The translations under genes and the position numbers were made by a program. 64,000 nt of DNA from Ignavibacterium sp. (GTDB lineage: Bacteria; Bacteroidota; Ignavibacteria; Ignavibacteriales; Ignavibacteriaceae): assembly GCA_032027145.1 (NCBI GenBank), contig JAVSMP010000001.1:496001-560000 (forward strand). Reading direction: 5' to 3'. The notes under the pieces were generated by a model, which worked only from the letters and a program-made list of their open reading frames with translations, was not told where the DNA came from and did not search any database. Below are positions 1 to 64,000 of this stretch, piece after piece (position 1 is the first letter of the stretch; each line of letters opens with the position of its first letter).

Positions 1-699
1 TTATCACAGCCGCTTTGTACCCCTTCATTACCGTCAGCAATTGTTACACCTTGTGTACTTTCCCAACTATTATTAGTTAAATTTTTATCTCTTGTTCTTA
101 CGTAACCATTCGAATGAAATCCGACATGAGCTTTATTTGATGAAAGTGATATTGTTGGCCAACCTAAACCATCCTCAGATTCATTTACTACATAATGATT
201 TGATGGATAAAAGGATGCATATAAATAGTAATGAGTTTTATAACTACTCGATCCATCATATTCCGAGTAAACAATATGAAGTCCTCGAGAATCATAAGCA
301 TTATCAACACTGTTACAATTTTGGTTATTCAAACTTATAGGATATTGAGCTGCCCAGGTACCATTTGAATAATTATAAATTTTTTGTAACAATACTATTT
401 CCAAGCCGATAACTTATAAACATATTGTCGTTATCACCTGCTATGTGTGGGAATTCGGCGCCACCGGAGGCTTCAATTGTTGTAGTAGTTTGAACACTTC
501 CTGAGCTGTTCAATCTGTAATATTTAATTGAGCTTGAAGAATTTGAATTCTGAGCTACGACGTGGATGCCATCTCTATTCGTAAAATTATCAAGCTGAAC
601 AAGATTCGGCTCATAAATAGTCGTAGTTATAATATTATTCCAGGACTGTGCAGTTATGCATCCTGAAATTAAAACGATTATTAAGAATAACTTTTTCAT
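1..699 (-). pseudogene. Secreted beta-propeller-like protein, frameshifted and cut by the window edge
   Basis: The gene starts at 699 with a clear signal peptide (MKKLFLIIVLISGC followed by ITAQ). Its frame stops at 373 after about 108 residues. The minus strand remains open in the adjacent frame from about 385 down to base 1, reading IYNYSNGTWAAQYPIS and then repeated short blades such as GLHIVYSEYDGSS. Dropping one base from the six-T run at 380-385 (plus strand) joins the two frames smoothly (IVTK then IYNYSNGTW). The repeated HIVYS and HVGFHS strings resemble sialidase or WD-type propeller blades of secreted FCB-group proteins; this is family resemblance only. The 3' end, where a T9SS tail would be expected, lies outside the window. 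Only 19 bp separate its start from the upstream gene at 719, so they are probably co-transcribed. A homopolymer assembly error and a real pseudogene cannot be told apart from the sequence. Confidence 0.6.
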
Positions 700-718
700 A
701 TTATTATTTTCTATAAAA

Positions 719-2473
719 CTATTTAAGTAATATTGTTTTTATTGTTTTGGTGTAATTATTGGCTCTAAACCGAATTAAATACACCCCTGCAGGTAGCAAT
801 TTGCCATTACTATCCTTTGCTTCCCAGTTAATTGAATAACTACCGGGAGACATTTCTTTATCTAATAGTGTGGTTATTTCTTTCCCTAAAACATTAAATA
901 CTTTCATTGTAGTATGTGATGCCTCAAATACATCAAACTTTATATTTGTATTCGGATTAAATGGGTTGGGGTATGCCGGAAAAATATTGTAACTGCCTGG
1001 AAGTATATCTTCTTCACTTTCAACTTGGACAGTGAAGTCTGGTTTATAAATCCAGTTAAACCATTTAATGGAGCCTAATCCGGGAGGATCATCCCACATA
1101 TTTATTAATAACTCTTCTCTTTCATCATCAATTAAATTGTAAAGATTAGCTCCGTAGTAACCCATATAATTGGTTTCCCAACTATGCTGCTTGTAATAAA
1201 ATACTTCATAAGTATGATGATTTAGACTGCCGTTAAACTTCAGAATCAATACAGTCATATCAAGCCCGAAAAGAACTTCTTCCTGTCCATCTTTATCAAC
1301 ATCAATTACCTGAATATTTCCTGCATCAAAAGAAAATATTCCTAGCAGGTCAATCCTGCCAACTACTTCGTAGCTATTATCTCCGTTGGCTTCAAAAATT
1401 GTTATTCTTGTTATCCCTTGTCCGCTGTAAAATGCGTCCCCGCCAATCCATATTTCTTTTTTGCTGTTTCCATCTATGTCATTTGTTTCAGCACATAAAT
1501 ATGCATTATAGGTTTCAACCATTCCCTGCCAGTTGGGCGCATAACAGTTATCTCCACAGTTTTCTATTGAAAGAACTTTACCGTGAACACTACCAGCCAA
1601 AAATTCTGTTTTTCCATCCTGATCGAAATCTCCAATGGAAAAGCCTCCATAGTACAGATCAATCATACTATGATCGAATTGAAAGACAGAATCGAAATTG
1701 GGAATATATGGATCATATTCATAAATATTTATATGCTGATTCAAGGTATAGAATATCTGATCAGTTAATGCATCACCATCCCAATCTCCAAAGTAGTTAT
1801 CGTTTTGCTGAGTCGATGAATCAATAGGATCAAATATAAATGCCAGATTTGTTGCTAAAGAAGAATCAATATTTTTAGAATAAAATAAAAAAGTGTTTAC
1901 ATATGCTTGCAAAGTTGTATCTACTGCATTTTTTATCAAATGTAATTCTTCTTTACTATCTTTATCAATATCAATGATGGATCTTGCCATAACTGTATTG
2001 CTATCGTACTTATGAGCAAAACTAAAACCACCTTGCGCATTCATTTCATATGCAACAATATCGGAATATGGTCCAGTATAAGCTTTCATCTGACCATAAA
2101 GTTCGGGTCTACCATTATTATTGACATCTCCAACAAGTAAGGTTCTAAAATTACCAAGTGGTACTTCCTGCCAGAATTTATACTTCTGGTAATAAAGAGT
2201 TGTATCAATTGTTGCAAGGTCTATTATTGTGCTATCGTAGTTTGGGGAGTAAACTTGTTGCTGGATATCGGATTCTGGATACTGGTAATCACGAATGTTT
2301 TTATAAAGCACCTTTCCATTTGGGTATTCAAGTTTAAGTATATCTTTTTCAACTTCTGTTACCTTAACATCTTTACGGTTTTTAAGCTGCTGTAGTTTTT
2401 CTTCTTTGCTTTGTTGAGCAAAAAAGGTACTACTTAAAACGAATATTAGACAACAGACAAATATTTTACTCAT
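719..2473 (-). CDS. Secreted FG-GAP/VCBS-repeat protein with T9SS C-terminal sorting domain
   Basis: A 584-residue exported protein. It begins with a signal peptide (MSKIFVCCLIFVLSSTFFAQ). The central region holds several Asp-rich FG-GAP/VCBS-type calcium loops, including DVNNNGRPELYG, DIDKDSKEELH, DWDGDALTDQ, DFDQDGKTEFLAG and DVDKDGQEEVLFG. These usually fold as a beta-propeller for adhesion or ligand binding. The last ~80 residues are a type A T9SS sorting domain (YPNPFNPNTNIKF, MKVFNVLGKE, LPAGVYLIRF, ending KTILLK), so the mature protein should be moved across the outer membrane and anchored or released at the surface. No catalytic motif was seen, and the ligand is unknown. Confidence 0.88.
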   Translation of the reverse strand: MSKIFVCCLIFVLSSTFFAQQSKEEKLQQLKNRKDVKVTEVEKDILKLEYPNGKVLYKNIRDYQYPESDIQQQVYSPNYDSTIIDLATIDTTLYYQKYKFWQEVPLGNFRTLLVGDVNNNGRPELYGQMKAYTGPYSDIVAYEMNAQGGFSFAHKYDSNTVMARSIIDIDKDSKEELHLIKNAVDTTLQAYVNTFLFYSKNIDSSLATNLAFIFDPIDSSTQQNDNYFGDWDGDALTDQIFYTLNQHINIYEYDPYIPNFDSVFQFDHSMIDLYYGGFSIGDFDQDGKTEFLAGSVHGKVLSIENCGDNCYAPNWQGMVETYNAYLCAETNDIDGNSKKEIWIGGDAFYSGQGITRITIFEANGDNSYEVVGRIDLLGIFSFDAGNIQVIDVDKDGQEEVLFGLDMTVLILKFNGSLNHHTYEVFYYKQHSWETNYMGYYGANLYNLIDDEREELLINMWDDPPGLGSIKWFNWIYKPDFTVQVESEEDILPGSYNIFPAYPNPFNPNTNIKFDVFEASHTTMKVFNVLGKEITTLLDKEMSPGSYSINWEAKDSNGKLLPAGVYLIRFRANNYTKTIKTILLK

Positions 2474-2887
2474 CTCAATAACCTTATTCTAAAATTTTTA
2501 GGGAAAGAAACATTCATTTGTTTTAAGCTATGTAAAACCAGCGGAATAACGTAGCAATGCAGGGGGTGTAATCTGCGGTTGTATGAACACTTTATAAGTT
2601 TCATACTGAAATAAAATAAAAGTAATAATAAAAAGCACCATTATTTTCTCCGCCTGAGAAAATAAAGATGAAATTATTATGCCGTATTTAGGTAAGTAGA
2701 GATCTTGGGGATTTAATGTAAAAACAAGTTTATTTTTTTCATTAAGCACTGCTTAAAATTTATTGTGTTACTCAGTGTTTCAATACTTGGTCGTAAACGA
2801 CAAAAAAGACACAAAGTCAAATTAAATTTTTATTTAAAAGCTTACTACTCACCAAATAAAAAGAGGTTTAACAACTTAATTCTTTAC
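2474..2887. other. Intergenic region with a hairpin and a doubtful small ORF
   Basis: No confident gene lies in this 414-bp gap. The minus strand carries a 73-codon ORF (2528-2749) with one hydrophobic stretch (IMVLFIITFILF). It has no recognisable family and spans the inverted repeat at 2641-2665, so I treat it as unlikely to be coding. Most of the region is simply AT-rich. Confidence 0.4.
2641..2665. repeat. Perfect inverted repeat (10-bp stem, 5-nt loop)
   Basis: The sequence TTATTTTCTC, then CGCCT, then GAGAAAATAA is a perfect 10-bp stem with a five-base loop. Neither strand has a T-run directly after the stem, so it does not look like a standard intrinsic terminator. It may be a REP-like or mRNA-stabilising hairpin between the GlmU-like gene and the downstream T9SS gene. 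Confidence 0.55.
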
Positions 2888-4366
2888 CTAAACATCACTC
2901 AACAATTCCTTGCCCTCTGTTTCAGGGATGTAAAATCTAACCGGTTTTATATTTCCGTTTTTATCTTTTTCTGCTTTAACTTTTTTCTTTATAAGAACAC
3001 TGTGTTCGATAGAAACACCATCTTCTACAATCGAACCGAACAAATAACTTGATCCTTTTATTAAAACATTTTTTCCTATACGTAACGGAAATTCATCACT
3101 GCCTGTCATATTAACACTTGATTCAATTGTTGAGTTTTCTCCAATTACAATGTTTCCTTTAATAATATCGCCCCAGAGTATTTTTACATTGTCTTCAATT
3201 GTTAAAGTCTGATTTGGGAAAGTTGATAAGTGAACAATACGCCATATCTTTATATTCTTACCGAAAACAACATTGCCTTTAATATAAGCTGCTCTGCCAA
3301 TTTCAACATTATAATTAAGCTTTACTCCATCACCAACATAAGCACCTTTATCAATTTTAATATCAAGCGGAATTCCTTTTTTGTCCATTTCTAACAAATC
3401 ATTTACAACAGAATCGTGAATAAAAAAATCATCCGGATCATCAATCTGAATTATGTTTTTCAATTTTTCATAAACATTTCTTCGTGCAATTTCATCCATT
3501 TCCTTTAGCACAGATTTATCATTAAATCCCATTACAACATATTGTTCTTTAGGACTTACAGCACCAACTGTATAGCCTTTTTGATTGAATAGTTCAATCA
3601 AATCTGTAATGTAAATTTCATTTTGTGCATTGTTGCTGGAAATTTTATTTATCAATTCAACAAGTTTTTTATAATCAAAGGCATAAACACCCGAGTTGAA
3701 TTCGTTCGTTTCAATCAATTCTTTTTTAGTATAAGAATATTTTTTGCTGCGATAAGTTACCTCGTAAGGTTTATCATCAGGCAAAGCAAGTATATCTTTA
3801 AACTCCATAATACGAACAACATTTCCATCGCCGTTTATATCTTTTGTTCTGATAATCCTTCCGTAAGAATTCTGCATTGGATCACCAGCATAAATTCCTG
3901 TAAGCACCATCATATCTTTTTTAGATGAGATAAAATCATTTCTAAATTTTTTCATCGATTCATCATCAAGTAAACCCATATCGCCAGGCAGTACATAAAC
4001 AATACCGTCTTTAAACTCGTTTTCAATTTCTTTAAGCGCAACCTGTACTGCGTGTCCGGTTCCATTTTGCTGTTCCTGAAATGCAAATTTATTTGATTCG
4101 CGTTTTCCAATAACTTCCATAACATCAAGTGCTTTTATGCCAACAACAATAACTGAATTAATGTTATCGATGCCAAGTTTGCAGGCATTGTAAACACGTT
4201 CAACAGTAGGAATTTCCCAAATTTTGTGCTGCATTTTTGATGTTTGAGATTTAATTCTTTTTCCGTGACCAGCGGCAAGAATTATTGCTGCTTCTTTAGT
4301 ATCGTTAAATTTGCATGAATCCTGCCGGGCTCTTAAATAAACTTCTTTGGAATAATTTTCACTCAT
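2888..4366 (-). CDS. GlmU-like sugar-1-phosphate nucleotidyltransferase with left-handed beta-helix domain
   Basis: A 492-residue two-domain protein. The N-terminal half is a nucleotidyltransferase fold: a LAAGHGKRIKS glycine-rich loop, QEQQNGTGHAV (matching the GlmU QxxQxGTGHA motif), VLPGDMGLL, EFNSGVYAFD and NEIYITDLIEL. The C-terminal half (from about residue 330) shows the hexapeptide-repeat pattern of a left-handed beta-helix (VGDGVKLNYNVEIG, IGENSTIESSV). GlmU makes UDP-GlcNAc for peptidoglycan and LPS. The signature loop differs from the usual GTRM...PKxLH (here GKRI...SKMQHK), and the C-terminal domain lacks an obvious acetyltransferase catalytic histidine region, so the sugar substrate and second activity are uncertain. 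The gene is divergent from the small OMP gene at 4507. A second, unrelated-looking GlmU-type enzyme lies at 22524-23777. Confidence 0.8.
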   Translation of the reverse strand: MSENYSKEVYLRARQDSCKFNDTKEAAIILAAGHGKRIKSQTSKMQHKIWEIPTVERVYNACKLGIDNINSVIVVGIKALDVMEVIGKRESNKFAFQEQQNGTGHAVQVALKEIENEFKDGIVYVLPGDMGLLDDESMKKFRNDFISSKKDMMVLTGIYAGDPMQNSYGRIIRTKDINGDGNVVRIMEFKDILALPDDKPYEVTYRSKKYSYTKKELIETNEFNSGVYAFDYKKLVELINKISSNNAQNEIYITDLIELFNQKGYTVGAVSPKEQYVVMGFNDKSVLKEMDEIARRNVYEKLKNIIQIDDPDDFFIHDSVVNDLLEMDKKGIPLDIKIDKGAYVGDGVKLNYNVEIGRAAYIKGNVVFGKNIKIWRIVHLSTFPNQTLTIEDNVKILWGDIIKGNIVIGENSTIESSVNMTGSDEFPLRIGKNVLIKGSSYLFGSIVEDGVSIEHSVLIKKKVKAEKDKNGNIKPVRFYIPETEGKELLSDV

Positions 4367-4465
4367 TAAATTCTTCTTATTTAATTACTCAAATTGTTTA
4401 TTAAAAATTAATTAAAGGGTATTCGTATTCCAAACCTTTGCATTTTATTCTGAAGCTTAAATGAT

Positions 4466-4473
4466 TAACTTTG
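4466..4473 (+). promoter_or_regulatory. Candidate -7 promoter element for the OMP gene
   Basis: TAACTTTG matches the Bacteroidota -7 consensus TAnnTTTG and lies about 33 bp before the ATG at 4507, in the gap between divergent genes. No well-spaced -33 TTTG was found (the nearest is about 25 bp upstream), so this is a partial match only. Confidence 0.35.
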
Positions 4474-4506
4474 CCCGTAAATTTTACATCAAACAATGGA
4501 TAATAA

Positions 4507-4965
4507 ATGAAAAAAGTTCTCTTAACATCAATATTAACAATTATTTTAATTAACGGAATTTCTATTGCACAATCAAGCGGTTTTGGTATAGGAATAATTG
4601 CAGGAAAACCCACAGGACTAAGCGCTAAGTACTGGACTACCTCCTCAACAGCTTTCGATTTTGGATTAGGTTACTCGTTTGAAAAGAACAGCCGGCTGTA
4701 CCTGCATGCCGATTATTTATTTCATTCAAGCAATATATTTAATTCAACAGAAAATTTTTCTTTGTATTATGGACCTGGTGCAAGACTACGTCTTGTTGAA
4801 TATGGCAGCTCAAGATTAGGGATAAGATTCGATGTTGGTATTGTCTGGATACCTCGTAATGCCCCTGTAGATGTCTTCTTTGAAATAGCACCTTTGATGG
4901 ATATAATTCCTGAAACAACTTTCTCGTTAAATGGCGGTATTGGTGTTAGATTTTATTTCAGATAA
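4507..4965 (+). CDS. Small outer-membrane beta-barrel-like protein
   Basis: A 152-residue protein with a signal peptide (MKKVLLTSILTIILINGISIAQ). The mature part is glycine- and aromatic-rich with alternating beta-strand patterns (FDFGLGYSFEK, LYLHADYLF, LYYGPGARLRL, LGIRFDVGIVW), ending in the aromatic strand GIGVRFYFR typical of outer-membrane barrels. It resembles short BAPKO_0422/DUF3996-like proteins. It is the only non-IS gene on the plus strand. Its last 8 bp overlap the end of the convergent ligase gene, leaving no room for a conventional terminator between them. Function is unknown. Confidence 0.75.
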   Translation: MKKVLLTSILTIILINGISIAQSSGFGIGIIAGKPTGLSAKYWTTSSTAFDFGLGYSFEKNSRLYLHADYLFHSSNIFNSTENFSLYYGPGARLRLVEYGSSRLGIRFDVGIVWIPRNAPVDVFFEIAPLMDIIPETTFSLNGGIGVRFYFR

Positions 4966-7024
4966 TATCATTTTCAGGTTTAACGGATTTAAGCAGAGCA
5001 AGGTTTAAACCAAAAGTAAACCAGATTAAGGTGGTTATCTCGTGATCCCAAAAGTTTAGCTCGGTTAATCCTGAAACTAAAAATCCAATAAATGCAGCAA
5101 AAGCGCCTAATGAATATGAGGCAATAAAAGGTTCTGTTTTAACTGCAAAATATATTTTTAAGTCGATTAAAATTATTTTATAGAATAAAAAGCAAACCGC
5201 CGATAATCCAAATAATCCAAGTGTAGCCAGTATGTGTATAAAATTATTATGCAGATGCCCCTGGATTTCTTTTTGATAAGGCTTTTTATAAATCTTAAAA
5301 TATTTTGCAAGATCAATATCACCAAGACCAAAAATCGGGCGGTCTAAGAACATTTTGAAACCTGCAGACCACAAAGCAAGTCTTCCCAAATTTGAGGGAT
5401 GATATGGATCAATTATGCTCAGCAGACGGCTGCGCTTGCTATCTAAGTGTGTTAAATAAAGTTTATTGTTATCTGCGCTTATCCCTTGCGGAATGTATCC
5501 TAAATTTATCTTATTAATAAGCTCAAAGTTATCCGGCTGTTTATGTTCAACAATATACACATTTGCATCAAGCGATAAGACAAAAAACTTATCGTCTGCT
5601 TTAACTATTTTTTGAACATTTGTTATTGCATCAAAGTTATTGAGAAGCTTATAGTTTGTTGAATCTATCCTATAAACTTTAAAGTCAGTTAGTGTTGATG
5701 TAAAAATATATGGGTATGAATAGTAGAAGTACTTTAGCTTACTTGAATCTGAAAATAATATTTTGCCGGGGTAATGATTTTCTAACAGTTCATAAATTTC
5801 AAATCCACCCTGATCTTTTTTAAGTGCGATATGATTTGAATCCACATAAATATTTGTAAATCCTGAGAACTGGTGATATTGGAATTTCTCTGCCGGGTTT
5901 TGAGGATTAGTAAAAACAGTTAAGCCGCTATCTTTATCAACAACAAACAGATTGTTATTTAACACAGCATAATCGTAAGTCATTCCGGGTGAAATAAATT
6001 CACTAACAATGCTCAGCCCGTCGTTTTTATTTTCAAGCAATAAAAACCTGGTATCAATCAGATAAGCCAGATAATAATTATCCTGCCATTTGGAAAATTT
6101 AATTACAGCACCGGGCAAATCAACTTTTTTATGAAGTGTGGAGTCTTTATAAATTTCCAGTCCTTCATTATAGTCGCTGATTATAATCTTATCATTAAGA
6201 GGATAAACATCATAAGCTTTCCCTTCTGTAGAAATAGTTCTTTCCAGTACCGGATTATTATTTGATAACTCATAAACATTAACCTCACTAACATTCTTTA
6301 GTGTCAGAAAGAATATAAAGATTAAAACCAATCCGGGAATAATTATCTTCCATTGTTTTTTAAGAATCAGGATTATCAATATACCTGCTGCAGCTCCCAT
6401 CCAGCCGGTACGCTTATATGTTGAAAACAATGCAAGCAATGAAAGTGCAAATCCTGCAAATAATAGTATCTTGTTTTTAACTGAAGTTTTTTCGTTGATA
6501 AAAAAGGCAAATAAGAAGATAACCGTAAAGGTTAGTATCTCACTTGCTGTTATAGGATATTGAAATACAGAAGGACCAGATTCTGTTATACTGTAAAGAT
6601 TTGAAATATAATGATGAAAAGAGTAATACAGATAAATCATTATTGTTACCAGTGTACCGCCAATATATATTTTAAAAACTCTTTTCGCTTCGCTAAAATT
6701 ACTAATAGAAGCAACTGTAGTATAAATCATCGGGATAAGAAAATATCTTTTCATCAAACCTTGTAAGGCTTCTTCTTTGTAGGGAGATAAAAGAAGAGAA
6801 ATGAGTTCCGAAAGCATATACCAGATCAGCGGTAATTCGAGTCCTGATTTACTAAATGGATTTTCTCTTGTTAACCAATACTTTGCAAGCAGTAAAAGTA
6901 AAACACCGTAATATCCTATCTGATTAATAAAAATTGAATTGCTTATACTTAAAAGGAAAATAATTAAAAATACAATGATCAGTCTGTTTATAATTTTTAC
7001 AAATGGTTTGTTATCTTTAATCAT
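4958..7024 (-). CDS. O-antigen ligase/polymerase-family membrane protein with inserted beta-propeller
   Basis: I start it at the ATG at 7024, whose ATGATTAA overlaps the stop of the upstream ABC gene by 8 bp; a longer upstream start at 7048 is less likely. Residues ~12-245 form multiple membrane segments, including the KRTGW motif common in WaaL/Wzy_C proteins. The family hallmarks reappear near residue 546 as LGRLALWSAGFKMF...PIFGLG and then GHLHNNFIHILATLGL, holding the conserved loop histidine, followed by more membrane helices. Between them, residues ~247-540 are a ~290-residue soluble segment of repeated beta-blades (GLEIYKDSTL, GLTVFTNPQNP, GFEIYELLENH, DFKVYRIDSTN), like an LVIVD-type propeller. 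The expected role is joining O-antigen or another glycan to a lipid carrier product on the periplasmic side. The neighbouring MsbA-like exporter fits this. The substrate is unknown. Confidence 0.75.
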   Translation of the reverse strand: MIKDNKPFVKIINRLIIVFLIIFLLSISNSIFINQIGYYGVLLLLLAKYWLTRENPFSKSGLELPLIWYMLSELISLLLSPYKEEALQGLMKRYFLIPMIYTTVASISNFSEAKRVFKIYIGGTLVTIMIYLYYSFHHYISNLYSITESGPSVFQYPITASEILTFTVIFLFAFFINEKTSVKNKILLFAGFALSLLALFSTYKRTGWMGAAAGILIILILKKQWKIIIPGLVLIFIFFLTLKNVSEVNVYELSNNNPVLERTISTEGKAYDVYPLNDKIIISDYNEGLEIYKDSTLHKKVDLPGAVIKFSKWQDNYYLAYLIDTRFLLLENKNDGLSIVSEFISPGMTYDYAVLNNNLFVVDKDSGLTVFTNPQNPAEKFQYHQFSGFTNIYVDSNHIALKKDQGGFEIYELLENHYPGKILFSDSSKLKYFYYSYPYIFTSTLTDFKVYRIDSTNYKLLNNFDAITNVQKIVKADDKFFVLSLDANVYIVEHKQPDNFELINKINLGYIPQGISADNNKLYLTHLDSKRSRLLSIIDPYHPSNLGRLALWSAGFKMFLDRPIFGLGDIDLAKYFKIYKKPYQKEIQGHLHNNFIHILATLGLFGLSAVCFLFYKIILIDLKIYFAVKTEPFIASYSLGAFAAFIGFLVSGLTELNFWDHEITTLIWFTFGLNLALLKSVKPENDII

Positions 7025-8882
7025 TATTATCCCTGAACTGCATTTCAAAAAGTTTTTTGTACAACCCTTTTTCTTCGGAAATTAATTCTTCGTGAGTACC
7101 TCTTTGAATAATTCTTCCTCTATCAAGCACTAAAATAGTAGTTGCATTTCTGATTGTACTTAATCTATGTGCAATAACAAATGTGGTTCTGTTTAGCATC
7201 AATCTTTCAATGGCTTCTTGCACAAGTATCTCCGATTCATTATCAAGTGCAGAGGTTGCTTCATCAAAAATCATAATAGATGGATCTTTTAATAAAGCGC
7301 GTGCAATTGTCAGTCTTTGTCTCTGTCCGCCTGAAAGTTTAACTCCTCTTTCACCAATTATTGTTTCATAACCTTTAGGCATTTCGGATATAAAGTTGTG
7401 TGCATTAGCAGTCTTCGCTGCATCAATAATTTTTTCCATTGGATAATCAATTAATCCATAAGCAATATTTTCAGCAACGGTAGTATTAAATAAAAATGTT
7501 TCTTGTGTAACAATTCCCATTTTTGCACGAAGTGATTCAACTGTCAGCTGCTTGATATTAACTCCATCAATTGATATGATGCCGGCAGTAGGGTCATAAA
7601 ATCTTGGAATAAGATCTGCTAAAGTAGATTTACCGCCTCCGCTTGGACCAACAAGAGCAATTATTTCTCCACGTTTAACTTTAAAACTGACATCATCCAA
7701 AACATTAACCTCGCCATCAGAATACCTGAATGAAACATTGTCAAATACTATTCTATCCTTAAACTGTATAAGATCAACAGCATCAGGAGAGTTTTTAATA
7801 TGCGGCTCAGTATCAATGATTTCAAAAATTCTATCTGCAGCTGCACTCGCTTCTTGAATTCTGTTATTAACACTGCCAAGTTCTTTAATTGGCGGCATCA
7901 TCTGAAATATTGCAAACAGAAAACCGAGGAATTGACTTGCGTTTAAACTTTTATCAACAAGCACAAGTAATCCGCCGTAGTAAATGATAATTACTCCAAT
8001 GATTATACTTAGTATCTCGGTTATAGGTGAAGATAAATTTCTGGTTCTTACAGTTCTTAGAACCATTTTAAAATAATTTTTAGTTTCTTTTTTAAATCTC
8101 TCGTTTTCAAATTCTTCCATGCCAAATGCTTTAACTATTTTTACTCCGGAAATTGTTTCCTGCAAAATGCTTGTGATTTCTGCAAGCTTGGTTTGAAGAA
8201 CTATGGTAAGTTTTTTTAATCTGTTGCCAATCCAGGCGATTATCAGGCTAGCAGCCGGTACGATAATAAATGCAAATAAAGAAAGCTGCCAGCTTATACT
8301 AATTGTGATAGCAAGAAAAACAATTATTGTAAGAGGTTCTTTTATTAGATTTGAAAATGTTGCAGAAATACTCGATTGCACTATATTTACATCATTTGTA
8401 AATCTTGATATAAGATTACCGACTCTTTCAGACTTAAAATATCCAATTGGCAGTTTGTGCAAATGCTTATAGGCGTCATCTCTCAGATCTTTCATTGATG
8501 CAAATTCAACAAAAGCCATAAAGTAACTTTGCATGTAAGAAAAGAAATTTTTTAACAGAAAAGCAACAAGAATTATAGAGCATATCTTAATCAAAATTTC
8601 AATTTTATCTCCGGTTAGTATAAAGGTATTGAATGTATTGACAATGTTATCTTTAATTGACAATATCCAATCGGGTAAGAAACTGCTTGAAGATGTTATT
8701 GGACTTGTCTGACTAATATTTTGAGCTGATGCTGAGTCCTGAAATAATGTATCTAATAAAGGAATAGTCAGATAAACTGAAATGCCGTTTAGTATCGCAA
8801 ATAATATTGTAAACACAAAGGTTAGTCCGATATGTTTCCAGTAGGGTTTTGTATAAGATAATATTCTGTAGTATGAATTCAA
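7017..8882 (-). CDS. msbA: MsbA-like ABC exporter (fused TMD-NBD)
   Basis: A 621-residue half-transporter that works as a homodimer in the inner membrane. The N-terminal ~330 residues hold six membrane helices of the exporter type I fold. The ATPase domain has Walker A GPSGGGKST, Q-loop VTQETFLFN, signature LSGGQRQRLTIARALL, Walker B IMIFDEATSALD and H-loop AHRLST. MsbA-type exporters flip lipid A-core or other lipid-linked glycans. Coupling with the O-antigen-ligase-like gene (8-bp overlap) supports lipid or glycan export, but multidrug export cannot be excluded. The start is TTG at 8882, preceded by a weak AAGAG site; I see no better ATG upstream. Confidence 0.85.
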   Translation of the reverse strand: MNSYYRILSYTKPYWKHIGLTFVFTILFAILNGISVYLTIPLLDTLFQDSASAQNISQTSPITSSSSFLPDWILSIKDNIVNTFNTFILTGDKIEILIKICSIILVAFLLKNFFSYMQSYFMAFVEFASMKDLRDDAYKHLHKLPIGYFKSERVGNLISRFTNDVNIVQSSISATFSNLIKEPLTIIVFLAITISISWQLSLFAFIIVPAASLIIAWIGNRLKKLTIVLQTKLAEITSILQETISGVKIVKAFGMEEFENERFKKETKNYFKMVLRTVRTRNLSSPITEILSIIIGVIIIYYGGLLVLVDKSLNASQFLGFLFAIFQMMPPIKELGSVNNRIQEASAAADRIFEIIDTEPHIKNSPDAVDLIQFKDRIVFDNVSFRYSDGEVNVLDDVSFKVKRGEIIALVGPSGGGKSTLADLIPRFYDPTAGIISIDGVNIKQLTVESLRAKMGIVTQETFLFNTTVAENIAYGLIDYPMEKIIDAAKTANAHNFISEMPKGYETIIGERGVKLSGGQRQRLTIARALLKDPSIMIFDEATSALDNESEILVQEAIERLMLNRTTFVIAHRLSTIRNATTILVLDRGRIIQRGTHEELISEEKGLYKKLFEMQFRDNND

Positions 8883-8894
8883 TTTTTTAATCTC

Positions 8895-9908
8895 TTAAAT
8901 ATTCTTAATGCTGCAGCCGCCATTAAGTTTAATAATTTTAAAATCAGCCATTTTGTTTAAGTTAAAAATTCTGATATGTAAAGCCTTATCTATTCCGGAA
9001 TCAAATATTAGAAAATCCCCAATTAGTATAAAATATTTTAAGGGCAGGTTGTTAAATAATGTTTTCGTTTTCTTTTCCTTTAAATCCAAAACTGCAATAA
9101 ACGAACTCATTTGTTCTGTTGTATCTTTATTCTCCTTTTTTTCAGTCAGCAGCAATATCAGGTTTCTTTTATTCTCAGCCCAACCAGCCTGAACTACTTT
9201 TTTCTTGTAAAAAGGAGTTTTTATTTCTTTATTGGATGAGTTCTGAAGAATCCCTAATGAATCTTTTTCCTCTATAATTGTAAACATTTCATCTGGTGAT
9301 ACATATTGAGGCTCGGGCATCCTGGTAACAGGATAACCGTCTTTTGTAAGATCAAAGATATCAGTTTTATCTGATAGGAGTTTGCCGAACTTATTATATA
9401 CTTGTGTATTCTTGTTTACATAAGATGCAATTATCTTATCTATAGAATTAATTATTAAAGTAAAGCGGTCTTTATCTAACCAATACGCGATTATCTGTAT
9501 TCCATCCTCAAGTTGAGTTATAAACTCTGCTTTCTTCAATTCAAAATTTATTCTGTATAATCTTCCTCTTTCAATTGCAGGCTGAGATGATTTTAATCTT
9601 TGCTTTTGTTTGGTTATAAAGAAAGCTGAATTATAGTCCGGAGAAGTAATTAAATTAATAACGCGTTCTTGTTCTGAATTCCAGAACATTTTTATTTTAT
9701 CATTCTTTCTATCATATCTGTATAATGAAGGTCTTCCATTATAATTACCAACAAAATAAAACCCACTAAATTCGGTAAGCTTTGCTTCTTTGATCAGCTT
9801 ATTTAATGTTTCTTCATCAAGCGAACCTTTGTCTGTATCGCTGCAGCTGAAAAGTAACAAAGCAATAATAAGGACAAAAATATTATTAATTAATCTTTGC
9901 TTAAACAC
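8895..9908 (-). CDS. Putative lipoprotein of unknown function
   Basis: A 337-residue protein with a lipoprotein signal: a hydrophobic stretch FVLIIALLLFSC whose cysteine at about residue 22 is the expected lipidation site, followed by SDTDKG. The body has repeated beta-strand patterns (GRPSLYRYDRKND, GRLYRINFELKKA) suggesting a WD40-like propeller, as in TolB or PD40-type proteins, but no family is certain. The start is GTG, formed with the xerD stop as TAGTG (1-bp overlap), indicating translational coupling. It lies directly upstream of the MsbA-like exporter (12-bp gap), so an envelope role is plausible. Confidence 0.7.
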   Translation of the reverse strand: MFKQRLINNIFVLIIALLLFSCSDTDKGSLDEETLNKLIKEAKLTEFSGFYFVGNYNGRPSLYRYDRKNDKIKMFWNSEQERVINLITSPDYNSAFFITKQKQRLKSSQPAIERGRLYRINFELKKAEFITQLEDGIQIIAYWLDKDRFTLIINSIDKIIASYVNKNTQVYNKFGKLLSDKTDIFDLTKDGYPVTRMPEPQYVSPDEMFTIIEEKDSLGILQNSSNKEIKTPFYKKKVVQAGWAENKRNLILLLTEKKENKDTTEQMSSFIAVLDLKEKKTKTLFNNLPLKYFILIGDFLIFDSGIDKALHIRIFNLNKMADFKIIKLNGGCSIKNI

Positions 9909-10798
9909 TATCCCCTCGGGTGATATTGTTTATGAATTTGTTTGATGTAATCCCTGTCAATATGTGTGTAAATCTGAGTAGTAGAAATATCTGCGTGTCC
10001 AAGCATTTCCTGTACAGCGCGCAAATCTGCTCCGCCTTCCAACAAATGTGTTGCAAATGAATGTCTGAATGTATGCGGATGAACATCCTTTTTTATATCA
10101 GCTTCTTTAACATATCGCTCAATAATTTTCCAAACTCCCATTCTGGAAAGTTTTGTGCTTCTTGAATTTAAGAAGAGATAGTTTTCGCTTTTTATTTTTT
10201 TCATCAGCAAAGGTCTAGCTTTAGATAAGTATTCCTTCACCCATCTGACGGCACTTGATCCGATTGGGATAAGTCTTTCTTTTGAGCCTTTGCCTAAAAC
10301 TCTTATTACGTCGTCATTAAGAAAAAGATCGTTTACTTTTAAGTTTATCAATTCAGATACTCTAGTTCCGCAGGCATAAAACAATTCCAAAATAGCTTTA
10401 TCACGCAAACCTAATTTACTGCTAATATCGGGCATCGAAAGTATTTTCTCAACTTCCGAAACATCCAGAACTCCGGGAAGTTTTTTTGAAACTTTTGGTG
10501 CAGATACTTTTTCAACAGGATTTTTTAAAATGTATTTATTTAAAATCAGATACAGAAAAAAGCCTTTCAAAGATGAGAAATATCTCGCAGCCGATGAGCC
10601 AACTAATCCAAGTTCATTTAACAGTTTGAAGAAGTCATTTAGATGCGCTGATGTTATATCGTCAGGATCATCAACGCCCTTATTGTTAAGAAAATCTTTA
10701 AATGCTTCAAGATCATTTTTATAAGAGTTGATAGTATTATCGGATAGATTTTTTTCTAATTTAAGATAAGCTAAATATTCTTTAATAAAGGTCTCCAT
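9908..10798 (-). CDS. xerD: Tyrosine recombinase XerD/XerC family
   Basis: A 296-residue recombinase resolving chromosome dimers at dif. The N-terminal SAM-like core-binding domain begins ETFIKEYLAYLKLEK. The catalytic domain has the Arg in ACGTRVSELINL, the HxxR box HTFRHSFATHLL, the second His in LGHADIS and the nucleophilic Tyr in TQIYTH. Length and motifs are complete. The TAATG junction with the upstream PgpH-like gene shows translational coupling. No mobile element surrounds it, so it looks like the housekeeping Xer rather than an integrase; C and D cannot be separated by eye. Confidence 0.9.
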   Translation of the reverse strand: METFIKEYLAYLKLEKNLSDNTINSYKNDLEAFKDFLNNKGVDDPDDITSAHLNDFFKLLNELGLVGSSAARYFSSLKGFFLYLILNKYILKNPVEKVSAPKVSKKLPGVLDVSEVEKILSMPDISSKLGLRDKAILELFYACGTRVSELINLKVNDLFLNDDVIRVLGKGSKERLIPIGSSAVRWVKEYLSKARPLLMKKIKSENYLFLNSRSTKLSRMGVWKIIERYVKEADIKKDVHPHTFRHSFATHLLEGGADLRAVQEMLGHADISTTQIYTHIDRDYIKQIHKQYHPRG

Positions 10799-12996
10799 TA
10801 CTTATCTTTATCACTATCTATTCCTTTTTCAACTTCTTCCTGCTTTGGATATTTTATTCTTTTGTGATGCTGACTTAGCAGAATAGAAAGGAAAGCTTCT
10901 TTCATTTTTGTAATATCCCTGAAGGTTATTGGCGCCTCATCCAGCTGACCTTCTTTTAATCTTGAGTTAAAAATACTATTAATTATATTTTCAACTTTCT
11001 GTGTATCAGGATCAACAATAGATCTTACTGCAGATTCACAGCTATCAGCAAGCATAACTATTGCTGTTTCTTTGGAATTTGGCTTTGGTCCGGGATATCT
11101 GTAGTCATTAATATCAACTTTATCTTCACCATAAAGCTTCTTGGCTTTTTCATAGAAATAATTACTTACAGTTGTACCATGATGCATAGGTATAAAATCA
11201 ATCAACACATCAGGAAGTTTGTTTAGTTTAGCAAGTTCAATTCCTTCGTTAACATGTCTTATTATCATTGCAGCACTTTCTTCGGGCGGAAGGTTTTCAT
11301 GCACATTCTGATTATTCATTTGGTTTTCCACAAAACCCAGGGGAGATATAGTTTTCCCTATATCGTGATAATATGCTCCAACTCTTGCCAACAATGCATT
11401 TGCATCAATTTGTTCTGCAGCTGCTTCAGCAATAGTTCCCATCGTCATTGAATGATTAAAAGTTCCGGGTGCTTTTCTTGCTAACTCCCGCAATAAAGGT
11501 CTGTCAAAGTTAGAGTATTCCAACAATGTTAAATCTGTTGTGATGTTAAATAATCTTTCAAAAAAGATAAGCAGACCAAAAGTTAAGACCGGACTTATCA
11601 AAGCGTTTGATGCTGCAAACGCTAATTCAACAAGCATTGTATCAATTGGTGCAAACCTTTCTAATCCAAAAGCTATAATTGATGCGCTGTAACCGATAAG
11701 GATAAAAAGAAAAGATCTGAATATTTGTGTTCTGTTTTTTATATCCCTTACGGTATAAACTGATAATCCACCTGCAATAAAATTCATTGCCATAAATGTA
11801 TAATCATTGCCGCGTAATGCACCAATAATTAAAGATAGAATTACGGTAAGATAAAAACCAACACGGGAATCAAAGACAATTGTAAAAATCATTGAAGCAG
11901 CTGGAACAAAAATCAAATACTGAATAGGAGCTTTTACTGTTATATGATTAATTAAATACGTAACAAATGAAACAAACACTATTATTATTGATATCAACAC
12001 GATTTTGGTGTTATCATAAAATATCTTCTTTCTGAACAGAAACAGATATATTGTAAGAATAGTAATAAAAAATGATATGTGTAAGAACTTGCCGATAAGT
12101 TGCAAAAATATCTTCTCCTGTCCAATGGTTTCTCCTTTAGCTTCTTTATATGATTCAATTTTAAGTTTTGCCTGCGGAGTTATCCTATCGTGCTTGGCTA
12201 TAATTCTCTCATTCTCATTTACTATTCCAGAATACTTTGAAACATTGTCTCTTGCCTGTTCAGTTTCAAGTTTTGTTGCATCTTCGTTATAAACTAAATT
12301 CGGTTTTATAAAATGCAGGATAAACTCAACAAGCGCTACCGTAACTTCATCAGAATATCTTAACTCGATTATTTTATTTCTGGCTTCTGTCTTTGCCTGA
12401 TCATAAAAGTAAAATTTACTGACTGGTTCAATTCTATCAACATTACCAACTCTAACAGCTATGCTATCTTTAAATTTTTGCTTACTATCAATGCTTAGTA
12501 TTCCTTTTTTACTGATAGCTTCTGTAATTAAATCTGTCTGTTTAAACATTCTCTCTAAACTATTAACTGCCGAATGCTGCGATTTTTTTTGAACTCTTCT
12601 GAGGTTTAGTAATTGTATAAATGCGTTTGTACTTAAAAAAGTAGGATTAACATAGGATTGCTGATCTTTAGTTAGATTATCATCAATTACATCTATAATA
12701 TATGCAGCAAATATCTTTAATGAATCATTTCTTTTTTCGGGATAGCTATTAAACACAGGATAAACAGATTTTTCAGAAAGTGCTACTTCATTTAAATACT
12801 CCTGTCTCTCTTTAATTATTGGGAAACTAAACGGTGCAATAAGGTCTTCATTTGTCCAGATTGCTCCTTCACTTACCTCAAACTCTATTGATTCACCTTT
12901 AGGAAACATCATCACAATCAGGATAACTGTAATAATCCCGATTATTAATTTTCTTTTCAAACCTGTTGGTTTAGTTAATTCTTTTGTGCTGCTCAT
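10798..12996 (-). CDS. PgpH-like 7TM HD-domain phosphodiesterase (cyclic-di-AMP type)
   Basis: A 732-residue membrane protein with the 7TMR-HD layout: an N-terminal membrane helix (LIIGIITVILIVMMF), a large extracytoplasmic 7TMR-HDED domain to about residue 300, seven membrane helices (~305-490), then a cytoplasmic HD domain with YYHDIGKTISP, an MIIRHVNEG helix, PMHHGTT and MLADSCESA. PgpH enzymes in this family hydrolyse cyclic-di-AMP to pApA, controlling osmolyte balance and wall stress. The assignment to c-di-AMP rests on family knowledge, since no synthase (DisA) lies in the window. It sits 3 bp after the Cof-type gene and overlaps xerD. Confidence 0.85.
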   Translation of the reverse strand: MSSTKELTKPTGLKRKLIIGIITVILIVMMFPKGESIEFEVSEGAIWTNEDLIAPFSFPIIKERQEYLNEVALSEKSVYPVFNSYPEKRNDSLKIFAAYIIDVIDDNLTKDQQSYVNPTFLSTNAFIQLLNLRRVQKKSQHSAVNSLERMFKQTDLITEAISKKGILSIDSKQKFKDSIAVRVGNVDRIEPVSKFYFYDQAKTEARNKIIELRYSDEVTVALVEFILHFIKPNLVYNEDATKLETEQARDNVSKYSGIVNENERIIAKHDRITPQAKLKIESYKEAKGETIGQEKIFLQLIGKFLHISFFITILTIYLFLFRKKIFYDNTKIVLISIIIVFVSFVTYLINHITVKAPIQYLIFVPAASMIFTIVFDSRVGFYLTVILSLIIGALRGNDYTFMAMNFIAGGLSVYTVRDIKNRTQIFRSFLFILIGYSASIIAFGLERFAPIDTMLVELAFAASNALISPVLTFGLLIFFERLFNITTDLTLLEYSNFDRPLLRELARKAPGTFNHSMTMGTIAEAAAEQIDANALLARVGAYYHDIGKTISPLGFVENQMNNQNVHENLPPEESAAMIIRHVNEGIELAKLNKLPDVLIDFIPMHHGTTVSNYFYEKAKKLYGEDKVDINDYRYPGPKPNSKETAIVMLADSCESAVRSIVDPDTQKVENIINSIFNSRLKEGQLDEAPITFRDITKMKEAFLSILLSQHHKRIKYPKQEEVEKGIDSDKDK

Positions 12997-12999
12997 AGA

Positions 13000-13848
13000 T
13001 TAAGACATTTTTACTTTTAATAATTCTTCCAGAAATTCTGCTGCTGCCTCTTCGTTATTTGAATTCTTTAAAACCAAGTCTGCTTTTCTCTTGAGCTCAG
13101 AAATAGCATTAGAGGGTGCAATTTTTAATGCTTTACTTTCAAACATACTGATATCATTATACCAGTCACCAAACACTGCTGTTTTTTCTTCCTGAATATT
13201 TAAATGTTTTAAGAGACGCTTCATTGCTTTACCTTTTGACGATCCTGATCTTCTAATTTCCAGATAATAAATACTTTCATGGGTTTGAGATCTGAAAAAA
13301 GAAATGGAAGTACCCAACGAAAATGGAAAAATAAATTTATCCCTTATATACGCAACAGCGGGTCTATTATCACCAGCAAAAACAAGCTCAAGAGTTTTGC
13401 TTGTAAGATTATCATAAGATTCCACTTCTTTATAAGGAGCTCCGGATTTTTCCATCAATTTTGGTATCACAGAGTTCTGCTCAGTGTAATAAATAGCATC
13501 GTTATGACAGAGAGCAATATTAACCATATACTTTTCAGAAAGCTCAATTGCTTTTTTTACATGCTTTTCTTTCAGATAAGATCTGTAAACAAAATTTTTA
13601 CCGGTAATACTTTTGATTACTGTTCCGTCAAGTGAAATAATAGGAGAATGCAGCTTTAACTCTTCGGCAAGCGGAATAAGTGCAGAATGCAGCCTGCCGG
13701 AAGCAAATGAAAAATTTACACCTGACTTTTTAAGATTCATTATTAACTGTTTTGTCCGTTCTCCAAGTTCGCCTGCATCATTAACTAATGTTCCATCAAC
13801 ATCAAAAAGTATAAACTCTATTTTTTTTAATTTATTAAAATCAAGCAT
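13000..13848 (-). CDS. Cof-type HAD-superfamily phosphatase
   Basis: A 282-residue cytosolic HAD phosphatase. Motif I is LFDVDGTLV with the nucleophile Asp16 and acid/base Asp18; motif II lies near SFASGRLHSAL; the Lys of motif III is in SSKGKAMKRLL; motif IV is VFGDWYNDISMF. The C2-type cap and the GDxxND signature place it in the Cof/YbiV/YidA group acting on sugar phosphates, nucleotides or similar. The substrate cannot be predicted. It lies between an SSS symporter (1-bp gap) and the PgpH-like gene (3-bp gap), so it is part of the same transcript. Confidence 0.85.
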   Translation of the reverse strand: MLDFNKLKKIEFILFDVDGTLVNDAGELGERTKQLIMNLKKSGVNFSFASGRLHSALIPLAEELKLHSPIISLDGTVIKSITGKNFVYRSYLKEKHVKKAIELSEKYMVNIALCHNDAIYYTEQNSVIPKLMEKSGAPYKEVESYDNLTSKTLELVFAGDNRPAVAYIRDKFIFPFSLGTSISFFRSQTHESIYYLEIRRSGSSKGKAMKRLLKHLNIQEEKTAVFGDWYNDISMFESKALKIAPSNAISELKRKADLVLKNSNNEEAAAEFLEELLKVKMS

Positions 13849-13849
13849 C

Positions 13850-15598
13850 TTATTCAGCTATTTTTTTCCAGCCAATTTTCGAAATATTAAAGTAAAGGAT
13901 AACTACTGAAACCGCGGCTATAAGAATATAAATAAAAAATCCCGAATAATCGCTTAATAGTAATTTTCCTGTTCCAAATAAAATTGAATAAACTAAAATA
14001 ACCCCAATAATCCAGTTAATAAACAGTTTAAAAAATCCTGAATCTCCTTCAACTTCAGGGATTTGAGAGGAAACTTTTTTCCACATTATCCCGCCGGGAT
14101 GAATTTTTCTATAAAATGATTTAAGTACCACATCCTCTGTAGGTTTTGTAAGCAAGGTGATTGTTACCCAGCAAATAGTTGTTACAGGAACTATTATAAA
14201 TAAAGTAAACGGAAACTCAATTCCAATTCCATTTATAACCGGAAGAATAATGAAGGGTGCTATCATAGCTGATATTTCGGACCAGGCATTTATTCGCCAC
14301 CAGAACCATCTTAGTATCAAAACCAAACCAACTCCCGCACCGCACTCAATAATGAAAGCCCATGCACCTGAAATTTTATTAATGAAAAGTGTAACTATTA
14401 AAGAAATAAACATCAATATTATTGTAAAAACCCTTGAGCTTAAAACATAATAAGATTCCTGTTTGCCTTTAACAATAAATCTTTTATAAAAATCATTAAC
14501 TATATAAGAAGTTCCCCAATTTAATTGAGTAGCAATTGTACTCATATAAGCAGCAAAGAATGCAGCAACAAGTAATCCTTTCAAACCAACAGGCAGAAAA
14601 TCCCTCATTGCATAAATATATCCCATTCCTTTTTGAGAATCTGATAACTCAGGATAAAGCACTAACGATGCAAGCCCAACAACAATCCAAGGCCAGGGTC
14701 TGATTGTATAATGAGCAATCTGAAAAAACAAAGTAGCAAATAAGGAATGTTTTTCATTCTTAGCAGACATCATTCTTTGAGCTACATATCCGCCGCCGCC
14801 CGGCTCTGCTCCCGGATACCAGGATGCCCACCATATTATTCCTATATAGGCAAGAAAAGAAAATGTTGTCATTGCCAGAGTACCTGCAGCAGTTGAAACA
14901 TCAGATATTGTCGGAAAAAAATTGAAAACGTAATCAGGAAGTTTTTCCTGCAATCCAGTCATTCCACCTACTTGTGGTGAATTAACAACAATAACAGCAA
15001 GAATAATACACCCGGTTATTGCAATAAAAAATTGAAATGCATCCGTAACAACCACACCCCAAAGACCTGATATAGCAGAATATACTGCAACCAGTATCAT
15101 CGCCCCAAATACATACAGTAAAACAATTGATTCATCTATTCCGAATAATCCTACAAGAATTGAAATCATCGCTTTATTCACCCATCCGATGATAATTACA
15201 TTCATAAACAGACCGAGATATAAAGCTCTGAATCCCCGTAGAAATCTTGCGGGTTTTCCCGAGTATCGTATTTCTGCAAACTCAGCTTCAGTCATTATTC
15301 CGGCACGTCTCCACAATCGGGCAAAGAAAAAAACTGTCAGCATTCCGCCAAATGCAAAATTCCACCATAACCAATTGCCCGAGATACCGTTTTTAGCAAC
15401 AAGTTCTGTAACAGCTAATGGCGTATCAGCAGCAAAAGTTGTAGCAACCATAGAAAGCCCGGCTAAATACCAGGGTAAATTACGGCCTGATAGAAAAAAA
15501 TCATCGGTGCTTTTGCCAGCCTTTTTGTAATAGATTAAAGCGATTATTATAGAAAATAAGAAGTAGGCAATAACGATTAAGTAATCCAAGAATTCCAT
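13850..15598 (-). CDS. SSS-family sodium:solute symporter
   Basis: A 582-residue integral membrane protein with 13-14 predicted helices. It opens with LDYLIVIAYFLFSIIIALIY and has SSS hallmarks: DDFFLSGRNLPWYLAGLSM after the first helix, FAADTPLAVTELV, and a glycine-rich middle region (GAEPGGGGYVAQRM). These proteins use the sodium gradient to import sugars, amino acids, nucleosides or vitamins. It belongs to the longer subfamily with a C-terminal extension; the substrate is unknown. Its neighbour at 15751-17214 is a second, only distantly similar SSS protein. Confidence 0.85.
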   Translation of the reverse strand: MEFLDYLIVIAYFLFSIIIALIYYKKAGKSTDDFFLSGRNLPWYLAGLSMVATTFAADTPLAVTELVAKNGISGNWLWWNFAFGGMLTVFFFARLWRRAGIMTEAEFAEIRYSGKPARFLRGFRALYLGLFMNVIIIGWVNKAMISILVGLFGIDESIVLLYVFGAMILVAVYSAISGLWGVVVTDAFQFFIAITGCIILAVIVVNSPQVGGMTGLQEKLPDYVFNFFPTISDVSTAAGTLAMTTFSFLAYIGIIWWASWYPGAEPGGGGYVAQRMMSAKNEKHSLFATLFFQIAHYTIRPWPWIVVGLASLVLYPELSDSQKGMGYIYAMRDFLPVGLKGLLVAAFFAAYMSTIATQLNWGTSYIVNDFYKRFIVKGKQESYYVLSSRVFTIILMFISLIVTLFINKISGAWAFIIECGAGVGLVLILRWFWWRINAWSEISAMIAPFIILPVINGIGIEFPFTLFIIVPVTTICWVTITLLTKPTEDVVLKSFYRKIHPGGIMWKKVSSQIPEVEGDSGFFKLFINWIIGVILVYSILFGTGKLLLSDYSGFFIYILIAAVSVVILYFNISKIGWKKIAE

Positions 15599-15750
15599 CT
15601 TTACCTTCCGATATGTTTTCAGTTAAATGCTGATTGGAATTATTTTTTAATTTTAATATAAGATTTCCACAGCAAAATGGACACTTAGCATTATCAAAAC
15701 TAATCAGGTTTTCTTAAAACAAATTTAAAGCGAATATTATCAAACAAAAG

Positions 15751-17214
15751 TTATTCAAAAGTATGCTTAGCTGTTTTTACTTTCCCAAATATCAGGTACA
15801 GGGTGTTTCCAACGATTAAAGTTATTAAAACTCCGCTTAATACAAACCAGGTCCAGGCTACAACATTAAAAAGTATTATGAAACTCATACAGATTATAGC
15901 GGTAAAGAAAGCAGGAATTGCATGCTTCTGTTGGACATTTTTATTTGACAATCCTAATAAAAAAACACCAAGCAATCCTCCATACGTAAACGAAGCAATA
16001 CTTAACGCGAGCTCAACAACAGTTCCCGGACTGTTCATAAATATAAAAGCAGAAAAAATCAGCATTGCCGCCCAAAAAATTGTAAGCATTTTTGAAAGCA
16101 ACAAATTTCTTTTTTCATCTATTGATTTTGTAAATGGAAGATAAAGATCAATCATAACCGATGATGAGAGAGAGGTGATTGACCCAGCAAGTGTTGACAA
16201 TGCAGCAGCAAATAAACCGGCAATTATTAGTCCTTTAATTCCAACCGGTAAAACTTCAATTATAAATTTTGGAAATATTTCATCGGATTTTAAATCAATA
16301 CTTCCATAATAGACATACAATAAAATTCCGATAAAAAGAAAAAGTGCAAACTGAAATATTATTATTACTCCTGTTGTAATAATTGCTTTTTTACTTTCAG
16401 CAAGATTTTTTGCAGCAAGCAGCCTTTGCACAATAAGCTGATCAGTTCCGTGAGAAGACATTGATAAAAAAGCCCCTCCGACAATACCGCTTATTAATGT
16501 ATATGGCTGTGAAAAGAATCCTTTAATACCGTTTTCAAATCCTAAATTGATGATGCTGAGCTTTGAATTTACATCAGTTGAATCAAATATTCCGCTAAAA
16601 GAAAGAGGAATAAAATGAAATAGATAAAATATAGATACAATTGCGCCGCCGATATAAATTATCATCTGAACTGCATCAACCCAGATAACCCCTTTCAATC
16701 CGCCTGTAAATGTATAAAGCAAAGCAACAATCGCCATAATAACTATAGCAACAATTGGCTGAATATCCAGCATAAGATAAAGTGGAATTGCAGTGGCGAA
16801 TAACCTTACTCCATCTGATGCAATTCTTGTAAACAAAAATGTTACAGATGCAATTGATCTGGTTTTATTGCCAAATCTGTTTTGTAAATAAGAGTATGCT
16901 GTTGAAAGTTCGCCTTTATAATAAGCAGGGAGAAAATAAGCTGCGACAATAATTCTGCCAATAAGATATCCAAACGTCAGCTGTAAAAAATTTAAGTTTG
17001 TCAGATAAGCAAGACCAGGAATAGAAATAAATGTTAGCGTGCTGGTTTCTGCAGCAACAATTGAAAAGCTGATTGTCCACCATGGAACTTCCTGAGAACC
17101 GACAAAATAATCTTTTACTGTTTTTTGTTTACCGCCTCGAATCTTACCCAGACTGGCAATTGCAACTAAATAAACAATAATTATAGTATAATCGATATAT
17201 GATAAATGCTGCAC
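15751..17214 (-). CDS. SSS-family sodium:solute symporter (second copy)
   Basis: A 487-residue protein with about 13 membrane helices. SSS-type motifs include KDYFVGSQEVPWWTISFSIVA, TSTLTFISIPGLAY, LTGGLKGVIWVDAVQ-like FTGGLKGVIWVD, and GLFAAALSTLAGSITSLSSS near the sodium site. It starts with GTG directly after the STAS stop (TAAGTG), preceded by GGAAG at short spacing, so the two are translationally linked. The 152-bp gap before the next SSS gene is the widest break in this run. The substrate is unknown. Confidence 0.83.
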   Translation of the reverse strand: MQHLSYIDYTIIIVYLVAIASLGKIRGGKQKTVKDYFVGSQEVPWWTISFSIVAAETSTLTFISIPGLAYLTNLNFLQLTFGYLIGRIIVAAYFLPAYYKGELSTAYSYLQNRFGNKTRSIASVTFLFTRIASDGVRLFATAIPLYLMLDIQPIVAIVIMAIVALLYTFTGGLKGVIWVDAVQMIIYIGGAIVSIFYLFHFIPLSFSGIFDSTDVNSKLSIINLGFENGIKGFFSQPYTLISGIVGGAFLSMSSHGTDQLIVQRLLAAKNLAESKKAIITTGVIIIFQFALFLFIGILLYVYYGSIDLKSDEIFPKFIIEVLPVGIKGLIIAGLFAAALSTLAGSITSLSSSVMIDLYLPFTKSIDEKRNLLLSKMLTIFWAAMLIFSAFIFMNSPGTVVELALSIASFTYGGLLGVFLLGLSNKNVQQKHAIPAFFTAIICMSFIILFNVVAWTWFVLSGVLITLIVGNTLYLIFGKVKTAKHTFE

Positions 17215-17559
17215 TTAACTTCCGAGGTCTTTTAACGCTTCATCAACAGTAGTTGTAACTGGTAGAACGCGGTCAAGTTGAGTAATTTTAATCAGGTTAT
17301 GAACTTTTGCTGAAGGTGCGGCAAGCCTCATTTGTCCTTCGTTTGCAGAGACAATTCTGTTTGCAACAAGTATGGCACTTAAACCGGAGCTGTCACAGCT
17401 TTCAACTTCACTTAAATCAATTATAAACTTATTAACACCTTCAACCTTCAGAATCATTGTAAACTCACCTTTAAGCAAACCCGAAATACTTGTATCCAGT
17501 CTTTTTTCATTTAATTTAAAAACTGTTACATCTCCAAAATGTTTGGTTTCAAAATTCAT
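17215..17559 (-). CDS. STAS-domain anti-sigma-factor-antagonist-like protein
   Basis: I use the ATG at 17559 (MNFETKHFGD), preceded by AGGAT at good spacing; an in-frame ATG at 17586 would overlap the upstream gene. The ~114-residue protein is a single STAS domain. ESCDSSGLSAIL aligns with the SpoIIAA/RsbV phosphorylation loop, with Ser57 as the likely phospho-acceptor. Such proteins bind partner kinases or anti-sigma factors in a phosphorylation-dependent way. No serine kinase (RsbW) or PP2C phosphatase lies nearby, so the partner is unknown. Placement before a symporter gene could hint at transport control, but that is inference. Confidence 0.85.
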   Translation of the reverse strand: MNFETKHFGDVTVFKLNEKRLDTSISGLLKGEFTMILKVEGVNKFIIDLSEVESCDSSGLSAILVANRIVSANEGQMRLAAPSAKVHNLIKITQLDRVLPVTTTVDEALKDLGS

Positions 17560-17567
17560 AATACATC

Positions 17568-18098
17568 CTAAAACATTTTTAAACAATTTAAGAAATTACT
17601 ATACGATACTTCTGATTCGACATCATTATTCGCTATCTGAAAATTATAATATTTATCTGAATTCTTTTTTGAATAACCTATCCTGATTCTCGCATTAACA
17701 ACATTTGCAGCATAGCTGTAAAACAACTCATCTTTTCTGTTAAGATCAATAACTCCGTCAAATTTCATTTCAGATAGCTTACCAATCAGTTTGTGATTTG
17801 GCAGATTGAGTTTGTTAAGTTCGTTTACCCCAAACTCTATTGATCTGTTTCTGAATTTCGCAGGCATTAAGCTAATTCGATAATCACGGATTAATATTTT
17901 TACAGCTTTATTAAGATGATCAAGATGCTCAAGCACAACAAAACTTGCTCTAAAATCTTTTTCATCTTCCGGCATTAAAACAAAAAAAGAGCCTGAGCGC
18001 TTCATTGCCTGAGAGAAATCCTGCTCGTTTAACTCATTGTGTTTTAATTTATTAGATATAAAAAATCTTGAAATACTATTTTTAATTGATTCAATCAT
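17568..18098 (-). CDS. DUF6913/GT9-like small protein, function unknown
   Basis: A 176-residue protein without signal peptide or membrane helix. The segment FDGVIDLNRKDELFYSYAAN followed by ARIRIGYSK resembles the stretch in family-9 glycosyltransferases and the Bacteroidota DUF6913 proteins (FDxxIDLN...A..RIG). It is only about half the length of a true GT9 enzyme and no nucleotide-sugar site is visible, so enzymatic activity is doubtful. It sits 2 bp downstream of ligA and 8 bp upstream of the STAS gene, so it is probably co-transcribed with both. Confidence 0.6.
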   Translation of the reverse strand: MIESIKNSISRFFISNKLKHNELNEQDFSQAMKRSGSFFVLMPEDEKDFRASFVVLEHLDHLNKAVKILIRDYRISLMPAKFRNRSIEFGVNELNKLNLPNHKLIGKLSEMKFDGVIDLNRKDELFYSYAANVVNARIRIGYSKKNSDKYYNFQIANNDVESEVSYSNFLNCLKMF

Positions 18099-18100
18099 CT

Positions 18101-21054
<2,954 letters not shown>

Positions 21055-21071
21055 AATCTTATAATATTTTA

Positions 21072-22523
21072 TTAATTAATTCTAACAATTTTTGCAGCAA
21101 ATGCACCATCCATCAAGTGCTTATGAGGGAAAGTCTGAATACAGCCGTTTTCATCTATAAGGCTGTCGTCAAGTTTCCCTTTTGCAGATTCAAATCTAAA
21201 ATCCGGATGAGTATCTAAAAACTTTTTTACAATCTCATAATTTTCTTCAGGTTCAATAGAACAAGTACTGTAAACTAAAACTCCGCCTGGCTTAACAAGT
21301 TCAGATGCTTTTACAAGTAATTTCAGCTGCATCTCTGTCATTTTTCTTAAATCAAAAATATCTTTTTTCCATTTGATATCTGGTTTTTTTGAAAGTGTAC
21401 CTGTACCGCTGCAGGGAACATCAGCAAGCACTCTGTCATAAGGCTCCGACTTGTATTCAAGTGCATCAATTTCAATAGTTTCAACAATCTTTAACCCGAG
21501 CCGCTCATTATTTTTTCTAACAAGATTCAGCCTTCCATCATATCGGTCTAGTGCGGTTATCTTTCCCTGATTTTTCATAAGTGAACCGAGATATGCAGTT
21601 TTTCCACCTGGTGCAGAGCACATATCAAGTACATTCATTCCGGGGTGCACATCGAGTAATCTAACGGCTAAACCTGCGCTTTCATCCTGAATGTTAAAGT
21701 ATCCTTTCTGATAATATTCCCATGCTGTTATGTTAGTAAGGTTTTGCAGCTGAACAAACTCTTCAAGAAATTTTACTGGTCGATATTTCAGGTTAACCTG
21801 CTCCAATAAAGTTTTAAAACCGGTGATATCAGTTTTAATAGCATTAACACGCAGGGTAAGATAAGGCTTTTCGTTATTTGCCATTAATAGTTTTTCTGTT
21901 TCTTCTCTGCCAAATCTTTCAAGATATCTTTTTACCATCCAGGATGGATGAGAATAATAGGCACTCAGATAACCGATAAGGTCTTCATTTGGATCCGGAT
22001 AGCGGATAGCACTTTTGTTTCTAATAATGTTTCTTAAAATAGCATTTGTAAGATCAGCGGGTTTTTGTCCCTGTAGTTTTTTTACAAATTCAACAGCTTC
22101 ATTAACAGCAGCATGATCGGGAATCCTGTCAAGAAACATAATCTGGTACAGTGCAACACGTAAACCATTTTTTAGATTAGGAATTGCTTTTGAAAACTGC
22201 CCTTTATAAAATCCGTTAAGTATCCAATCAAGTCTGCCCTGCCATCTTGTAACACCATGTACAATTTCATAAAGTAAAGCTTTATCAGGTCCACTCAACT
22301 CTGAATTCTTCAACTCATTATCAAGTAGTTTTTCCAGATAAGCATCAGTTCTTTCTACACGATTAAGTATCTTAACCGCAAGCCCTCTTACCCCCTGATA
22401 AAGATCAATCACTTTGTGTTCTTCTAAATGAGCAGAGTCTTTAATTTCAACAATTTGATCGTTAGTGTTTTCTGATTCAGTCAATTTATTCTGTTCTGAA
22501 TTTTGAGTATTAGGGTCTTCCAA
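21072..22523 (-). CDS. rsmB: 16S rRNA (cytosine-967-C5)-methyltransferase RsmB
   Basis: A 483-residue enzyme with an N-terminal NusB-like RNA-binding domain (residues ~40-190) and a C-terminal SAM-dependent Fmu/RsmB domain. The SAM loop is VLDMCSAPGGKTAYLGS; the catalytic cysteines are in DVPCSGTGTLSKKPDI and VYSTCSIEPEEN. The start is TTG at 22523, supported by AGAGG seven bases upstream and formed directly after the GlmU-like stop (TAGTTG). This adds a ~37-residue polar extension; an in-frame GTG near 22412 would match the usual family start. Confidence 0.92.
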   Translation of the reverse strand: MEDPNTQNSEQNKLTESENTNDQIVEIKDSAHLEEHKVIDLYQGVRGLAVKILNRVERTDAYLEKLLDNELKNSELSGPDKALLYEIVHGVTRWQGRLDWILNGFYKGQFSKAIPNLKNGLRVALYQIMFLDRIPDHAAVNEAVEFVKKLQGQKPADLTNAILRNIIRNKSAIRYPDPNEDLIGYLSAYYSHPSWMVKRYLERFGREETEKLLMANNEKPYLTLRVNAIKTDITGFKTLLEQVNLKYRPVKFLEEFVQLQNLTNITAWEYYQKGYFNIQDESAGLAVRLLDVHPGMNVLDMCSAPGGKTAYLGSLMKNQGKITALDRYDGRLNLVRKNNERLGLKIVETIEIDALEYKSEPYDRVLADVPCSGTGTLSKKPDIKWKKDIFDLRKMTEMQLKLLVKASELVKPGGVLVYSTCSIEPEENYEIVKKFLDTHPDFRFESAKGKLDDSLIDENGCIQTFPHKHLMDGAFAAKIVRIN

Positions 22524-23777
22524 CTAATAACCTCTTTTTATTCTGTCTGATTGAGTCAATTCAAAAATAAATTTAAATAATTTCTCATCAATATTATCAA
22601 AATCAATATTTCTTCTATTTATTACTATTCTTGCTGTCTCGATTGCTTTATTAACATCGTAAACTTTTGATGAGCTGTCTCCGCCCCAGATAAATGATGG
22701 TATATATTTATCCGGAAAACCTGATGAAAAGACATTGCAAGCAAATCCCACAACAGTACCAGTGTTAAACTTAGTATTAATAGCGCTTTTGGAATGGTCT
22801 CCTATCATCATCCCCAAAAAACGATGGTTACTATCAACTTCCTTATCACTGAATTTAATTTTAATTAAGGAGTAATTGTTTTTAAGATCACTGTTATTCG
22901 TACCTGCACCAAGATTAACCCAGCTGCCGATATATGAATGTCCGATAAATCCAGCATGCTGTTTATTTGAGTAATCCATAAAAATAGATCCTTCAACTTC
23001 TCCGCCTATTTTGCAAACTTTGCCAATGGATGTATTTCCATAAATTGTTGCCCCGGCTTTTATTTTAGCTGAAGCACCGATAAAGCAAGGTCCTTCGATA
23101 AAAGAGTTGGGATAAATAAAAACATCATCATCAATTATCACTGGTCCGTTTGAAGCATCAATCACCACGCCCGGTTTAATAATAACATTTTTTCCAATAA
23201 AAATATCTTCTTTATTTATTAAGCGAATATGATGCTCAGCCTGATTTATAAAATTCTCCTTATTTTGCATCTTAAGGCGGTTAAAATCCAATTCTATTTG
23301 TGAACCATTGTAAAAAATCATATCCCACAAATAATTAACGCATTTAAGATCTAATATTTTTATCGGAAGACTATTAAAATCATTTATCGAAAAAAGATCT
23401 TTCAAATGTTTTAATTTATACTTTAGATTTGTTCCCGATAGATAAGCAGCAACAACTGTATCTTCATTTACAAAAACTTTATCTTCAGAACTTGAAAGTG
23501 GAAGCAGTTCTGAGATATTCGATGGAGCAATAACTCTTCCATTGATAAATAAGCATTCTGTTTCTTCAATTCTGTTAACCAAACATTCAGGGTTATTACG
23601 CTTTACAATTTCCTCCAGATAAGGTCGGCAGTGAAGGGTAACTTTAACATTTTCGTACCTGCTTATTATTCTCTGCTTTAGTGATTCTACTCCACATAAG
23701 AGATCATAAACCGGTCTTGAGTAAACAAGCGGTTCAAGATTTGAATAATTTTCGTCTTCAAATATACATATCTGCAA
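22524..23777 (-). CDS. Alternative GlmU-type nucleotidyltransferase with beta-helix domain
   Basis: A 417-residue protein that starts QICIFEDENYSNLEPLVYSRPVYDL, matching (as I recognise it) the 'alternative bacterial GlmU' group common in Bacteroidota, where the pyrophosphorylase half is divergent. The C-terminal ~200 residues form a left-handed beta-helix (IGKNVIIKPGVVIDA, IYPNSFIEGPCFIG, IGSWVNLGAGTNNSDL), the domain used for acetyl transfer in GlmU. It probably supplies UDP-GlcNAc for peptidoglycan and lipid A. The TTG start at 23777 is preceded by AAGGAT, which supports it. It heads the run glmU-like, rsmB, rodZ-like, ligA. Confidence 0.82.
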   Translation of the reverse strand: MQICIFEDENYSNLEPLVYSRPVYDLLCGVESLKQRIISRYENVKVTLHCRPYLEEIVKRNNPECLVNRIEETECLFINGRVIAPSNISELLPLSSSEDKVFVNEDTVVAAYLSGTNLKYKLKHLKDLFSINDFNSLPIKILDLKCVNYLWDMIFYNGSQIELDFNRLKMQNKENFINQAEHHIRLINKEDIFIGKNVIIKPGVVIDASNGPVIIDDDVFIYPNSFIEGPCFIGASAKIKAGATIYGNTSIGKVCKIGGEVEGSIFMDYSNKQHAGFIGHSYIGSWVNLGAGTNNSDLKNNYSLIKIKFSDKEVDSNHRFLGMMIGDHSKSAINTKFNTGTVVGFACNVFSSGFPDKYIPSFIWGGDSSSKVYDVNKAIETARIVINRRNIDFDNIDEKLFKFIFELTQSDRIKRGY

Positions 23778-24034
23778 AGTTTTTAATCCTTAATAAATTA
23801 ACAATGGAATTTAACATTTTTTGAATAAAGATTCTTTACTTAAATATAGTTAATAAGCTTATTGAACAAGGTTTTTTTTGATGTATGGGGAGTACCGCTT
23901 TTAATCAAATGATCTTTAAGCAGTAATATGGTTTTCAGTACCTGATGCTTTCTTTAAGAAAAATGTAAATATTTTAGAAATGATTTTGGATATACAAATA
24001 AATGCATCATTTAAATGACATTAAATTTTACAAT

Positions 24035-27000
24035 CTATTGTTCTGTTACATTTGTTACAGAAGCAGTTTTCCTTGAGAAGAAAGAATAGATTGCCGGAAT
24101 AATAAACAGCGTTAAAAATGTTGAAAGCATTAATCCGCCAATTACTGCAATACCCATAGAAACCCTGCTTTCAGAACCTGCACCAATCGCCAGTGCGATT
24201 GGCAAAATTCCTAAAACTGTTGAAAGACTGGTCATCAATATAGGCCTTAAACGGGCAGCAGCGGCATTAATAACTGCATCATTTTTAGCTAAGCCAGCTG
24301 CTTTCCTCTGATTTGCAAATTCAACAATTAAAATTCCATTTTTTGTTACAAGACCAATAAGCATAATAATACCGATCTCACTAAAGATATTAAGTGTTTG
24401 ATTAAAATACCAAAGCGAGAACAGTGCCCCTAATAATGCAAGTGGAACAGTAAACAGTATTATAAATGGATCTCGGAAGCTCTCAAATTGTGCAGCAAGT
24501 ATTAAATAAATCAATCCAAGCGCAAGTAAAAATGCAAAGGCAAGGCTTGATGAACTTTCCTTAAATTCTTTTGATACGCCATCTAACGCCGTCGAAAACT
24601 TTTCATCAAGTACATTATCAGCAACACTATACATTATATCAATTCCTTCTCCCAGAGATACACCCGGAGCTAAGCCAGCAGAAACAGTAGCAGAAACATA
24701 CCGGTTAAATCTGAACAACTGAGGCGGCGCACTTTGCTCATCTACATAAACAACATTATCAAGCTGAATCAATTCGCCATTATTATTCTTAACATAAGTT
24801 GACTTTAAATCAATTGGTGCATCCCGGTTTTCTCTGGAAAATTGTCCAATCACCTGATATTGTTTCCCATCCTTAATAAAATATCCAAATCTTTGTCCGC
24901 TGAATGCAGATTGAATTGTTTGAGCAATATCAATTGTAGAAACACCGAGCGCTCTAGCTTTTTGTCTATCAATCGAAATTTTAAGTTCCGGTTTATTAAA
25001 CTTAAGATTTGTCTCAACTACAGTGAAAGCATTAGTTTTTTTTGCTTCTTCAATAAACAGAGGTAAAAATTTTCTCAATGCTTCGAAGTTAGGTGCCTGT
25101 AATACAAATTGTATCGGTAACCCGGCTCTTCTGCCGCCGATTGTTTGCTGTTGAGTTATGAATGTTCTGGCTCCGCTTAAACTGCTTACAACAGGGGTTA
25201 AATCATCAGCAATTTGCTGCTGAGATCTTTCCCTATTTTCTGCATCTTTTAAAATCAAGTTTATAGAGCCGGAGTTAACTGAAGAAGCTCCCCAGCCCGG
25301 AGATGTTATCGAGATTATGCCTTCCTTCTCAGGTACTTTGTCCTTTAAGACTTGAACTGTCTCATCAATATACCGCTCCATATATTCAAATGTAGCACCC
25401 TCCTGAGCTGTTATACTTAAATTAAGTCTTCCTCTGTCTTCAAGCGGTGCAAGTTCTGTCGGCAATGCTGAGTAAATAACATAAATTAATGCCAGCGCGG
25501 CAAATGTAACAGGAAATGCAAGCCATCTGTGTTCTATAAAATATTTAAGCTGTCTTTGATAAGTATTATTGAAGGAAACAAAAAATGGTTCGGTTAAATT
25601 GTAAAACCAATTATGATGCTCTCTGCGTTTAAGAATTTTTGTACTTAACATTGGTGTTAAAGTAAGAGCAACAAATGCGGAGATAATAACCGAGCCGGCT
25701 ACAACCATACCAAATTCGCGGAACAATCTTCCGGTTATGCCCTGTAAAAAAATAACCGGCATAAATACAGCAGAAAGAGCAATGGTGGTTGATATTACAG
25801 CAAAAAATATTTCTGCGGATCCTTTTCTTCCAGCTTCAACAGGGTCCATTTTGTTTTCAATTTTTGTATAAATATTTTCAAGAACAACAATTGCATCATC
25901 AACAACCATCCCGATTGCCAGAACAATGCCCAGCAATGTTAAAACATTTATTGAAAAGTCAGCAATATACATTATGAAAAATGTACCAATCAATGAGATC
26001 GGTATTACAAGTATCGGAATCAGAGTGGTTCTCCAATCGCGTAAAAACAAAAATATTATCAATACAACCAAACAGAATGCAAGAATTATTGTTTCTTCCA
26101 CTTCTTTGATTGAATTGCGGATGAAAGTAGTAATATCAAAGCCAATACCTGTTTTAATATCCGGCGGCAGACTTTTTTTAATTACTTCAAGTCTCTTATA
26201 AAACTCGTCTGCAATTGCAATATTATTTGCACCCGCCTGTGAAATCAATACAACACCAACCATTGGAATTCCGTCACGCTTTAAAATAGTGCGCTCATTC
26301 TCGGCACCAAGTTGCGAATGCCCTACATCCTTAACTCTTACAATGTTTCCGCCAATCTCTTTAATGATTAGATTATCAAATTCAACTTCAGTCTGTAATC
26401 TTCCGATTGTTCTGATAGAAAGCTCTGTATTATCTCCCTCTATTCTACCTGAGGGTAGTTCAACGTTTTCTCTGTTCAGAGCATTTCTTACATCAACCGG
26501 AGAAAGACGGAAAGCTGCAAGTTTAGCTGGGTCCAGCCACAGCCTCATTGCGTATTTTCTTTCACCCCAGATTTGAACTGATCCAACTCCGCTTATAGTT
26601 TGCAGTCTTTCTTTAAAAATATTATTTGCAATTTCACTCAGCTCAAGCAAGCTTCTGGTATCGCTTTGGATATTAAGGAACACTATTGGAGTTGCATCTG
26701 CATCCGCCTTTGAGACAATCGGCATATCAATATCTGGTGGAAGATTAAAAAGAGCTCTTGATACTCTGTCACGAACATCATTAGCTGCTGCTTCCATATC
26801 AATATCAATATCAAATTCAACTGTAATTGTACTTCTTCCATCCCGGCTTGCTGATGTTAATGATTTTATGCCGGCAATACCATTAATTGATTCTTCCAAC
26901 GGTTCTGTAATCTGGCTTTCGATTACATCAGCATTTGCTCCAACATAATTTGTTGAAACTGTTATTATTGGGGGATCAACTGAGGGAAATTCTCTAACAC

Positions 27001-27097
27001 CGAGATATGTATAACCTAAAACTCCAAACACTATGATGATTATAGACATAACCATCGCAAGAACAGGGCGCTGAATACTTATTGAAGAAAGACTCAT
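24035..27097 (-). CDS. RND-family efflux transporter, AcrB/MexB type
   Basis: A 1020-residue inner-membrane pump driven by the proton gradient, with 12 membrane helices and two large periplasmic loops. The opening IQRPVLAMVMSIIIIVFG and the proton-relay GMVVDDAIVVLENIY (paired Asp in TM4) are classic HAE1 features, as is VTKNGILIVEFANQR in the second half. It pumps drugs, dyes, bile-like compounds or metabolites together with an adaptor and an outer-membrane channel. The adaptor is the next gene upstream at 27108; no TolC-like channel gene is in the window, so that partner must be encoded elsewhere. Confidence 0.93.
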   Translation of the reverse strand: MSLSSISIQRPVLAMVMSIIIIVFGVLGYTYLGVREFPSVDPPIITVSTNYVGANADVIESQITEPLEESINGIAGIKSLTSASRDGRSTITVEFDIDIDMEAAANDVRDRVSRALFNLPPDIDMPIVSKADADATPIVFLNIQSDTRSLLELSEIANNIFKERLQTISGVGSVQIWGERKYAMRLWLDPAKLAAFRLSPVDVRNALNRENVELPSGRIEGDNTELSIRTIGRLQTEVEFDNLIIKEIGGNIVRVKDVGHSQLGAENERTILKRDGIPMVGVVLISQAGANNIAIADEFYKRLEVIKKSLPPDIKTGIGFDITTFIRNSIKEVEETIILAFCLVVLIIFLFLRDWRTTLIPILVIPISLIGTFFIMYIADFSINVLTLLGIVLAIGMVVDDAIVVLENIYTKIENKMDPVEAGRKGSAEIFFAVISTTIALSAVFMPVIFLQGITGRLFREFGMVVAGSVIISAFVALTLTPMLSTKILKRREHHNWFYNLTEPFFVSFNNTYQRQLKYFIEHRWLAFPVTFAALALIYVIYSALPTELAPLEDRGRLNLSITAQEGATFEYMERYIDETVQVLKDKVPEKEGIISITSPGWGASSVNSGSINLILKDAENRERSQQQIADDLTPVVSSLSGARTFITQQQTIGGRRAGLPIQFVLQAPNFEALRKFLPLFIEEAKKTNAFTVVETNLKFNKPELKISIDRQKARALGVSTIDIAQTIQSAFSGQRFGYFIKDGKQYQVIGQFSRENRDAPIDLKSTYVKNNNGELIQLDNVVYVDEQSAPPQLFRFNRYVSATVSAGLAPGVSLGEGIDIMYSVADNVLDEKFSTALDGVSKEFKESSSSLAFAFLLALGLIYLILAAQFESFRDPFIILFTVPLALLGALFSLWYFNQTLNIFSEIGIIMLIGLVTKNGILIVEFANQRKAAGLAKNDAVINAAAARLRPILMTSLSTVLGILPIALAIGAGSESRVSMGIAVIGGLMLSTFLTLFIIPAIYSFFSRKTASVTNVTEQ

Positions 27098-27107
27098 TTA
27101 TAATTTC

Positions 27108-28181
27108 TTATTTAACAAACTCAGAAATAGTAACTTTTGACATTGGTTTAATTTGAAGTATCCCCGAAGTTATTACTGTATCACCAGCATTTAATCCTGA
27201 AACAACCTGAATGGAGGTTTCTTCTCTTATACCAATATCTACATTTTGTTGGGCTACTACACCATTTTTATAAAGATAAACTTTCTGACCTTTTAGCTCC
27301 GGAACAATTGCAACAGAGGGCACTAATATTGCATCATTGATTTTTTTAAGACTAAGTTCAACATTTGCAAACGCTCCCGGAATCAGCTCAGAATAATTTG
27401 AATTGCATATAGCTCTAATTTTCAATGTCCTTGTTCCGGGATCAATTTTAGGTTCTATCGCATAAATTTTTGCTTTAAAAACAGTTGCACTGCCGCTTAT
27501 CTTAAAATCTAACTCATCTCCCTTTTTTACCGATGTTGAATACTTTTCAGGAATAGAAAAATCAATCTTAATAATATTCAAATTCTGAAAAGTAGCTATA
27601 ATAGTGGATGTTGTAAGATAACTTCCTTCACTAACTGATCTTAATCCAATTGTACCGCTAAATGGTGCGCGAATTTCAGTTTTATCTATTTGCGCTTTAA
27701 TTAAATCATAATCTGCTTTATTAACATTAAGTTCGCCAAGTGTGTTATCATACTCTTCCTGGCTGATTAAATTTCCATCACGCAATTGTCTTTGTCTGAA
27801 TTCTTTTTCTTCGGCAAGTTTAACCTTTGACTCTGCTCTTCTTAATTGAGCCTGCAGATCTGCATCGTTTATTTTTACAAGAAGATCGCCTTTATCAACA
27901 TAACTTCCTTCATTAAAGAGAATTTTCGTTATCTTACCCGCAACTTCACTCTTTAGCTCTACTTCTTCATTCGCTAATATTGTTCCCGTAGTTAACACAT
28001 TATTATTCATTATCTGCGGTACTACAATGTAAGCTTTAACAGATACAGGATCTTCAGTTTTATTGCCGGCAAGATTGTTATTTTCTTTTGAAGATGAAGA
28101 AAGAAGTTTTGGCAACAGTATTATTAAAAGTAAAACCAGGATTACTGCCGTGATAATAATTTTTTTAATGTTGTTTTTCAT
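27108..28181 (-). CDS. RND efflux periplasmic adaptor (membrane fusion protein)
   Basis: A 357-residue adaptor with an N-terminal membrane anchor (KKIIITAVILVLLLIILL), a biotinyl-lipoyl-like half (GKITKILFNEGSYVDKGDLLVKI), a short coiled-coil hairpin around AQLRRAESKVKLAEEKEFR, the second lipoyl half (TEIRAPFSGTIGLRSVSEGS) and a beta-barrel plus membrane-proximal domain. It bridges the pump to an outer-membrane channel in the periplasm. Ten bp separate it from the pump gene, so they form one transcript. Confidence 0.92.
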   Translation of the reverse strand: MKNNIKKIIITAVILVLLLIILLPKLLSSSSKENNNLAGNKTEDPVSVKAYIVVPQIMNNNVLTTGTILANEEVELKSEVAGKITKILFNEGSYVDKGDLLVKINDADLQAQLRRAESKVKLAEEKEFRQRQLRDGNLISQEEYDNTLGELNVNKADYDLIKAQIDKTEIRAPFSGTIGLRSVSEGSYLTTSTIIATFQNLNIIKIDFSIPEKYSTSVKKGDELDFKISGSATVFKAKIYAIEPKIDPGTRTLKIRAICNSNYSELIPGAFANVELSLKKINDAILVPSVAIVPELKGQKVYLYKNGVVAQQNVDIGIREETSIQVVSGLNAGDTVITSGILQIKPMSKVTISEFVK

Positions 28182-28273
28182 AATTGAAGTTTAATATCAA
28201 AGTAACCAAATAAAATCTTAACTAAAATATAGAAATAAAAAAGGCTAATTTATAAAACTTGTGATGTAGAATA

Positions 28274-28912
28274 TTATTTTGTCAATATCATTTTCTTTAT
28301 TTGGGTAAAGCCAGCCGTTGATAATTGGTAGATATAAACTCCGCTTGGTAATTCTGCTGCATTAAAATCAACACTGTAATTACCTGCTTCTTTGTTTTCA
28401 TTTACAAGAGTTGCTATTTCTTTGCCAAGAATATCATAAACTTTTAATGTTACAAATTGTTTGTTGGCTATTGCATACTGAATACTGGTTACAGAATTAA
28501 AGGGATTCGGGAAATTTTGATTTAAAGAAAATCTTGTTGGAATACTTACTTCAACTTCAATAGTATTTGAATATTCAAACGTTCCATCAAAATCGGTTTG
28601 CTTTAACCTGTATTGATATTTACCAGTAGAAAGATTTTCATCTACAAAAGAATATGATTGTGGTTCTGTTGTTGTACCATTACCGTTTACAAAATCGATG
28701 TTTTTCCATTCCTCATTTTTATTATCTCGTCTTTCGATGTGAAATCCCTGATTATTTATCTCTGAAGCAGTTATCCAGCTAAGTAACACATTATTACCGT
28801 TTACTTCAGCAGAGAATGATGCAAGCTCTACAGGGACAGTTCTTCCTGCTGTCCTATACTCTCCGTTCATATCTGCACCTACCCAGATATATCCGCTTGA
28901 GTCAATTGCCAT
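28274..28912 (-). pseudogene. Orphan T9SS C-terminal tail (fragment of a secreted protein)
   Basis: About 210 residues with no signal peptide. The visible N-terminus, MAIDSSGYIWVGADM, looks like one blade of a longer propeller. It is followed by a PVELASFSAEVNGNNVLLSW Ig-like linker and a complete T9SS type A tail (NQNFPNPFNSVTSIQY, KVYDILGKEIATLVNE, LPSGVYIYQL, ending MILTK). The reading frame continues upstream only through the rpmE terminator and into rpmE in another frame, so a real N-terminus is absent. I read it as the decayed 3' end of a larger T9SS cargo gene next to rpmE. It could still be expressed, but export by Sec would not be expected. Confidence 0.6.
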
Positions 28913-28949
28913 AAAAAGAACAGAGTATCCTAAACCGGATAAACCATTA

Positions 28950-28980
28950 AAATAAAAAACCCCGAATGTTCGGGGTTTAT
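28950..28980 (-). terminator. Intrinsic terminator of rpmE
   Basis: On the minus strand AACCCCGA-ACAT-TCGGGGTT forms a strong 8-bp stem with a 4-nt loop and continues into TTTTATTTT. It begins ~20 bp after the rpmE stop, the expected place. Confidence 0.88.
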
Positions 28981-28997
28981 CACACCTCAAAAAACTA

Positions 28998-29246
28998 TTA
29001 TTTCTTTTTGCTGTATTTTTTGTTGAACTTTTCAACTCTGCCGGCAGTATCAAGTAATTTTTGTTTTCCTGTAAAAAACGGATGTGAACCACTTGATATA
29101 TCCAACTTTACTAAGGGATAGGTTTTGCCATCAGTCCATTCAATAGTATCATTTGTTTTAATCGTCGATCTGGTTAAAATTGCAAAATCACAAGATGCAT
29201 CTTGAAATACAACTGGCTTATATTCCGGGTGAATTCCTGATTTCAT
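28998..29246 (-). CDS. rpmE: 50S ribosomal protein L31, type B
   Basis: An 82-residue ribosomal protein. The sequence [19 protein letters not shown] and the later [20 protein letters not shown] are those of L31 type B (also called RpmE2). The four zinc-binding cysteines of the type A form are missing; only a single cysteine remains, so it should work without zinc. It is flanked by its own candidate promoter and a strong terminator, implying a single-gene transcript. Confidence 0.95.
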
Positions 29247-29269
29247 ATCATTCCTAATTATTTGGTTTT

Positions 29270-29277
29270 CAAAAATA
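29270..29277 (-). promoter_or_regulatory. Candidate -7 promoter element for rpmE
   Basis: TATTTTTG on the minus strand matches TAnnTTTG and would give a leader of about 15-20 bases before the rpmE ATG at 29246. A clear -33 TTTG at normal spacing is not evident. Confidence 0.35.
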
Positions 29278-29323
29278 GTGGGTGTAAATATATGATTTTA
29301 AGCTAAATTATCCAATAAATGTT

Positions 29324-30031
29324 TTAAGGCATTTTCTCTGATTTTTGTTCATTACCGGCTTCTTTTTGACCCTCAGCCTTCATTTTCAGCAGTTGAACTT
29401 CCTGCTTTTCTTTGGTGGATAAACTTCGCTGCATAAAATTTAAGTTTTTCTTACTTACTTCCTGTGAACTTACATTAACAGGCGTTTGGATTAGATTCTC
29501 TTCCAGCTTTTGAACTTTATTAGATTGAATACTGTCTGAAGTTGTTTTTTCATTATACGATACTTCAGGAATTATCCCGCGATTGGTACCAAGCACCTCT
29601 TCAGTATTTTTTTCTTCACCTTTAGCTGTCTTATCCTTAAAATTCTCTTTTACTGATTCCCGCCTGATTGTGTTCTGCTCTTTTTTAGGTTTCTTACTTA
29701 TTTCTTCATCTTCATTCTGAAGAATTATATCATCCATCGTCTCAGTTATATAAATATCCTCTCTCAGGCGCGGTTCAATATTCAAGGGATCTTCCATAAC
29801 TTCCGAATTACCATCAACAACAAAGAAAATAATTATTGTTGATGCAAGAACAACTGCAGCCGGAACAAGCTTTGGCGGAGTAAGAAGATTTTTCCAAAAG
29901 CTTTTTTTCTGTTTCTTTCCAGTTGAATTTATTTTTCTGAACAGCTCAGTTTCAAAGTTTTTCGGTGCATTAACTTCCGGCAAGTTTTTTAAATCTTCTA
30001 ACAACTTTTTATTTATATTTTCATCATTCAT
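29324..30031 (-). CDS. Putative membrane anti-sigma factor
   Basis: A 235-residue protein just downstream (5-bp gap) of the ECF sigma gene. It has a cytosolic N-terminal ~50 residues, one membrane helix (LVPAAVVLASTIIIFFVV), and a Glu/Lys/Ser-rich extracytoplasmic tail with coiled-coil character near the end (EKQEVQLLKMKAEGQKEA). This is the arrangement of anti-sigma factors. It lacks the HxxxCxxC zinc motif of the ZAS family, so the sigma-binding domain would be divergent. The role is inferred from neighbourhood and topology. Confidence 0.6.
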   Translation of the reverse strand: MNDENINKKLLEDLKNLPEVNAPKNFETELFRKINSTGKKQKKSFWKNLLTPPKLVPAAVVLASTIIIFFVVDGNSEVMEDPLNIEPRLREDIYITETMDDIILQNEDEEISKKPKKEQNTIRRESVKENFKDKTAKGEEKNTEEVLGTNRGIIPEVSYNEKTTSDSIQSNKVQKLEENLIQTPVNVSSQEVSKKNLNFMQRSLSTKEKQEVQLLKMKAEGQKEAGNEQKSEKMP

Positions 30032-30036
30032 CTATC

Positions 30037-30621
30037 TCAATCCTTATAAATATCCTTTAGATATTTTTGCAGCTCTGATCTGCCGCGGTTAATCCGAGAT
30101 TTAACGGTTCCAATTTCTATTTGCATAATTTCCGCAATTTCCTCATAAGATAATTCTTGTATGTCTCTTAAAATCACTGCCTCACGATAAGTATCTCTTA
30201 CTTTCAATAGTGCTTTCTGAATAATTTCACTTTTAATTTTCATATCAGTTTGAATATCCGGTCTATAGGCTTCGTCAGGAATATCAAATGTCTTCTGTTC
30301 GTCGCCATAACTGTTAATTGAAAAGAAATTTCTTCTGCGTTTTCGCTGATATTCAGTACGGGCAAGATTGCCTGCGATTGTATAAATCCAGGTTGAAAAT
30401 TTTGCCAAAGAACTATAGTTATCTTTGTATCTGTAAACTTTTATAAAAGTATCCTGAACTACATCAACGCAACTATCATAATCACCAAGAAATCTATATA
30501 CAAAATTTATTAACGGATTTTTAAATCTGCTTACCAAAATCTCAAATGCTTTTTCATTTCCACTGCTTTGAAATTCAAGTATAAGCTCTTCATCTGATAA
30601 ATCGTTAAAATTTCTTTCCAC
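30037..30621 (-). CDS. ECF-type RNA polymerase sigma factor (RpoE-like)
   Basis: A 194-residue sigma factor with region 2 (ILVSRFKNPLINFVYRFLG, DVVQDTFIKVY, FSTWIYTIAGNLARTEYQRK) binding the -10 element and core polymerase, and region 4 (AVILRDIQELSYEEIAEIM, IGTVKSRINRGRSELQ) with the -35 helix-turn-helix. The length is typical of ECF proteins. The start is GTG at 30621. The next gene is a membrane anti-sigma candidate, so signal-controlled release is likely. The target regulon is unknown. Confidence 0.92.
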   Translation of the reverse strand: MERNFNDLSDEELILEFQSSGNEKAFEILVSRFKNPLINFVYRFLGDYDSCVDVVQDTFIKVYRYKDNYSSLAKFSTWIYTIAGNLARTEYQRKRRRNFFSINSYGDEQKTFDIPDEAYRPDIQTDMKIKSEIIQKALLKVRDTYREAVILRDIQELSYEEIAEIMQIEIGTVKSRINRGRSELQKYLKDIYKD

Positions 30622-30716
30622 CAGTCAACTTTTACTTGGTTAGTATAAATTTTGTTTCAATTTTTATTTGAAAATTACTAAAAAGACTTGAATTATTATA
30701 TGTTCAACTGTTTTTC

Positions 30717-31727
30717 TTAGTCCTGAATTATTTCTGCAATCAAAACCGTCAACAATGTATAATCATCAATTGATGTAGTTTTCAAAGAAATATCTGCTTT
30801 AAGCAATGCAGAAAAAACATCGGCAAGCTGTTTGTTTGAGTATAATTTTCGAGCATTATGATATCCGGGTAAGTAGTATGGATGTGTTCCTAAAGCTCTG
30901 GCAATCTGATATTCATTCGTTTTCGATGCAGTAAGTTCTGTTAATCTTGCTAATCCTGTAAAATATTTATTAAGCATCCCAATTATCTGTATTGGATCAA
31001 TGCCGTTTTTTAACAGATTGTGCGCAACTTTTAATGCACTACTTTTATTTCTTTTTGCCAAAGCGTTTTGTAAATCGAAAATAGTATATTGTTTCAATGA
31101 TGTTGAAAGTCCTCTTATACTTTCGATTGTTATTTCTTTGTTTTCACCAATATATAGAATTATTTTTTCAAGCTGCGCTTCCAGTGAGCTTCTGTTTTCA
31201 CCTGATATATCCATTAGCAGCTGTGCGTTTTCATAGGATATCTTTTTATTATTCTTTTCAGCAGTTAAGATTATCCACTCAATTAAAGAATTTCCTTTTA
31301 ACTCTTTAGCTTCAAAAAGATAACCCAGACTTAAAAGCGTTTTGTATGGTTCTGATTCGATATTACTAATAGAGCCTTCATGCAAGAAAATAATTACAGA
31401 AAAGTCTGCGGGTTCTTTCAGATAATTTACCAGCTCTTTTTTTTCTTTCACTTTTTCTGTTTGTTTAAGAGTAATAAGTTTTTTTTCAGAACCGAAAGGA
31501 AATGTTGAAGCTAATCCAACTATATTGGCAAAGGTTTGTTTTTCTCCGAAATAAGTTTCTTTATCAAAGTCAGAAGTAATATAAGGACTTAAAATTTCTT
31601 CAATAGCTTTATGTGTAGTTTCAATGCTGTATGTATCTTCTCCAAATAAGTAGTAAACAGGTAAAATCTTTTTTTGTTTTAACTGTTTTTGTATTTCCTG
31701 AATTGTTGGAGCTTTAGTTTTTGCCAT
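30717..31727 (-). CDS. holA: DNA polymerase III subunit delta (HolA)
   Basis: A 336-residue clamp-loader subunit that opens the beta clamp. It shows the delta-family opening LPVYYLFGEDTYSIETTHKAI, the AAA+-like N-terminal half with SDFDKETYFG and the ENRSSLEAQLEKIILY lid region, and the C-terminal collar domain (NALAKRNKSSALKVAHNLL). Delta lacks a working Walker A, as expected here. Length and order match the family. Confidence 0.9.
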   Translation of the reverse strand: MAKTKAPTIQEIQKQLKQKKILPVYYLFGEDTYSIETTHKAIEEILSPYITSDFDKETYFGEKQTFANIVGLASTFPFGSEKKLITLKQTEKVKEKKELVNYLKEPADFSVIIFLHEGSISNIESEPYKTLLSLGYLFEAKELKGNSLIEWIILTAEKNNKKISYENAQLLMDISGENRSSLEAQLEKIILYIGENKEITIESIRGLSTSLKQYTIFDLQNALAKRNKSSALKVAHNLLKNGIDPIQIIGMLNKYFTGLARLTELTASKTNEYQIARALGTHPYYLPGYHNARKLYSNKQLADVFSALLKADISLKTTSIDDYTLLTVLIAEIIQD

Positions 31728-31734
31728 TGAATAT

Positions 31735-31764
31735 AAAAAGATGACATCGGTTTAAGATGTCATC
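31735..31764 (-). terminator. Intrinsic terminator after the cyclophilin gene
   Basis: The minus strand reads GATGACATC, a 7-nt loop, then GATGTCATC and TTTTTATAT. The 9-bp stem is perfect and the T-run follows directly, ~15 bp after the stop of the cyclophilin gene. It separates that gene from holA. Confidence 0.85.
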
Positions 31765-31778
31765 CAGTTTTTCTTTAA

Positions 31779-32348
31779 TTATCTTTTTTCTATTGTCACG
31801 CTTTCCATTACTACATCTTTTAATGGTCTATCCTGCGGATTTTTTTCCACTTTACCAATTGCTTTAACCACATCCATTCCCTTAATAACCTTACCAAAAA
31901 CAGTATGATGATTATTAAGCCAGGGAGTGGGAGCCAGTGTAATAAAAAACTGACTGCCATTAGTGTTAGATCCTGCATTGGCCATTGATAAAATACCTTC
32001 GCTGTCGTGTTTTAATGAATCAACAAATTCATCATTAAATTTTTTGCCCCAAATACTCTCGCCGCCTCTTCCGGTTCCAGTCGGATCACCGCCCTGAATC
32101 ATAAAGCCATCAATAACCCTGTGAAAAATTACACCGTTGTAATAACCTTTATTTGCAAGTCCAACAAAATTTTCTACAGTTTTGGGAGTTGCCTTTTCAA
32201 ATAATTCTAATTCAATAACGCCCATATTTGTTTTGATTACTGCTACTGTTAAGCTATCTGACATTTTTTTAGTATCCTTATTTTGTGATATTATATTTGA
32301 AGTAAAAACAAGCGAAAGTAAGATCAATGTTAAAAAAAGTTTTTTCAT
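31779..32348 (-). CDS. Secreted cyclophilin-type peptidyl-prolyl cis-trans isomerase
   Basis: A 189-residue protein with an N-terminal signal sequence ([20 protein letters not shown]), followed by a complete cyclophilin domain: [19 protein letters not shown] (with the catalytic Arg), [20 protein letters not shown] and [15 protein letters not shown]. It speeds cis-trans isomerisation at prolines during folding, here probably in the periplasm. The ATG is preceded by a strong AAAGGAGG ribosome-binding site. Confidence 0.95.
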
Positions 32349-32358
32349 TTTGCCTCCT

Positions 32359-33207
32359 TTATGGGTTTATAACATTTGAATAAAGTAAAATTAAAATCAA
32401 CACACCAAGGGCTATCCGGTAGAAAATAAAAATGAAGGTTGTGTTCTTTTTTAGATACTTTAGTAAAAAATCTATTGCAAGATAACCACTAATACCAGAA
32501 ATCAAAGTGGCAATAATAAGATTAATTGCAATATCAAAATTAATAAATGCAAAAGATTCTTTTAGTTGAAGCAAGCCGCTCGCAAGCACAGCTGGTACAC
32601 TTAAGAGAAATGAAAATCTTGCAGCAACATCCCGCTTTAAACCTAAAAACAAACCTCCTGTTATTGTTGTTCCTGATCGAGAGGAGCCGGGTATTAATGC
32701 AACCGCCTGGGCAATACCAATCATAATAGAATCAAATAGTGTAATATCCTTTAAGTCTTTTTTAAATCTTGCAGTTTTTTCTGCGGCTGCAAGGATAATT
32801 GCGAGGATAATCAAGCTGCCGCCAATCACATACAGATTTTTTGTTAACGCACCTTCAATTGCATCTTTAAATAATAATCCAATTATAACAATCGGTACCG
32901 TTCCAATAATTATCATCCAGCCAAGTTTTGAATTAAGAGTTTGTTCAGAATATTTAACTCTGCTTTGCAGATTGTTCCGGATGAATTCAATAAATATTGA
33001 CCATAAATCTTTCCAGAAATAAACCAGAATTGAAACCATTGTTCCAAGTTGAATAACAGCAATAAAAGATGTCCACTGCTCAGGATGTTCTTCAGAAATC
33101 AGACCCATAAATTTTCCGGCAAGAGTTAAATGACCGGTACTGCTGATTGGAAGAAACTCCGTAATTCCCTGAATTAAACCAAGAATAATTGCATCAATAA
33201 TACTCAA
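32359..33207 (-). CDS. uppP: Undecaprenyl-diphosphatase UppP (BacA family)
   Basis: A 282-residue integral membrane enzyme that recycles undecaprenyl pyrophosphate to the monophosphate carrier for peptidoglycan and O-antigen synthesis; it also gives bacitracin resistance. Both family motifs are intact: [17 protein letters not shown] near the N-terminus and [16 protein letters not shown] in the middle. The start is TTG at 33207, backed by AAGGAG five bases upstream, and it matches the usual protein start ([12 protein letters not shown]). Confidence 0.95.
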
Positions 33208-33212
33208 ACTAT

Positions 33213-33218
33213 CTCCTT
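33213..33218 (-). promoter_or_regulatory. Ribosome-binding site deciding the TTG start of uppP
   Basis: AAGGAG on the minus strand lies five bases before the TTG at 33207 and overlaps the stop of the upstream gene. It supports the unusual start codon and translational coupling. Confidence 0.7.
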
Positions 33219-33849
33219 AAAACTGATAAGAAATTCCAAGTCTAACTCCAAAAGACAATGAACTAAAATTTGTATTCTCAACTTTATTGTTTAATGAATT
33301 ACTGTCTGGCTTACCAAGTGCATCATAGCGAATATCAGCAGCAATGTGTGCATAAACATCCTGTGCGATAGCAGTATTTCCTGCAGCTCTTAACAAAAAT
33401 CCAAACCCTAAAGAAGAATAATCATAATTATTTGGATCGGCAGGAAGCTTTTCTGTAATAGACAGAAGCCTTACACCAGCACCACCTCCAAATTTTAGAT
33501 TATATCCATTATCTGCTATTACAAAATTATACAGCAGCGATGGCATTATTAAAGAATAGCTCAAATCGTAATTACCGCTAAGTGAACTTCCATTGTACGA
33601 GTTTAATAAATATCCGATTTCTAATTCAAGCTGTGAATTATCAGAAATCATTCTGCCGTAAGAACCTGAAAAATTTACAGCGGAACTAAAATCACTAAGC
33701 TTGTCTGTATAATTTGCTTCAAGATAATTTTTTAATTCAGGAATACTGATAAAATCAATTCCCATTGACGCTCTTACTTCATTTCCTTTTTGTGCCATAG
33801 TTAAAAATGGAACTGTAATCAATGCTACAACAAAAATAATATTTTTCAT
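33217..33849 (-). CDS. Outer-membrane beta-barrel-like protein
   Basis: A 210-residue protein with a signal peptide (KNIIFVVALITVPFLTMAQ). The mature protein has alternating aromatic/polar strands (LELEIGYLLNSYNG, YSLIMPSLLYNFVI, LKFGGGAGVRLLSI, FSSLSFGVRLGISYQF) and ends in an aromatic residue, as outer-membrane barrels do. It resembles OmpA/OprF-type or porin-like barrels of 8-10 strands but no specific family is certain. Its start overlaps the end of the LPG-synthase-like gene by 4 bp. Confidence 0.72.
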   Translation of the reverse strand: MKNIIFVVALITVPFLTMAQKGNEVRASMGIDFISIPELKNYLEANYTDKLSDFSSAVNFSGSYGRMISDNSQLELEIGYLLNSYNGSSLSGNYDLSYSLIMPSLLYNFVIADNGYNLKFGGGAGVRLLSITEKLPADPNNYDYSSLGFGFLLRAAGNTAIAQDVYAHIAADIRYDALGKPDSNSLNNKVENTNFSSLSFGVRLGISYQF

Positions 33850-34901
33850 ACTTCCCTTATTTCAGTTTCAACTACTTTAAATAAATTATCACGATGTTTG
33901 TTAATTATAAAGAACATTATGAGAGCAGTGCAGATGAACAAAATGTATCCGATTATATGTGTTAAAAATGCATAAGCTGCACTTATAGTTTCATCAAATC
34001 CGAAAATTAAAACTAATGATGACTTTGCAAGAGTATGATATGAACCTGTATTTCCGGGTGTAGGAATTATAACACCTATCGCACTTACGCTCATAATAAC
34101 CCATCCCATTCCAAAAGTAACAGGCTGTACATTTTGCATATCAAGCATCAGCATTCCGGCATAAGAACCAAAGGCATATAAAACAATAATTGCAATTGAC
34201 CAGAAAATAGTCCAGAAATAATTTTTTGTTCCTTTTATACTAGCAAAACCTTCGGCAAGCGTTGTAAAAATATAAGCAGCTCTTTCAGCAAACTTGTTAG
34301 AGATTTTTCCGGCAAACTTTAAGATAAACACAGAAAATTTTTCTTTAATCCGTAAAACAAGATAAACTAAAACGATAGAAATAATAGTAACTCCGCCCAT
34401 TATATAAAGAGAAGTAACCAGCCATGGAAATTTTATTGATAAACTTACTCCGGTTAAGAAAAGTGCAATTATTATTGATACGCTAATCATTATAATATCA
34501 ATAACTCTTTCAAGTATAACTGTTCCAAACATGGAAGAGCGCGATAAACCCTCCCACTTACCTATCAATACAGCGCGAGTAACTTCTCCAAGTTTTGGCG
34601 TAACACAATTAACTCCGTATCCAACCATCAAAGAACCAAAAAGATTTTTCATTGATGTATTTGGTTTTACAGAGTTTAAAATATATTTCCATCTTAGTGC
34701 ACGAAAATAATGCCCAAGCATGGTAACTAATATAAAAACTGATGTCCAGAAAATATTTGCACCGGATACAATTTCAAGCACTTCACTAAAATCAACATCA
34801 TTAAATGCTATATATAAAAAAACAACGGCAAGAATTATAGAGATCCCATAATTTATCAGAGTGCTGATTCTGCCAAATTTATTCTTTTTATCTGAGGTCA
34901 A
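33846..34901 (-). CDS. LPG-synthase-TM/YbhN-like membrane protein (UPF0104)
   Basis: A 351-residue protein with about eight membrane helices: LINYGISIILAVVFLYIAF, FWTSVFILVTMLGHYFRALRW, and the family-typical LMVGYGVNCVTPKLGEVTRA near residue 90, followed by ERVIDIIMI. Relatives are the membrane part of lysylphosphatidylglycerol synthases (MprF) and YbhN/AglD proteins, which act in lipid flipping or glycolipid synthesis; no aminoacyltransferase domain is present. Start TTG at 34901 overlaps the LolA stop by 14 bp. Function is uncertain. Confidence 0.78.
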   Translation of the reverse strand: MTSDKKNKFGRISTLINYGISIILAVVFLYIAFNDVDFSEVLEIVSGANIFWTSVFILVTMLGHYFRALRWKYILNSVKPNTSMKNLFGSLMVGYGVNCVTPKLGEVTRAVLIGKWEGLSRSSMFGTVILERVIDIIMISVSIIIALFLTGVSLSIKFPWLVTSLYIMGGVTIISIVLVYLVLRIKEKFSVFILKFAGKISNKFAERAAYIFTTLAEGFASIKGTKNYFWTIFWSIAIIVLYAFGSYAGMLMLDMQNVQPVTFGMGWVIMSVSAIGVIIPTPGNTGSYHTLAKSSLVLIFGFDETISAAYAFLTHIIGYILFICTALIMFFIINKHRDNLFKVVETEIREV

Positions 34902-35484
34902 CTACGGCTGTTCCTTCTGGAGCTGTAAAAGTAAATTTTGAGTTCTGCAAATTTTGATTGAGTTTGTAATTTGAAAAAATAACTTCCATTGTTCCGGTAG
35001 ATTGATTTTCTATAACAGTTTTATCAATAAGATTTTCTTTATTGATAACTAATCTAACTTCGCCAAGATTATTTCTTTTTGATTTTGGCTTTAATATCAA
35101 TACTGTTTTGTTTCCTTCTGAAGATAAAGACAAATTACATTCTTCAGGATAATCATAAATAAGATATTTAATCGATAAAAACCCTGCTCCGTTTTCATCA
35201 TAATTGCTGATAATCACCTTTTTATTTTTATGGTCATAATTCCATGAGGTTTTTCCATCTGCAACAATTATTTGGTTACCAAGCTCTAATCTTAAACTAT
35301 TTTCTTTTTTAAAAAACAATTTGCCAGATAAAGCTGATTCGCCATTAATTTTTTGTGCAACATCAGCACTTAAATCAGCAATAGTATTAAATTTTGTCTG
35401 TAATGATTTTAAAACAGATTCGGCACTCTGGCTGAAAGAAACTGTTGAACAAAAAAGTATAATCAAACTTAAAATCGTTTTCAT
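34888..35484 (-). CDS. lolA: LolA-like outer-membrane lipoprotein carrier protein
   Basis: I use the ATG at 35484, which gives an ordinary signal peptide (KTILSLIILFCSTVSFSQS); the frame is open further upstream but overlaps ftsK. The ~198-residue mature protein has the LolA-like pattern: VLKSLQTKFNTIADLSADVAQ, SGKLFFKKENSLRLEL, IVADGKTSWNYDHKNKKVII, and late strands MEVIFSNYKLNQNL. LolA shuttles lipoproteins through the periplasm to the outer membrane. It follows ftsK with a 40-bp gap, a conserved neighbourhood. Confidence 0.88.
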   Translation of the reverse strand: MKTILSLIILFCSTVSFSQSAESVLKSLQTKFNTIADLSADVAQKINGESALSGKLFFKKENSLRLELGNQIIVADGKTSWNYDHKNKKVIISNYDENGAGFLSIKYLIYDYPEECNLSLSSEGNKTVLILKPKSKRNNLGEVRLVINKENLIDKTVIENQSTGTMEVIFSNYKLNQNLQNSKFTFTAPEGTAVVDLR

Positions 35485-35524
35485 TTTCAACTCAAATTTT
35501 TTACAAAATAGTTTAATGTTTTGA

Positions 35525-37990
35525 CTACAAATTACGCAGAATTGTTTCAAGCTGCTCTTCATTTTCAACAAGAACAGTTCTTGCTTTGCTTCCGTCATTT
35601 GGGCCAACAATACCGGCTTCCTCAAGCTGATCAACAATTCTTGCAGCACGGGAATAACCTAACTTTAATCTTCTTTGCAACAAGGAAACCGAACCTTGCT
35701 GATGGCGGACTATTACTTTAGCCGCTTCTTCAAACATCGGATCTAAATCTGCAGATACACCTGACGAAGATCCTTTTTTCTTATCATACAAAGAGGGCAA
35801 AAAATATGGTTTAGAGTATGCCTGTTGTGAGTAAACAAAATTAGTAATTTTTTCAACTTCGTCTGTAGAGATAAAAGCATTCTGCACACGAATTGGTTTT
35901 GGTGAACCAGTTGGAAGAAACAACATATCGCCTCTGCCAAGTAGTTGTTCAGCCCCGTTCATATCAAGTATTGTTCTGGAATCAATTTTTGTTGCAACCT
36001 GATATGCAATTCGTGAGCTGAAATTTGCTTTGATAACACCGGTAATAACATTTACTGATGGACGCTGAGTTGCAAGTACAAGGTGAATTCCAACTGCGCG
36101 TGCAAGTTGTGCCAATCTTGTTATTGGTTCCTCGACTTCTTTTCCTGCTGTAATCATTAAATCAGCAAGCTCATCAACAACAACAATTATGTAAGGAATT
36201 GGATGATGTTTAATTGTATCCGTATCGTTTGGTTTTGTTTTAGGATCTTTTACTTTTTTATTATAATCAACAATATTTCGCACGCCGGCTTTTGCCAGTT
36301 TATCATATCGTCTTTCCATTTCATACTCAACACTCTTTAACATTAGAACAGCATTTTGAGGTTCGGTAATAATCTCTTCATCAAGATCAGGTGAAACTGC
36401 CAAATAATGTTTGCGTAATTTATTGTAGAAAGACAGTTCAATTTTTTTTGGATCAACCATTGTAAACTTAACTTCTGAAGGATGCTTTGTATAAAGCAAA
36501 CTGCTGATTATCATATTAATGCCAACACTTTTTCCAGATCCGGTTGATCCGGCAATCAGTAAGTGCGGCATTTTAGCAAGGTCTGCAACATACACATCCC
36601 CGCTGATGGTTTTTCCTAATGCAAGAGGAAGTTCAACTTCAGACTCATTTATTCTGCCAATAACTGAGCGTGCATTTACCAATGATGCTTTTGCATTTGG
36701 TATCTCTACTCCGATTGCACTTTTACCGGGAATCGGAGCAATGATTCTTATTCCGCGTGCTGCAAGTGCAAGTGCAATATCATTTTCCAAACCAACTATT
36801 TTACTGATCTTAACTCCAGGCGCAGGAACGATTTCATAAAGTGTAACAACCGGACCAGGAGTAACAGAAATATCTTTTATTTCAATATCAAAAAGCTTCA
36901 GTTTGTCTTTAAGCAGTTCTGCATTGCGGGTAAGTTCTTCTTCAGCAACTTTATAATCTTCTTCCGGTGCCATATCCAGCAAATCCAGTCCGGGTAACTT
37001 ATACTCAATTTCTTCTTCCCACTGATTTGGCAGTTTCATCTCGTTTTCAGTTTCCGACTTCTCTTTCTTCTCGGGAAGCTCTCCGGTCTTTACAATATCA
37101 ACTTTTTTGTTTTCGTCATTAACTACTTCATTTTCAGGTTCAGGAACAGGTGCGTTATTTTTCCGTATTATTCTGATATTAGTTTGTTCCTCTGCTTCAG
37201 TTTCCACTAAATCAGCAGCTGATAATTCTTCTTTATTATATTTTTCTTTTTTCTTTCTTTTATCGTCACTTAATTTTTTGATCTTGTCAAGGTTTTCCTT
37301 TTCCTTTACTTCTATTTTCTCTTTCAGTTTTTGATCTTCTTCAACATTCTCATTAAATGAAAAAATATCTTTAAAGAATAAAAGAATATTTTTTATATCA
37401 ATATCAACTGCAAAGATCAGTAAAGAAACAAAACCAAATCCCAATAAAAGAATACTTCCTATTCCGCCGATCAATCCGCTTAAAAATTTACCTATATAAT
37501 CGCCAATAAATCCTGAAAGCTCGTAAGTTGATCCGAATAAATCGTAATTAGACCGCAGCACTCCAAAAAATGAGGCAATAATTAAAGTGCTTATTAATAA
37601 AAGATTTGAGAGATGTAATCTGAATTTAAAATCGATAGTCTTAAAAAATGATATTCCCCATAAAAAAAGAACTACCGGAATTGTGATTGAGAAATATCCA
37701 AATGTAGCTTTAACAAAGAACTTCGCAATGTGTGCACCTGTTACTCCAAGCCAATTTTGTATATCTATTCTTTCATCAAATGATTTTATAAAATCAGCAG
37801 GCAGATCAGTAAGATTAGCTTCATCAAAACGATCGAAAGTTATTATGCTGAAGAAGAGCACAATCGCAAAAACAACAAGAAACAATCCTAGTATCTGTCT
37901 CTTGTTTTTTGATGTAAAGGTAAAGTAGCTTTTATCTGAGCTGTCTTTAGTGCTTTTTCCTTTTACATTTTTTTTCTTCTTCAGTGCCAT
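35525..37990 (-). CDS. ftsK: DNA translocase FtsK/SpoIIIE
   Basis: An 821-residue motor. Four membrane helices occupy residues ~30-200; a charged Lys/Glu linker (200-340) follows; then the alpha-beta motor domain with Walker A LIAGSTGSGKSVGINMI, Walker B YIIVVVDELADLM and the LATQRPSVNVITG box; finally the gamma winged-helix domain (GSVSLLQRRLKLGYSRAARI) that reads KOPS. It pumps DNA through the septum and activates XerCD at dif. XerD lies in the same window at 9908. Confidence 0.96.
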   Translation of the reverse strand: MALKKKKNVKGKSTKDSSDKSYFTFTSKNKRQILGLFLVVFAIVLFFSIITFDRFDEANLTDLPADFIKSFDERIDIQNWLGVTGAHIAKFFVKATFGYFSITIPVVLFLWGISFFKTIDFKFRLHLSNLLLISTLIIASFFGVLRSNYDLFGSTYELSGFIGDYIGKFLSGLIGGIGSILLLGFGFVSLLIFAVDIDIKNILLFFKDIFSFNENVEEDQKLKEKIEVKEKENLDKIKKLSDDKRKKKEKYNKEELSAADLVETEAEEQTNIRIIRKNNAPVPEPENEVVNDENKKVDIVKTGELPEKKEKSETENEMKLPNQWEEEIEYKLPGLDLLDMAPEEDYKVAEEELTRNAELLKDKLKLFDIEIKDISVTPGPVVTLYEIVPAPGVKISKIVGLENDIALALAARGIRIIAPIPGKSAIGVEIPNAKASLVNARSVIGRINESEVELPLALGKTISGDVYVADLAKMPHLLIAGSTGSGKSVGINMIISSLLYTKHPSEVKFTMVDPKKIELSFYNKLRKHYLAVSPDLDEEIITEPQNAVLMLKSVEYEMERRYDKLAKAGVRNIVDYNKKVKDPKTKPNDTDTIKHHPIPYIIVVVDELADLMITAGKEVEEPITRLAQLARAVGIHLVLATQRPSVNVITGVIKANFSSRIAYQVATKIDSRTILDMNGAEQLLGRGDMLFLPTGSPKPIRVQNAFISTDEVEKITNFVYSQQAYSKPYFLPSLYDKKKGSSSGVSADLDPMFEEAAKVIVRHQQGSVSLLQRRLKLGYSRAARIVDQLEEAGIVGPNDGSKARTVLVENEEQLETILRNL

Positions 37991-38004
37991 TAAATGCTAT
38001 CTAA

Positions 38005-38733
38005 CTAATCAACTTTAAGTTTTTTTAGAACACCATTTGAATAAGATGGAATAATATTTAATATACCAATCTGACCACAATATTCAAGGTCTGCTTCAAA
38101 TCCATTTTCTAAAAGAATTTTACCATGATCAGATTCACGCATCATTTTAACAAGGTTGTTTTTATATTTATCATACAAAGCAAGAACAGCCGTACCTGAA
38201 TCATTTAATGAGATATCTTTTTTCACTTCTTTAATCTTTGAAATTAACATCCCTGCACAAACAGAGTCTTCAATAGAAAGAAAATTGTTTCTACCGGCAC
38301 AAATAATTTCTATATCAGTATCAAACGTTTTCAGATGTTCAGCAACAGCATCAATATTTATGAATGAACAAGTAAAAAGATTTTCAGAGTATCTTGTTTT
38401 AACAATAGCTTTGCTTCCGTTTGTTGTGAACAAAATAATCGACTTGCCTTCGACTACTTCTTTAGTATATTCAAATGGCGAGTTTCCAAGTGCAAAGCCT
38501 TCGATTTTTTTTGTATTTCTTTCACCGCCGAGCAAAGTCTGTCCGCCAAATATTCCGCCCGAAACTTTAACAGCAAATTCAACAGATGCAACAGGAATAA
38601 TTTCTTTTGCACTATTATTAATCGCCGTTGCAATTGTTGATGTAGCCCGAAGTACATCTATTACAACGGTGGTTTTACCTGTAAAGTACAGTTCATCAAC
38701 AATAACTGATGAAAGAAAAACATTTAACTTCAT
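38005..38733 (-). CDS. comB: 2-phosphosulfolactate phosphatase ComB-like
   Basis: A 242-residue cytosolic protein. VVIDVLRATSTIATAINN near the start, then LLGGERNTKKIEGFALGNSP and ILFTTNGSKAI, are the conserved blocks of the ComB family. ComB removes phosphate from 2-phosphosulfolactate in the coenzyme M route of methanogens; bacterial members are widespread and their substrate is often unknown. It sits 8 bp after gcvT and 14 bp before ftsK. Confidence 0.85.
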   Translation of the reverse strand: MKLNVFLSSVIVDELYFTGKTTVVIDVLRATSTIATAINNSAKEIIPVASVEFAVKVSGGIFGGQTLLGGERNTKKIEGFALGNSPFEYTKEVVEGKSIILFTTNGSKAIVKTRYSENLFTCSFINIDAVAEHLKTFDTDIEIICAGRNNFLSIEDSVCAGMLISKIKEVKKDISLNDSGTAVLALYDKYKNNLVKMMRESDHGKILLENGFEADLEYCGQIGILNIIPSYSNGVLKKLKVD

Positions 38734-38741
38734 ATCAATAA

Positions 38742-39824
38742 TTATCTTTTTACAAACGGAAGTTTAACAACCTTAGCAGGAATTTCTTTTCCACGAATTA
38801 AGAAGTTAACATCAGTTTCAATTTCCGAAAATTCAGTTTCAACATAACCTAATGCAATTGGTTTATCAAGCATTGGACTTACAGTACCGCTTGTTACTGT
38901 TCCAATCTTTTTATTATTTACAGAGATATCATAGCCATGTCTTGGAAAAGTTTTTTCGTCAGAAGTTATGGCTACAAGTTTTCTTTTTAATCCATTTTCT
39001 TTAATCTTAACCAAAGCATCTTTTCCGATAAAATTCTGTTTTGAAAGTTTTGTTATCCATCCTAAACCAGCTTCCAGCGGATTTGTAGTTTGATCAATGT
39101 CATTACCATATAAACAGAAACCCATTTCTAACCTTAATGTATCTCTTGCAGCTAACCCAGCCGGCTGAATGTTAAATTCTTTCCCGGCTTCAAAAATTTT
39201 ATTCCAAAGTTCCTCAGCAGTTTTTTCATCACCTTTAAAATAAAGCTCATATCCAACTTCGCCGGTATAGCCTGTTCTGGATAATATCATATCAACACCT
39301 GCGAGCTTTAAATTAGTAAAATGATAATACTCCATATTGATCTGTGTATCAGTTAATTTTTGTAATGTGTTCAATGAATTCGGGCCTTGTACCGCAAGCA
39401 GAGAATAATTATCGCTTTCATTTCTTAATTCAACTCCAAACTGATTATTTTCTTGCATCCATTTAAAATCCTTCTCAATGTTCGATGCGTTAATTACAAG
39501 CAAAAATTCATCGTCAGCAATTTTATAAATAAGCAGATCATCAACAATACCGCCGTCTTCATAGCACATTGCAGAATACTGCACCCTGCCAGTTTGCAGT
39601 TTTGAAGCATCGTTTATTGCAACATACTGAATGAAGTCCAGTGCCTTTTCTCCTTTTACAAAAACTTCGCCCATATGTGATACATCAAAAACACCGACAG
39701 AATTTCTTACTGATTTATGTTCAGAAATAATTGATGAATACTGTATGGGCATCTCGAATCCGGCAAACTCAACTAATTTAGCACCCAGTTTTTTATGAAT
39801 ATTATAAAAAGTTGTTCGTTTCAT
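38742..39824 (-). CDS. gcvT: Glycine cleavage system aminomethyltransferase (T protein)
   Basis: I start at the ATG at 39824 (KRTTFYNIHKKLGAKLVEFA), preceded by GGAA, and not at the upstream ATG at 39875, which would overlap the transaldolase gene. The 360-residue enzyme moves the aminomethyl carbon from the lipoyl H protein to tetrahydrofolate. Conserved blocks include VFDVSHMGEVFVKGEKA, DDLLIYKIADDEFLLV, ILSRTGYTGEVGYELY and PAGLAARDTLRLEMG. The H, P and L partners are not in this window. Confidence 0.94.
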   Translation of the reverse strand: MKRTTFYNIHKKLGAKLVEFAGFEMPIQYSSIISEHKSVRNSVGVFDVSHMGEVFVKGEKALDFIQYVAINDASKLQTGRVQYSAMCYEDGGIVDDLLIYKIADDEFLLVINASNIEKDFKWMQENNQFGVELRNESDNYSLLAVQGPNSLNTLQKLTDTQINMEYYHFTNLKLAGVDMILSRTGYTGEVGYELYFKGDEKTAEELWNKIFEAGKEFNIQPAGLAARDTLRLEMGFCLYGNDIDQTTNPLEAGLGWITKLSKQNFIGKDALVKIKENGLKRKLVAITSDEKTFPRHGYDISVNNKKIGTVTSGTVSPMLDKPIALGYVETEFSEIETDVNFLIRGKEIPAKVVKLPFVKR

Positions 39825-39850
39825 TTTATCATTCCAAAAAGTTAATAGAA

Positions 39851-40498
39851 TTATTTGTTTTGAGATTTCTTCCAATCACTTAAAAACTTTTCCAGACCTA
39901 AATCTGTTAAAGGATGGTTGAATAATCTATCAATAACAGAAAAGGGCATGGTGCACACATCAGCGCCCATCATCGCTGCTTCAACCACGTGCAATGGATG
40001 TCTGATACTTGCAACAAGAATTTCGGTTTTATAATTATAATTTTTATAGATCTGAATAATCTGTGAAATCAGCTCCATTCCATCGTGGCTTATATCATCA
40101 AGTCTGCCGACAAAAGGACTTATATAAGCGGCTCCTGCTTTTGCAGCAAGTAAAGCCTGGGATGGCGAGAAACAAAGTGTAACATTGGTCTTAATATTTT
40201 CCGAGGATAATGTACGAACAGCTTTTAATCCTTCTTTTATCAGCGGCACTTTAATAACAATGTTATGATGAATCTTTGCAAGCTCGTGTGCTTCTTTTAA
40301 TATACCATTATAATCTGTAGAAATAACTTCTGCGCTTACAGGACCATCAACTATTGCAAGAATTTCATCGAGTAACTTTCTAAAATCTTTTCCCTCTTTA
40401 GAAACAAGCGATGGATTTGTAGTAACACCATCAAGGATACCGAGCGCAGCAGCTTCTTTAATTTCATTTATATTAGCTGTATCGATAAAAAATTTCAT
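39851..40498 (-). CDS. Transaldolase / fructose-6-phosphate aldolase family (TalC/FsaA-like)
   Basis: A 215-residue TIM-barrel enzyme of the small transaldolase group. It starts [19 protein letters not shown], has the Schiff-base lysine in NIVIKVPLI, and continues with [31 protein letters not shown] and [18 protein letters not shown]. It moves a dihydroxyacetone unit in the pentose phosphate pathway, or acts as a fructose-6-phosphate aldolase. These two activities cannot be told apart with certainty by eye. Confidence 0.9.
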
Positions 40499-40516
40499 AT
40501 CAATTCTCCATATAAT

Positions 40517-42076
40517 TTATTTAAACTTTTCTGTTAAATCTATTCCTGTTCTTTTAGAGAAGAATTTAAATCTGCCAATTTGAATACCTGAATCTTCTTC
40601 AATTGTAAATTTAACTAAAAACTTAAACTGAATTTTTGTAAATCTTCTATTCTGCAATCTCGAAGCATCTGTTGGATGACATTTAATTATCAGACTGAAT
40701 CCGCCAAAATATTTTCTGTATTTCTTAAGCCAATCTTCAATATCATAGACAAGGTGTGATTCTTTAGTCATAAAGCCGGTACCGCCGCAAACAGGACAAA
40801 CATCTTTCATTGCCTGCATAATATTTTGTCTGATTCTTTGTCTTGTAATCTGAACTAATCCAAAATCACTCATAGGCAGAACAGAAACTTTAGACCGGTC
40901 TTTTCTAAATTCTTTTTTTAACTCATCATAAATTTTTTTCCGGTTCTTTTCTTCTTCAAGATCAATAAAATCAATCACAATGATTCCGCCGATATCCCTT
41001 AATCTTAATTGCCTGGCAATTTCGCGTGATGCTTCCAAATCTGTTTTTAGGGAATTCAATTCCTGTTCTTTGCTTTTTGCATATCTGCCACTATTAACAT
41101 CAATTACAACCATTGCTTCGGTATGTTCAATTATAAGATAGCCCCCGCTTGGTAGAGGAACTTTCCTGCCCATAAGAGTTGTAATCTGTTCTTCAATCTT
41201 AAACTCATCAAAAATTGATGAAGAAGATTTATACAGTTCAATTTTTTCCAATAAATCCGGTTGAATAAGCTGAACATAACTCTTTATCTGTTTAAAAAGT
41301 TTTTTTGAATCAACAAACACTTTGGAAACATCGGGAGTAAGCAGGTCTCTTATTACGCTGTCAGTTGTGCTTAAATCCTGATGAACAATTGTCGGAGGTT
41401 CTTCACTCTTTGCTGTTGATTCAATACTCTTCCACGTTTTAACAAGATTTGTCAAATCGTCTTTAACAGCATCTTCGGTTTGATCTTTTGCAACTGTTCT
41501 TATTATCAGTCCGCAATTAGGGGGAATAATCCCTCGTGCAATGTTTCTTAATCTTCTGCGTTCTTTGTAATCGAAGATTTTTTTTGAAATGCCTATCTTG
41601 TTATCAAAAGGAAGCAGAACACAGAATCTGCCGGCAATAGATACAGAAGAAGTAACGCGGACACCCTTATTATTGACAGGTTCTTTGGTTATCTGAACAA
41701 GGATCTCTTCCCCTTTACGAAGTTTCGGAACTTCAAGCACTGCAGCGTTTTTTGTCCCGCTGGTATCATTTGATTTTATTGATTCATCATCGTCTGCATC
41801 TTCAACATCCGAATCTTCATCACCAAGCATATCCTGAAATTGTTTTGTACGCTGTCCAATATCTGAAAAGTGAAGAAATGCATCCTGCTTCATTCCGATA
41901 TCAATAAATGCGGCTCTTATCCCGGGAAGAACTCTTGCAACTCTTCCAAGATAAATATCCCCAACCATTCTCCTGTTTTCGGGATAATCAACAAAAAAGT
42001 CGACTAAATTTCCATCTTCCGTAATGGCAACGCGTGTCTGATTGGAAGATGAATTTATTATAATTTCTTTTACCAT
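40517..42076 (-). CDS. rng: Ribonuclease G/E family
   Basis: A 519-residue endonuclease for rRNA maturation and mRNA decay. It begins KEIIINSSSNQTRVAITEDG, followed by an S1 RNA-binding domain (GDIYLGRVARVLPGIRAAFI) carrying an acidic insertion around residues 85-105. The catalytic aspartates lie in EAMVVIDVNSGRYA and IGGIIVIDFIDLEEEK, and the zinc-link cysteines in CPVCGGTGFMT. It lacks the long C-terminal scaffold tail of RNase E, so RNase G is the better call. Confidence 0.93.
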   Translation of the reverse strand: MVKEIIINSSSNQTRVAITEDGNLVDFFVDYPENRRMVGDIYLGRVARVLPGIRAAFIDIGMKQDAFLHFSDIGQRTKQFQDMLGDEDSDVEDADDDESIKSNDTSGTKNAAVLEVPKLRKGEEILVQITKEPVNNKGVRVTSSVSIAGRFCVLLPFDNKIGISKKIFDYKERRRLRNIARGIIPPNCGLIIRTVAKDQTEDAVKDDLTNLVKTWKSIESTAKSEEPPTIVHQDLSTTDSVIRDLLTPDVSKVFVDSKKLFKQIKSYVQLIQPDLLEKIELYKSSSSIFDEFKIEEQITTLMGRKVPLPSGGYLIIEHTEAMVVIDVNSGRYAKSKEQELNSLKTDLEASREIARQLRLRDIGGIIVIDFIDLEEEKNRKKIYDELKKEFRKDRSKVSVLPMSDFGLVQITRQRIRQNIMQAMKDVCPVCGGTGFMTKESHLVYDIEDWLKKYRKYFGGFSLIIKCHPTDASRLQNRRFTKIQFKFLVKFTIEEDSGIQIGRFKFFSKRTGIDLTEKFK

Positions 42077-42275
42077 AATTGGAAAACTCTTTATATGAAA
42101 TAAAATATTTCAGTATTAAAAACCTTTTAAACTCAATATTAAACAGAGAATTACTCTGATTGCTGTACAGTCCCAAACAACTTAACATTAAGATTGGCTG
42201 GGCTGTAATGATTTTAAAAATATTTATTAATGCAAGCAGCATTAAAAACCTGTATAAAAAACTTTTTAAAATAGC

Positions 42276-42339
42276 GTCATTCCCATAAAAGCAGAAATCC
42301 AAATCTGTATAGATGAATTCCTGTTATTATGAGAATGAC
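42276..42339. repeat. REP-like imperfect palindrome
   Basis: GTCATTCCCATAAAAGCAG on the left pairs with the complement of the right arm ending GAGAATGAC (about 19 of 23 positions match, 64 bp overall). The GTCATTC start is that of widely dispersed intergenic palindromes. It lies in the 269-bp gap between pnp and rng, where no gene is seen. Confidence 0.6.
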
Positions 42340-42345
42340 CAATTG

Positions 42346-44481
42346 TTATTTTTCGGTAATCTGCTGATCAGCCTGCTTATTTTTCTTTGCTTCTTTTTCA
42401 GCGGCTTCCATCAACAATTTTTTTCTGCTTAAAGAGAACTTTCCGTTTTCAATCTTTAAGAGCTTTACCGGGACCTTATCCCCAACTTTTAAATAATCAG
42501 ATACTTTATTAACCCGTTTAACATCTATTTCAGAGATATGAAGTAATCCTTCCTTGCCGGGAAGAATTTCAACAAATGCGCCAAAGTCAGCTATCTTGGT
42601 TACAACCCCATCATATACTTCTCCAACCTCTGGCGTTGCAGTAAGTTTCTTGATATAGTCTTTTGCTTGTTGTGCGCTGTCTTTATTTGGTGATGCAATA
42701 TGAACTGTTCCGTCATCTTCAATATTAATATCAACACCAAATAATCTTTGCATACCCTGAATAGTTTTTCCGCCTGGACCAATCACCAGACCAATCTGAT
42801 CTTGTGCAATATTCATAGTAATTAGTCTTGGAGCATAGGGTGAAAGTGTTTCTCTTGATTTATCAATGGCTTCATTCATCTTACCAAGTATATGCATTCT
42901 TCCTTCTTTAGCCTGATGGAGAGCATTTTCCATGATCTCAAAAGATATTCCCTGAATTTTAATATCCATCTGAAAACCGGTAATACCATCGCTTGTTCCG
43001 GCAACTTTAAAATCCATATCACCAAGATGATCTTCGTTACCAAGTATATCAGAAAGAATTGCATACTGTCCATCCTCTTTAACCAACCCCATAGCAATAC
43101 CTGAAACAGCTTTGCTAATTGGAACACCGGCATCCATCATAGCAAGTGAGCCGGCACAAACAGTTGCCATTGATGATGAACCGTTTGATTCCAGAATATC
43201 TGATATAACTCTAACAGTATAAGGAAACGCATCATCTGCAGGAAATACCTGCTTCAAAGATCTTTCCGCAAGATTACCATGCCCGATTTCTCTTCTTCCA
43301 ACTCCGCTTAATCTTCCGACCTCACCAACGCTAAACGGCGGAAAGTTGTAATGGAGCATAAATTTCTTGGTGTATTCCTGCATTAAACCATCAACTGTCT
43401 GTTCATCGTTTTTAGTTCCGAGTGTAACGGTTGTTAATGATTGTGTTTCACCGCGTGTAAATAATGCAGAACCATGTGTTCTTGGTAAATTACCAAGTTC
43501 AATTGTTATCGGTCTGATTTGTTTTGTATTTCTTCCATCAAGACGAATTCCTTCTTTAAGTATTCTTTCACGCATAAGGTCTTTCTCCATATCGTGAAGA
43601 ACCTCTTTGATAACTTTTTCCTGCTCGGGATATTTTTCAGCTAATGATGATTTGACAAACTCAGCAAGTTCGCCGTTTTTATCTGCTCTTTCCTCTTTAG
43701 ACAGAACAGAATAAACAATTTCCTTAAACTTTACTTCAGCAAGATCGTAAATATCTTTTTTAAGATTTTCATCAATTGTTTTTTCTTCAACAACCCACTT
43801 GGTTTTACCGGCTTCAGCCCTTAGTTGATTTTGAAGTTCAACGATTTTCTTAATTTCTATCTGTGCAAATTTTAAGGCATCCAATAATTCCTGTTCGCTT
43901 ACTTCTTTAGATTCACCCTCAACCATCATAATTGAATCTGCAGTACCTGCAACAACAAGTTCTATATCGCTTAACTTGATCTGCTCCTGAGTCGGGTTGA
44001 CAATAAACTCACCGCCAATTCTTCCAACTCTTACTTCTCCCATTGGTCCATCAAACGGAATATCCGAAACAACAAGCGCAGCCGAGGCTCCGCAAGCCGC
44101 TAATACATCAGGGTCATTTTCACCATCATAAGAAAAGACCATTGCAATAACTTGTGTTTCATTTAAGAATGCTTCGGGAAATAAAGGTCTTATTGGTCTG
44201 TCGCATAATCTTGCACTAAGAATTTCTTTTTCAGAGGGTCTTCCTTCACGCTTGATATAACCGCCGGGAAATTTTCCAGCGGCAGATGTTTTTTCGCGAT
44301 ATTCAACCTGCAATGGAAAGAAATCCTGATCAGGTTTTGATTCTGTTGAAGCAACAGCAGTAACAAGCACCATTGTATCACCGTATCCAACCATAACAGA
44401 GCCATTAGCCTGTTTTGCATATCTTCCGGTTTCTATTGAAAATAATCTTCCGCCTATTTCAACTTCTTTCTTAACGATCAT
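42346..44481 (-). CDS. pnp: Polyribonucleotide nucleotidyltransferase (PNPase)
   Basis: A 711-residue phosphorolytic 3'-5' exoribonuclease with two RNase PH domains (first: FPGGYIKREGRPSEKEIL, LCDRPIRPLFPE; second: ALFTRGETQSLTTVTLG, HGNLAERSLKQVFP, ICAGSLAMMDAG-like), a KH domain (GLVIGPGGKTIQGMQ) and an S1 domain (GEVYDGVVTKIADFGAFVEI), then a short basic tail. The order rpsO-pnp is the classical one; a 9-bp gap separates them. Confidence 0.97.
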   Translation of the reverse strand: MIVKKEVEIGGRLFSIETGRYAKQANGSVMVGYGDTMVLVTAVASTESKPDQDFFPLQVEYREKTSAAGKFPGGYIKREGRPSEKEILSARLCDRPIRPLFPEAFLNETQVIAMVFSYDGENDPDVLAACGASAALVVSDIPFDGPMGEVRVGRIGGEFIVNPTQEQIKLSDIELVVAGTADSIMMVEGESKEVSEQELLDALKFAQIEIKKIVELQNQLRAEAGKTKWVVEEKTIDENLKKDIYDLAEVKFKEIVYSVLSKEERADKNGELAEFVKSSLAEKYPEQEKVIKEVLHDMEKDLMRERILKEGIRLDGRNTKQIRPITIELGNLPRTHGSALFTRGETQSLTTVTLGTKNDEQTVDGLMQEYTKKFMLHYNFPPFSVGEVGRLSGVGRREIGHGNLAERSLKQVFPADDAFPYTVRVISDILESNGSSSMATVCAGSLAMMDAGVPISKAVSGIAMGLVKEDGQYAILSDILGNEDHLGDMDFKVAGTSDGITGFQMDIKIQGISFEIMENALHQAKEGRMHILGKMNEAIDKSRETLSPYAPRLITMNIAQDQIGLVIGPGGKTIQGMQRLFGVDINIEDDGTVHIASPNKDSAQQAKDYIKKLTATPEVGEVYDGVVTKIADFGAFVEILPGKEGLLHISEIDVKRVNKVSDYLKVGDKVPVKLLKIENGKFSLSRKKLLMEAAEKEAKKNKQADQQITEK

Positions 44482-44490
44482 TTTTTAACC

Positions 44491-44754
44491 TTACTTTCTA
44501 ATATTCAATTCTTTAATTATTACTCTATAGCGTGATATATCTTTTTTCATCAAATAATCAAGCAGTCTTCTTCTTTTACCAACCATCATCATTAATCCTC
44601 TTCTTGAATGATGATCTTTTTTATGAGTATCAAAATGATCTGTTAAATCGTTAATTCTTTTTGTTAAAAGTGCAATCTGCACTTCGGGTTTCCCTGAGTC
44701 TTTTTCGTTGTTGCCAAATTTTTTAACGATCTCAAGTTTTTCTTCTTTTGTCAT
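44491..44754 (-). CDS. rpsO: 30S ribosomal protein S15
   Basis: An 87-residue primary 16S rRNA-binding protein. Conserved blocks [38 protein letters not shown] and [13 protein letters not shown] cover the whole protein. The ATG follows an AAAGGAT ribosome-binding site. In E. coli S15 represses its own operon by binding the leader; such a structure was not evident here in the 52-bp gap to ribF. Confidence 0.97.
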
Positions 44755-44806
44755 TGTATCTATCCTTTATTTTGATTGTACGATATAATTCCAGAATTAA
44801 CCAGAA

Positions 44807-45745
44807 TTAATTATTTAGTTTATTAAAAATCTTATTTCCGTTTTCTTTGTCTGTATTCATCTGGTTAATTAATTCTTCGGCGGAGTTAAATTTCACCTCG
44901 CCCCGTAATCTTTCAACCAATTCTGTTGTCACTTTAGCTCCATAAATTTCCCGGTTGAAATCATAAATATATACTTCACTTACAAGTTCACCCTGGTTAT
45001 AAAAAGTCGGGCGATTACCAATGCTTAATAACCCAGTATGCCTTTCATTTTCAACCATCACCTTAACAGCATAAACTCCGCTAGCCGGTAAAAGTTTTTC
45101 CTGTGAAGATAATTTTATATTAGCAGTTGGAAAGCCAAGCTCTCTACCGCGCTTATCGCCGCCTACAACAATTCCGCTAAATTCATAATTTCTGCCAAGA
45201 AGTTTATTTGCTCTGATAATATCCCCTTCGGCTATTGCATTTCTAATTTTTGTGCTGCTGACTGCTTCGCCATCAATCATAAAAGCTTCTGCTTTAGTTA
45301 CAATAAAACCTTCTTTGTCTGCAATCTTCTGTAATAATTCAGCGTTTCCTCTTCGTCCTTTCCCAAAATGATGATCATGTCCTAATACTATTTCTGTTAA
45401 ACCAATACCGTTTATTAAATAATCATATATAAAATCTTCTGCACTCAACGATGCAAACTCTTTTGTAAAATTTATAATTAAAAGATTTTCAACCCTAAGT
45501 TTTTCAAGAAGTTCTATTTTTTCATCTTGTGTTGTCAGCATTTTTACAGAATTATCATTGCCTAAAATCGTTCTCGGATGCGGATAAAATGTAATCACAA
45601 CATTTCTGCATCCCTTTTCTTTTGAACAACTCACTAATCTGTCGATAATTTTTAAATGACCCGGATGAATTCCATCAAAAGTGCCAAGTGTAAGAACAGT
45701 ATTTTTATTTTTTTTTAAATCTTTAATACTATAAAAAATCTGCAT
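44807..45745 (-). CDS. ribF: Bifunctional riboflavin kinase/FAD synthetase
   Basis: A 312-residue enzyme turning riboflavin to FMN and then FAD. The N-terminal FAD synthetase domain holds LTLGTFDGIHPGHLKI (HxGH nucleotidyltransferase motif), VVITFYPHPRTIL and EIVLGHDHHFGKGRRGN; the C-terminal kinase domain holds FSGIVVGGDKRGRELGFPTA and NIGxRPTF-type LLSIGNRPTFYNQ. Its place between truB and rpsO is conserved in many bacteria. Confidence 0.95.
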   Translation of the reverse strand: MQIFYSIKDLKKNKNTVLTLGTFDGIHPGHLKIIDRLVSCSKEKGCRNVVITFYPHPRTILGNDNSVKMLTTQDEKIELLEKLRVENLLIINFTKEFASLSAEDFIYDYLINGIGLTEIVLGHDHHFGKGRRGNAELLQKIADKEGFIVTKAEAFMIDGEAVSSTKIRNAIAEGDIIRANKLLGRNYEFSGIVVGGDKRGRELGFPTANIKLSSQEKLLPASGVYAVKVMVENERHTGLLSIGNRPTFYNQGELVSEVYIYDFNREIYGAKVTTELVERLRGEVKFNSAEELINQMNTDKENGNKIFNKLNN

Positions 45746-45782
45746 CTAAAATTTCATCACAAAAACTTGTTATTAAAATTCT

Positions 45783-45850
45783 GTCATCCTGCGTTTGCCG
45801 AAGTATGACTTTCTAATTTTTCCATCACACTTCGATAAGCTAAGCGTGAC
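45783..45850. repeat. REP-like imperfect palindrome
   Basis: GTCATCCTGCGTTTGCCGAA on the left matches the complement of the right arm (TTCGATAAGCTAAGCGTGAC) at about 18 of 26 positions; the core CGAAG lies on both arms. This is the common GTCA...CGAAG type intergenic palindrome. It fills most of the ribF-truB gap of 124 bp. Confidence 0.6.
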
Positions 45851-45869
45851 AAACATAAAAACAATTACT

Positions 45870-46571
45870 TTACAAAGTTCTGAACATAGAAGAAAACTCA
45901 TTCATTTCATAAGCATCATCAACTTTATATTCACCTATTTCAGTTCTTCTCAGTAAACTTAAAATGCCGCCGCAGTTAAGTTCATTCCCAAAATCGTTTG
46001 CTATTGTTCTTATATAAGTTCCTTTTGAGCAGACAATTTCAAAATGGATATCAGGCAAATCAATCTTTAGTATTTCAAAAGAAAAAACTTCAACCTGTTT
46101 TGGTTCCCGTTCAACTTCTTTTCCAGCTCTGGCAAATTTATATAGTGCTTTGCCTTTATGTTTTACTGCTGAATACATCGGCGGAACCTGCAAAATTTTT
46201 CCTAAGAACTTATTTCGAACTCCAATAATTTTATCCTGAGTCAGATTATCAGGCAATATCTTTTCGGTTACATCAGTTGCCAAATCCATCGACGGCGAAC
46301 TTTTACCAAGGGTTATAATTCCGGTATATTTTTTTCTTTTTTCCTGGTAATCAGAAATCTCTTTAGTTTTTTTACCCGTGCATACAATCAGCAATCCCGT
46401 TGCAAGCGGATCAAGTGTGCCTGCATGTCCAACTTTTTTAACCTTTATCAGTTTCCTGATTTTTGAAACAACATCAAACGAAGTCCAGTTTACAGGCTTA
46501 TCAATCAGTATTACCTGACCGGATAAATAATCAAGATTCTGCGGATCCTTCGTTTGTCTTGTTATTATCAT
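45870..46571 (-). CDS. truB: tRNA pseudouridine-55 synthase TruB
   Basis: A 233-residue enzyme that makes pseudouridine 55 in the T-loop of tRNAs. The conserved blocks are VILIDKPVNWTSFDVVSKIR, KVGHAGTLDPLATGLLIVC (catalytic Asp), YTGIITLGKSSPSMDLATDV, QVPPMYSAVKHKGKALYKFA and CSKGTYIRTIANDFG. The ATG at 46571 lies inside the end of rbfA (41-bp overlap) and no nearer in-frame start exists, so coupling is likely. Confidence 0.95.
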   Translation of the reverse strand: MIITRQTKDPQNLDYLSGQVILIDKPVNWTSFDVVSKIRKLIKVKKVGHAGTLDPLATGLLIVCTGKKTKEISDYQEKRKKYTGIITLGKSSPSMDLATDVTEKILPDNLTQDKIIGVRNKFLGKILQVPPMYSAVKHKGKALYKFARAGKEVEREPKQVEVFSFEILKIDLPDIHFEIVCSKGTYIRTIANDFGNELNCGGILSLLRRTEIGEYKVDDAYEMNEFSSMFRTL

Positions 46572-46905
46572 TTTCGTGAATTTTCTTAATCAGCCCTTCA
46601 ATCTTTTCAACATAGTCAAGCGTATCATCAATGAAAAATTTTAGTTCGGGAATAAATTTCATCCTTATTCTGTGTGCAAGTTCAGATCTTATAAATCCTT
46701 TTTTAAGATCAATCTTATCCAGAACAAGTTCACGTTTTTCCTTTTCCAGAACAGATAGATAAATTTTTGCAATTTTCAGATCCGGACTAACTCTAACATT
46801 TGTAATTGTAACAAAGCCCAGATCTGTTTCTGAAAGTTTATGCAGAAAGATTAAACTAATTTCTTCTTTTATAAGCTGTTCAACTTTATCAACTCTATAC
46901 GACAT
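46531..46905 (-). CDS. rbfA: Ribosome-binding factor A
   Basis: A 124-residue KH-like factor for late 30S maturation and cold adaptation. Conserved parts are YRVDKVEQLIKEEISLIF, FVTITNVRVSPDLKIAKIYL and RMKFIPELKFFIDDTLDY. It lies between infB and truB in the usual order. Confidence 0.94.
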   Translation of the reverse strand: MSYRVDKVEQLIKEEISLIFLHKLSETDLGFVTITNVRVSPDLKIAKIYLSVLEKEKRELVLDKIDLKKGFIRSELAHRIRMKFIPELKFFIDDTLDYVEKIEGLIKKIHENDNNKTNEGSAES

Positions 46906-46931
46906 AAATCATCCAGAATAACTAATAACAA

Positions 46932-49577
46932 TTAAGCAAGGGTTTTCTTTGTTTCTACAAGTTTAAATGCTTCTATTATATCACCAACCTTTACATCGTT
47001 ATAATTGTCAATATTCAATCCGCATTCGTATCCTGCATCAACTTCTCTTACATCATCTTTAAATCTTCTTAAATTTCCTATTGATCCTTCGTGAATTACA
47101 ATTCCATCTCGAATCAATCTTATTTTGTTGCTTCTTGCAATTTTACCATCCAAAACATAGCATCCGGCAACTGTTCCTGATTTCGGAACTTTAAAGGTAT
47201 CTCTTACTTCAACTGTTGCAGTAACTTCTTCAGAGATTACCGGTGACAACAATCCTTCAAGTGCAGACTTAACTTCGTTTATAGCATTATAAATAATGCT
47301 GTAAAGTCTAATATCTACTTTTTGATTCTCAGCAAGTTTACGTGCATTAATATTTGGTCTTACGTGGAAACCAATAATAATTGCATTTGATGCTGCAGCA
47401 AGAAGAACATCGCTTTCTGAAATTCCGCCTACTCCTTTATGAATCACCCGAACCACTACTTCCTGATTGCTTAGCTTCATTAATGAATCAGATAAGGCTT
47501 CGATAGAACCATCCACATCGCCTTTCACAATAAGTGCAAGCTCTTTAACTCCGCCGATACTGATTTGTTTAGCAATTTCATCAAGTGTAATATGATGTAC
47601 CTGTTTCTGGTCTTGTTCTCTTTTTAACTGTTGTCTTTTCAAACTTATTTCACGTGCTTCGCGCTCTGAATCGAGAACAATAAATGTATCACCTGCCTGG
47701 GGTGCGCCTTCAAAACCTAATACCAGTACAGAAACAGATGGTGTAGCTTCACTGACTTTATTGCCTCTTTCATCAAACATAGCCCTAACTTTGCCATAAT
47801 AAATGCCTGCTACAAACGGATCACCAATTCTTAAAGTACCTTTTTGAACGAGAATGGTTGCTGTAATTCCGCGCCCTTTATCAAGTTCTGCTTCTACAAC
47901 AGCACCGCGGGCAAGTCTATCAGGGTTAGCTTTAAGATCAAGCAGTTCGGCTTCAAGAAGGATTTTTTCGAACAACACATCAACATTCAATCCTGTTTTT
48001 GCTGAAAGCTGTACGCATTGATACTTACCTCCCCAGTCTTCAACAAGTACATTTCTATCAGCTAGCTGCTGTTTAATTCTATCTGGATTAGAGCTCGGTT
48101 TATCAATTTTATTAATTGCTATAATAATCGGTACACCAGCAGCCTGTGCGTGATTTAATGCTTCAACTGTTTGGGGCATCACCGCATCATCTGCAGCAAT
48201 TACAAGCACAACAATATCGGTCAACTGAGCTCCGCGAGCACGCATTGCAGTAAATGCTTCGTGTCCTGGAGTATCAAGAAATGTTATTTGTTTTCCATCT
48301 CCTCTGTCAACCCTATATGCTCCGATGTGCTGAGTTATTCCTCCTGATTCACCTGCTACAACATTTGTTCTTCTGATATAATCAAGCAATGAAGTTTTAC
48401 CATGATCAACATGACCCATAATTGTTACAACCGGAGGACGGGGCTGAAGGTCTTCCTCATCGTCTTCAACATCTTTTAAAATCTCAGCAGTATATTCTTT
48501 CTGAAATTCAACATCAAATCCAAATTCATCAGCAACAAGTGTAATTGTTTCAACATCAAGCCTTTGATTAATTGAAACCATTAATCCAAGACTTATACAC
48601 TTAGAAATAACTTCGCCAACCGGTACTTCCATCAGGTTTGCGAGTTCACTAACGGCAATAAACTCGTTAACCCTAAGAACTTTTGAATCGAGATATTTTT
48701 GTTCCTGTAATCTTTCTTCTTCAGCTTCTCTTTCTTTTCTTTTTTTCTTTCTTACAGCAGCTCTGTTAGTAAGAACAGTATCATCCATACTAAGCATTGT
48801 TTGTTTAATTGCTGCTTTTACATCTTTCTCGTCTATTTCAAATTTTTTAACCCGCTTTTTCCTTTTTGTAACGCTAAAATCTTCAACCGGAGTTTCTGCG
48901 CCAGTTTTCTTTTTCGTTTTAGGTCGTTTCTTTTTCTTAACTGTTTCAGATGCTGTATCCTGAGGCTGTTGTTTCTTCTCTTCAGAAACCTGTGGCGGTT
49001 GCTTGCCTTGTTTAACGATTGTTTTTTTATCTTCACCCAGATCAATTTTTCCTACTACCTTTAAACCGCGTTTTTTACCTGCCTCAATATTAGCAGGAGA
49101 TTTAAAACGCTCTGTTGTAGCATTAACCGGTTCAACCGGGCTGAATTCTGCTTCTTCAATTACCGGTTCAGGTTTAATCACTTCTTTCGGTTCTTCTTCA
49201 ATTATTTCCGGGGTTTCAACAACTTCAACTGCTGGTTCAACAGTTACTTCAACAGGAACATCGGTTATTACAATGTCTTTCTCTTCAGCTATGGGTTCTG
49301 CTTCTTCTTCAACCTTTACGATTTTTTCTTCTTTTTCTACCTTATCAGCACGTTTTTTATGAAACTCTGCTATTTTTTTATAATGCTGCTCAGCCTTTTC
49401 AATATCCTTTTTAAAATGGGCATTTATCTCATTTATCATATCTTCTGTTAAGGTTGATTGATGAGATTTAATTTCATATCCCTTATTCCTCAGAAATTCA
49501 ATGAGGTTTTCTGAAGAGAGATTTATCTCCGCAGCATATTTATATAATCTTATTTTAGGAGCTTTAGTTTCAGACAT
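46932..49577 (-). CDS. infB: Translation initiation factor IF-2
   Basis: An 881-residue GTPase that delivers fMet-tRNA to the 30S subunit. The N-terminal ~380 residues are a low-complexity, charged region (repeated Glu/Val/Pro and Lys/Arg tracts) opening with an IF2_N helix domain (IRLYKYAAEINLSSENLIEF). The G domain has G1 GHVDHGKTSLLDYIRR, G3 DTPGHEAFTAM and G4 AINKIDKP; domains II, III and C2 follow in full. The Lys/Arg tract causes several shadow frames, none convincing. Confidence 0.97.
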   Translation of the reverse strand: MSETKAPKIRLYKYAAEINLSSENLIEFLRNKGYEIKSHQSTLTEDMINEINAHFKKDIEKAEQHYKKIAEFHKKRADKVEKEEKIVKVEEEAEPIAEEKDIVITDVPVEVTVEPAVEVVETPEIIEEEPKEVIKPEPVIEEAEFSPVEPVNATTERFKSPANIEAGKKRGLKVVGKIDLGEDKKTIVKQGKQPPQVSEEKKQQPQDTASETVKKKKRPKTKKKTGAETPVEDFSVTKRKKRVKKFEIDEKDVKAAIKQTMLSMDDTVLTNRAAVRKKKRKEREAEEERLQEQKYLDSKVLRVNEFIAVSELANLMEVPVGEVISKCISLGLMVSINQRLDVETITLVADEFGFDVEFQKEYTAEILKDVEDDEEDLQPRPPVVTIMGHVDHGKTSLLDYIRRTNVVAGESGGITQHIGAYRVDRGDGKQITFLDTPGHEAFTAMRARGAQLTDIVVLVIAADDAVMPQTVEALNHAQAAGVPIIIAINKIDKPSSNPDRIKQQLADRNVLVEDWGGKYQCVQLSAKTGLNVDVLFEKILLEAELLDLKANPDRLARGAVVEAELDKGRGITATILVQKGTLRIGDPFVAGIYYGKVRAMFDERGNKVSEATPSVSVLVLGFEGAPQAGDTFIVLDSEREAREISLKRQQLKREQDQKQVHHITLDEIAKQISIGGVKELALIVKGDVDGSIEALSDSLMKLSNQEVVVRVIHKGVGGISESDVLLAAASNAIIIGFHVRPNINARKLAENQKVDIRLYSIIYNAINEVKSALEGLLSPVISEEVTATVEVRDTFKVPKSGTVAGCYVLDGKIARSNKIRLIRDGIVIHEGSIGNLRRFKDDVREVDAGYECGLNIDNYNDVKVGDIIEAFKLVETKKTLA

Positions 49578-49599
49578 TTAACAGTTACCTTATTTTGGG

Positions 49600-50847
49600 C
49601 TATTCTTCTTCTTCGAACTGAGATTTAATTAATTCGAGTATCTCTTCTATCTTTTCGTCATCAAACTCTTCGATTTCTTTTAATTTTTCGGGACCGGCGG
49701 TTAATACTTCAATAGCAGTATCATATCTATGATTAATCAGAATCTCATAAACATCGGCGCCAAGTTCTTCTTTAAGATCAATAAGTTCGATATCCTCTTC
49801 ATATTCTTCAAATGGTTTTTCTTCGCGCAATATTTCAATATCATATCCTGTCAGCTTCATTGCAAGTCGGATGTTAACTCCATTTCTTCCTACAATTAAA
49901 GAAACCTGGTCACTATCAGCAGTAACAATTGCTTTTCTTTCATCTTCATATAGTTCTATTTTTTTAAGCTTTGCAGGAGCCAAAGCTTTTTGAATAAAAA
50001 CAATCGGATCATCAGAATAGCTGACAACATCAATATTTTCATTATTTAACTCACGAACTATCGCATGAATTCTTACACCTTTCATTCCAACACATGCACC
50101 AACTGCATCAATTCTCTGATCCTGAGATTCAACAGCAATCTTAGCTCTTTCTCCGGGTTCACGGGCAATTGATTTTATTTCTATTATTCCATCATAAATT
50201 TCCGGAATTTCAATTTCAAACAATCTTCTTAAGAACATATTATCAGCTCTTGAGATTACAATAACAGGTCCGCTGTTGCCTTTTTTAACTTCCTTAACTA
50301 TTGCTCTTATCGTTTCTCCTTTTTTATATTTTTCAAAAGGAATCTGTTCATTCCGAGGAAGCATCAATTCATTTTTATTATGATTAACCAGGATGTCATT
50401 TTTCCTTATCTGATAAATATCTCCGACAACAATTTCACCGAGTAATTCATTGTATTCATTATAAATAATTTCTTTTTCCAATTCACGGATTTTCTGATTT
50501 AAGCTTTGTTTAGCAAGAACAACCAATCTTCTTCCAAGCGAAGCAAGTTCAATCTTCTCAACATATTCTTCGCCAACTTCCAGCTCATCTTCATTGCCTC
50601 TTTTATTTACTTCATCAATTCCTATCTGTGTATTAGGGTCTTCCACAACTTCAACTATTTCACGTTCGAGAAAAATTTCTATATCGCCACGGTCCATATT
50701 TACAACAACATCAAATTTTGCTTCATCTCCGAATTTTTTTCTTACAAGCAAACCAAAAATTTCCTCGAGAATACCACCGAGTACATCTCTATCAATGCCT
50801 TTTTCTTTTACCATTTGGGCAAAAGATTCGACAATCTCACTATTCAT
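49600..50847 (-). CDS. nusA: Transcription termination/antitermination protein NusA
   Basis: A 415-residue factor with the N-terminal polymerase-binding domain (residues ~1-125), an S1 domain (GEIVVGDIYQIRKNDILV), then KH domains carrying ACVGMKGVRIHAIVRELN and SLIVGRNGVNIRLAMKLTG, and a short acidic C-terminal helix-hairpin-helix tail (EEFDDEKIEEILELIKSQ). It increases pausing and intrinsic termination and takes part in antitermination. The ATG is preceded by a strong AGAGGAGA site. Confidence 0.96.
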   Translation of the reverse strand: MNSEIVESFAQMVKEKGIDRDVLGGILEEIFGLLVRKKFGDEAKFDVVVNMDRGDIEIFLEREIVEVVEDPNTQIGIDEVNKRGNEDELEVGEEYVEKIELASLGRRLVVLAKQSLNQKIRELEKEIIYNEYNELLGEIVVGDIYQIRKNDILVNHNKNELMLPRNEQIPFEKYKKGETIRAIVKEVKKGNSGPVIVISRADNMFLRRLFEIEIPEIYDGIIEIKSIAREPGERAKIAVESQDQRIDAVGACVGMKGVRIHAIVRELNNENIDVVSYSDDPIVFIQKALAPAKLKKIELYEDERKAIVTADSDQVSLIVGRNGVNIRLAMKLTGYDIEILREEKPFEEYEEDIELIDLKEELGADVYEILINHRYDTAIEVLTAGPEKLKEIEEFDDEKIEEILELIKSQFEEEE

Positions 50848-50863
50848 TTATTATCTCCTCTTA

Positions 50864-51319
50864 CTAAGAAAAACTAATTAATACTTTAGCTTCAATAATC
50901 TGATTAAACTTAATTAAAATATTTTTTTCTTTTGTCTGAAAAGTTAATTCATCTTTTTCAGCTGAGATTAACTTTCCGGCAAACTTTGCTTCTGAATCCG
51001 CTGTTTTATAAACTATCTCAAAATTTCTGTTAATGTGTTTAGGGTATTGTTGTAAGAATTTTAGTGGTCTATCAACCCCAGGAGATGAGACTTCCAGTCT
51101 GTAAGATTCCTTGATTAAATTTTCTGACTCTATAATTTCATTCAATTCGCGGCTCATCCCTGCAAGATCATCGGCGCTCACATTTTTTCCGGCATCAACA
51201 AAAACTTCCAAAATTCTCTTTCTGCTATCACCCCTTATTATAACATCGATAACAAAATAGCCAAGCTTTTCAGCGATTTTGTTTGAAATTTCAACAATAT
51301 TTTCTTTTAATTTATCCAT
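50864..51319 (-). CDS. rimP: Ribosome maturation factor RimP
   Basis: I start at the ATG at 51319 (MDKLKENIVEISNKIAEKL); the longer frame opens with TTG inside the terminator-like hairpin and is unlikely. The ~151-residue factor helps 30S assembly. The N-terminal domain has GYFVIDVIIRGDSRKRILEV and the middle YRLEVSSPGVDRPLKFLQQY, the RimP signature. There is no Shine-Dalgarno directly before the ATG. It heads rimP-nusA-infB-rbfA-truB. Confidence 0.92.
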   Translation of the reverse strand: MDKLKENIVEISNKIAEKLGYFVIDVIIRGDSRKRILEVFVDAGKNVSADDLAGMSRELNEIIESENLIKESYRLEVSSPGVDRPLKFLQQYPKHINRNFEIVYKTADSEAKFAGKLISAEKDELTFQTKEKNILIKFNQIIEAKVLISFS

Positions 51320-51326
51320 ATTAACA

Positions 51327-51349
51327 AAAAACGCCCTCAATGGGGCGAA
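51327..51349 (-). terminator. Terminator-like hairpin in the rimP leader (candidate attenuator)
   Basis: On the minus strand CGCCC-CATTGA-GGGCG is followed directly by TTTTTT and ends about 8 bases before the rimP ATG. A 5-bp all-GC stem plus a T6 run is the shape of an intrinsic terminator. The -7 promoter element lies just upstream, so the transcript would begin with this hairpin. Coordinates may be off by one base. Confidence 0.6.
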
Positions 51350-51358
51350 TCAGCAGGT

Positions 51359-51390
51359 CAAAAATATGATTAATTATTATGATAACCAAA
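51359..51390 (-). promoter_or_regulatory. Bacteroidota-type promoter for rimP-nusA-infB
   Basis: The minus strand has TTTG at about 51387-51390, a 20-base spacer and TATTTTTG at about 51359-51366. This matches the consensus TTTG - about 19 bases - TAnnTTTG, including both elements and near-ideal spacing. The transcript should start roughly 7-8 bases further on, immediately before the hairpin. Confidence 0.6.
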
Positions 51391-51481
51391 AAAAAGTTTG
51401 GATTGAAAAAGCTAAAATTTGCGGCTTTTAGCTGAAACTGTACCTAAACTATCTACAAATTTATTTCTTCTAAAGTTAGGG

Positions 51482-52108
51482 TTACTTTAAAACTATCATC
51501 TTTTTTGTTGATATAAATGAACCAGCCTGTAAACGATAGATATAAACTCCGCTTGCAAGGTTTGATGCATCCCAGCTTACTTCATAATATCCCGGCTCTT
51601 GTTTTTCGTTTACAAGTGTTGCTGCTTCACTGCCGAGTATGCCATAAACTTTTAAGCTAACTTCTGAGAGGCTGGATACCTGATACCGGATTCTGGTTGT
51701 TGGATTAAATGGATTTGGATAGTTCTGCTCAAGCTTAAATTCTTTTGGACCAGTATAACTGAAGATAAAACTTTTCATCATCATCAGTCCGTTTGAATCT
51801 GATATCATAAAATCAATTGTATCTTTTTTATTGATTGGTGCGTTTCTGTTTACATCAAATGTAAAGATTGCATTTGCCTCCGCCTTAGCTTCAATCAAAT
51901 CTATAGTCTGTGCTTCAGTACTGAAATTTAGATACGAAGATTTTCTAGTCAGGATTATTTCAACATCGTTCACAGGAGTTTCTTCCGAAACATTCGCAAC
52001 CGTCAAATTTATTTTATTACCTTTCGTTCCCGGTTGAACTTCGTAAATAGTTTGTGCGAATGAATAATATGTTATTGCCGATGCGATAATTAAAATTTTT
52101 ATTAGCAT
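51482..52108 (-). CDS. Small secreted protein with T9SS C-terminal sorting domain
   Basis: A 208-residue protein: signal peptide (LIKILIIASAITYYSFAQ), a ~95-residue Ig-like/cohesin-like beta region (NKINLTVANVSEETPVNDVE, ANAIFTFDVNRNAPINKKD) and a complete type A T9SS tail (LEQNYPNPFNPTTRIRY, LKVYGILGSEAATLVNE, LASGVYIYRL, KKMIVLK). It should be exported by Sec and then moved to the surface by the type IX system. The cargo part has no recognisable activity. It marks the shift from the core cluster to the accessory region. Confidence 0.83.
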   Translation of the reverse strand: MLIKILIIASAITYYSFAQTIYEVQPGTKGNKINLTVANVSEETPVNDVEIILTRKSSYLNFSTEAQTIDLIEAKAEANAIFTFDVNRNAPINKKDTIDFMISDSNGLMMMKSFIFSYTGPKEFKLEQNYPNPFNPTTRIRYQVSSLSEVSLKVYGILGSEAATLVNEKQEPGYYEVSWDASNLASGVYIYRLQAGSFISTKKMIVLK

Positions 52109-52130
52109 TTTTTACCTCTGCATCTATATC

Positions 52131-52197
52131 GTCCCTGACGGGACTTTTATTCTTTTATTCTTTTCTGTTTCTATAAATATTTTACTCCTAACGGAGT
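52131..52197. repeat. Two short perfect hairpins, intergenic repeat type
   Basis: GTCCCTGACGGGAC (52131-52144) and ACTCCTAACGGAGT (52184-52197) are each perfect 5-bp stems with 4-nt loops. They are about 40 bp apart between two secreted-protein genes. No T-run follows either on the minus strand. The regular CCCTGACGGG/TCCTAACGGA pattern suggests a dispersed repeat family. Confidence 0.55.
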
Positions 52198-52243
52198 TTA
52201 TTATTTCTTTTTGCTTATTGCCTACTGATTACTGCCTGCTGTT

Positions 52244-54223
52244 CTACGGAACATTTAACTGAATCTCAACCAAATTATTTACAGAAATGTCCTGCTGTTT
52301 ATCCTGACTTACACTTCCGGATGTTGCTCTGAAGTTCAGGCTTTTTGGCAGAAGTTCTTTTGTTGTTTCTCCATTTGTATTCGTTAGACCAATATCTCTC
52401 CACGCACCTGAATAATATTTTGTGCCTGCACCTGACAACGCCTGTCCATTAGTCTTCGTTACTTTGACTGTGCATAGAACTGTTGAAAATGTTACTGTAC
52501 TGTTTGTGCTTATGTCCTGCTGTTTGTCAAGCGGTGCATACTCGTAAGTCATTCTAAAGCTGTAATTGATTGGTAGAAGTTCTTTGTTTGCAACTCCGTT
52601 TTGTGTTGTTCCGAATGTTCTCCACGCACCTGCATAATATTGAACTGTTCCTTGATCTATTAAATTACCTGAACTGTTACGCAGCTCTACCGAAGCATTA
52701 ACTGTATGAAAAGTGTATGTGTTGTTATGTGCAGTAATGTTATGCACAGTCTGGTTTGCATACTCGTAGAACATTCTGATGCTTACTGTTGGTTTTGTTG
52801 TTATTACTGTAAATGTTCCGTCTCCATTGTTTACTGCATCTTTCCATCCGCTTGTGGCGGATTCATAATACATTACATTGCTTGCTGGTATTTGGTTACC
52901 CAAACTGTTTTTTAGGTTTACAAGTAAGTTGGGATTATTAGCTTGGGTTACACTAAACTGCAAAGTGTCTGAAATTGAGTATCTATCTTTTACCCAAACA
53001 GGGAAAGTGCCAAGTGAAGAAACATCTGAGGATAAAATTTCAGCAACTATTACGCTATCCGAAATAAATGTTGTTGTCTTTGGTTGTCCGTTAAAATAAA
53101 CTGTTGAAACCGTATCAAATCCTTTTCCATTAACGGTTAAAGTAAACGAGTTTGAATTTATATTAACTGAATTTGGATTTAAAATTGTTAAATCTAAAAC
53201 ATTAAAAATGGAATCCATATCTAAATTCCATACTTGCCGAGTGGGAAGTTCTATATCTTTAACATAATAAACGTTGTTTGGGTAGTTCTCAAAACACATA
53301 ACCTGACCATCTGGTGGCAGTTGAATTGTTTTTTTCAATTCACCGTTTGTCATATTATATATTTCAATTTTACCTGTATAAGTATGACCTAAACTATCAG
53401 GATTGACTTGACTGTTAAATAAAAGTAAATAATTACCTTCATTTGCCACGTATCCATAAGCCCAACTTTCGCTGTTACTACGTATGATAGGAATAGAAAG
53501 TGAATCTTTATCAAGAAAATAGATTTGATAGTAGCTAAGAGAAGTTGGTAATGAAAAAAGAGACTCAATAATAGATAAACCATTTCTTACAAAACTAAAA
53601 TAGAAATCATCAGCTCCTGGATATGAAATTTCATCAATATATTTTGTTGAAATAATTTGTTTAGTTAAAAAAGAATAGGAGGCGATTTTTGGCTTAAGTA
53701 GAATACTATCACCCTTTATTAAATACATCATGTTACCTGTTCCTGAAAAATTAATGTCCTTATCTACAGCACAGTCCCAATGAATATCATAAGGGATAGT
53801 ATCTGTGATTAACAAGGAAGCAGGATCAATCAAAACCATTTTAAAACTCAAGCTATCAGAATACTTAGCAACCAGTTTGTTAATGGCGCTGGTAAAAGAA
53901 AATTTCCGCAAGTCTTCACAGTATTTAGTGATCATATTTTTATGATTTAAGTTATTTGAGTTCACAATGAATAACTCAAAATTTTCCTCATAAGCCAACC
54001 AATTGCCACTTTCATCAGATGATACCCATTCCATATCGTAAACATTTGTCATTAAGGTTTCTACTTCAGCCGAATTGTTCATATTTATACGATAAATATC
54101 ACCCGTACCATGATGTCCAAACGGAAATGGTTTATAAACTGAGACATAGTAATAAGGTTGAGCATTAAGAATTGAAATTGTTGAAATAAAAAATAGAATT
54201 ATAAAATATTTTATCTTAAACAT
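52244..54223 (-). CDS. Secreted propeller-TIG protein with three tandem C-terminal modules (copy A)
   Basis: A 659-residue protein with signal peptide (FKIKYFIILFFISTISILNAQ). Residues ~22-345 look like a WD/PD40-type beta-propeller (GDIYRINMNNSAEVETLM, GKIEIYNMTNGELKKTIQL). Residues ~350-430 form an IPT/TIG-like fold (LTVNGKGFDTVSTVYFNG). The last ~225 residues are three related ~75-residue modules, most clearly seen as YYAGAWRTFG and YYSGAWRDIGLT, KELLP, and DKQQDIS. It has no NPFNP T9SS tail, so surface anchoring is not evident. The final ~293 residues are nearly identical to the gene at 62144. It lies 38 bp after the interrupted lysozyme-like gene. Confidence 0.75.
   Translation of the reverse strand: MFKIKYFIILFFISTISILNAQPYYYVSVYKPFPFGHHGTGDIYRINMNNSAEVETLMTNVYDMEWVSSDESGNWLAYEENFELFIVNSNNLNHKNMITKYCEDLRKFSFTSAINKLVAKYSDSLSFKMVLIDPASLLITDTIPYDIHWDCAVDKDINFSGTGNMMYLIKGDSILLKPKIASYSFLTKQIISTKYIDEISYPGADDFYFSFVRNGLSIIESLFSLPTSLSYYQIYFLDKDSLSIPIIRSNSESWAYGYVANEGNYLLLFNSQVNPDSLGHTYTGKIEIYNMTNGELKKTIQLPPDGQVMCFENYPNNVYYVKDIELPTRQVWNLDMDSIFNVLDLTILNPNSVNINSNSFTLTVNGKGFDTVSTVYFNGQPKTTTFISDSVIVAEILSSDVSSLGTFPVWVKDRYSISDTLQFSVTQANNPNLLVNLKNSLGNQIPASNVMYYESATSGWKDAVNNGDGTFTVITTKPTVSIRMFYEYANQTVHNITAHNNTYTFHTVNASVELRNSSGNLIDQGTVQYYAGAWRTFGTTQNGVANKELLPINYSFRMTYEYAPLDKQQDISTNSTVTFSTVLCTVKVTKTNGQALSGAGTKYYSGAWRDIGLTNTNGETTKELLPKSLNFRATSGSVSQDKQQDISVNNLVEIQLNVP
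52260..53140 (-). repeat. Direct repeat A, 881 bp (pair with 62154-63034)
   Basis: This segment aligns with 62154-63034 without a gap (constant offset 9894). From about 52690 to 53140 I find no difference between the two copies, while the lower part has about twenty substitutions. It ends sharply at 53140, inside the coding region just before the TIG-like domain. Confidence 0.85.
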
Positions 54224-55114
54224 TGTTTTTTCCTTTTGTAAAACTCTTTAATTTTTTAAACTTATTCACATTTTGAAAAACCAAAGCGAACACAAAAATC
54301 ATCTCCATACGTGCGGTGCTTAGGATTTATAACCCAATTACCTTTTTCACCCTTCTTTCCAGGTGTGTAGTCCATATAGTATTGTCCACCTTTGTATCTT
54401 TGTGCAAGCCATATTAGAAACTCTTTTCTATTTAAGTTTGGGATTTCAATTCCCTTATTATGAAATCTTTCTTTTATTTCATAAAAGCCACCTCCCAAAC
54501 CATCTCTTTTTAGTTGGCTAAACTTTTCACTCCATAAATGATGTATTCCTGCATTAATATTAGTTTTCCAATTCCAAATAACACTGAGTGAAGGCTCAGA
54601 TACGCTTAGTTGACAAAGCCCCCAATCATGAGGATTTGGATTCATATTTGGATAATAATAATCATCTGAATTGTAAGGGTACGGTAAATATCTTTCTTCA
54701 AGGAATTGGAAATAAAAACTTTCCTTATCAATAATTACTTGCATTTGTTTTCTTTGGTCTTGAAGTGTAACCGGTTCACTTAATGGTAAATCAATTGGCT
54801 GTGGGAATTCGTGAGCATTGATATAATCCTTAACCATTTGTTCATTGTTGTCTCCATTGCTTCCAAGTATTTTCATCCCAGTTATTTTTTTCGTAATTGG
54901 TTTTACTAATTGATTGAGGTTGTCATAATAAAAGAATTCATTTATTGTCAGTGTTATCTCATCACCGCCAATAATTGTATTATCATTATCTGGTATCGGT
55001 AAATCTGTTCCATCCGGTTCAGAACTAATCTTTCTGTTATGAAATTTATGACTAAATGTTTTATCAGGTGATTGCTCTTTGCTTACCCACTTTACTTCTA
55101 AATCCCAATCAATT

Positions 55115-55119
55115 GTGTA
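55115..55119. repeat. Target-site duplication GTGTA, left copy
   Basis: GTGTA directly abuts the left IS end and is repeated at 56520-56524. A 5-bp duplication is within the range found for IS3-family insertions (commonly 3-5 bp). Confidence 0.8.
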
Positions 55120-55147
55120 TGTAACGCTTCAGAAGGAAATGGAATTT
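55120..55147 (+). repeat. IS3 left terminal inverted repeat
   Basis: The 28 bases starting TGTAACGCTTCAG match the complement of the right end at 22 of 28 positions, including an 11-bp identical inner run (AAATGGAATTT). The TG start is typical of IS3-family ends. Confidence 0.8.
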
Positions 55148-55186
55148 TATAATTTTGTGTAATGTAAAAATAGAAAGGAAATTCTA

Positions 55187-55513
55187 ATGTCCGAAACAAA
55201 AAGAGAAAGAAAACATTACTCCCCGGATCAGAAAGTTCTTATCCTTAGAGAACTTCTTGAAAACAATCTTCCCATCAGCCAGCTTGCTGAAAAGTACCAG
55301 GTTCACCCTAACGACATCTATAACTGGAAGAAAAAACTCTTTGAATATGCTAAAGATATTTTTCAGAGTAAATCAGTTAATCAGAAACAAACCTCCCTGG
55401 AACAGAAAAAGATTGAAAAGCTTCAGTCTAAATTAAGAGATCGTGAGGAGGCGATAGCCTTTCTGCTTAAAGAAAACATCGAAATAAAAAAAAGTATAGA
55501 TGGGGAGATATGA
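55187..55513 (+). CDS. IS3-family transposase OrfA
   Basis: A 108-residue protein with a helix-turn-helix (YSPDQKVLILRELLENNLP, AEKYQVHPNDIYNWKKKLFE) that binds the IS ends, followed by a leucine-zipper-like coiled coil (KIEKLQSKLRDREEAIAFLL). An AAAGGAAAT ribosome-binding site precedes the ATG. Near its end lies an eight-A run (about 55486-55493) at which a -1 slip would fuse it to OrfB, the usual way IS3 elements make OrfAB transposase. Confidence 0.88.
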   Translation: MSETKRERKHYSPDQKVLILRELLENNLPISQLAEKYQVHPNDIYNWKKKLFEYAKDIFQSKSVNQKQTSLEQKKIEKLQSKLRDREEAIAFLLKENIEIKKSIDGEI

Positions 55514-56469
55514 ACAGAAAGTGGGTTGAACCTGACGTAAGAGATAATGTTGTGGAGTTTGTAAACTTCATAAGACTCAAGACTGATATTCCGCTTAAAG
55601 GCATCACTCCTCTTTTAGGCATTAGTTCCAGTAAATATTATTCCTGGATTGAGAGGAAAGGAGTAAAAAATAACCATAACGGAAAGACTTCCAAGGAACA
55701 TTGGTGCCTGGACTGGGAGAAGAAAGCCATTATTGTCTATGCTAAAGTTCATCCCGTAGAAGGTTACAGACGCCTTACTTACAAGATGATTGATGATAAT
55801 GTTGTTGCTGTTTCGCCTGCTACTACTTACAGAATACTTAAAGCTGCCGGCTTACTTAACAGGTGGAATAAAGTTAAAAGATCTTCTAAAGGAGGTGGCT
55901 TTGATCAGCCAACAGCTCCTCACCAGCACTGGCATACCGATATTAAGTATGTTAACTATCACGGAACTTTTCTGTTTCTTATTTCTGTTATTGATGGTTA
56001 CTCACGATATATAGTTCATCACGAACTAAGACGAAGTATGCAACAGTTTGATGTTCAGTTAACCTTGCAGAGAGCTTTAGAGAAGTACCCCGGCACAAAG
56101 CCAAGAATCATTTCAGATAATGGTCCTCAGTTTATTTCCAAAGACTTTGCTGAATATCTGAAGCTTCTAGGACTTCAGCATATAAGAACCTCTGTTGCTT
56201 ATCCTCAGAGTAATGGCAAGATCGAACGATACCATAGAACTATTCATCAGGACTGCTTAATGAAAACCTCTTTAATCAATCTTGATGATGCACGCAAACA
56301 GATTTCATCTTATATTGATTACTACAATACTAAAAGACTTCACAGTTCGTTGTTTTATTTAACACCTGAAGATTTTCTTATTGACAGAGTTGAAGAAAAG
56401 CTGAAAGTAAGAGAACGAAAACTTAAAGAAGCTAAACTGAAAAGAATTGAGGTTAGATATGCAAGCTAA
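55510..56469 (+). CDS. IS3-family transposase OrfB (DDE integrase core)
   Basis: A 319-residue transposase subunit. It has an N-terminal helical part (YRRLTYKMIDDNVVAVSPAT) and an rve-type catalytic core: first Asp in HWHTDIKYVNYHG, second Asp in RIISDNGPQFISKDF, and Glu in NGKIERYHRTIHQDC. The ATG overlaps the orfA stop by 4 bp (ATGA) in the -1 frame, and the -1 frame is open back through the A8 run. It should be active as far as sequence shows. Confidence 0.92.
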   Translation: MNRKWVEPDVRDNVVEFVNFIRLKTDIPLKGITPLLGISSSKYYSWIERKGVKNNHNGKTSKEHWCLDWEKKAIIVYAKVHPVEGYRRLTYKMIDDNVVAVSPATTYRILKAAGLLNRWNKVKRSSKGGGFDQPTAPHQHWHTDIKYVNYHGTFLFLISVIDGYSRYIVHHELRRSMQQFDVQLTLQRALEKYPGTKPRIISDNGPQFISKDFAEYLKLLGLQHIRTSVAYPQSNGKIERYHRTIHQDCLMKTSLINLDDARKQISSYIDYYNTKRLHSSLFYLTPEDFLIDRVEEKLKVRERKLKEAKLKRIEVRYAS

Positions 56470-56491
56470 TCTACCTTATTTAGTTAACACC

Positions 56492-56519
56492 AAATTCCAT
56501 TTTCCGCTGAACCAATACA
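56492..56519 (-). repeat. IS3 right terminal inverted repeat
   Basis: Complement of the left end (TGTATTGGTTCAGCGG as read on the minus strand), 22 of 28 identical. It ends at 56519, directly before GTGTA. Confidence 0.8.
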
Positions 56520-56524
56520 GTGTA
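56520..56524. repeat. Target-site duplication GTGTA, right copy
   Basis: Second copy of the pentamer that flanks the IS at 55115-55119. Removing one copy restores the reading frame of MIIET-1. Confidence 0.8.
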
Positions 56525-56650
56525 GACCCCTGCGTAATTTTTTGGTGTTAACCAGATTGTTAAGAGTTTAGGCATTTCAGGCACTGTATTTATATGATTT
56601 GTAATCTGATCCCAAGCTATTGTAAATGGTTCACCCACCACCACATTACC

Positions 56651-57254
56651 ATCGCCCATATAATCTCTTTCAATCTCTCCGATAAAACAATAAGCTGATG
56701 TGTTTTCAACAACAGGTTTTTGCTGGTTAGTTGGATAATCTATTTTCGTTTCTATTATCATATTCCATATTGCTCAACTTTTGTGCAAAACAAAAACACT
56801 GAATCCTGAGTATTTAAAACTGAGATTTTTCTTGTTTGAAAATATTTACGGATAATTATACTCTTATTTACCGATATCTTGTTCTTGTTGTTATTTGAGA
56901 AAACTAAATTATTTTTTAGTTCTTAGAAAAATGGCACACGGATCGAACAGATTAAACTGATGTAAACAGATCAATCAATAATATGATAAGAAGTAGTCGC
57001 TACTTAACTAAATAAGATTAAGGCTTTGGCAATCTGTCTAAAATGTACTGAGCATTCCAGTAGAGAAACTTCCAGCCTTCTATTGTTACAAAACGAGGGT
57101 CTGTGTTTAGTGAGTCCTTATAAACATTATCCACTAAATCCTGAAATGCTTTTACCTGAACTCTGCAAGCAAGTGAATCTCCGTTTTGTAAGTTGGTTTT
57201 AGCTATGGTTAAAATGTTTTTTAGTTCGTTGGAGAAAGTTAAATCGCCGAGCCA
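56651..57254 (-). repeat. Cassette-flanking repeat, copy 1 (about 604 bp)
   Basis: This block consists of the constant N-terminal codons of MIIET-1, the 256-bp gap upstream of it and the last ~78 codons of the preceding FIMAH-tailed gene. It matches 59251-59854 along its length with scattered substitutions and one 2-bp indel, and ends sharply at the GCCA at 57251-57254. The gap has no gene of its own; its middle contains a remnant of the CACGGAT...GAACAGATTAAA repeat seen complete at 62054-62127. Confidence 0.82.
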
Positions 57255-58292
57255 AGTGTAGTTAAAAACGCTATCAACATAATTATATAAATTGTTTAAT
57301 AAATCATTTGTTGGAGTTGTGGGATCTGGTATTTCTGGTGTAAACTCGTGAAGATATCTGCTAACTAAAACGTAAGTTTCAGAATTATGATCTAAAGTAT
57401 TAGCTTGTTCTAAAAGTAAATTAATAAATTCTGGCTTCAAATATTCACTAAAATAATAAGAGTGGATACGATTAGGATCCGGTAAATATTCTTTTCTTAT
57501 ACTGTCTATTGGCTCATTTAGTATTCCATACATACTTCTCTCTAAAGTACTTTCTCTATCAACAGATTTCAAATCTCTAAAATATTCTAATCTTAAATTA
57601 CCAGTTGTTGAGTAAAATCGATTTTTTAGAATTTCAATTCCACTAGGTTTATCAATAGTCATTACAATATTGACTTTTGAAAGTACTTTCAAGACTTCTT
57701 CTGAAGAAATCGATTCTGATTCTTGTATTAAACGTTCTAATACTTCGTTTCGATATCGTGGATCTTGACTATAAAAATAATAGGTATTCCACATTCCGTA
57801 GTTATGTTTATTTATATACTGATCTTTGACATAGTCCCAATAATCAAATCTACCTGCTTGGGCTAAAAGAAAAATTGCCTCATCCTTTTGATGATATTCT
57901 TCTGAGTTAATTCTTGCTAATGAGTCCAGACCAATTAATGCTAATGGATCACTAAATAAACCCTTTATATAATTATCAATTAAAATTTTTGAATATTGAT
58001 AATCTGCATGTAAATCTGTGGGTTCAACGAATTCAGAATTTAGGTTGGATATTAAGAATTCTCTATGCGTGTCTAAATGATAATAAAAGAGATTCAATAC
58101 TGCAAATTTATAGTAACTTGGAGGGGTGTCAAGTTGATCTTCCAAAATTATTTTCTCGAGTGAATCAGTAGTAATACCGGCAAAGTAATCAGCCCATGCT
58201 TTATCGATATCATTTTCTGGCCAAAATGAATTTTGAGCATAAATTGAGACAACCGAGATTATTAACAAAATTATTAAATAAGTTTTTTTCAT
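57018..58292 (-). CDS. Secreted HEAT-like protein with FIMAH-like C-terminal tail (pair with MIIET-2)
   Basis: A 424-residue protein with signal peptide (KKTYLIILLIISVVSIYAQ). The body is alpha-helical and resembles HEAT-type repeats, with repeated helix pairs (HYGMWNTYYFYSQDPRYRNE, VLERLIQESESISSEEVL). The last 78 residues (WLGDLTFSNELKNIL ... YILDRLPKP) resemble a FIMAH-type helical domain and differ by only two residues from the tail of the gene at 59618. It follows MIIET-2 by 32 bp. I suggest a periplasmic partner, possibly immunity, for the MIIET-2 product; this is inference. A plain structural or surface role is an alternative. Confidence 0.65.
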   Translation of the reverse strand: MKKTYLIILLIISVVSIYAQNSFWPENDIDKAWADYFAGITTDSLEKIILEDQLDTPPSYYKFAVLNLFYYHLDTHREFLISNLNSEFVEPTDLHADYQYSKILIDNYIKGLFSDPLALIGLDSLARINSEEYHQKDEAIFLLAQAGRFDYWDYVKDQYINKHNYGMWNTYYFYSQDPRYRNEVLERLIQESESISSEEVLKVLSKVNIVMTIDKPSGIEILKNRFYSTTGNLRLEYFRDLKSVDRESTLERSMYGILNEPIDSIRKEYLPDPNRIHSYYFSEYLKPEFINLLLEQANTLDHNSETYVLVSRYLHEFTPEIPDPTTPTNDLLNNLYNYVDSVFNYTWLGDLTFSNELKNILTIAKTNLQNGDSLACRVQVKAFQDLVDNVYKDSLNTDPRFVTIEGWKFLYWNAQYILDRLPKP

Positions 58293-58324
58293 TTATTAAT
58301 TCCTTTTATCTTTCAAAAATATTA

Positions 58325-59362
58325 TTATTGGATAATGCCATTATCTTTTGCCCAAACATTAATCCGTTTTTTGATATCATCGTAGGTCTTACGAGCAGCT
58401 ACATCACAATCAAATTCAGTATTGTCTTTTTTCGTAATTGGATCTATTGTTCTCCCTCTTTTCACACCATCATCAATAAGTTGCCAAATTTTAGAATTAA
58501 TTACTGAAATATAAAATGGATCTTTCTTAACGTCTTCTGGGCATTTAAATTGAGTAAAAGTTCTTTGAAATTCTAAATTAGTTTTAAGACTCACAAGTCC
58601 ATTTGAGCCATTCATATAAGAAATTGTGCTATCCCTATCGTATAAAAAGTGTTGATATTCATGAGTAATTATACCTTCTGAAAAACGTATTTTGTCATTT
58701 AAATAGACTTTATTTTTAGCATTCCTATACGGACCTTCCCACCACCAATCCAAGACATCCATTACATCGTCATAATCATTTTTATTTTTAATAAAATTCG
58801 CAAGAATATTAGTATTAGTAGCATCAAAAAAATCCTTGTATATACCACATCTATCCGCTTGTTCTGGACAGAATGCAGAGAACATAGGAATTCTTATATT
58901 TTCAATAGAAGGGATCCACTTCTTATTATTTGGGTCTCTAGTATCTAAACACACATTAATTTTAGTATCATCTAATATTCTATAAATGGTTTGGGGTGTA
59001 ATGCTATAATTACCTATTTTACTCATTAAATAGGTAACACCATTTCTAGTTGAATCACAATTAAACCATTCTTGTAGTTTACATGCACTACCGGAATTAG
59101 TTGTTTGGGGAATTCCTTGCTTATCTACCCATTGCCAAGGTACATTTTCTCTTAACAATTCAAAATTAGTTGTATTTATCGTTTGTGGTTCAAAACTATC
59201 ACAGACAACTATCTCCTCATCACACTCATCTTGTTTTACGATCGAAACCCCATCTCCCATATAATCTCTTTCAATCTCTCCAATAAAACAATAAGCTGTT
59301 GTGTTTTCAAAAAGTGGTTTTTGATGGTTAGTTGGATAATCTATTTTCGTTTCTATTATCAT
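58325..59362 (-). CDS. MIIET-2: constant N-terminus with HExxH metallopeptidase-like C-terminus
   Basis: A 345-residue protein with no signal peptide. Residues 1-38 are the shared module (MIIETKIDYPTN, then YCFIGEIERDYMGDG), followed by a VKQDECD stretch also in MIIET-3. The C-terminal body is Cys-rich and contains HEYQH at residues 234-238, the zinc-binding HExxH pattern, preceded by NDKIRFSEGIITHE. A conserved block around residues 136-165 (KINVCLDT, MFSAFC) recurs in MIIET-3, so the two bodies are related but strongly diverged. Peptidase activity is inferred from the motif only. The next gene is the HEAT/FIMAH-tailed protein. Confidence 0.65.
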   Translation of the reverse strand: MIIETKIDYPTNHQKPLFENTTAYCFIGEIERDYMGDGVSIVKQDECDEEIVVCDSFEPQTINTTNFELLRENVPWQWVDKQGIPQTTNSGSACKLQEWFNCDSTRNGVTYLMSKIGNYSITPQTIYRILDDTKINVCLDTRDPNNKKWIPSIENIRIPMFSAFCPEQADRCGIYKDFFDATNTNILANFIKNKNDYDDVMDVLDWWWEGPYRNAKNKVYLNDKIRFSEGIITHEYQHFLYDRDSTISYMNGSNGLVSLKTNLEFQRTFTQFKCPEDVKKDPFYISVINSKIWQLIDDGVKRGRTIDPITKKDNTEFDCDVAARKTYDDIKKRINVWAKDNGIIQ

Positions 59363-59854
59363 ATTCCATATTGCTCAACTTTTGTGCAAAACAAAAACAC
59401 TGAATCCTGAGTATTTAAAACTGAGATTTTTCTTGTTTGAAAATATTTACGGATAATTATACTCTTATTTACCGATATCTTGTTCTTGTTGTTATTTAAA
59501 AAACTAAATACTTTTTTAGTTCTTAGAAAAATGGCACACGGATCGAACAGATTAAACTGATGTAAACAGATCAATCAATAATATGATAAGAAGTAGTCGC
59601 TACTTAACTAAATAAGATTAAGGCTTTGGCAATCTGTCTAAAATGTACTGTGCATTCCAATAGAGAAACTTCCAGCCTTCTATTGTTACAAAACGCGGGT
59701 CTGTGTTTAGTGAGTCTTTATAAACATTATCCACCAAATCTTGAAATGCTTTTACCTGAACTCTGCAAGCAAGTGAGTCGCCGTTTTGTATATTTGTTTT
59801 GGCTGTGGTTAAAATGTTTTTTAGTTCGTTGGAGAAAGTTAAATCGCCGAGCCA
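59251..59854 (-). repeat. Cassette-flanking repeat, copy 2 (about 604 bp)
   Basis: Same makeup as the copy at 56651-57254: constant N-terminal codons of MIIET-2, a 255-bp gap and the FIMAH-like tail of the upstream gene. On its left it continues for about 45 bp more in common with copy 3 (the VKQDECD codons). The right edge at GCCA (59851-59854) is the same as in copy 1. Confidence 0.82.
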
Positions 59855-60844
59855 ATTAATAATATGAACTTGGTTTGTAACCGAAATCAGACTATCGAGA
59901 ATCACTACAAGTGTACTATCTTCATAAAATAAGCGCGGTAAATTTTCTTCAACTTCGAATGTAATCGCATCCTTAATCATTTCATCTGATTCATCATTTA
60001 TATAATTCTTAACAAAATTATAGTTTGAAATTCCACCTGGACCATATAAAAGAATTTTTGCAATTCTCAATCGGAGTGACCCTGCTGGTTCTATGTATAT
60101 CCTTTCTCTAAGTATGCCAGATAAGTCAATATTTTCACTGTACTTACTTAGGAATTCATTCAAAATGTAATATCTATTTACATCACTACTATCACTTTGA
60201 AATGATTGAAGAATTATCGGGAGCGATTCAATTCCAATTGATTTTTCTAAAGCAATTAAAGCATTTGATCTAGTAAATAAATCATTTGAAGAGTAAACTA
60301 AATCTATAAGTTTACTTTTTGCTTGTTCAGAATAAGAAGGGACATTTTGCATTATTTTAATTAGTGGATCAATAACAATATCACTAACTTCTTGAATGCT
60401 ATCACGGTTAACTAATTCAAATACATAATCAAGTTTAGAGAAATCATTTAATTCAAACATAATTTCACATATCTTTACTTTTTCAAAAATTACATCAGGA
60501 CCGGATTCTGAATTCAATGCATAATCTATAGGATTTATATCTAAAGAATCCATCAGACGCTGAGCATATTCGAGTGTTAGATTTGATTTGAATTTTAGTA
60601 ATGCTTCGAGAGCAAGAGATTGTTGTGACCTTGCAAATTGCCAAAATTTTTGTTCAATAATATCTTTCGCTTCGATTATATTACTATCTATAACAGCAAT
60701 TAAAGCATAGTACTGATCATAAGATGCTGAATCACTTAATATTTCAAGATAAGCTTGTTTTAATATTGGGTTAATTTCTTGCCCTCTTATGCTTATGAAT
60801 GACACATTGAAGAGAAGAATCAGTATTATTAATCTATTTTTCAT
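59618..60844 (-). CDS. Secreted HEAT-like protein with FIMAH-like C-terminal tail (pair with MIIET-3)
   Basis: I start at the ATG at 60844, just after a GGGACG stretch; the longer frame begins with TTG at 60862 inside the MIIET-3 stop. The ~408-residue protein has a signal peptide (KNRLIILILLFNVSFISIRG) and clear HEAT-like helical repeats (NALIALEKSIGIESLPIILQ, LRLRIAKILLYGPGG). The last 78 residues match those of the gene at 57018 (76 identical) but the bodies are unrelated at a glance. It follows MIIET-3 by ~14 bp. The constant tail with a variable body mirrors the MIIET genes. Confidence 0.65.
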   Translation of the reverse strand: MKNRLIILILLFNVSFISIRGQEINPILKQAYLEILSDSASYDQYYALIAVIDSNIIEAKDIIEQKFWQFARSQQSLALEALLKFKSNLTLEYAQRLMDSLDINPIDYALNSESGPDVIFEKVKICEIMFELNDFSKLDYVFELVNRDSIQEVSDIVIDPLIKIMQNVPSYSEQAKSKLIDLVYSSNDLFTRSNALIALEKSIGIESLPIILQSFQSDSSDVNRYYILNEFLSKYSENIDLSGILRERIYIEPAGSLRLRIAKILLYGPGGISNYNFVKNYINDESDEMIKDAITFEVEENLPRLFYEDSTLVVILDSLISVTNQVHIINWLGDLTFSNELKNILTTAKTNIQNGDSLACRVQVKAFQDLVDNVYKDSLNTDPRFVTIEGWKFLYWNAQYILDRLPKP

Positions 60845-60858
60845 TTCACGTCCCTTTT

Positions 60859-61902
60859 TCAAAATTTATTTTTGTATTGTTCGTATGCTGACCAATCCAT
60901 CTCATAATCACAATTATTTATTGGTCTGCCTTTGTTTTTCCATATTTCTTTAAGAGTATTTTGATAATAATTAATTGTATTCTGAACATCATCATTCCAT
61001 TGAGTCATATTTTCGTTTTTTCTCCTATCTTTTGTCCTCATTCTATAAATCGAATGCAATTGGACACAAAAATCTTTTAATAATCCATTATAATACTTCT
61101 TGCCTTGATAAATTGTTGTGTTTTTATCCTTGAATTTTTCTGTACATTCTGGTGTTAACTTTAAATGGTCACTAAATGATTTCATAACACCATAATAATT
61201 ATGTTTAATTTGCAGGGTCTTGGTGATGTCTAATTGAAAAAACTTTACATGTACTTTCTCATGATTAACATAAGCATCTTTTATGTAATATTTTTCTGGA
61301 GTAGGTATATCTTCTCCTATGAATTGGTAAGGTCTGTTTTTTTCAAAATCTTTTAATGCTAAACAAACTTCATTTTCAGGAATATTATTCAATTCCAGTA
61401 CATCAACTATATCTGTTGGATCACTCCAATGACACATCGCAACCAATACTCTCAACTTAATCTCATTGTTTGAATTATTAGTCTTTATTAGGTATTGCCA
61501 TTTATTTTTTTCTATATTAAAACAGGCATCAATTGTGAATTGTGAAATAAATTCATCTTTAATAAGTTTGCCACTATTAAATGGTACATCAAAAGCGTTA
61601 TCAAATATTGGGATTGTCTCGCCTCCCTTTAAATGAGTATCAGGACAAAAATCTCTTGTTCCACTTTCATTCGTAAAAGTAGTTAACCAGAGAATATCTT
61701 CTATATTTGATAGAATTTTGGGAGGCGAGTATACAAATCCCTGGCTACAAGGATAATCATCACACTCATCTTGTTTTACCACCAAAACCCCATCTCCCAT
61801 ATAATCTCTTTCAATCTCTCCAATAAAACAATAAGCTGATGTGTTTTCAACAAGTGGTTTTTGATGGTTAGTTGGATAATCTATTTTCGTTTCTATTATC
61901 AT
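60859..61902 (-). CDS. MIIET-3: constant N-terminus with HExxH-containing C-terminus
   Basis: A 347-residue protein with the shared 38-residue start and VKQDECD, no signal peptide and no membrane helix. The body has HEKVH at residues 214-218 (YVNHEKVHVKFFQL), an HExxH pattern, and several cysteines (IDACFNIEKNKWQYL, VLVAMCHWSDPTDIVDVLEL). The block before the motif aligns loosely with MIIET-2, suggesting one fast-evolving family. The final part is basic (YRMRTKDRRKNENMTQWND). Function beyond the motif is unknown. The gene starts a two-gene unit with the HEAT/FIMAH-tailed gene at 59618. Confidence 0.62.
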   Translation of the reverse strand: MIIETKIDYPTNHQKPLVENTSAYCFIGEIERDYMGDGVLVVKQDECDDYPCSQGFVYSPPKILSNIEDILWLTTFTNESGTRDFCPDTHLKGGETIPIFDNAFDVPFNSGKLIKDEFISQFTIDACFNIEKNKWQYLIKTNNSNNEIKLRVLVAMCHWSDPTDIVDVLELNNIPENEVCLALKDFEKNRPYQFIGEDIPTPEKYYIKDAYVNHEKVHVKFFQLDITKTLQIKHNYYGVMKSFSDHLKLTPECTEKFKDKNTTIYQGKKYYNGLLKDFCVQLHSIYRMRTKDRRKNENMTQWNDDVQNTINYYQNTLKEIWKNKGRPINNCDYEMDWSAYEQYKNKF

Positions 61903-62022
61903 ATTCCATATTGCTCAACTTTTGTGCAAAACAAAAACAATGATTCCTGAGAATTTGAATAAAGGATAATTTTTATTTGAAAATATCTACCTGATAATTA
62001 TACTCTTATTTACCGATATCCT
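61791..62022 (-). repeat. Cassette-flanking repeat, copy 3 (partial)
   Basis: It contains the constant N-terminal codons of MIIET-3 and the first ~120 bp of its upstream region. Similarity with copies 1 and 2 is high near the gene and fades before about 62022 (GATATCCTGT). The FIMAH-like tail part is missing; instead, direct repeat B begins further upstream, so this is the head of the array. Confidence 0.72.
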
Positions 62023-62053
62023 GTAATGCTGTAACCCCCTGCAGCTTTCGCTG

Positions 62054-62127
62054 ATTGGAACACGGATTGAACAGATTAAACTGATCTTTTCTATCTGTGC
62101 AGTTAAGTGTAATCAATGTGTTCCAAT
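62054..62127. repeat. Imperfect intergenic palindrome (MITE/REP-like)
   Basis: ATTGGAACACGGATTGAACA on the left pairs with the right arm ending AATGTGTTCCAAT; the outer ATTGGAACAC is perfect. Shortened versions (CACGGATCGAACAGATTAAA) occur at ~56939 and ~59538 inside the cassette-flanking repeats. It is a good candidate for a dispersed non-coding element. Confidence 0.65.
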
Positions 62128-62143
62128 TCTTAATTATTAATTA

Positions 62144-64000
62144 TTACGGTAATTGAATCTCAACCAAACTATTTACAGAAATGTCCTGCTGTTTATCCTG
62201 ACTTACACTTCCGGATGTTGCTCTGAAGTTCAGGCTTTTTGGCAGAAGTTCTTTTGTTGTTTCTCCATTTGTATTCGTTAGACCAATATCTCTCCACGCA
62301 CCTGAATAATATTTTGTGCCCGCACCTGACAACGTCTGTCCATTAGCTTTAGTTACTTTTAGTGTGCATAGAACTGTTGAGAATGTAACTGTACTGTTTG
62401 TGCTTATGTCCTGCTGTTTGTCAAGCGGAACATACTCGTAAGTCATTCTGAAGTTGTAATTGATTGGAAGAAGCTCCTTGTTTGCTACTCCGTTTTGTGT
62501 TGTTCCGAATGTTCTCCACGCACCTGCATAGTATTGAACTGCGCCTTGATCTATTAAATTACCTGAACTGTTACGCAGTTCTACCGAAGCATTAACTGTA
62601 TGAAAAGTGTATGTGTTGTTATGTGCAGTAATGTTATGCACAGTCTGGTTTGCATACTCGTAGAACATTCTGATGCTTACTGTTGGTTTTGTTGTTATTA
62701 CTGTAAATGTTCCGTCTCCATTGTTTACTGCATCTTTCCATCCGCTTGTGGCGGATTCATAATACATTACATTGCTTGCTGGTATTTGGTTACCCAAACT
62801 GTTTTTTAGGTTTACAAGTAAGTTGGGATTATTAGCTTGGGTTACACTAAACTGCAAAGTGTCTGAAATTGAGTATCTATCTTTTACCCAAACAGGGAAA
62901 GTGCCAAGTGAAGAAACATCTGAGGATAAAATTTCAGCAACTATTACGCTATCCGAAATAAATGTTGTTGTCTTTGGTTGTCCGTTAAAATAAACTGTTG
63001 AAACCGTATCAAATCCTTTTCCATTAACGGTTAATATAAACCCAGATGAATTAACTATTGCTGAAGATGGGTTAAGAGAAGTTAAATCTAATACATTAAA
63101 AATTGAGTCCAGTTTAAGAATGTAGATTTGTCTTTCAAGTAACTCAATATCCTTTACATAGTAGATATTGTTTGGAAAGTTTTCAAAAGTATAGAGATTA
63201 CCCCAAGGTGGAAGATTAATGGTTTTAACTAGATTAGTAGTATTAATATCATAAATAAAAATATTTCCCTTATTGTATTCCACCCCAGCACTATATGCAG
63301 TTTCTGATAAAATCAGATATTTGTTGTCAATAGTATTAGTCGGCTCAGCATTCCCCATGTGATATATAAAATTTGAGGCACTTCCATTATTGAAATTATA
63401 AATTCTGAAATAACTCTCCATGCTGTTAGAATTGTAATAAGATAAAATAATTCCCACCCCTTTTTTACCTTTGTATAAAATATATCCATTCGCTCCCGTA
63501 CGACCTAGTTCTGAAAGATTCATTTGATTGACAATCTGATTATTCAAAGTTGAAAATGAAACTAGAATTGTCAAATCATCTCGAAGTGGAACATAGTTAG
63601 TATCTTCAATTTGAAAATGTATATCTCCATTTGTTGAACAATTAATTCCTAAATCAAATCCATAAAATGGGATTTTACAAAGAGCTATTGGACCATTACT
63701 TTGTAAATCCAACAAAAAAATTTTGGTTTTAAAATCACCGTACTCAGTATCATCACATGAGAAACCATATATTGAATTATTTATTAAAACTGCATCAATC
63801 ATGCAATCATACGGTGCTGAAAAAGTTTTAACGATAATATTATTATAAATATCGTAAATGGACCAGGTTGTTGCTTGAGCAATTAATGCAAGTGAATCCT
63901 TAATAAGGTAAAATACATTATAAATCATTTCATCATCTTTGAAAACATCAATTGTTTCATTTGTAGTCAGGTCTATCCTTTGTAAATATTCAGCCGTAAT
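62144..64000 (-). CDS. Propeller-TIG protein with three tandem C-terminal modules (copy B), 5' cut by the window edge
   Basis: The frame is open to base 64000, so the start and any signal peptide are outside; an internal ATG at 63928 is not the real start. The visible ~618 residues hold a propeller-like region (QRIDLTTNETIDVFKDDE, GNIFIYDINTTNLVKTINL), the TIG-like domain (GFILTVNGKGFDTVST) and three ~75-residue modules with YYAGAWRTFG / YYSGAWRDIG, KELLP and DKQQDIS. The C-terminal half is nearly identical to the gene at 52244 while the propeller differs clearly. It lies upstream of the MIIET array in the direction of transcription. Function unknown; a surface adhesin or recognition factor is possible. 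Confidence 0.72.
   Translation of the reverse strand: MTAEYLQRIDLTTNETIDVFKDDEMIYNVFYLIKDSLALIAQATTWSIYDIYNNIIVKTFSAPYDCMIDAVLINNSIYGFSCDDTEYGDFKTKIFLLDLQSNGPIALCKIPFYGFDLGINCSTNGDIHFQIEDTNYVPLRDDLTILVSFSTLNNQIVNQMNLSELGRTGANGYILYKGKKGVGIILSYYNSNSMESYFRIYNFNNGSASNFIYHMGNAEPTNTIDNKYLILSETAYSAGVEYNKGNIFIYDINTTNLVKTINLPPWGNLYTFENFPNNIYYVKDIELLERQIYILKLDSIFNVLDLTSLNPSSAIVNSSGFILTVNGKGFDTVSTVYFNGQPKTTTFISDSVIVAEILSSDVSSLGTFPVWVKDRYSISDTLQFSVTQANNPNLLVNLKNSLGNQIPASNVMYYESATSGWKDAVNNGDGTFTVITTKPTVSIRMFYEYANQTVHNITAHNNTYTFHTVNASVELRNSSGNLIDQGAVQYYAGAWRTFGTTQNGVANKELLPINYNFRMTYEYVPLDKQQDISTNSTVTFSTVLCTLKVTKANGQTLSGAGTKYYSGAWRDIGLTNTNGETTKELLPKSLNFRATSGSVSQDKQQDISVNSLVEIQLP
62154..63034 (-). repeat. 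Direct repeat B, 881 bp (pair with 52260-53140)
   Basis: Gap-free match to 52260-53140. The inner ~450 bp (62584-63034) appear identical in the two copies. The pair lies in the same orientation 9.9 kb apart with the whole MIIET array between them. Confidence 0.85.

Follow-up and report, generated by a model that had tools for sequence, protein, structure and literature searches.

What role might a terminator play when it lies between a promoter and rimP-nusA-infB, the genes which that promoter would transcribe? An earlier note, made from the letters alone, had raised this question for a locus in 64,000 nucleotides of Ignavibacterium sp. DNA (contig JAVSMP010000001.1, positions 496,001 to 560,000; here called the window). 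We followed it up computationally, in the window and in related genomes.

Promoter, hairpin, and operon in the window

Pfam domains identified the genes downstream of the promoter as rimP, nusA, and infB, as the note had named them. The features are listed in the order of transcription:

51406..51433, minus strand: AT-rich inverted repeat AGCTAAAA..TTTTAGCT with a T run (sequence only)
51387..51390, minus strand: -33 element TTTG, 20 nt 5' of the -7 box (sequence)
51359..51366, minus strand: -7 element TATTTTTG, of the form TAnnTTTG (sequence)
51354, minus strand: predicted +1, placed by analogy with F. johnsoniae, where the G of TAnnTTTG is at -5 (PMC6847099)
51332..51347, minus strand: leader hairpin CGCCC-CATTGA-GGGCG, CGCCCCATTGAGGGCG (sequence, terminator scan, folding, conservation)
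51320..51331, minus strand: T tract TTTTTTGTTAAT, the terminator tail, interrupted at position 7 and reaching the start codon (sequence)
50864..51319, minus strand: rimP, with Pfam RimP_N and RimP C-terminal domain; the ATG at 51319 is taken as the start
49600..50847, minus strand: nusA, with Pfam NusA_N, KH_5, and KH_NusA_C, 16 nt 3' of rimP
46932..49577, minus strand: infB, with Pfam IF-2, IF2_N, and GTP_EFTU

On the minus strand, TTTTTT at 51331-51326 is followed by GTTAAT and then by the rimP ATG, which begins 12 nt from the end of the stem and 6 nt from the T run. The note had described this arrangement correctly but had the hairpin and T run ending about 8 bases before the ATG, a spacing that does not hold. 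An alternative TTG start of rimP at 51340, taken from the list of open reading frames, falls within the hairpin.

The Bacteroidota sigma-A consensus consists of TTTG at -33 and TAnnTTTG at -7 (PMC7366714, PMC6847099). Both elements are present in the window leader, with a gap of 11 nt from TATTTTTG to the stem. Among 90 leaders of the same order, at least five of the six consensus bases of the -7 box were found in 82 and all six in 57. Since mononucleotide shuffles reach at least 5/6 in 34% of cases and 6/6 in 2.7%, the informative evidence is the 6/6 count together with the near-fixed spacing, the box lying mostly 11 to 13 nt 5' of the stem. A TTG stands exactly 20 nt 5' of the -7 box in 81/90 leaders, and some TTG at 16 to 25 nt in 90/90. 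The Bacteroidota-type promoter that the note had proposed was thereby upheld, both as a match to the consensus and as an element conserved at a near-fixed distance from the stem.

Counted from the predicted start, the stem would extend from +8 to +23, the run of six T residues would end at +29, and the ATG would be at +36. This corresponds to a leader of about 35 nt, with roughly 7 nt of RNA 5' of the stem. Because the base at the predicted +1 is a purine in only 30 of 81 order leaders, the true start may lie a few nucleotides away from 51354. For the same 81 leaders, and given the start that we infer, we predict 6 to 10 nt of RNA 5' of the stem and a 5' UTR of 33 to 37 nt in 52 leaders, with a maximum of 66 nt among the remainder. 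No antiterminator or larger structured element was found in them under this predicted +1, a result that rests on the inferred start.

The inverted repeat AGCTAAAA..TTTTAGCT probably, judging by its sequence, terminates transcription of the upstream gene (51482-52108). A nusA match was present in all 30 order rimP loci examined, immediately 3' of rimP in the four with listed positions. By a crude criterion that took the longest open stretch nearby, 74 leaders have an upstream neighbor; these neighbors form 44 clusters, and 21 of the 74 are in the opposite orientation. With nusA kept and the upstream neighbors variable, the leader belongs to the rimP operon. Elsewhere in the window, a T9SS sorting domain is encoded nearby (Pfam). 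Two adjoining plus-strand open reading frames at 55187-56469, in a region otherwise mostly on the minus strand, resemble an IS3-type transposase pair by eye.

Conservation within the order

The folding energy of the leader was ordinary, with a z score of -0.21 over 76 nt and 77 of 200 shuffles folding equally well or better. A scan of 10 kb yielded 9 terminator-like sites compared with 5.2 +/- 2.3 expected; the leader hairpin tops these sites in G-C pairs, with 5/5. Ordinary energy would suit a hairpin that arose by chance or that merely ends transcription of the upstream gene, a reading to which we give almost no credence in view of its conservation. Of 97 genomes searched, the own genome and others from its genus, family, or order, 95 yielded a rimP gene, and the leader of this gene carries a hairpin with a GCCC/GGGC core and a T tract in 95/95. 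The note had named absence of the hairpin from close relatives as grounds for abandoning its idea, and the search in related rimP leaders found the opposite. As a terminator of the upstream gene the hairpin was rejected, since the promoter separates it from that gene and the neighbors are not conserved; the upstream gene also has its own AT-rich terminator-like repeat.

Identity of RimP to the window protein is 35 to 59%, with five exceptions among the 95 genomes. Despite this divergence, the eight core stem bases are unchanged in every one of the 95 leaders. Ninety of these were read first (30 + 60 loci) and underlie the detailed counts, and five read later (G029, G037, G041, G055, and G073) were scored for hairpin and T tract. 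All 90 follow the pattern GCCC-N4..10-GGGC, T tract, ATG. The outer stem pair is C-G in 86, U-A in 3, and a mismatched A-A in 1 (L083). The loop is 6 nt long in 52 leaders and 5 nt in 31; the remaining 7 have loops of 4, 7, 9, or 10 nt. The hairpin was also present in the leader of an Ignavibacteriales metagenome-assembled genome whose RimP is 45% identical (L091).

The T tract lies directly 3' of the stem in 90/90 leaders. Its positions 2 to 5, 8, and 9 are T in all 90 and position 6 is T in 89, whereas 82 leaders have G or A at position 7, a conserved imperfection. The hairpin has a mean energy of -10.1 kcal/mol over the 90 leaders and, with 5 bp, of -8.7 kcal/mol in the window. A strict terminator detector (at least 5 bp, at least 4 G-C pairs, 6 T in 8) was positive in 89/90 order leaders compared with 6/1800 dinucleotide shuffles. 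It was also positive at 1 of 46 other open reading frame starts in the window and in 1 of 30 groES leaders from relatives (L276-L305, those of 41 genomes with listed loci). Sequence and detector thus agree with the note in placing a terminator-like hairpin between promoter and rimP, and the element is clearly more than chance, by conservation and not by energy.

A perfect inverted repeat with an invariant core at the start site might also be read as DNA, with CGCCC..GGGCG bound by a dimeric repressor just 3' of the promoter. The groES control leaders carry an operator-like repeat, with 1/30 positive in the detector, which lends this reading some support. It was rejected on the variable spacing of the arms, 4 to 10 nt over 90 leaders where a dimer site would keep a fixed distance, and we consider it very improbable. 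On the coding strand the repeat is followed by a T tract in 90/90 leaders, it occurs once in the own genome, and in other families the arms are unrelated while the terminator is mostly kept. In six listed groES leaders (L276-L281) we saw TTAGCACTC-N-GAGTGCTAA-like repeats, which we take to be a CIRCE-like (HrcA) operator.

We also considered whether the hairpin acts on translation, governing ribosome access to the rimP mRNA or its stability, with the T tract as a mere U-rich spacer. In the window and in 46/90 leaders it lies 12 nt from the ATG, a distance within the ribosome footprint. Across the order, however, this distance ranges from 10 to 43 nt, whereas the T tract always adjoins the stem and is the best-kept part of the leader apart from it. 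In F. johnsoniae, initiation is tuned by structure near the start, and members of the phylum are said to be without Shine-Dalgarno (SD) sequences (PMC6847099). GGAG, GAGG, or AGGA occurred in 0/90 order rimP leaders within 12 nt 5' of the ATG and in 3/90 within 18 nt, compared with 29/30 and 30/30 order groES leaders. For ATG-started minus-strand open reading frames of the window, the counts were 7/31 and 8/31. The order therefore uses SD sequences in places and rimP is conspicuously without one, with the T tract filling that space; initiation on rimP is likely weak, to judge from the sequence, a point in favor of a translational role. The note had remarked that the only SD-like bases are in the hairpin arm. 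Their absence near the ATG is indeed conserved, but the GAGGG of the arm is present in only 32/90 leaders and was rejected as a key feature. This lack of conservation also speaks against control of translation, which we regard as unlikely.

Specificity and leaders beyond the order

A search of the own genome with the pattern GCCCN{3,10}GGGCRWTTTTNNTT returned a single match, at the rimP leader, and the reversed control pattern returned 0. A genome-wide family of such leaders was therefore rejected. The pattern matched in 96 of 97 order genomes, compared with 10 of 97, once each, for the reversed control. One genome with a pattern match (G088) has no rimP match, and its match resembles the pyrE type described below. 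Among the 20 listed stretches with further matches that we read in relatives, 5 are rimP leaders and 15 lie elsewhere. By eye, six of the latter are in pyrE coding sequence (L122-L124, L131, L134, L135), three are 5' of an aminotransferase-like open reading frame (L125-L127), and six are at or between other open reading frames (L128-L130, L132, L133, L141). The three aminotransferase-type stretches, from families f1 and f2, have a GC terminator (..GCCCTCCACCGGGC plus T tract) at about 1533 in L125, 1522 in L126, and 1587 on the minus strand in L127. It lies about 30 to 65 nt 5' of what we named by eye an ilvE-like branched-chain aminotransferase and is possibly another attenuator.

To extend the search, we built a covariance model of the hairpin, R1. 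It was built from 37 of the 90 leaders, all with a loop of 6, because MAFFT had misaligned rows with 5-nt loops in alignment A1. R1 gave one match in the own genome. At E <= 0.01 it matched 30/197 genomes of the class, which are 30 of the 32 order genomes sampled there, and 27/296 genomes of the phylum, of which 25 belong to the order. Its matches are nearly confined to three families of the order, and it misses two order genomes (G014, G031) whose leaders hold a variant form of the hairpin. The other two phylum genomes contain three weak matches, L172 and L174 in G358 and L173 in G429. R1 fails in other families because their rimP stems differ.

The terminator itself, as opposed to a given stem sequence, was examined in 60 rimP leaders belonging to class and phylum families outside the order. 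This outer set was chosen by hand, with one to four leaders per family and some families unsampled, from genomes with a RimP match (26/197 class and 4/198 phylum genomes had none). The strict detector was positive in 46/60 outer leaders compared with 3/1200 shuffles. By eye, the 14 negative leaders (L227, L233, L239, L240, L244, L246, L250-L254, L256, L259, L261) mostly show extended loops, bulged stems, weaker T tracts, or a misassigned start codon. They were not counted as positive, and some may be without a terminator. The outer stems include TAGCCC..GGGCTA, GTGGGT..ACCCAC, ATGGGC..GCCCAT, AGTCCC..GGGACT, GAGGGGAC..GTCCCCTC, and CGCCCG..CGGGCG, and their sequence looks to be kept within a clade. 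Arm polarity among the 46 detected stems is GGG>CCC in 25, CCC>GGG in 18, and other in 3. As far as these sequences indicate, the leaders mostly retain the terminator, its short G-C run, and its position, whereas arm polarity and sequence change from clade to clade. The promoter signal is weaker than in the order, a 6/6 -7 box occurring within 45 nt 5' of the stem in 16/46 leaders, a raw count without shuffles.

Upstream of rimP in three outer leaders (L242, L268, and L269; families f30, f40, and f51), two terminator-like hairpins stand in tandem by eye. The first has a G-rich 5' arm and the second a C-rich or mixed one. This order is the reverse of that in the gammaproteobacterial tandem (PMC2965389).

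Probable attenuation of the operon and comparison with known leaders

We think it probable that this promoter-proximal intrinsic terminator is a minimal transcription attenuator of rimP-nusA-infB, controlled most simply by NusA. The sigma-A promoter would start an RNA about 7 nt 5' of the 5-bp GC hairpin, which would form at the RNA polymerase exit channel while the T tract is being synthesized. A share of complexes would halt at about +30 and free an RNA of some 30 nt just 5' of the rimP start codon, and the remainder would read through into the operon. Starting so close to the hairpin leaves no room for an antiterminator, so that output would be set by the efficiency of a single terminator. 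In the simplest case the effector would be NusA, itself encoded in the operon: more free NusA would mean more stopping and less operon mRNA.

NusA feedback on the rimP leader is our best guess because the operon encodes NusA, a precedent exists in B. subtilis, and the interruption of the T tract is conserved. A weak hairpin is a trait of NusA-dependent terminators. Distal interruptions of the T tract have been reported for such terminators as well, and NusA helps there (PMC8060035); in the order, position 7 is not T in 82/90 leaders. Several points weigh against the attenuator reading. The invariance of the stem core (95/95) exceeds what a plain terminator needs and may reflect an additional sequence-specific role. 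NusA would also have to work no more than about 30 nt from the start site, where sigma is possibly still bound. The ordinary folding energy, the low purine count at the predicted +1, and the 14 outer leaders negative in the detector count against it too.

The terminator might instead be real but sensed by another factor, such as NusG through pausing, (p)ppGpp or nucleoside triphosphate levels, or RimP or a ribosomal protein on the hairpin, or it might act constitutively and simply hold operon expression low. Within the order the stem core is invariant, as though recognized. The tail reads TT(G/A)TTT at positions 5 to 10 in 68/90 leaders, similar to the NusG pause motif TTNTTT (PMC12288461). 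At the site occupied by S85-V86 in E. coli and N81-T82 in B. subtilis (PMC12288461), S-T is found in the own NusG, which thus shares one residue with either. However, stem sequence and polarity differ between families, which argues against one fixed protein site, and the operon encodes a factor known to strengthen terminators. Control by another factor, or by none, therefore seems rather unlikely to us. The own genome also encodes a second NusG-like protein (L275, C1:3415375-3415827), below the NusG family cutoff, which by sequence is perhaps a specialized factor of the RfaH/UpxY type.

If NusA feedback is taken as the mechanism, a bolder proposal for the whole phylum can be put forward, one that we offer tentatively and hold to be doubtful. 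The terminator would lie at the physical minimum distance from the start (about +30 in the window), and stopping would depend on whether NusA loads onto the polymerase before those 30 nt are made. The leader would then sense free NusA directly and kinetically at the hand-over from sigma to NusA, without a ligand-binding RNA, its stem polarity and sequence exchangeable between clades and frozen within them.

Among the closest known systems is the rimP-leader of Naville and Gautheret (2010), the most ubiquitous attenuator in their study, present in the majority of species, including Firmicutes and Gammaproteobacteria (PMC2965389). It is described as GGGc(...)gCCC, 4 to 130 nt from the start codon, without an antiterminator and with NusA as the best candidate regulator. 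The leader in the window shares with it a lone hairpin with a conserved G-C run and a T stretch before rimP-nusA-infB. Unlike that leader, with its G-rich 5' arm, the window and the order have inverted arms (CCC>GGG), and the window's leader is only about 35 nt long. The same source mentions the inverse motif for an upstream tandem terminator of several Gammaproteobacteria. The term "Bacteroid" does not occur in the main text of PMC2965389, whose supplementary species lists may include members of the phylum. Likewise, neither rimP nor nusA appears in that of PMC7366714.

No Rfam family reached its gathering score in the window. RF01770, the rimP leader of Gammaproteobacteria, is a cis-regulatory leader of the same gene, but scored 15.8 bits in the window, below its 47-bit gathering cutoff and over 51389-51464 rather than the hairpin. 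It gave one subthreshold match, of 23.8 bits, in 20 of the 60 outer loci. Homology to it was rejected, with both the window and the 20 outer loci below the cutoff. A structured 5' element before rimP with no Rfam match has been reported in other genera of Flavobacteriaceae (PMC9723704), which lists it at the family level and, in that section, gives no anatomy or mechanism; it is not the order form. Our literature search, which left most subscription journals outside its reach, found, among the papers listed, no other description of the leader in Ignavibacteriales or across Bacteroidota.

The feedback idea fits both the attenuator class of PMC2965389 and B. subtilis, where NusA is autoregulated by NusA-stimulated termination in the leader (PMC12288461). 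In either organism a terminator precedes the gene encoding NusA, stimulated by NusA there and predicted to be so here. Unlike the B. subtilis leader, which is 180 nt long (a study cited in PMC2965389), ours has its terminator almost at the predicted start. At 35 nt, it would be among the smallest attenuators known to us if it sets the level of NusA, and it would offer an unusually clean in vitro system for NusA joining polymerase just after initiation. Mondal 2016 is reportedly the primary paper on NusA autoregulation in B. subtilis.

In the model bacteria NusA is essential, and its action extends to many terminators (PMC12288461). With the leader described here, the range of the rimP attenuator would come to include bacteria whose promoters are of another type, and R1 provides a covariance model for a leader outside all Rfam families. 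The order has preserved this leader, and in the rest of the phylum equivalents mostly take its place. What was known is the rimP-leader and NusA autoregulation in B. subtilis; the leader described here is a variant of these that differs by its inverted polarity, its shortness, and a stem core that is invariant across the order.
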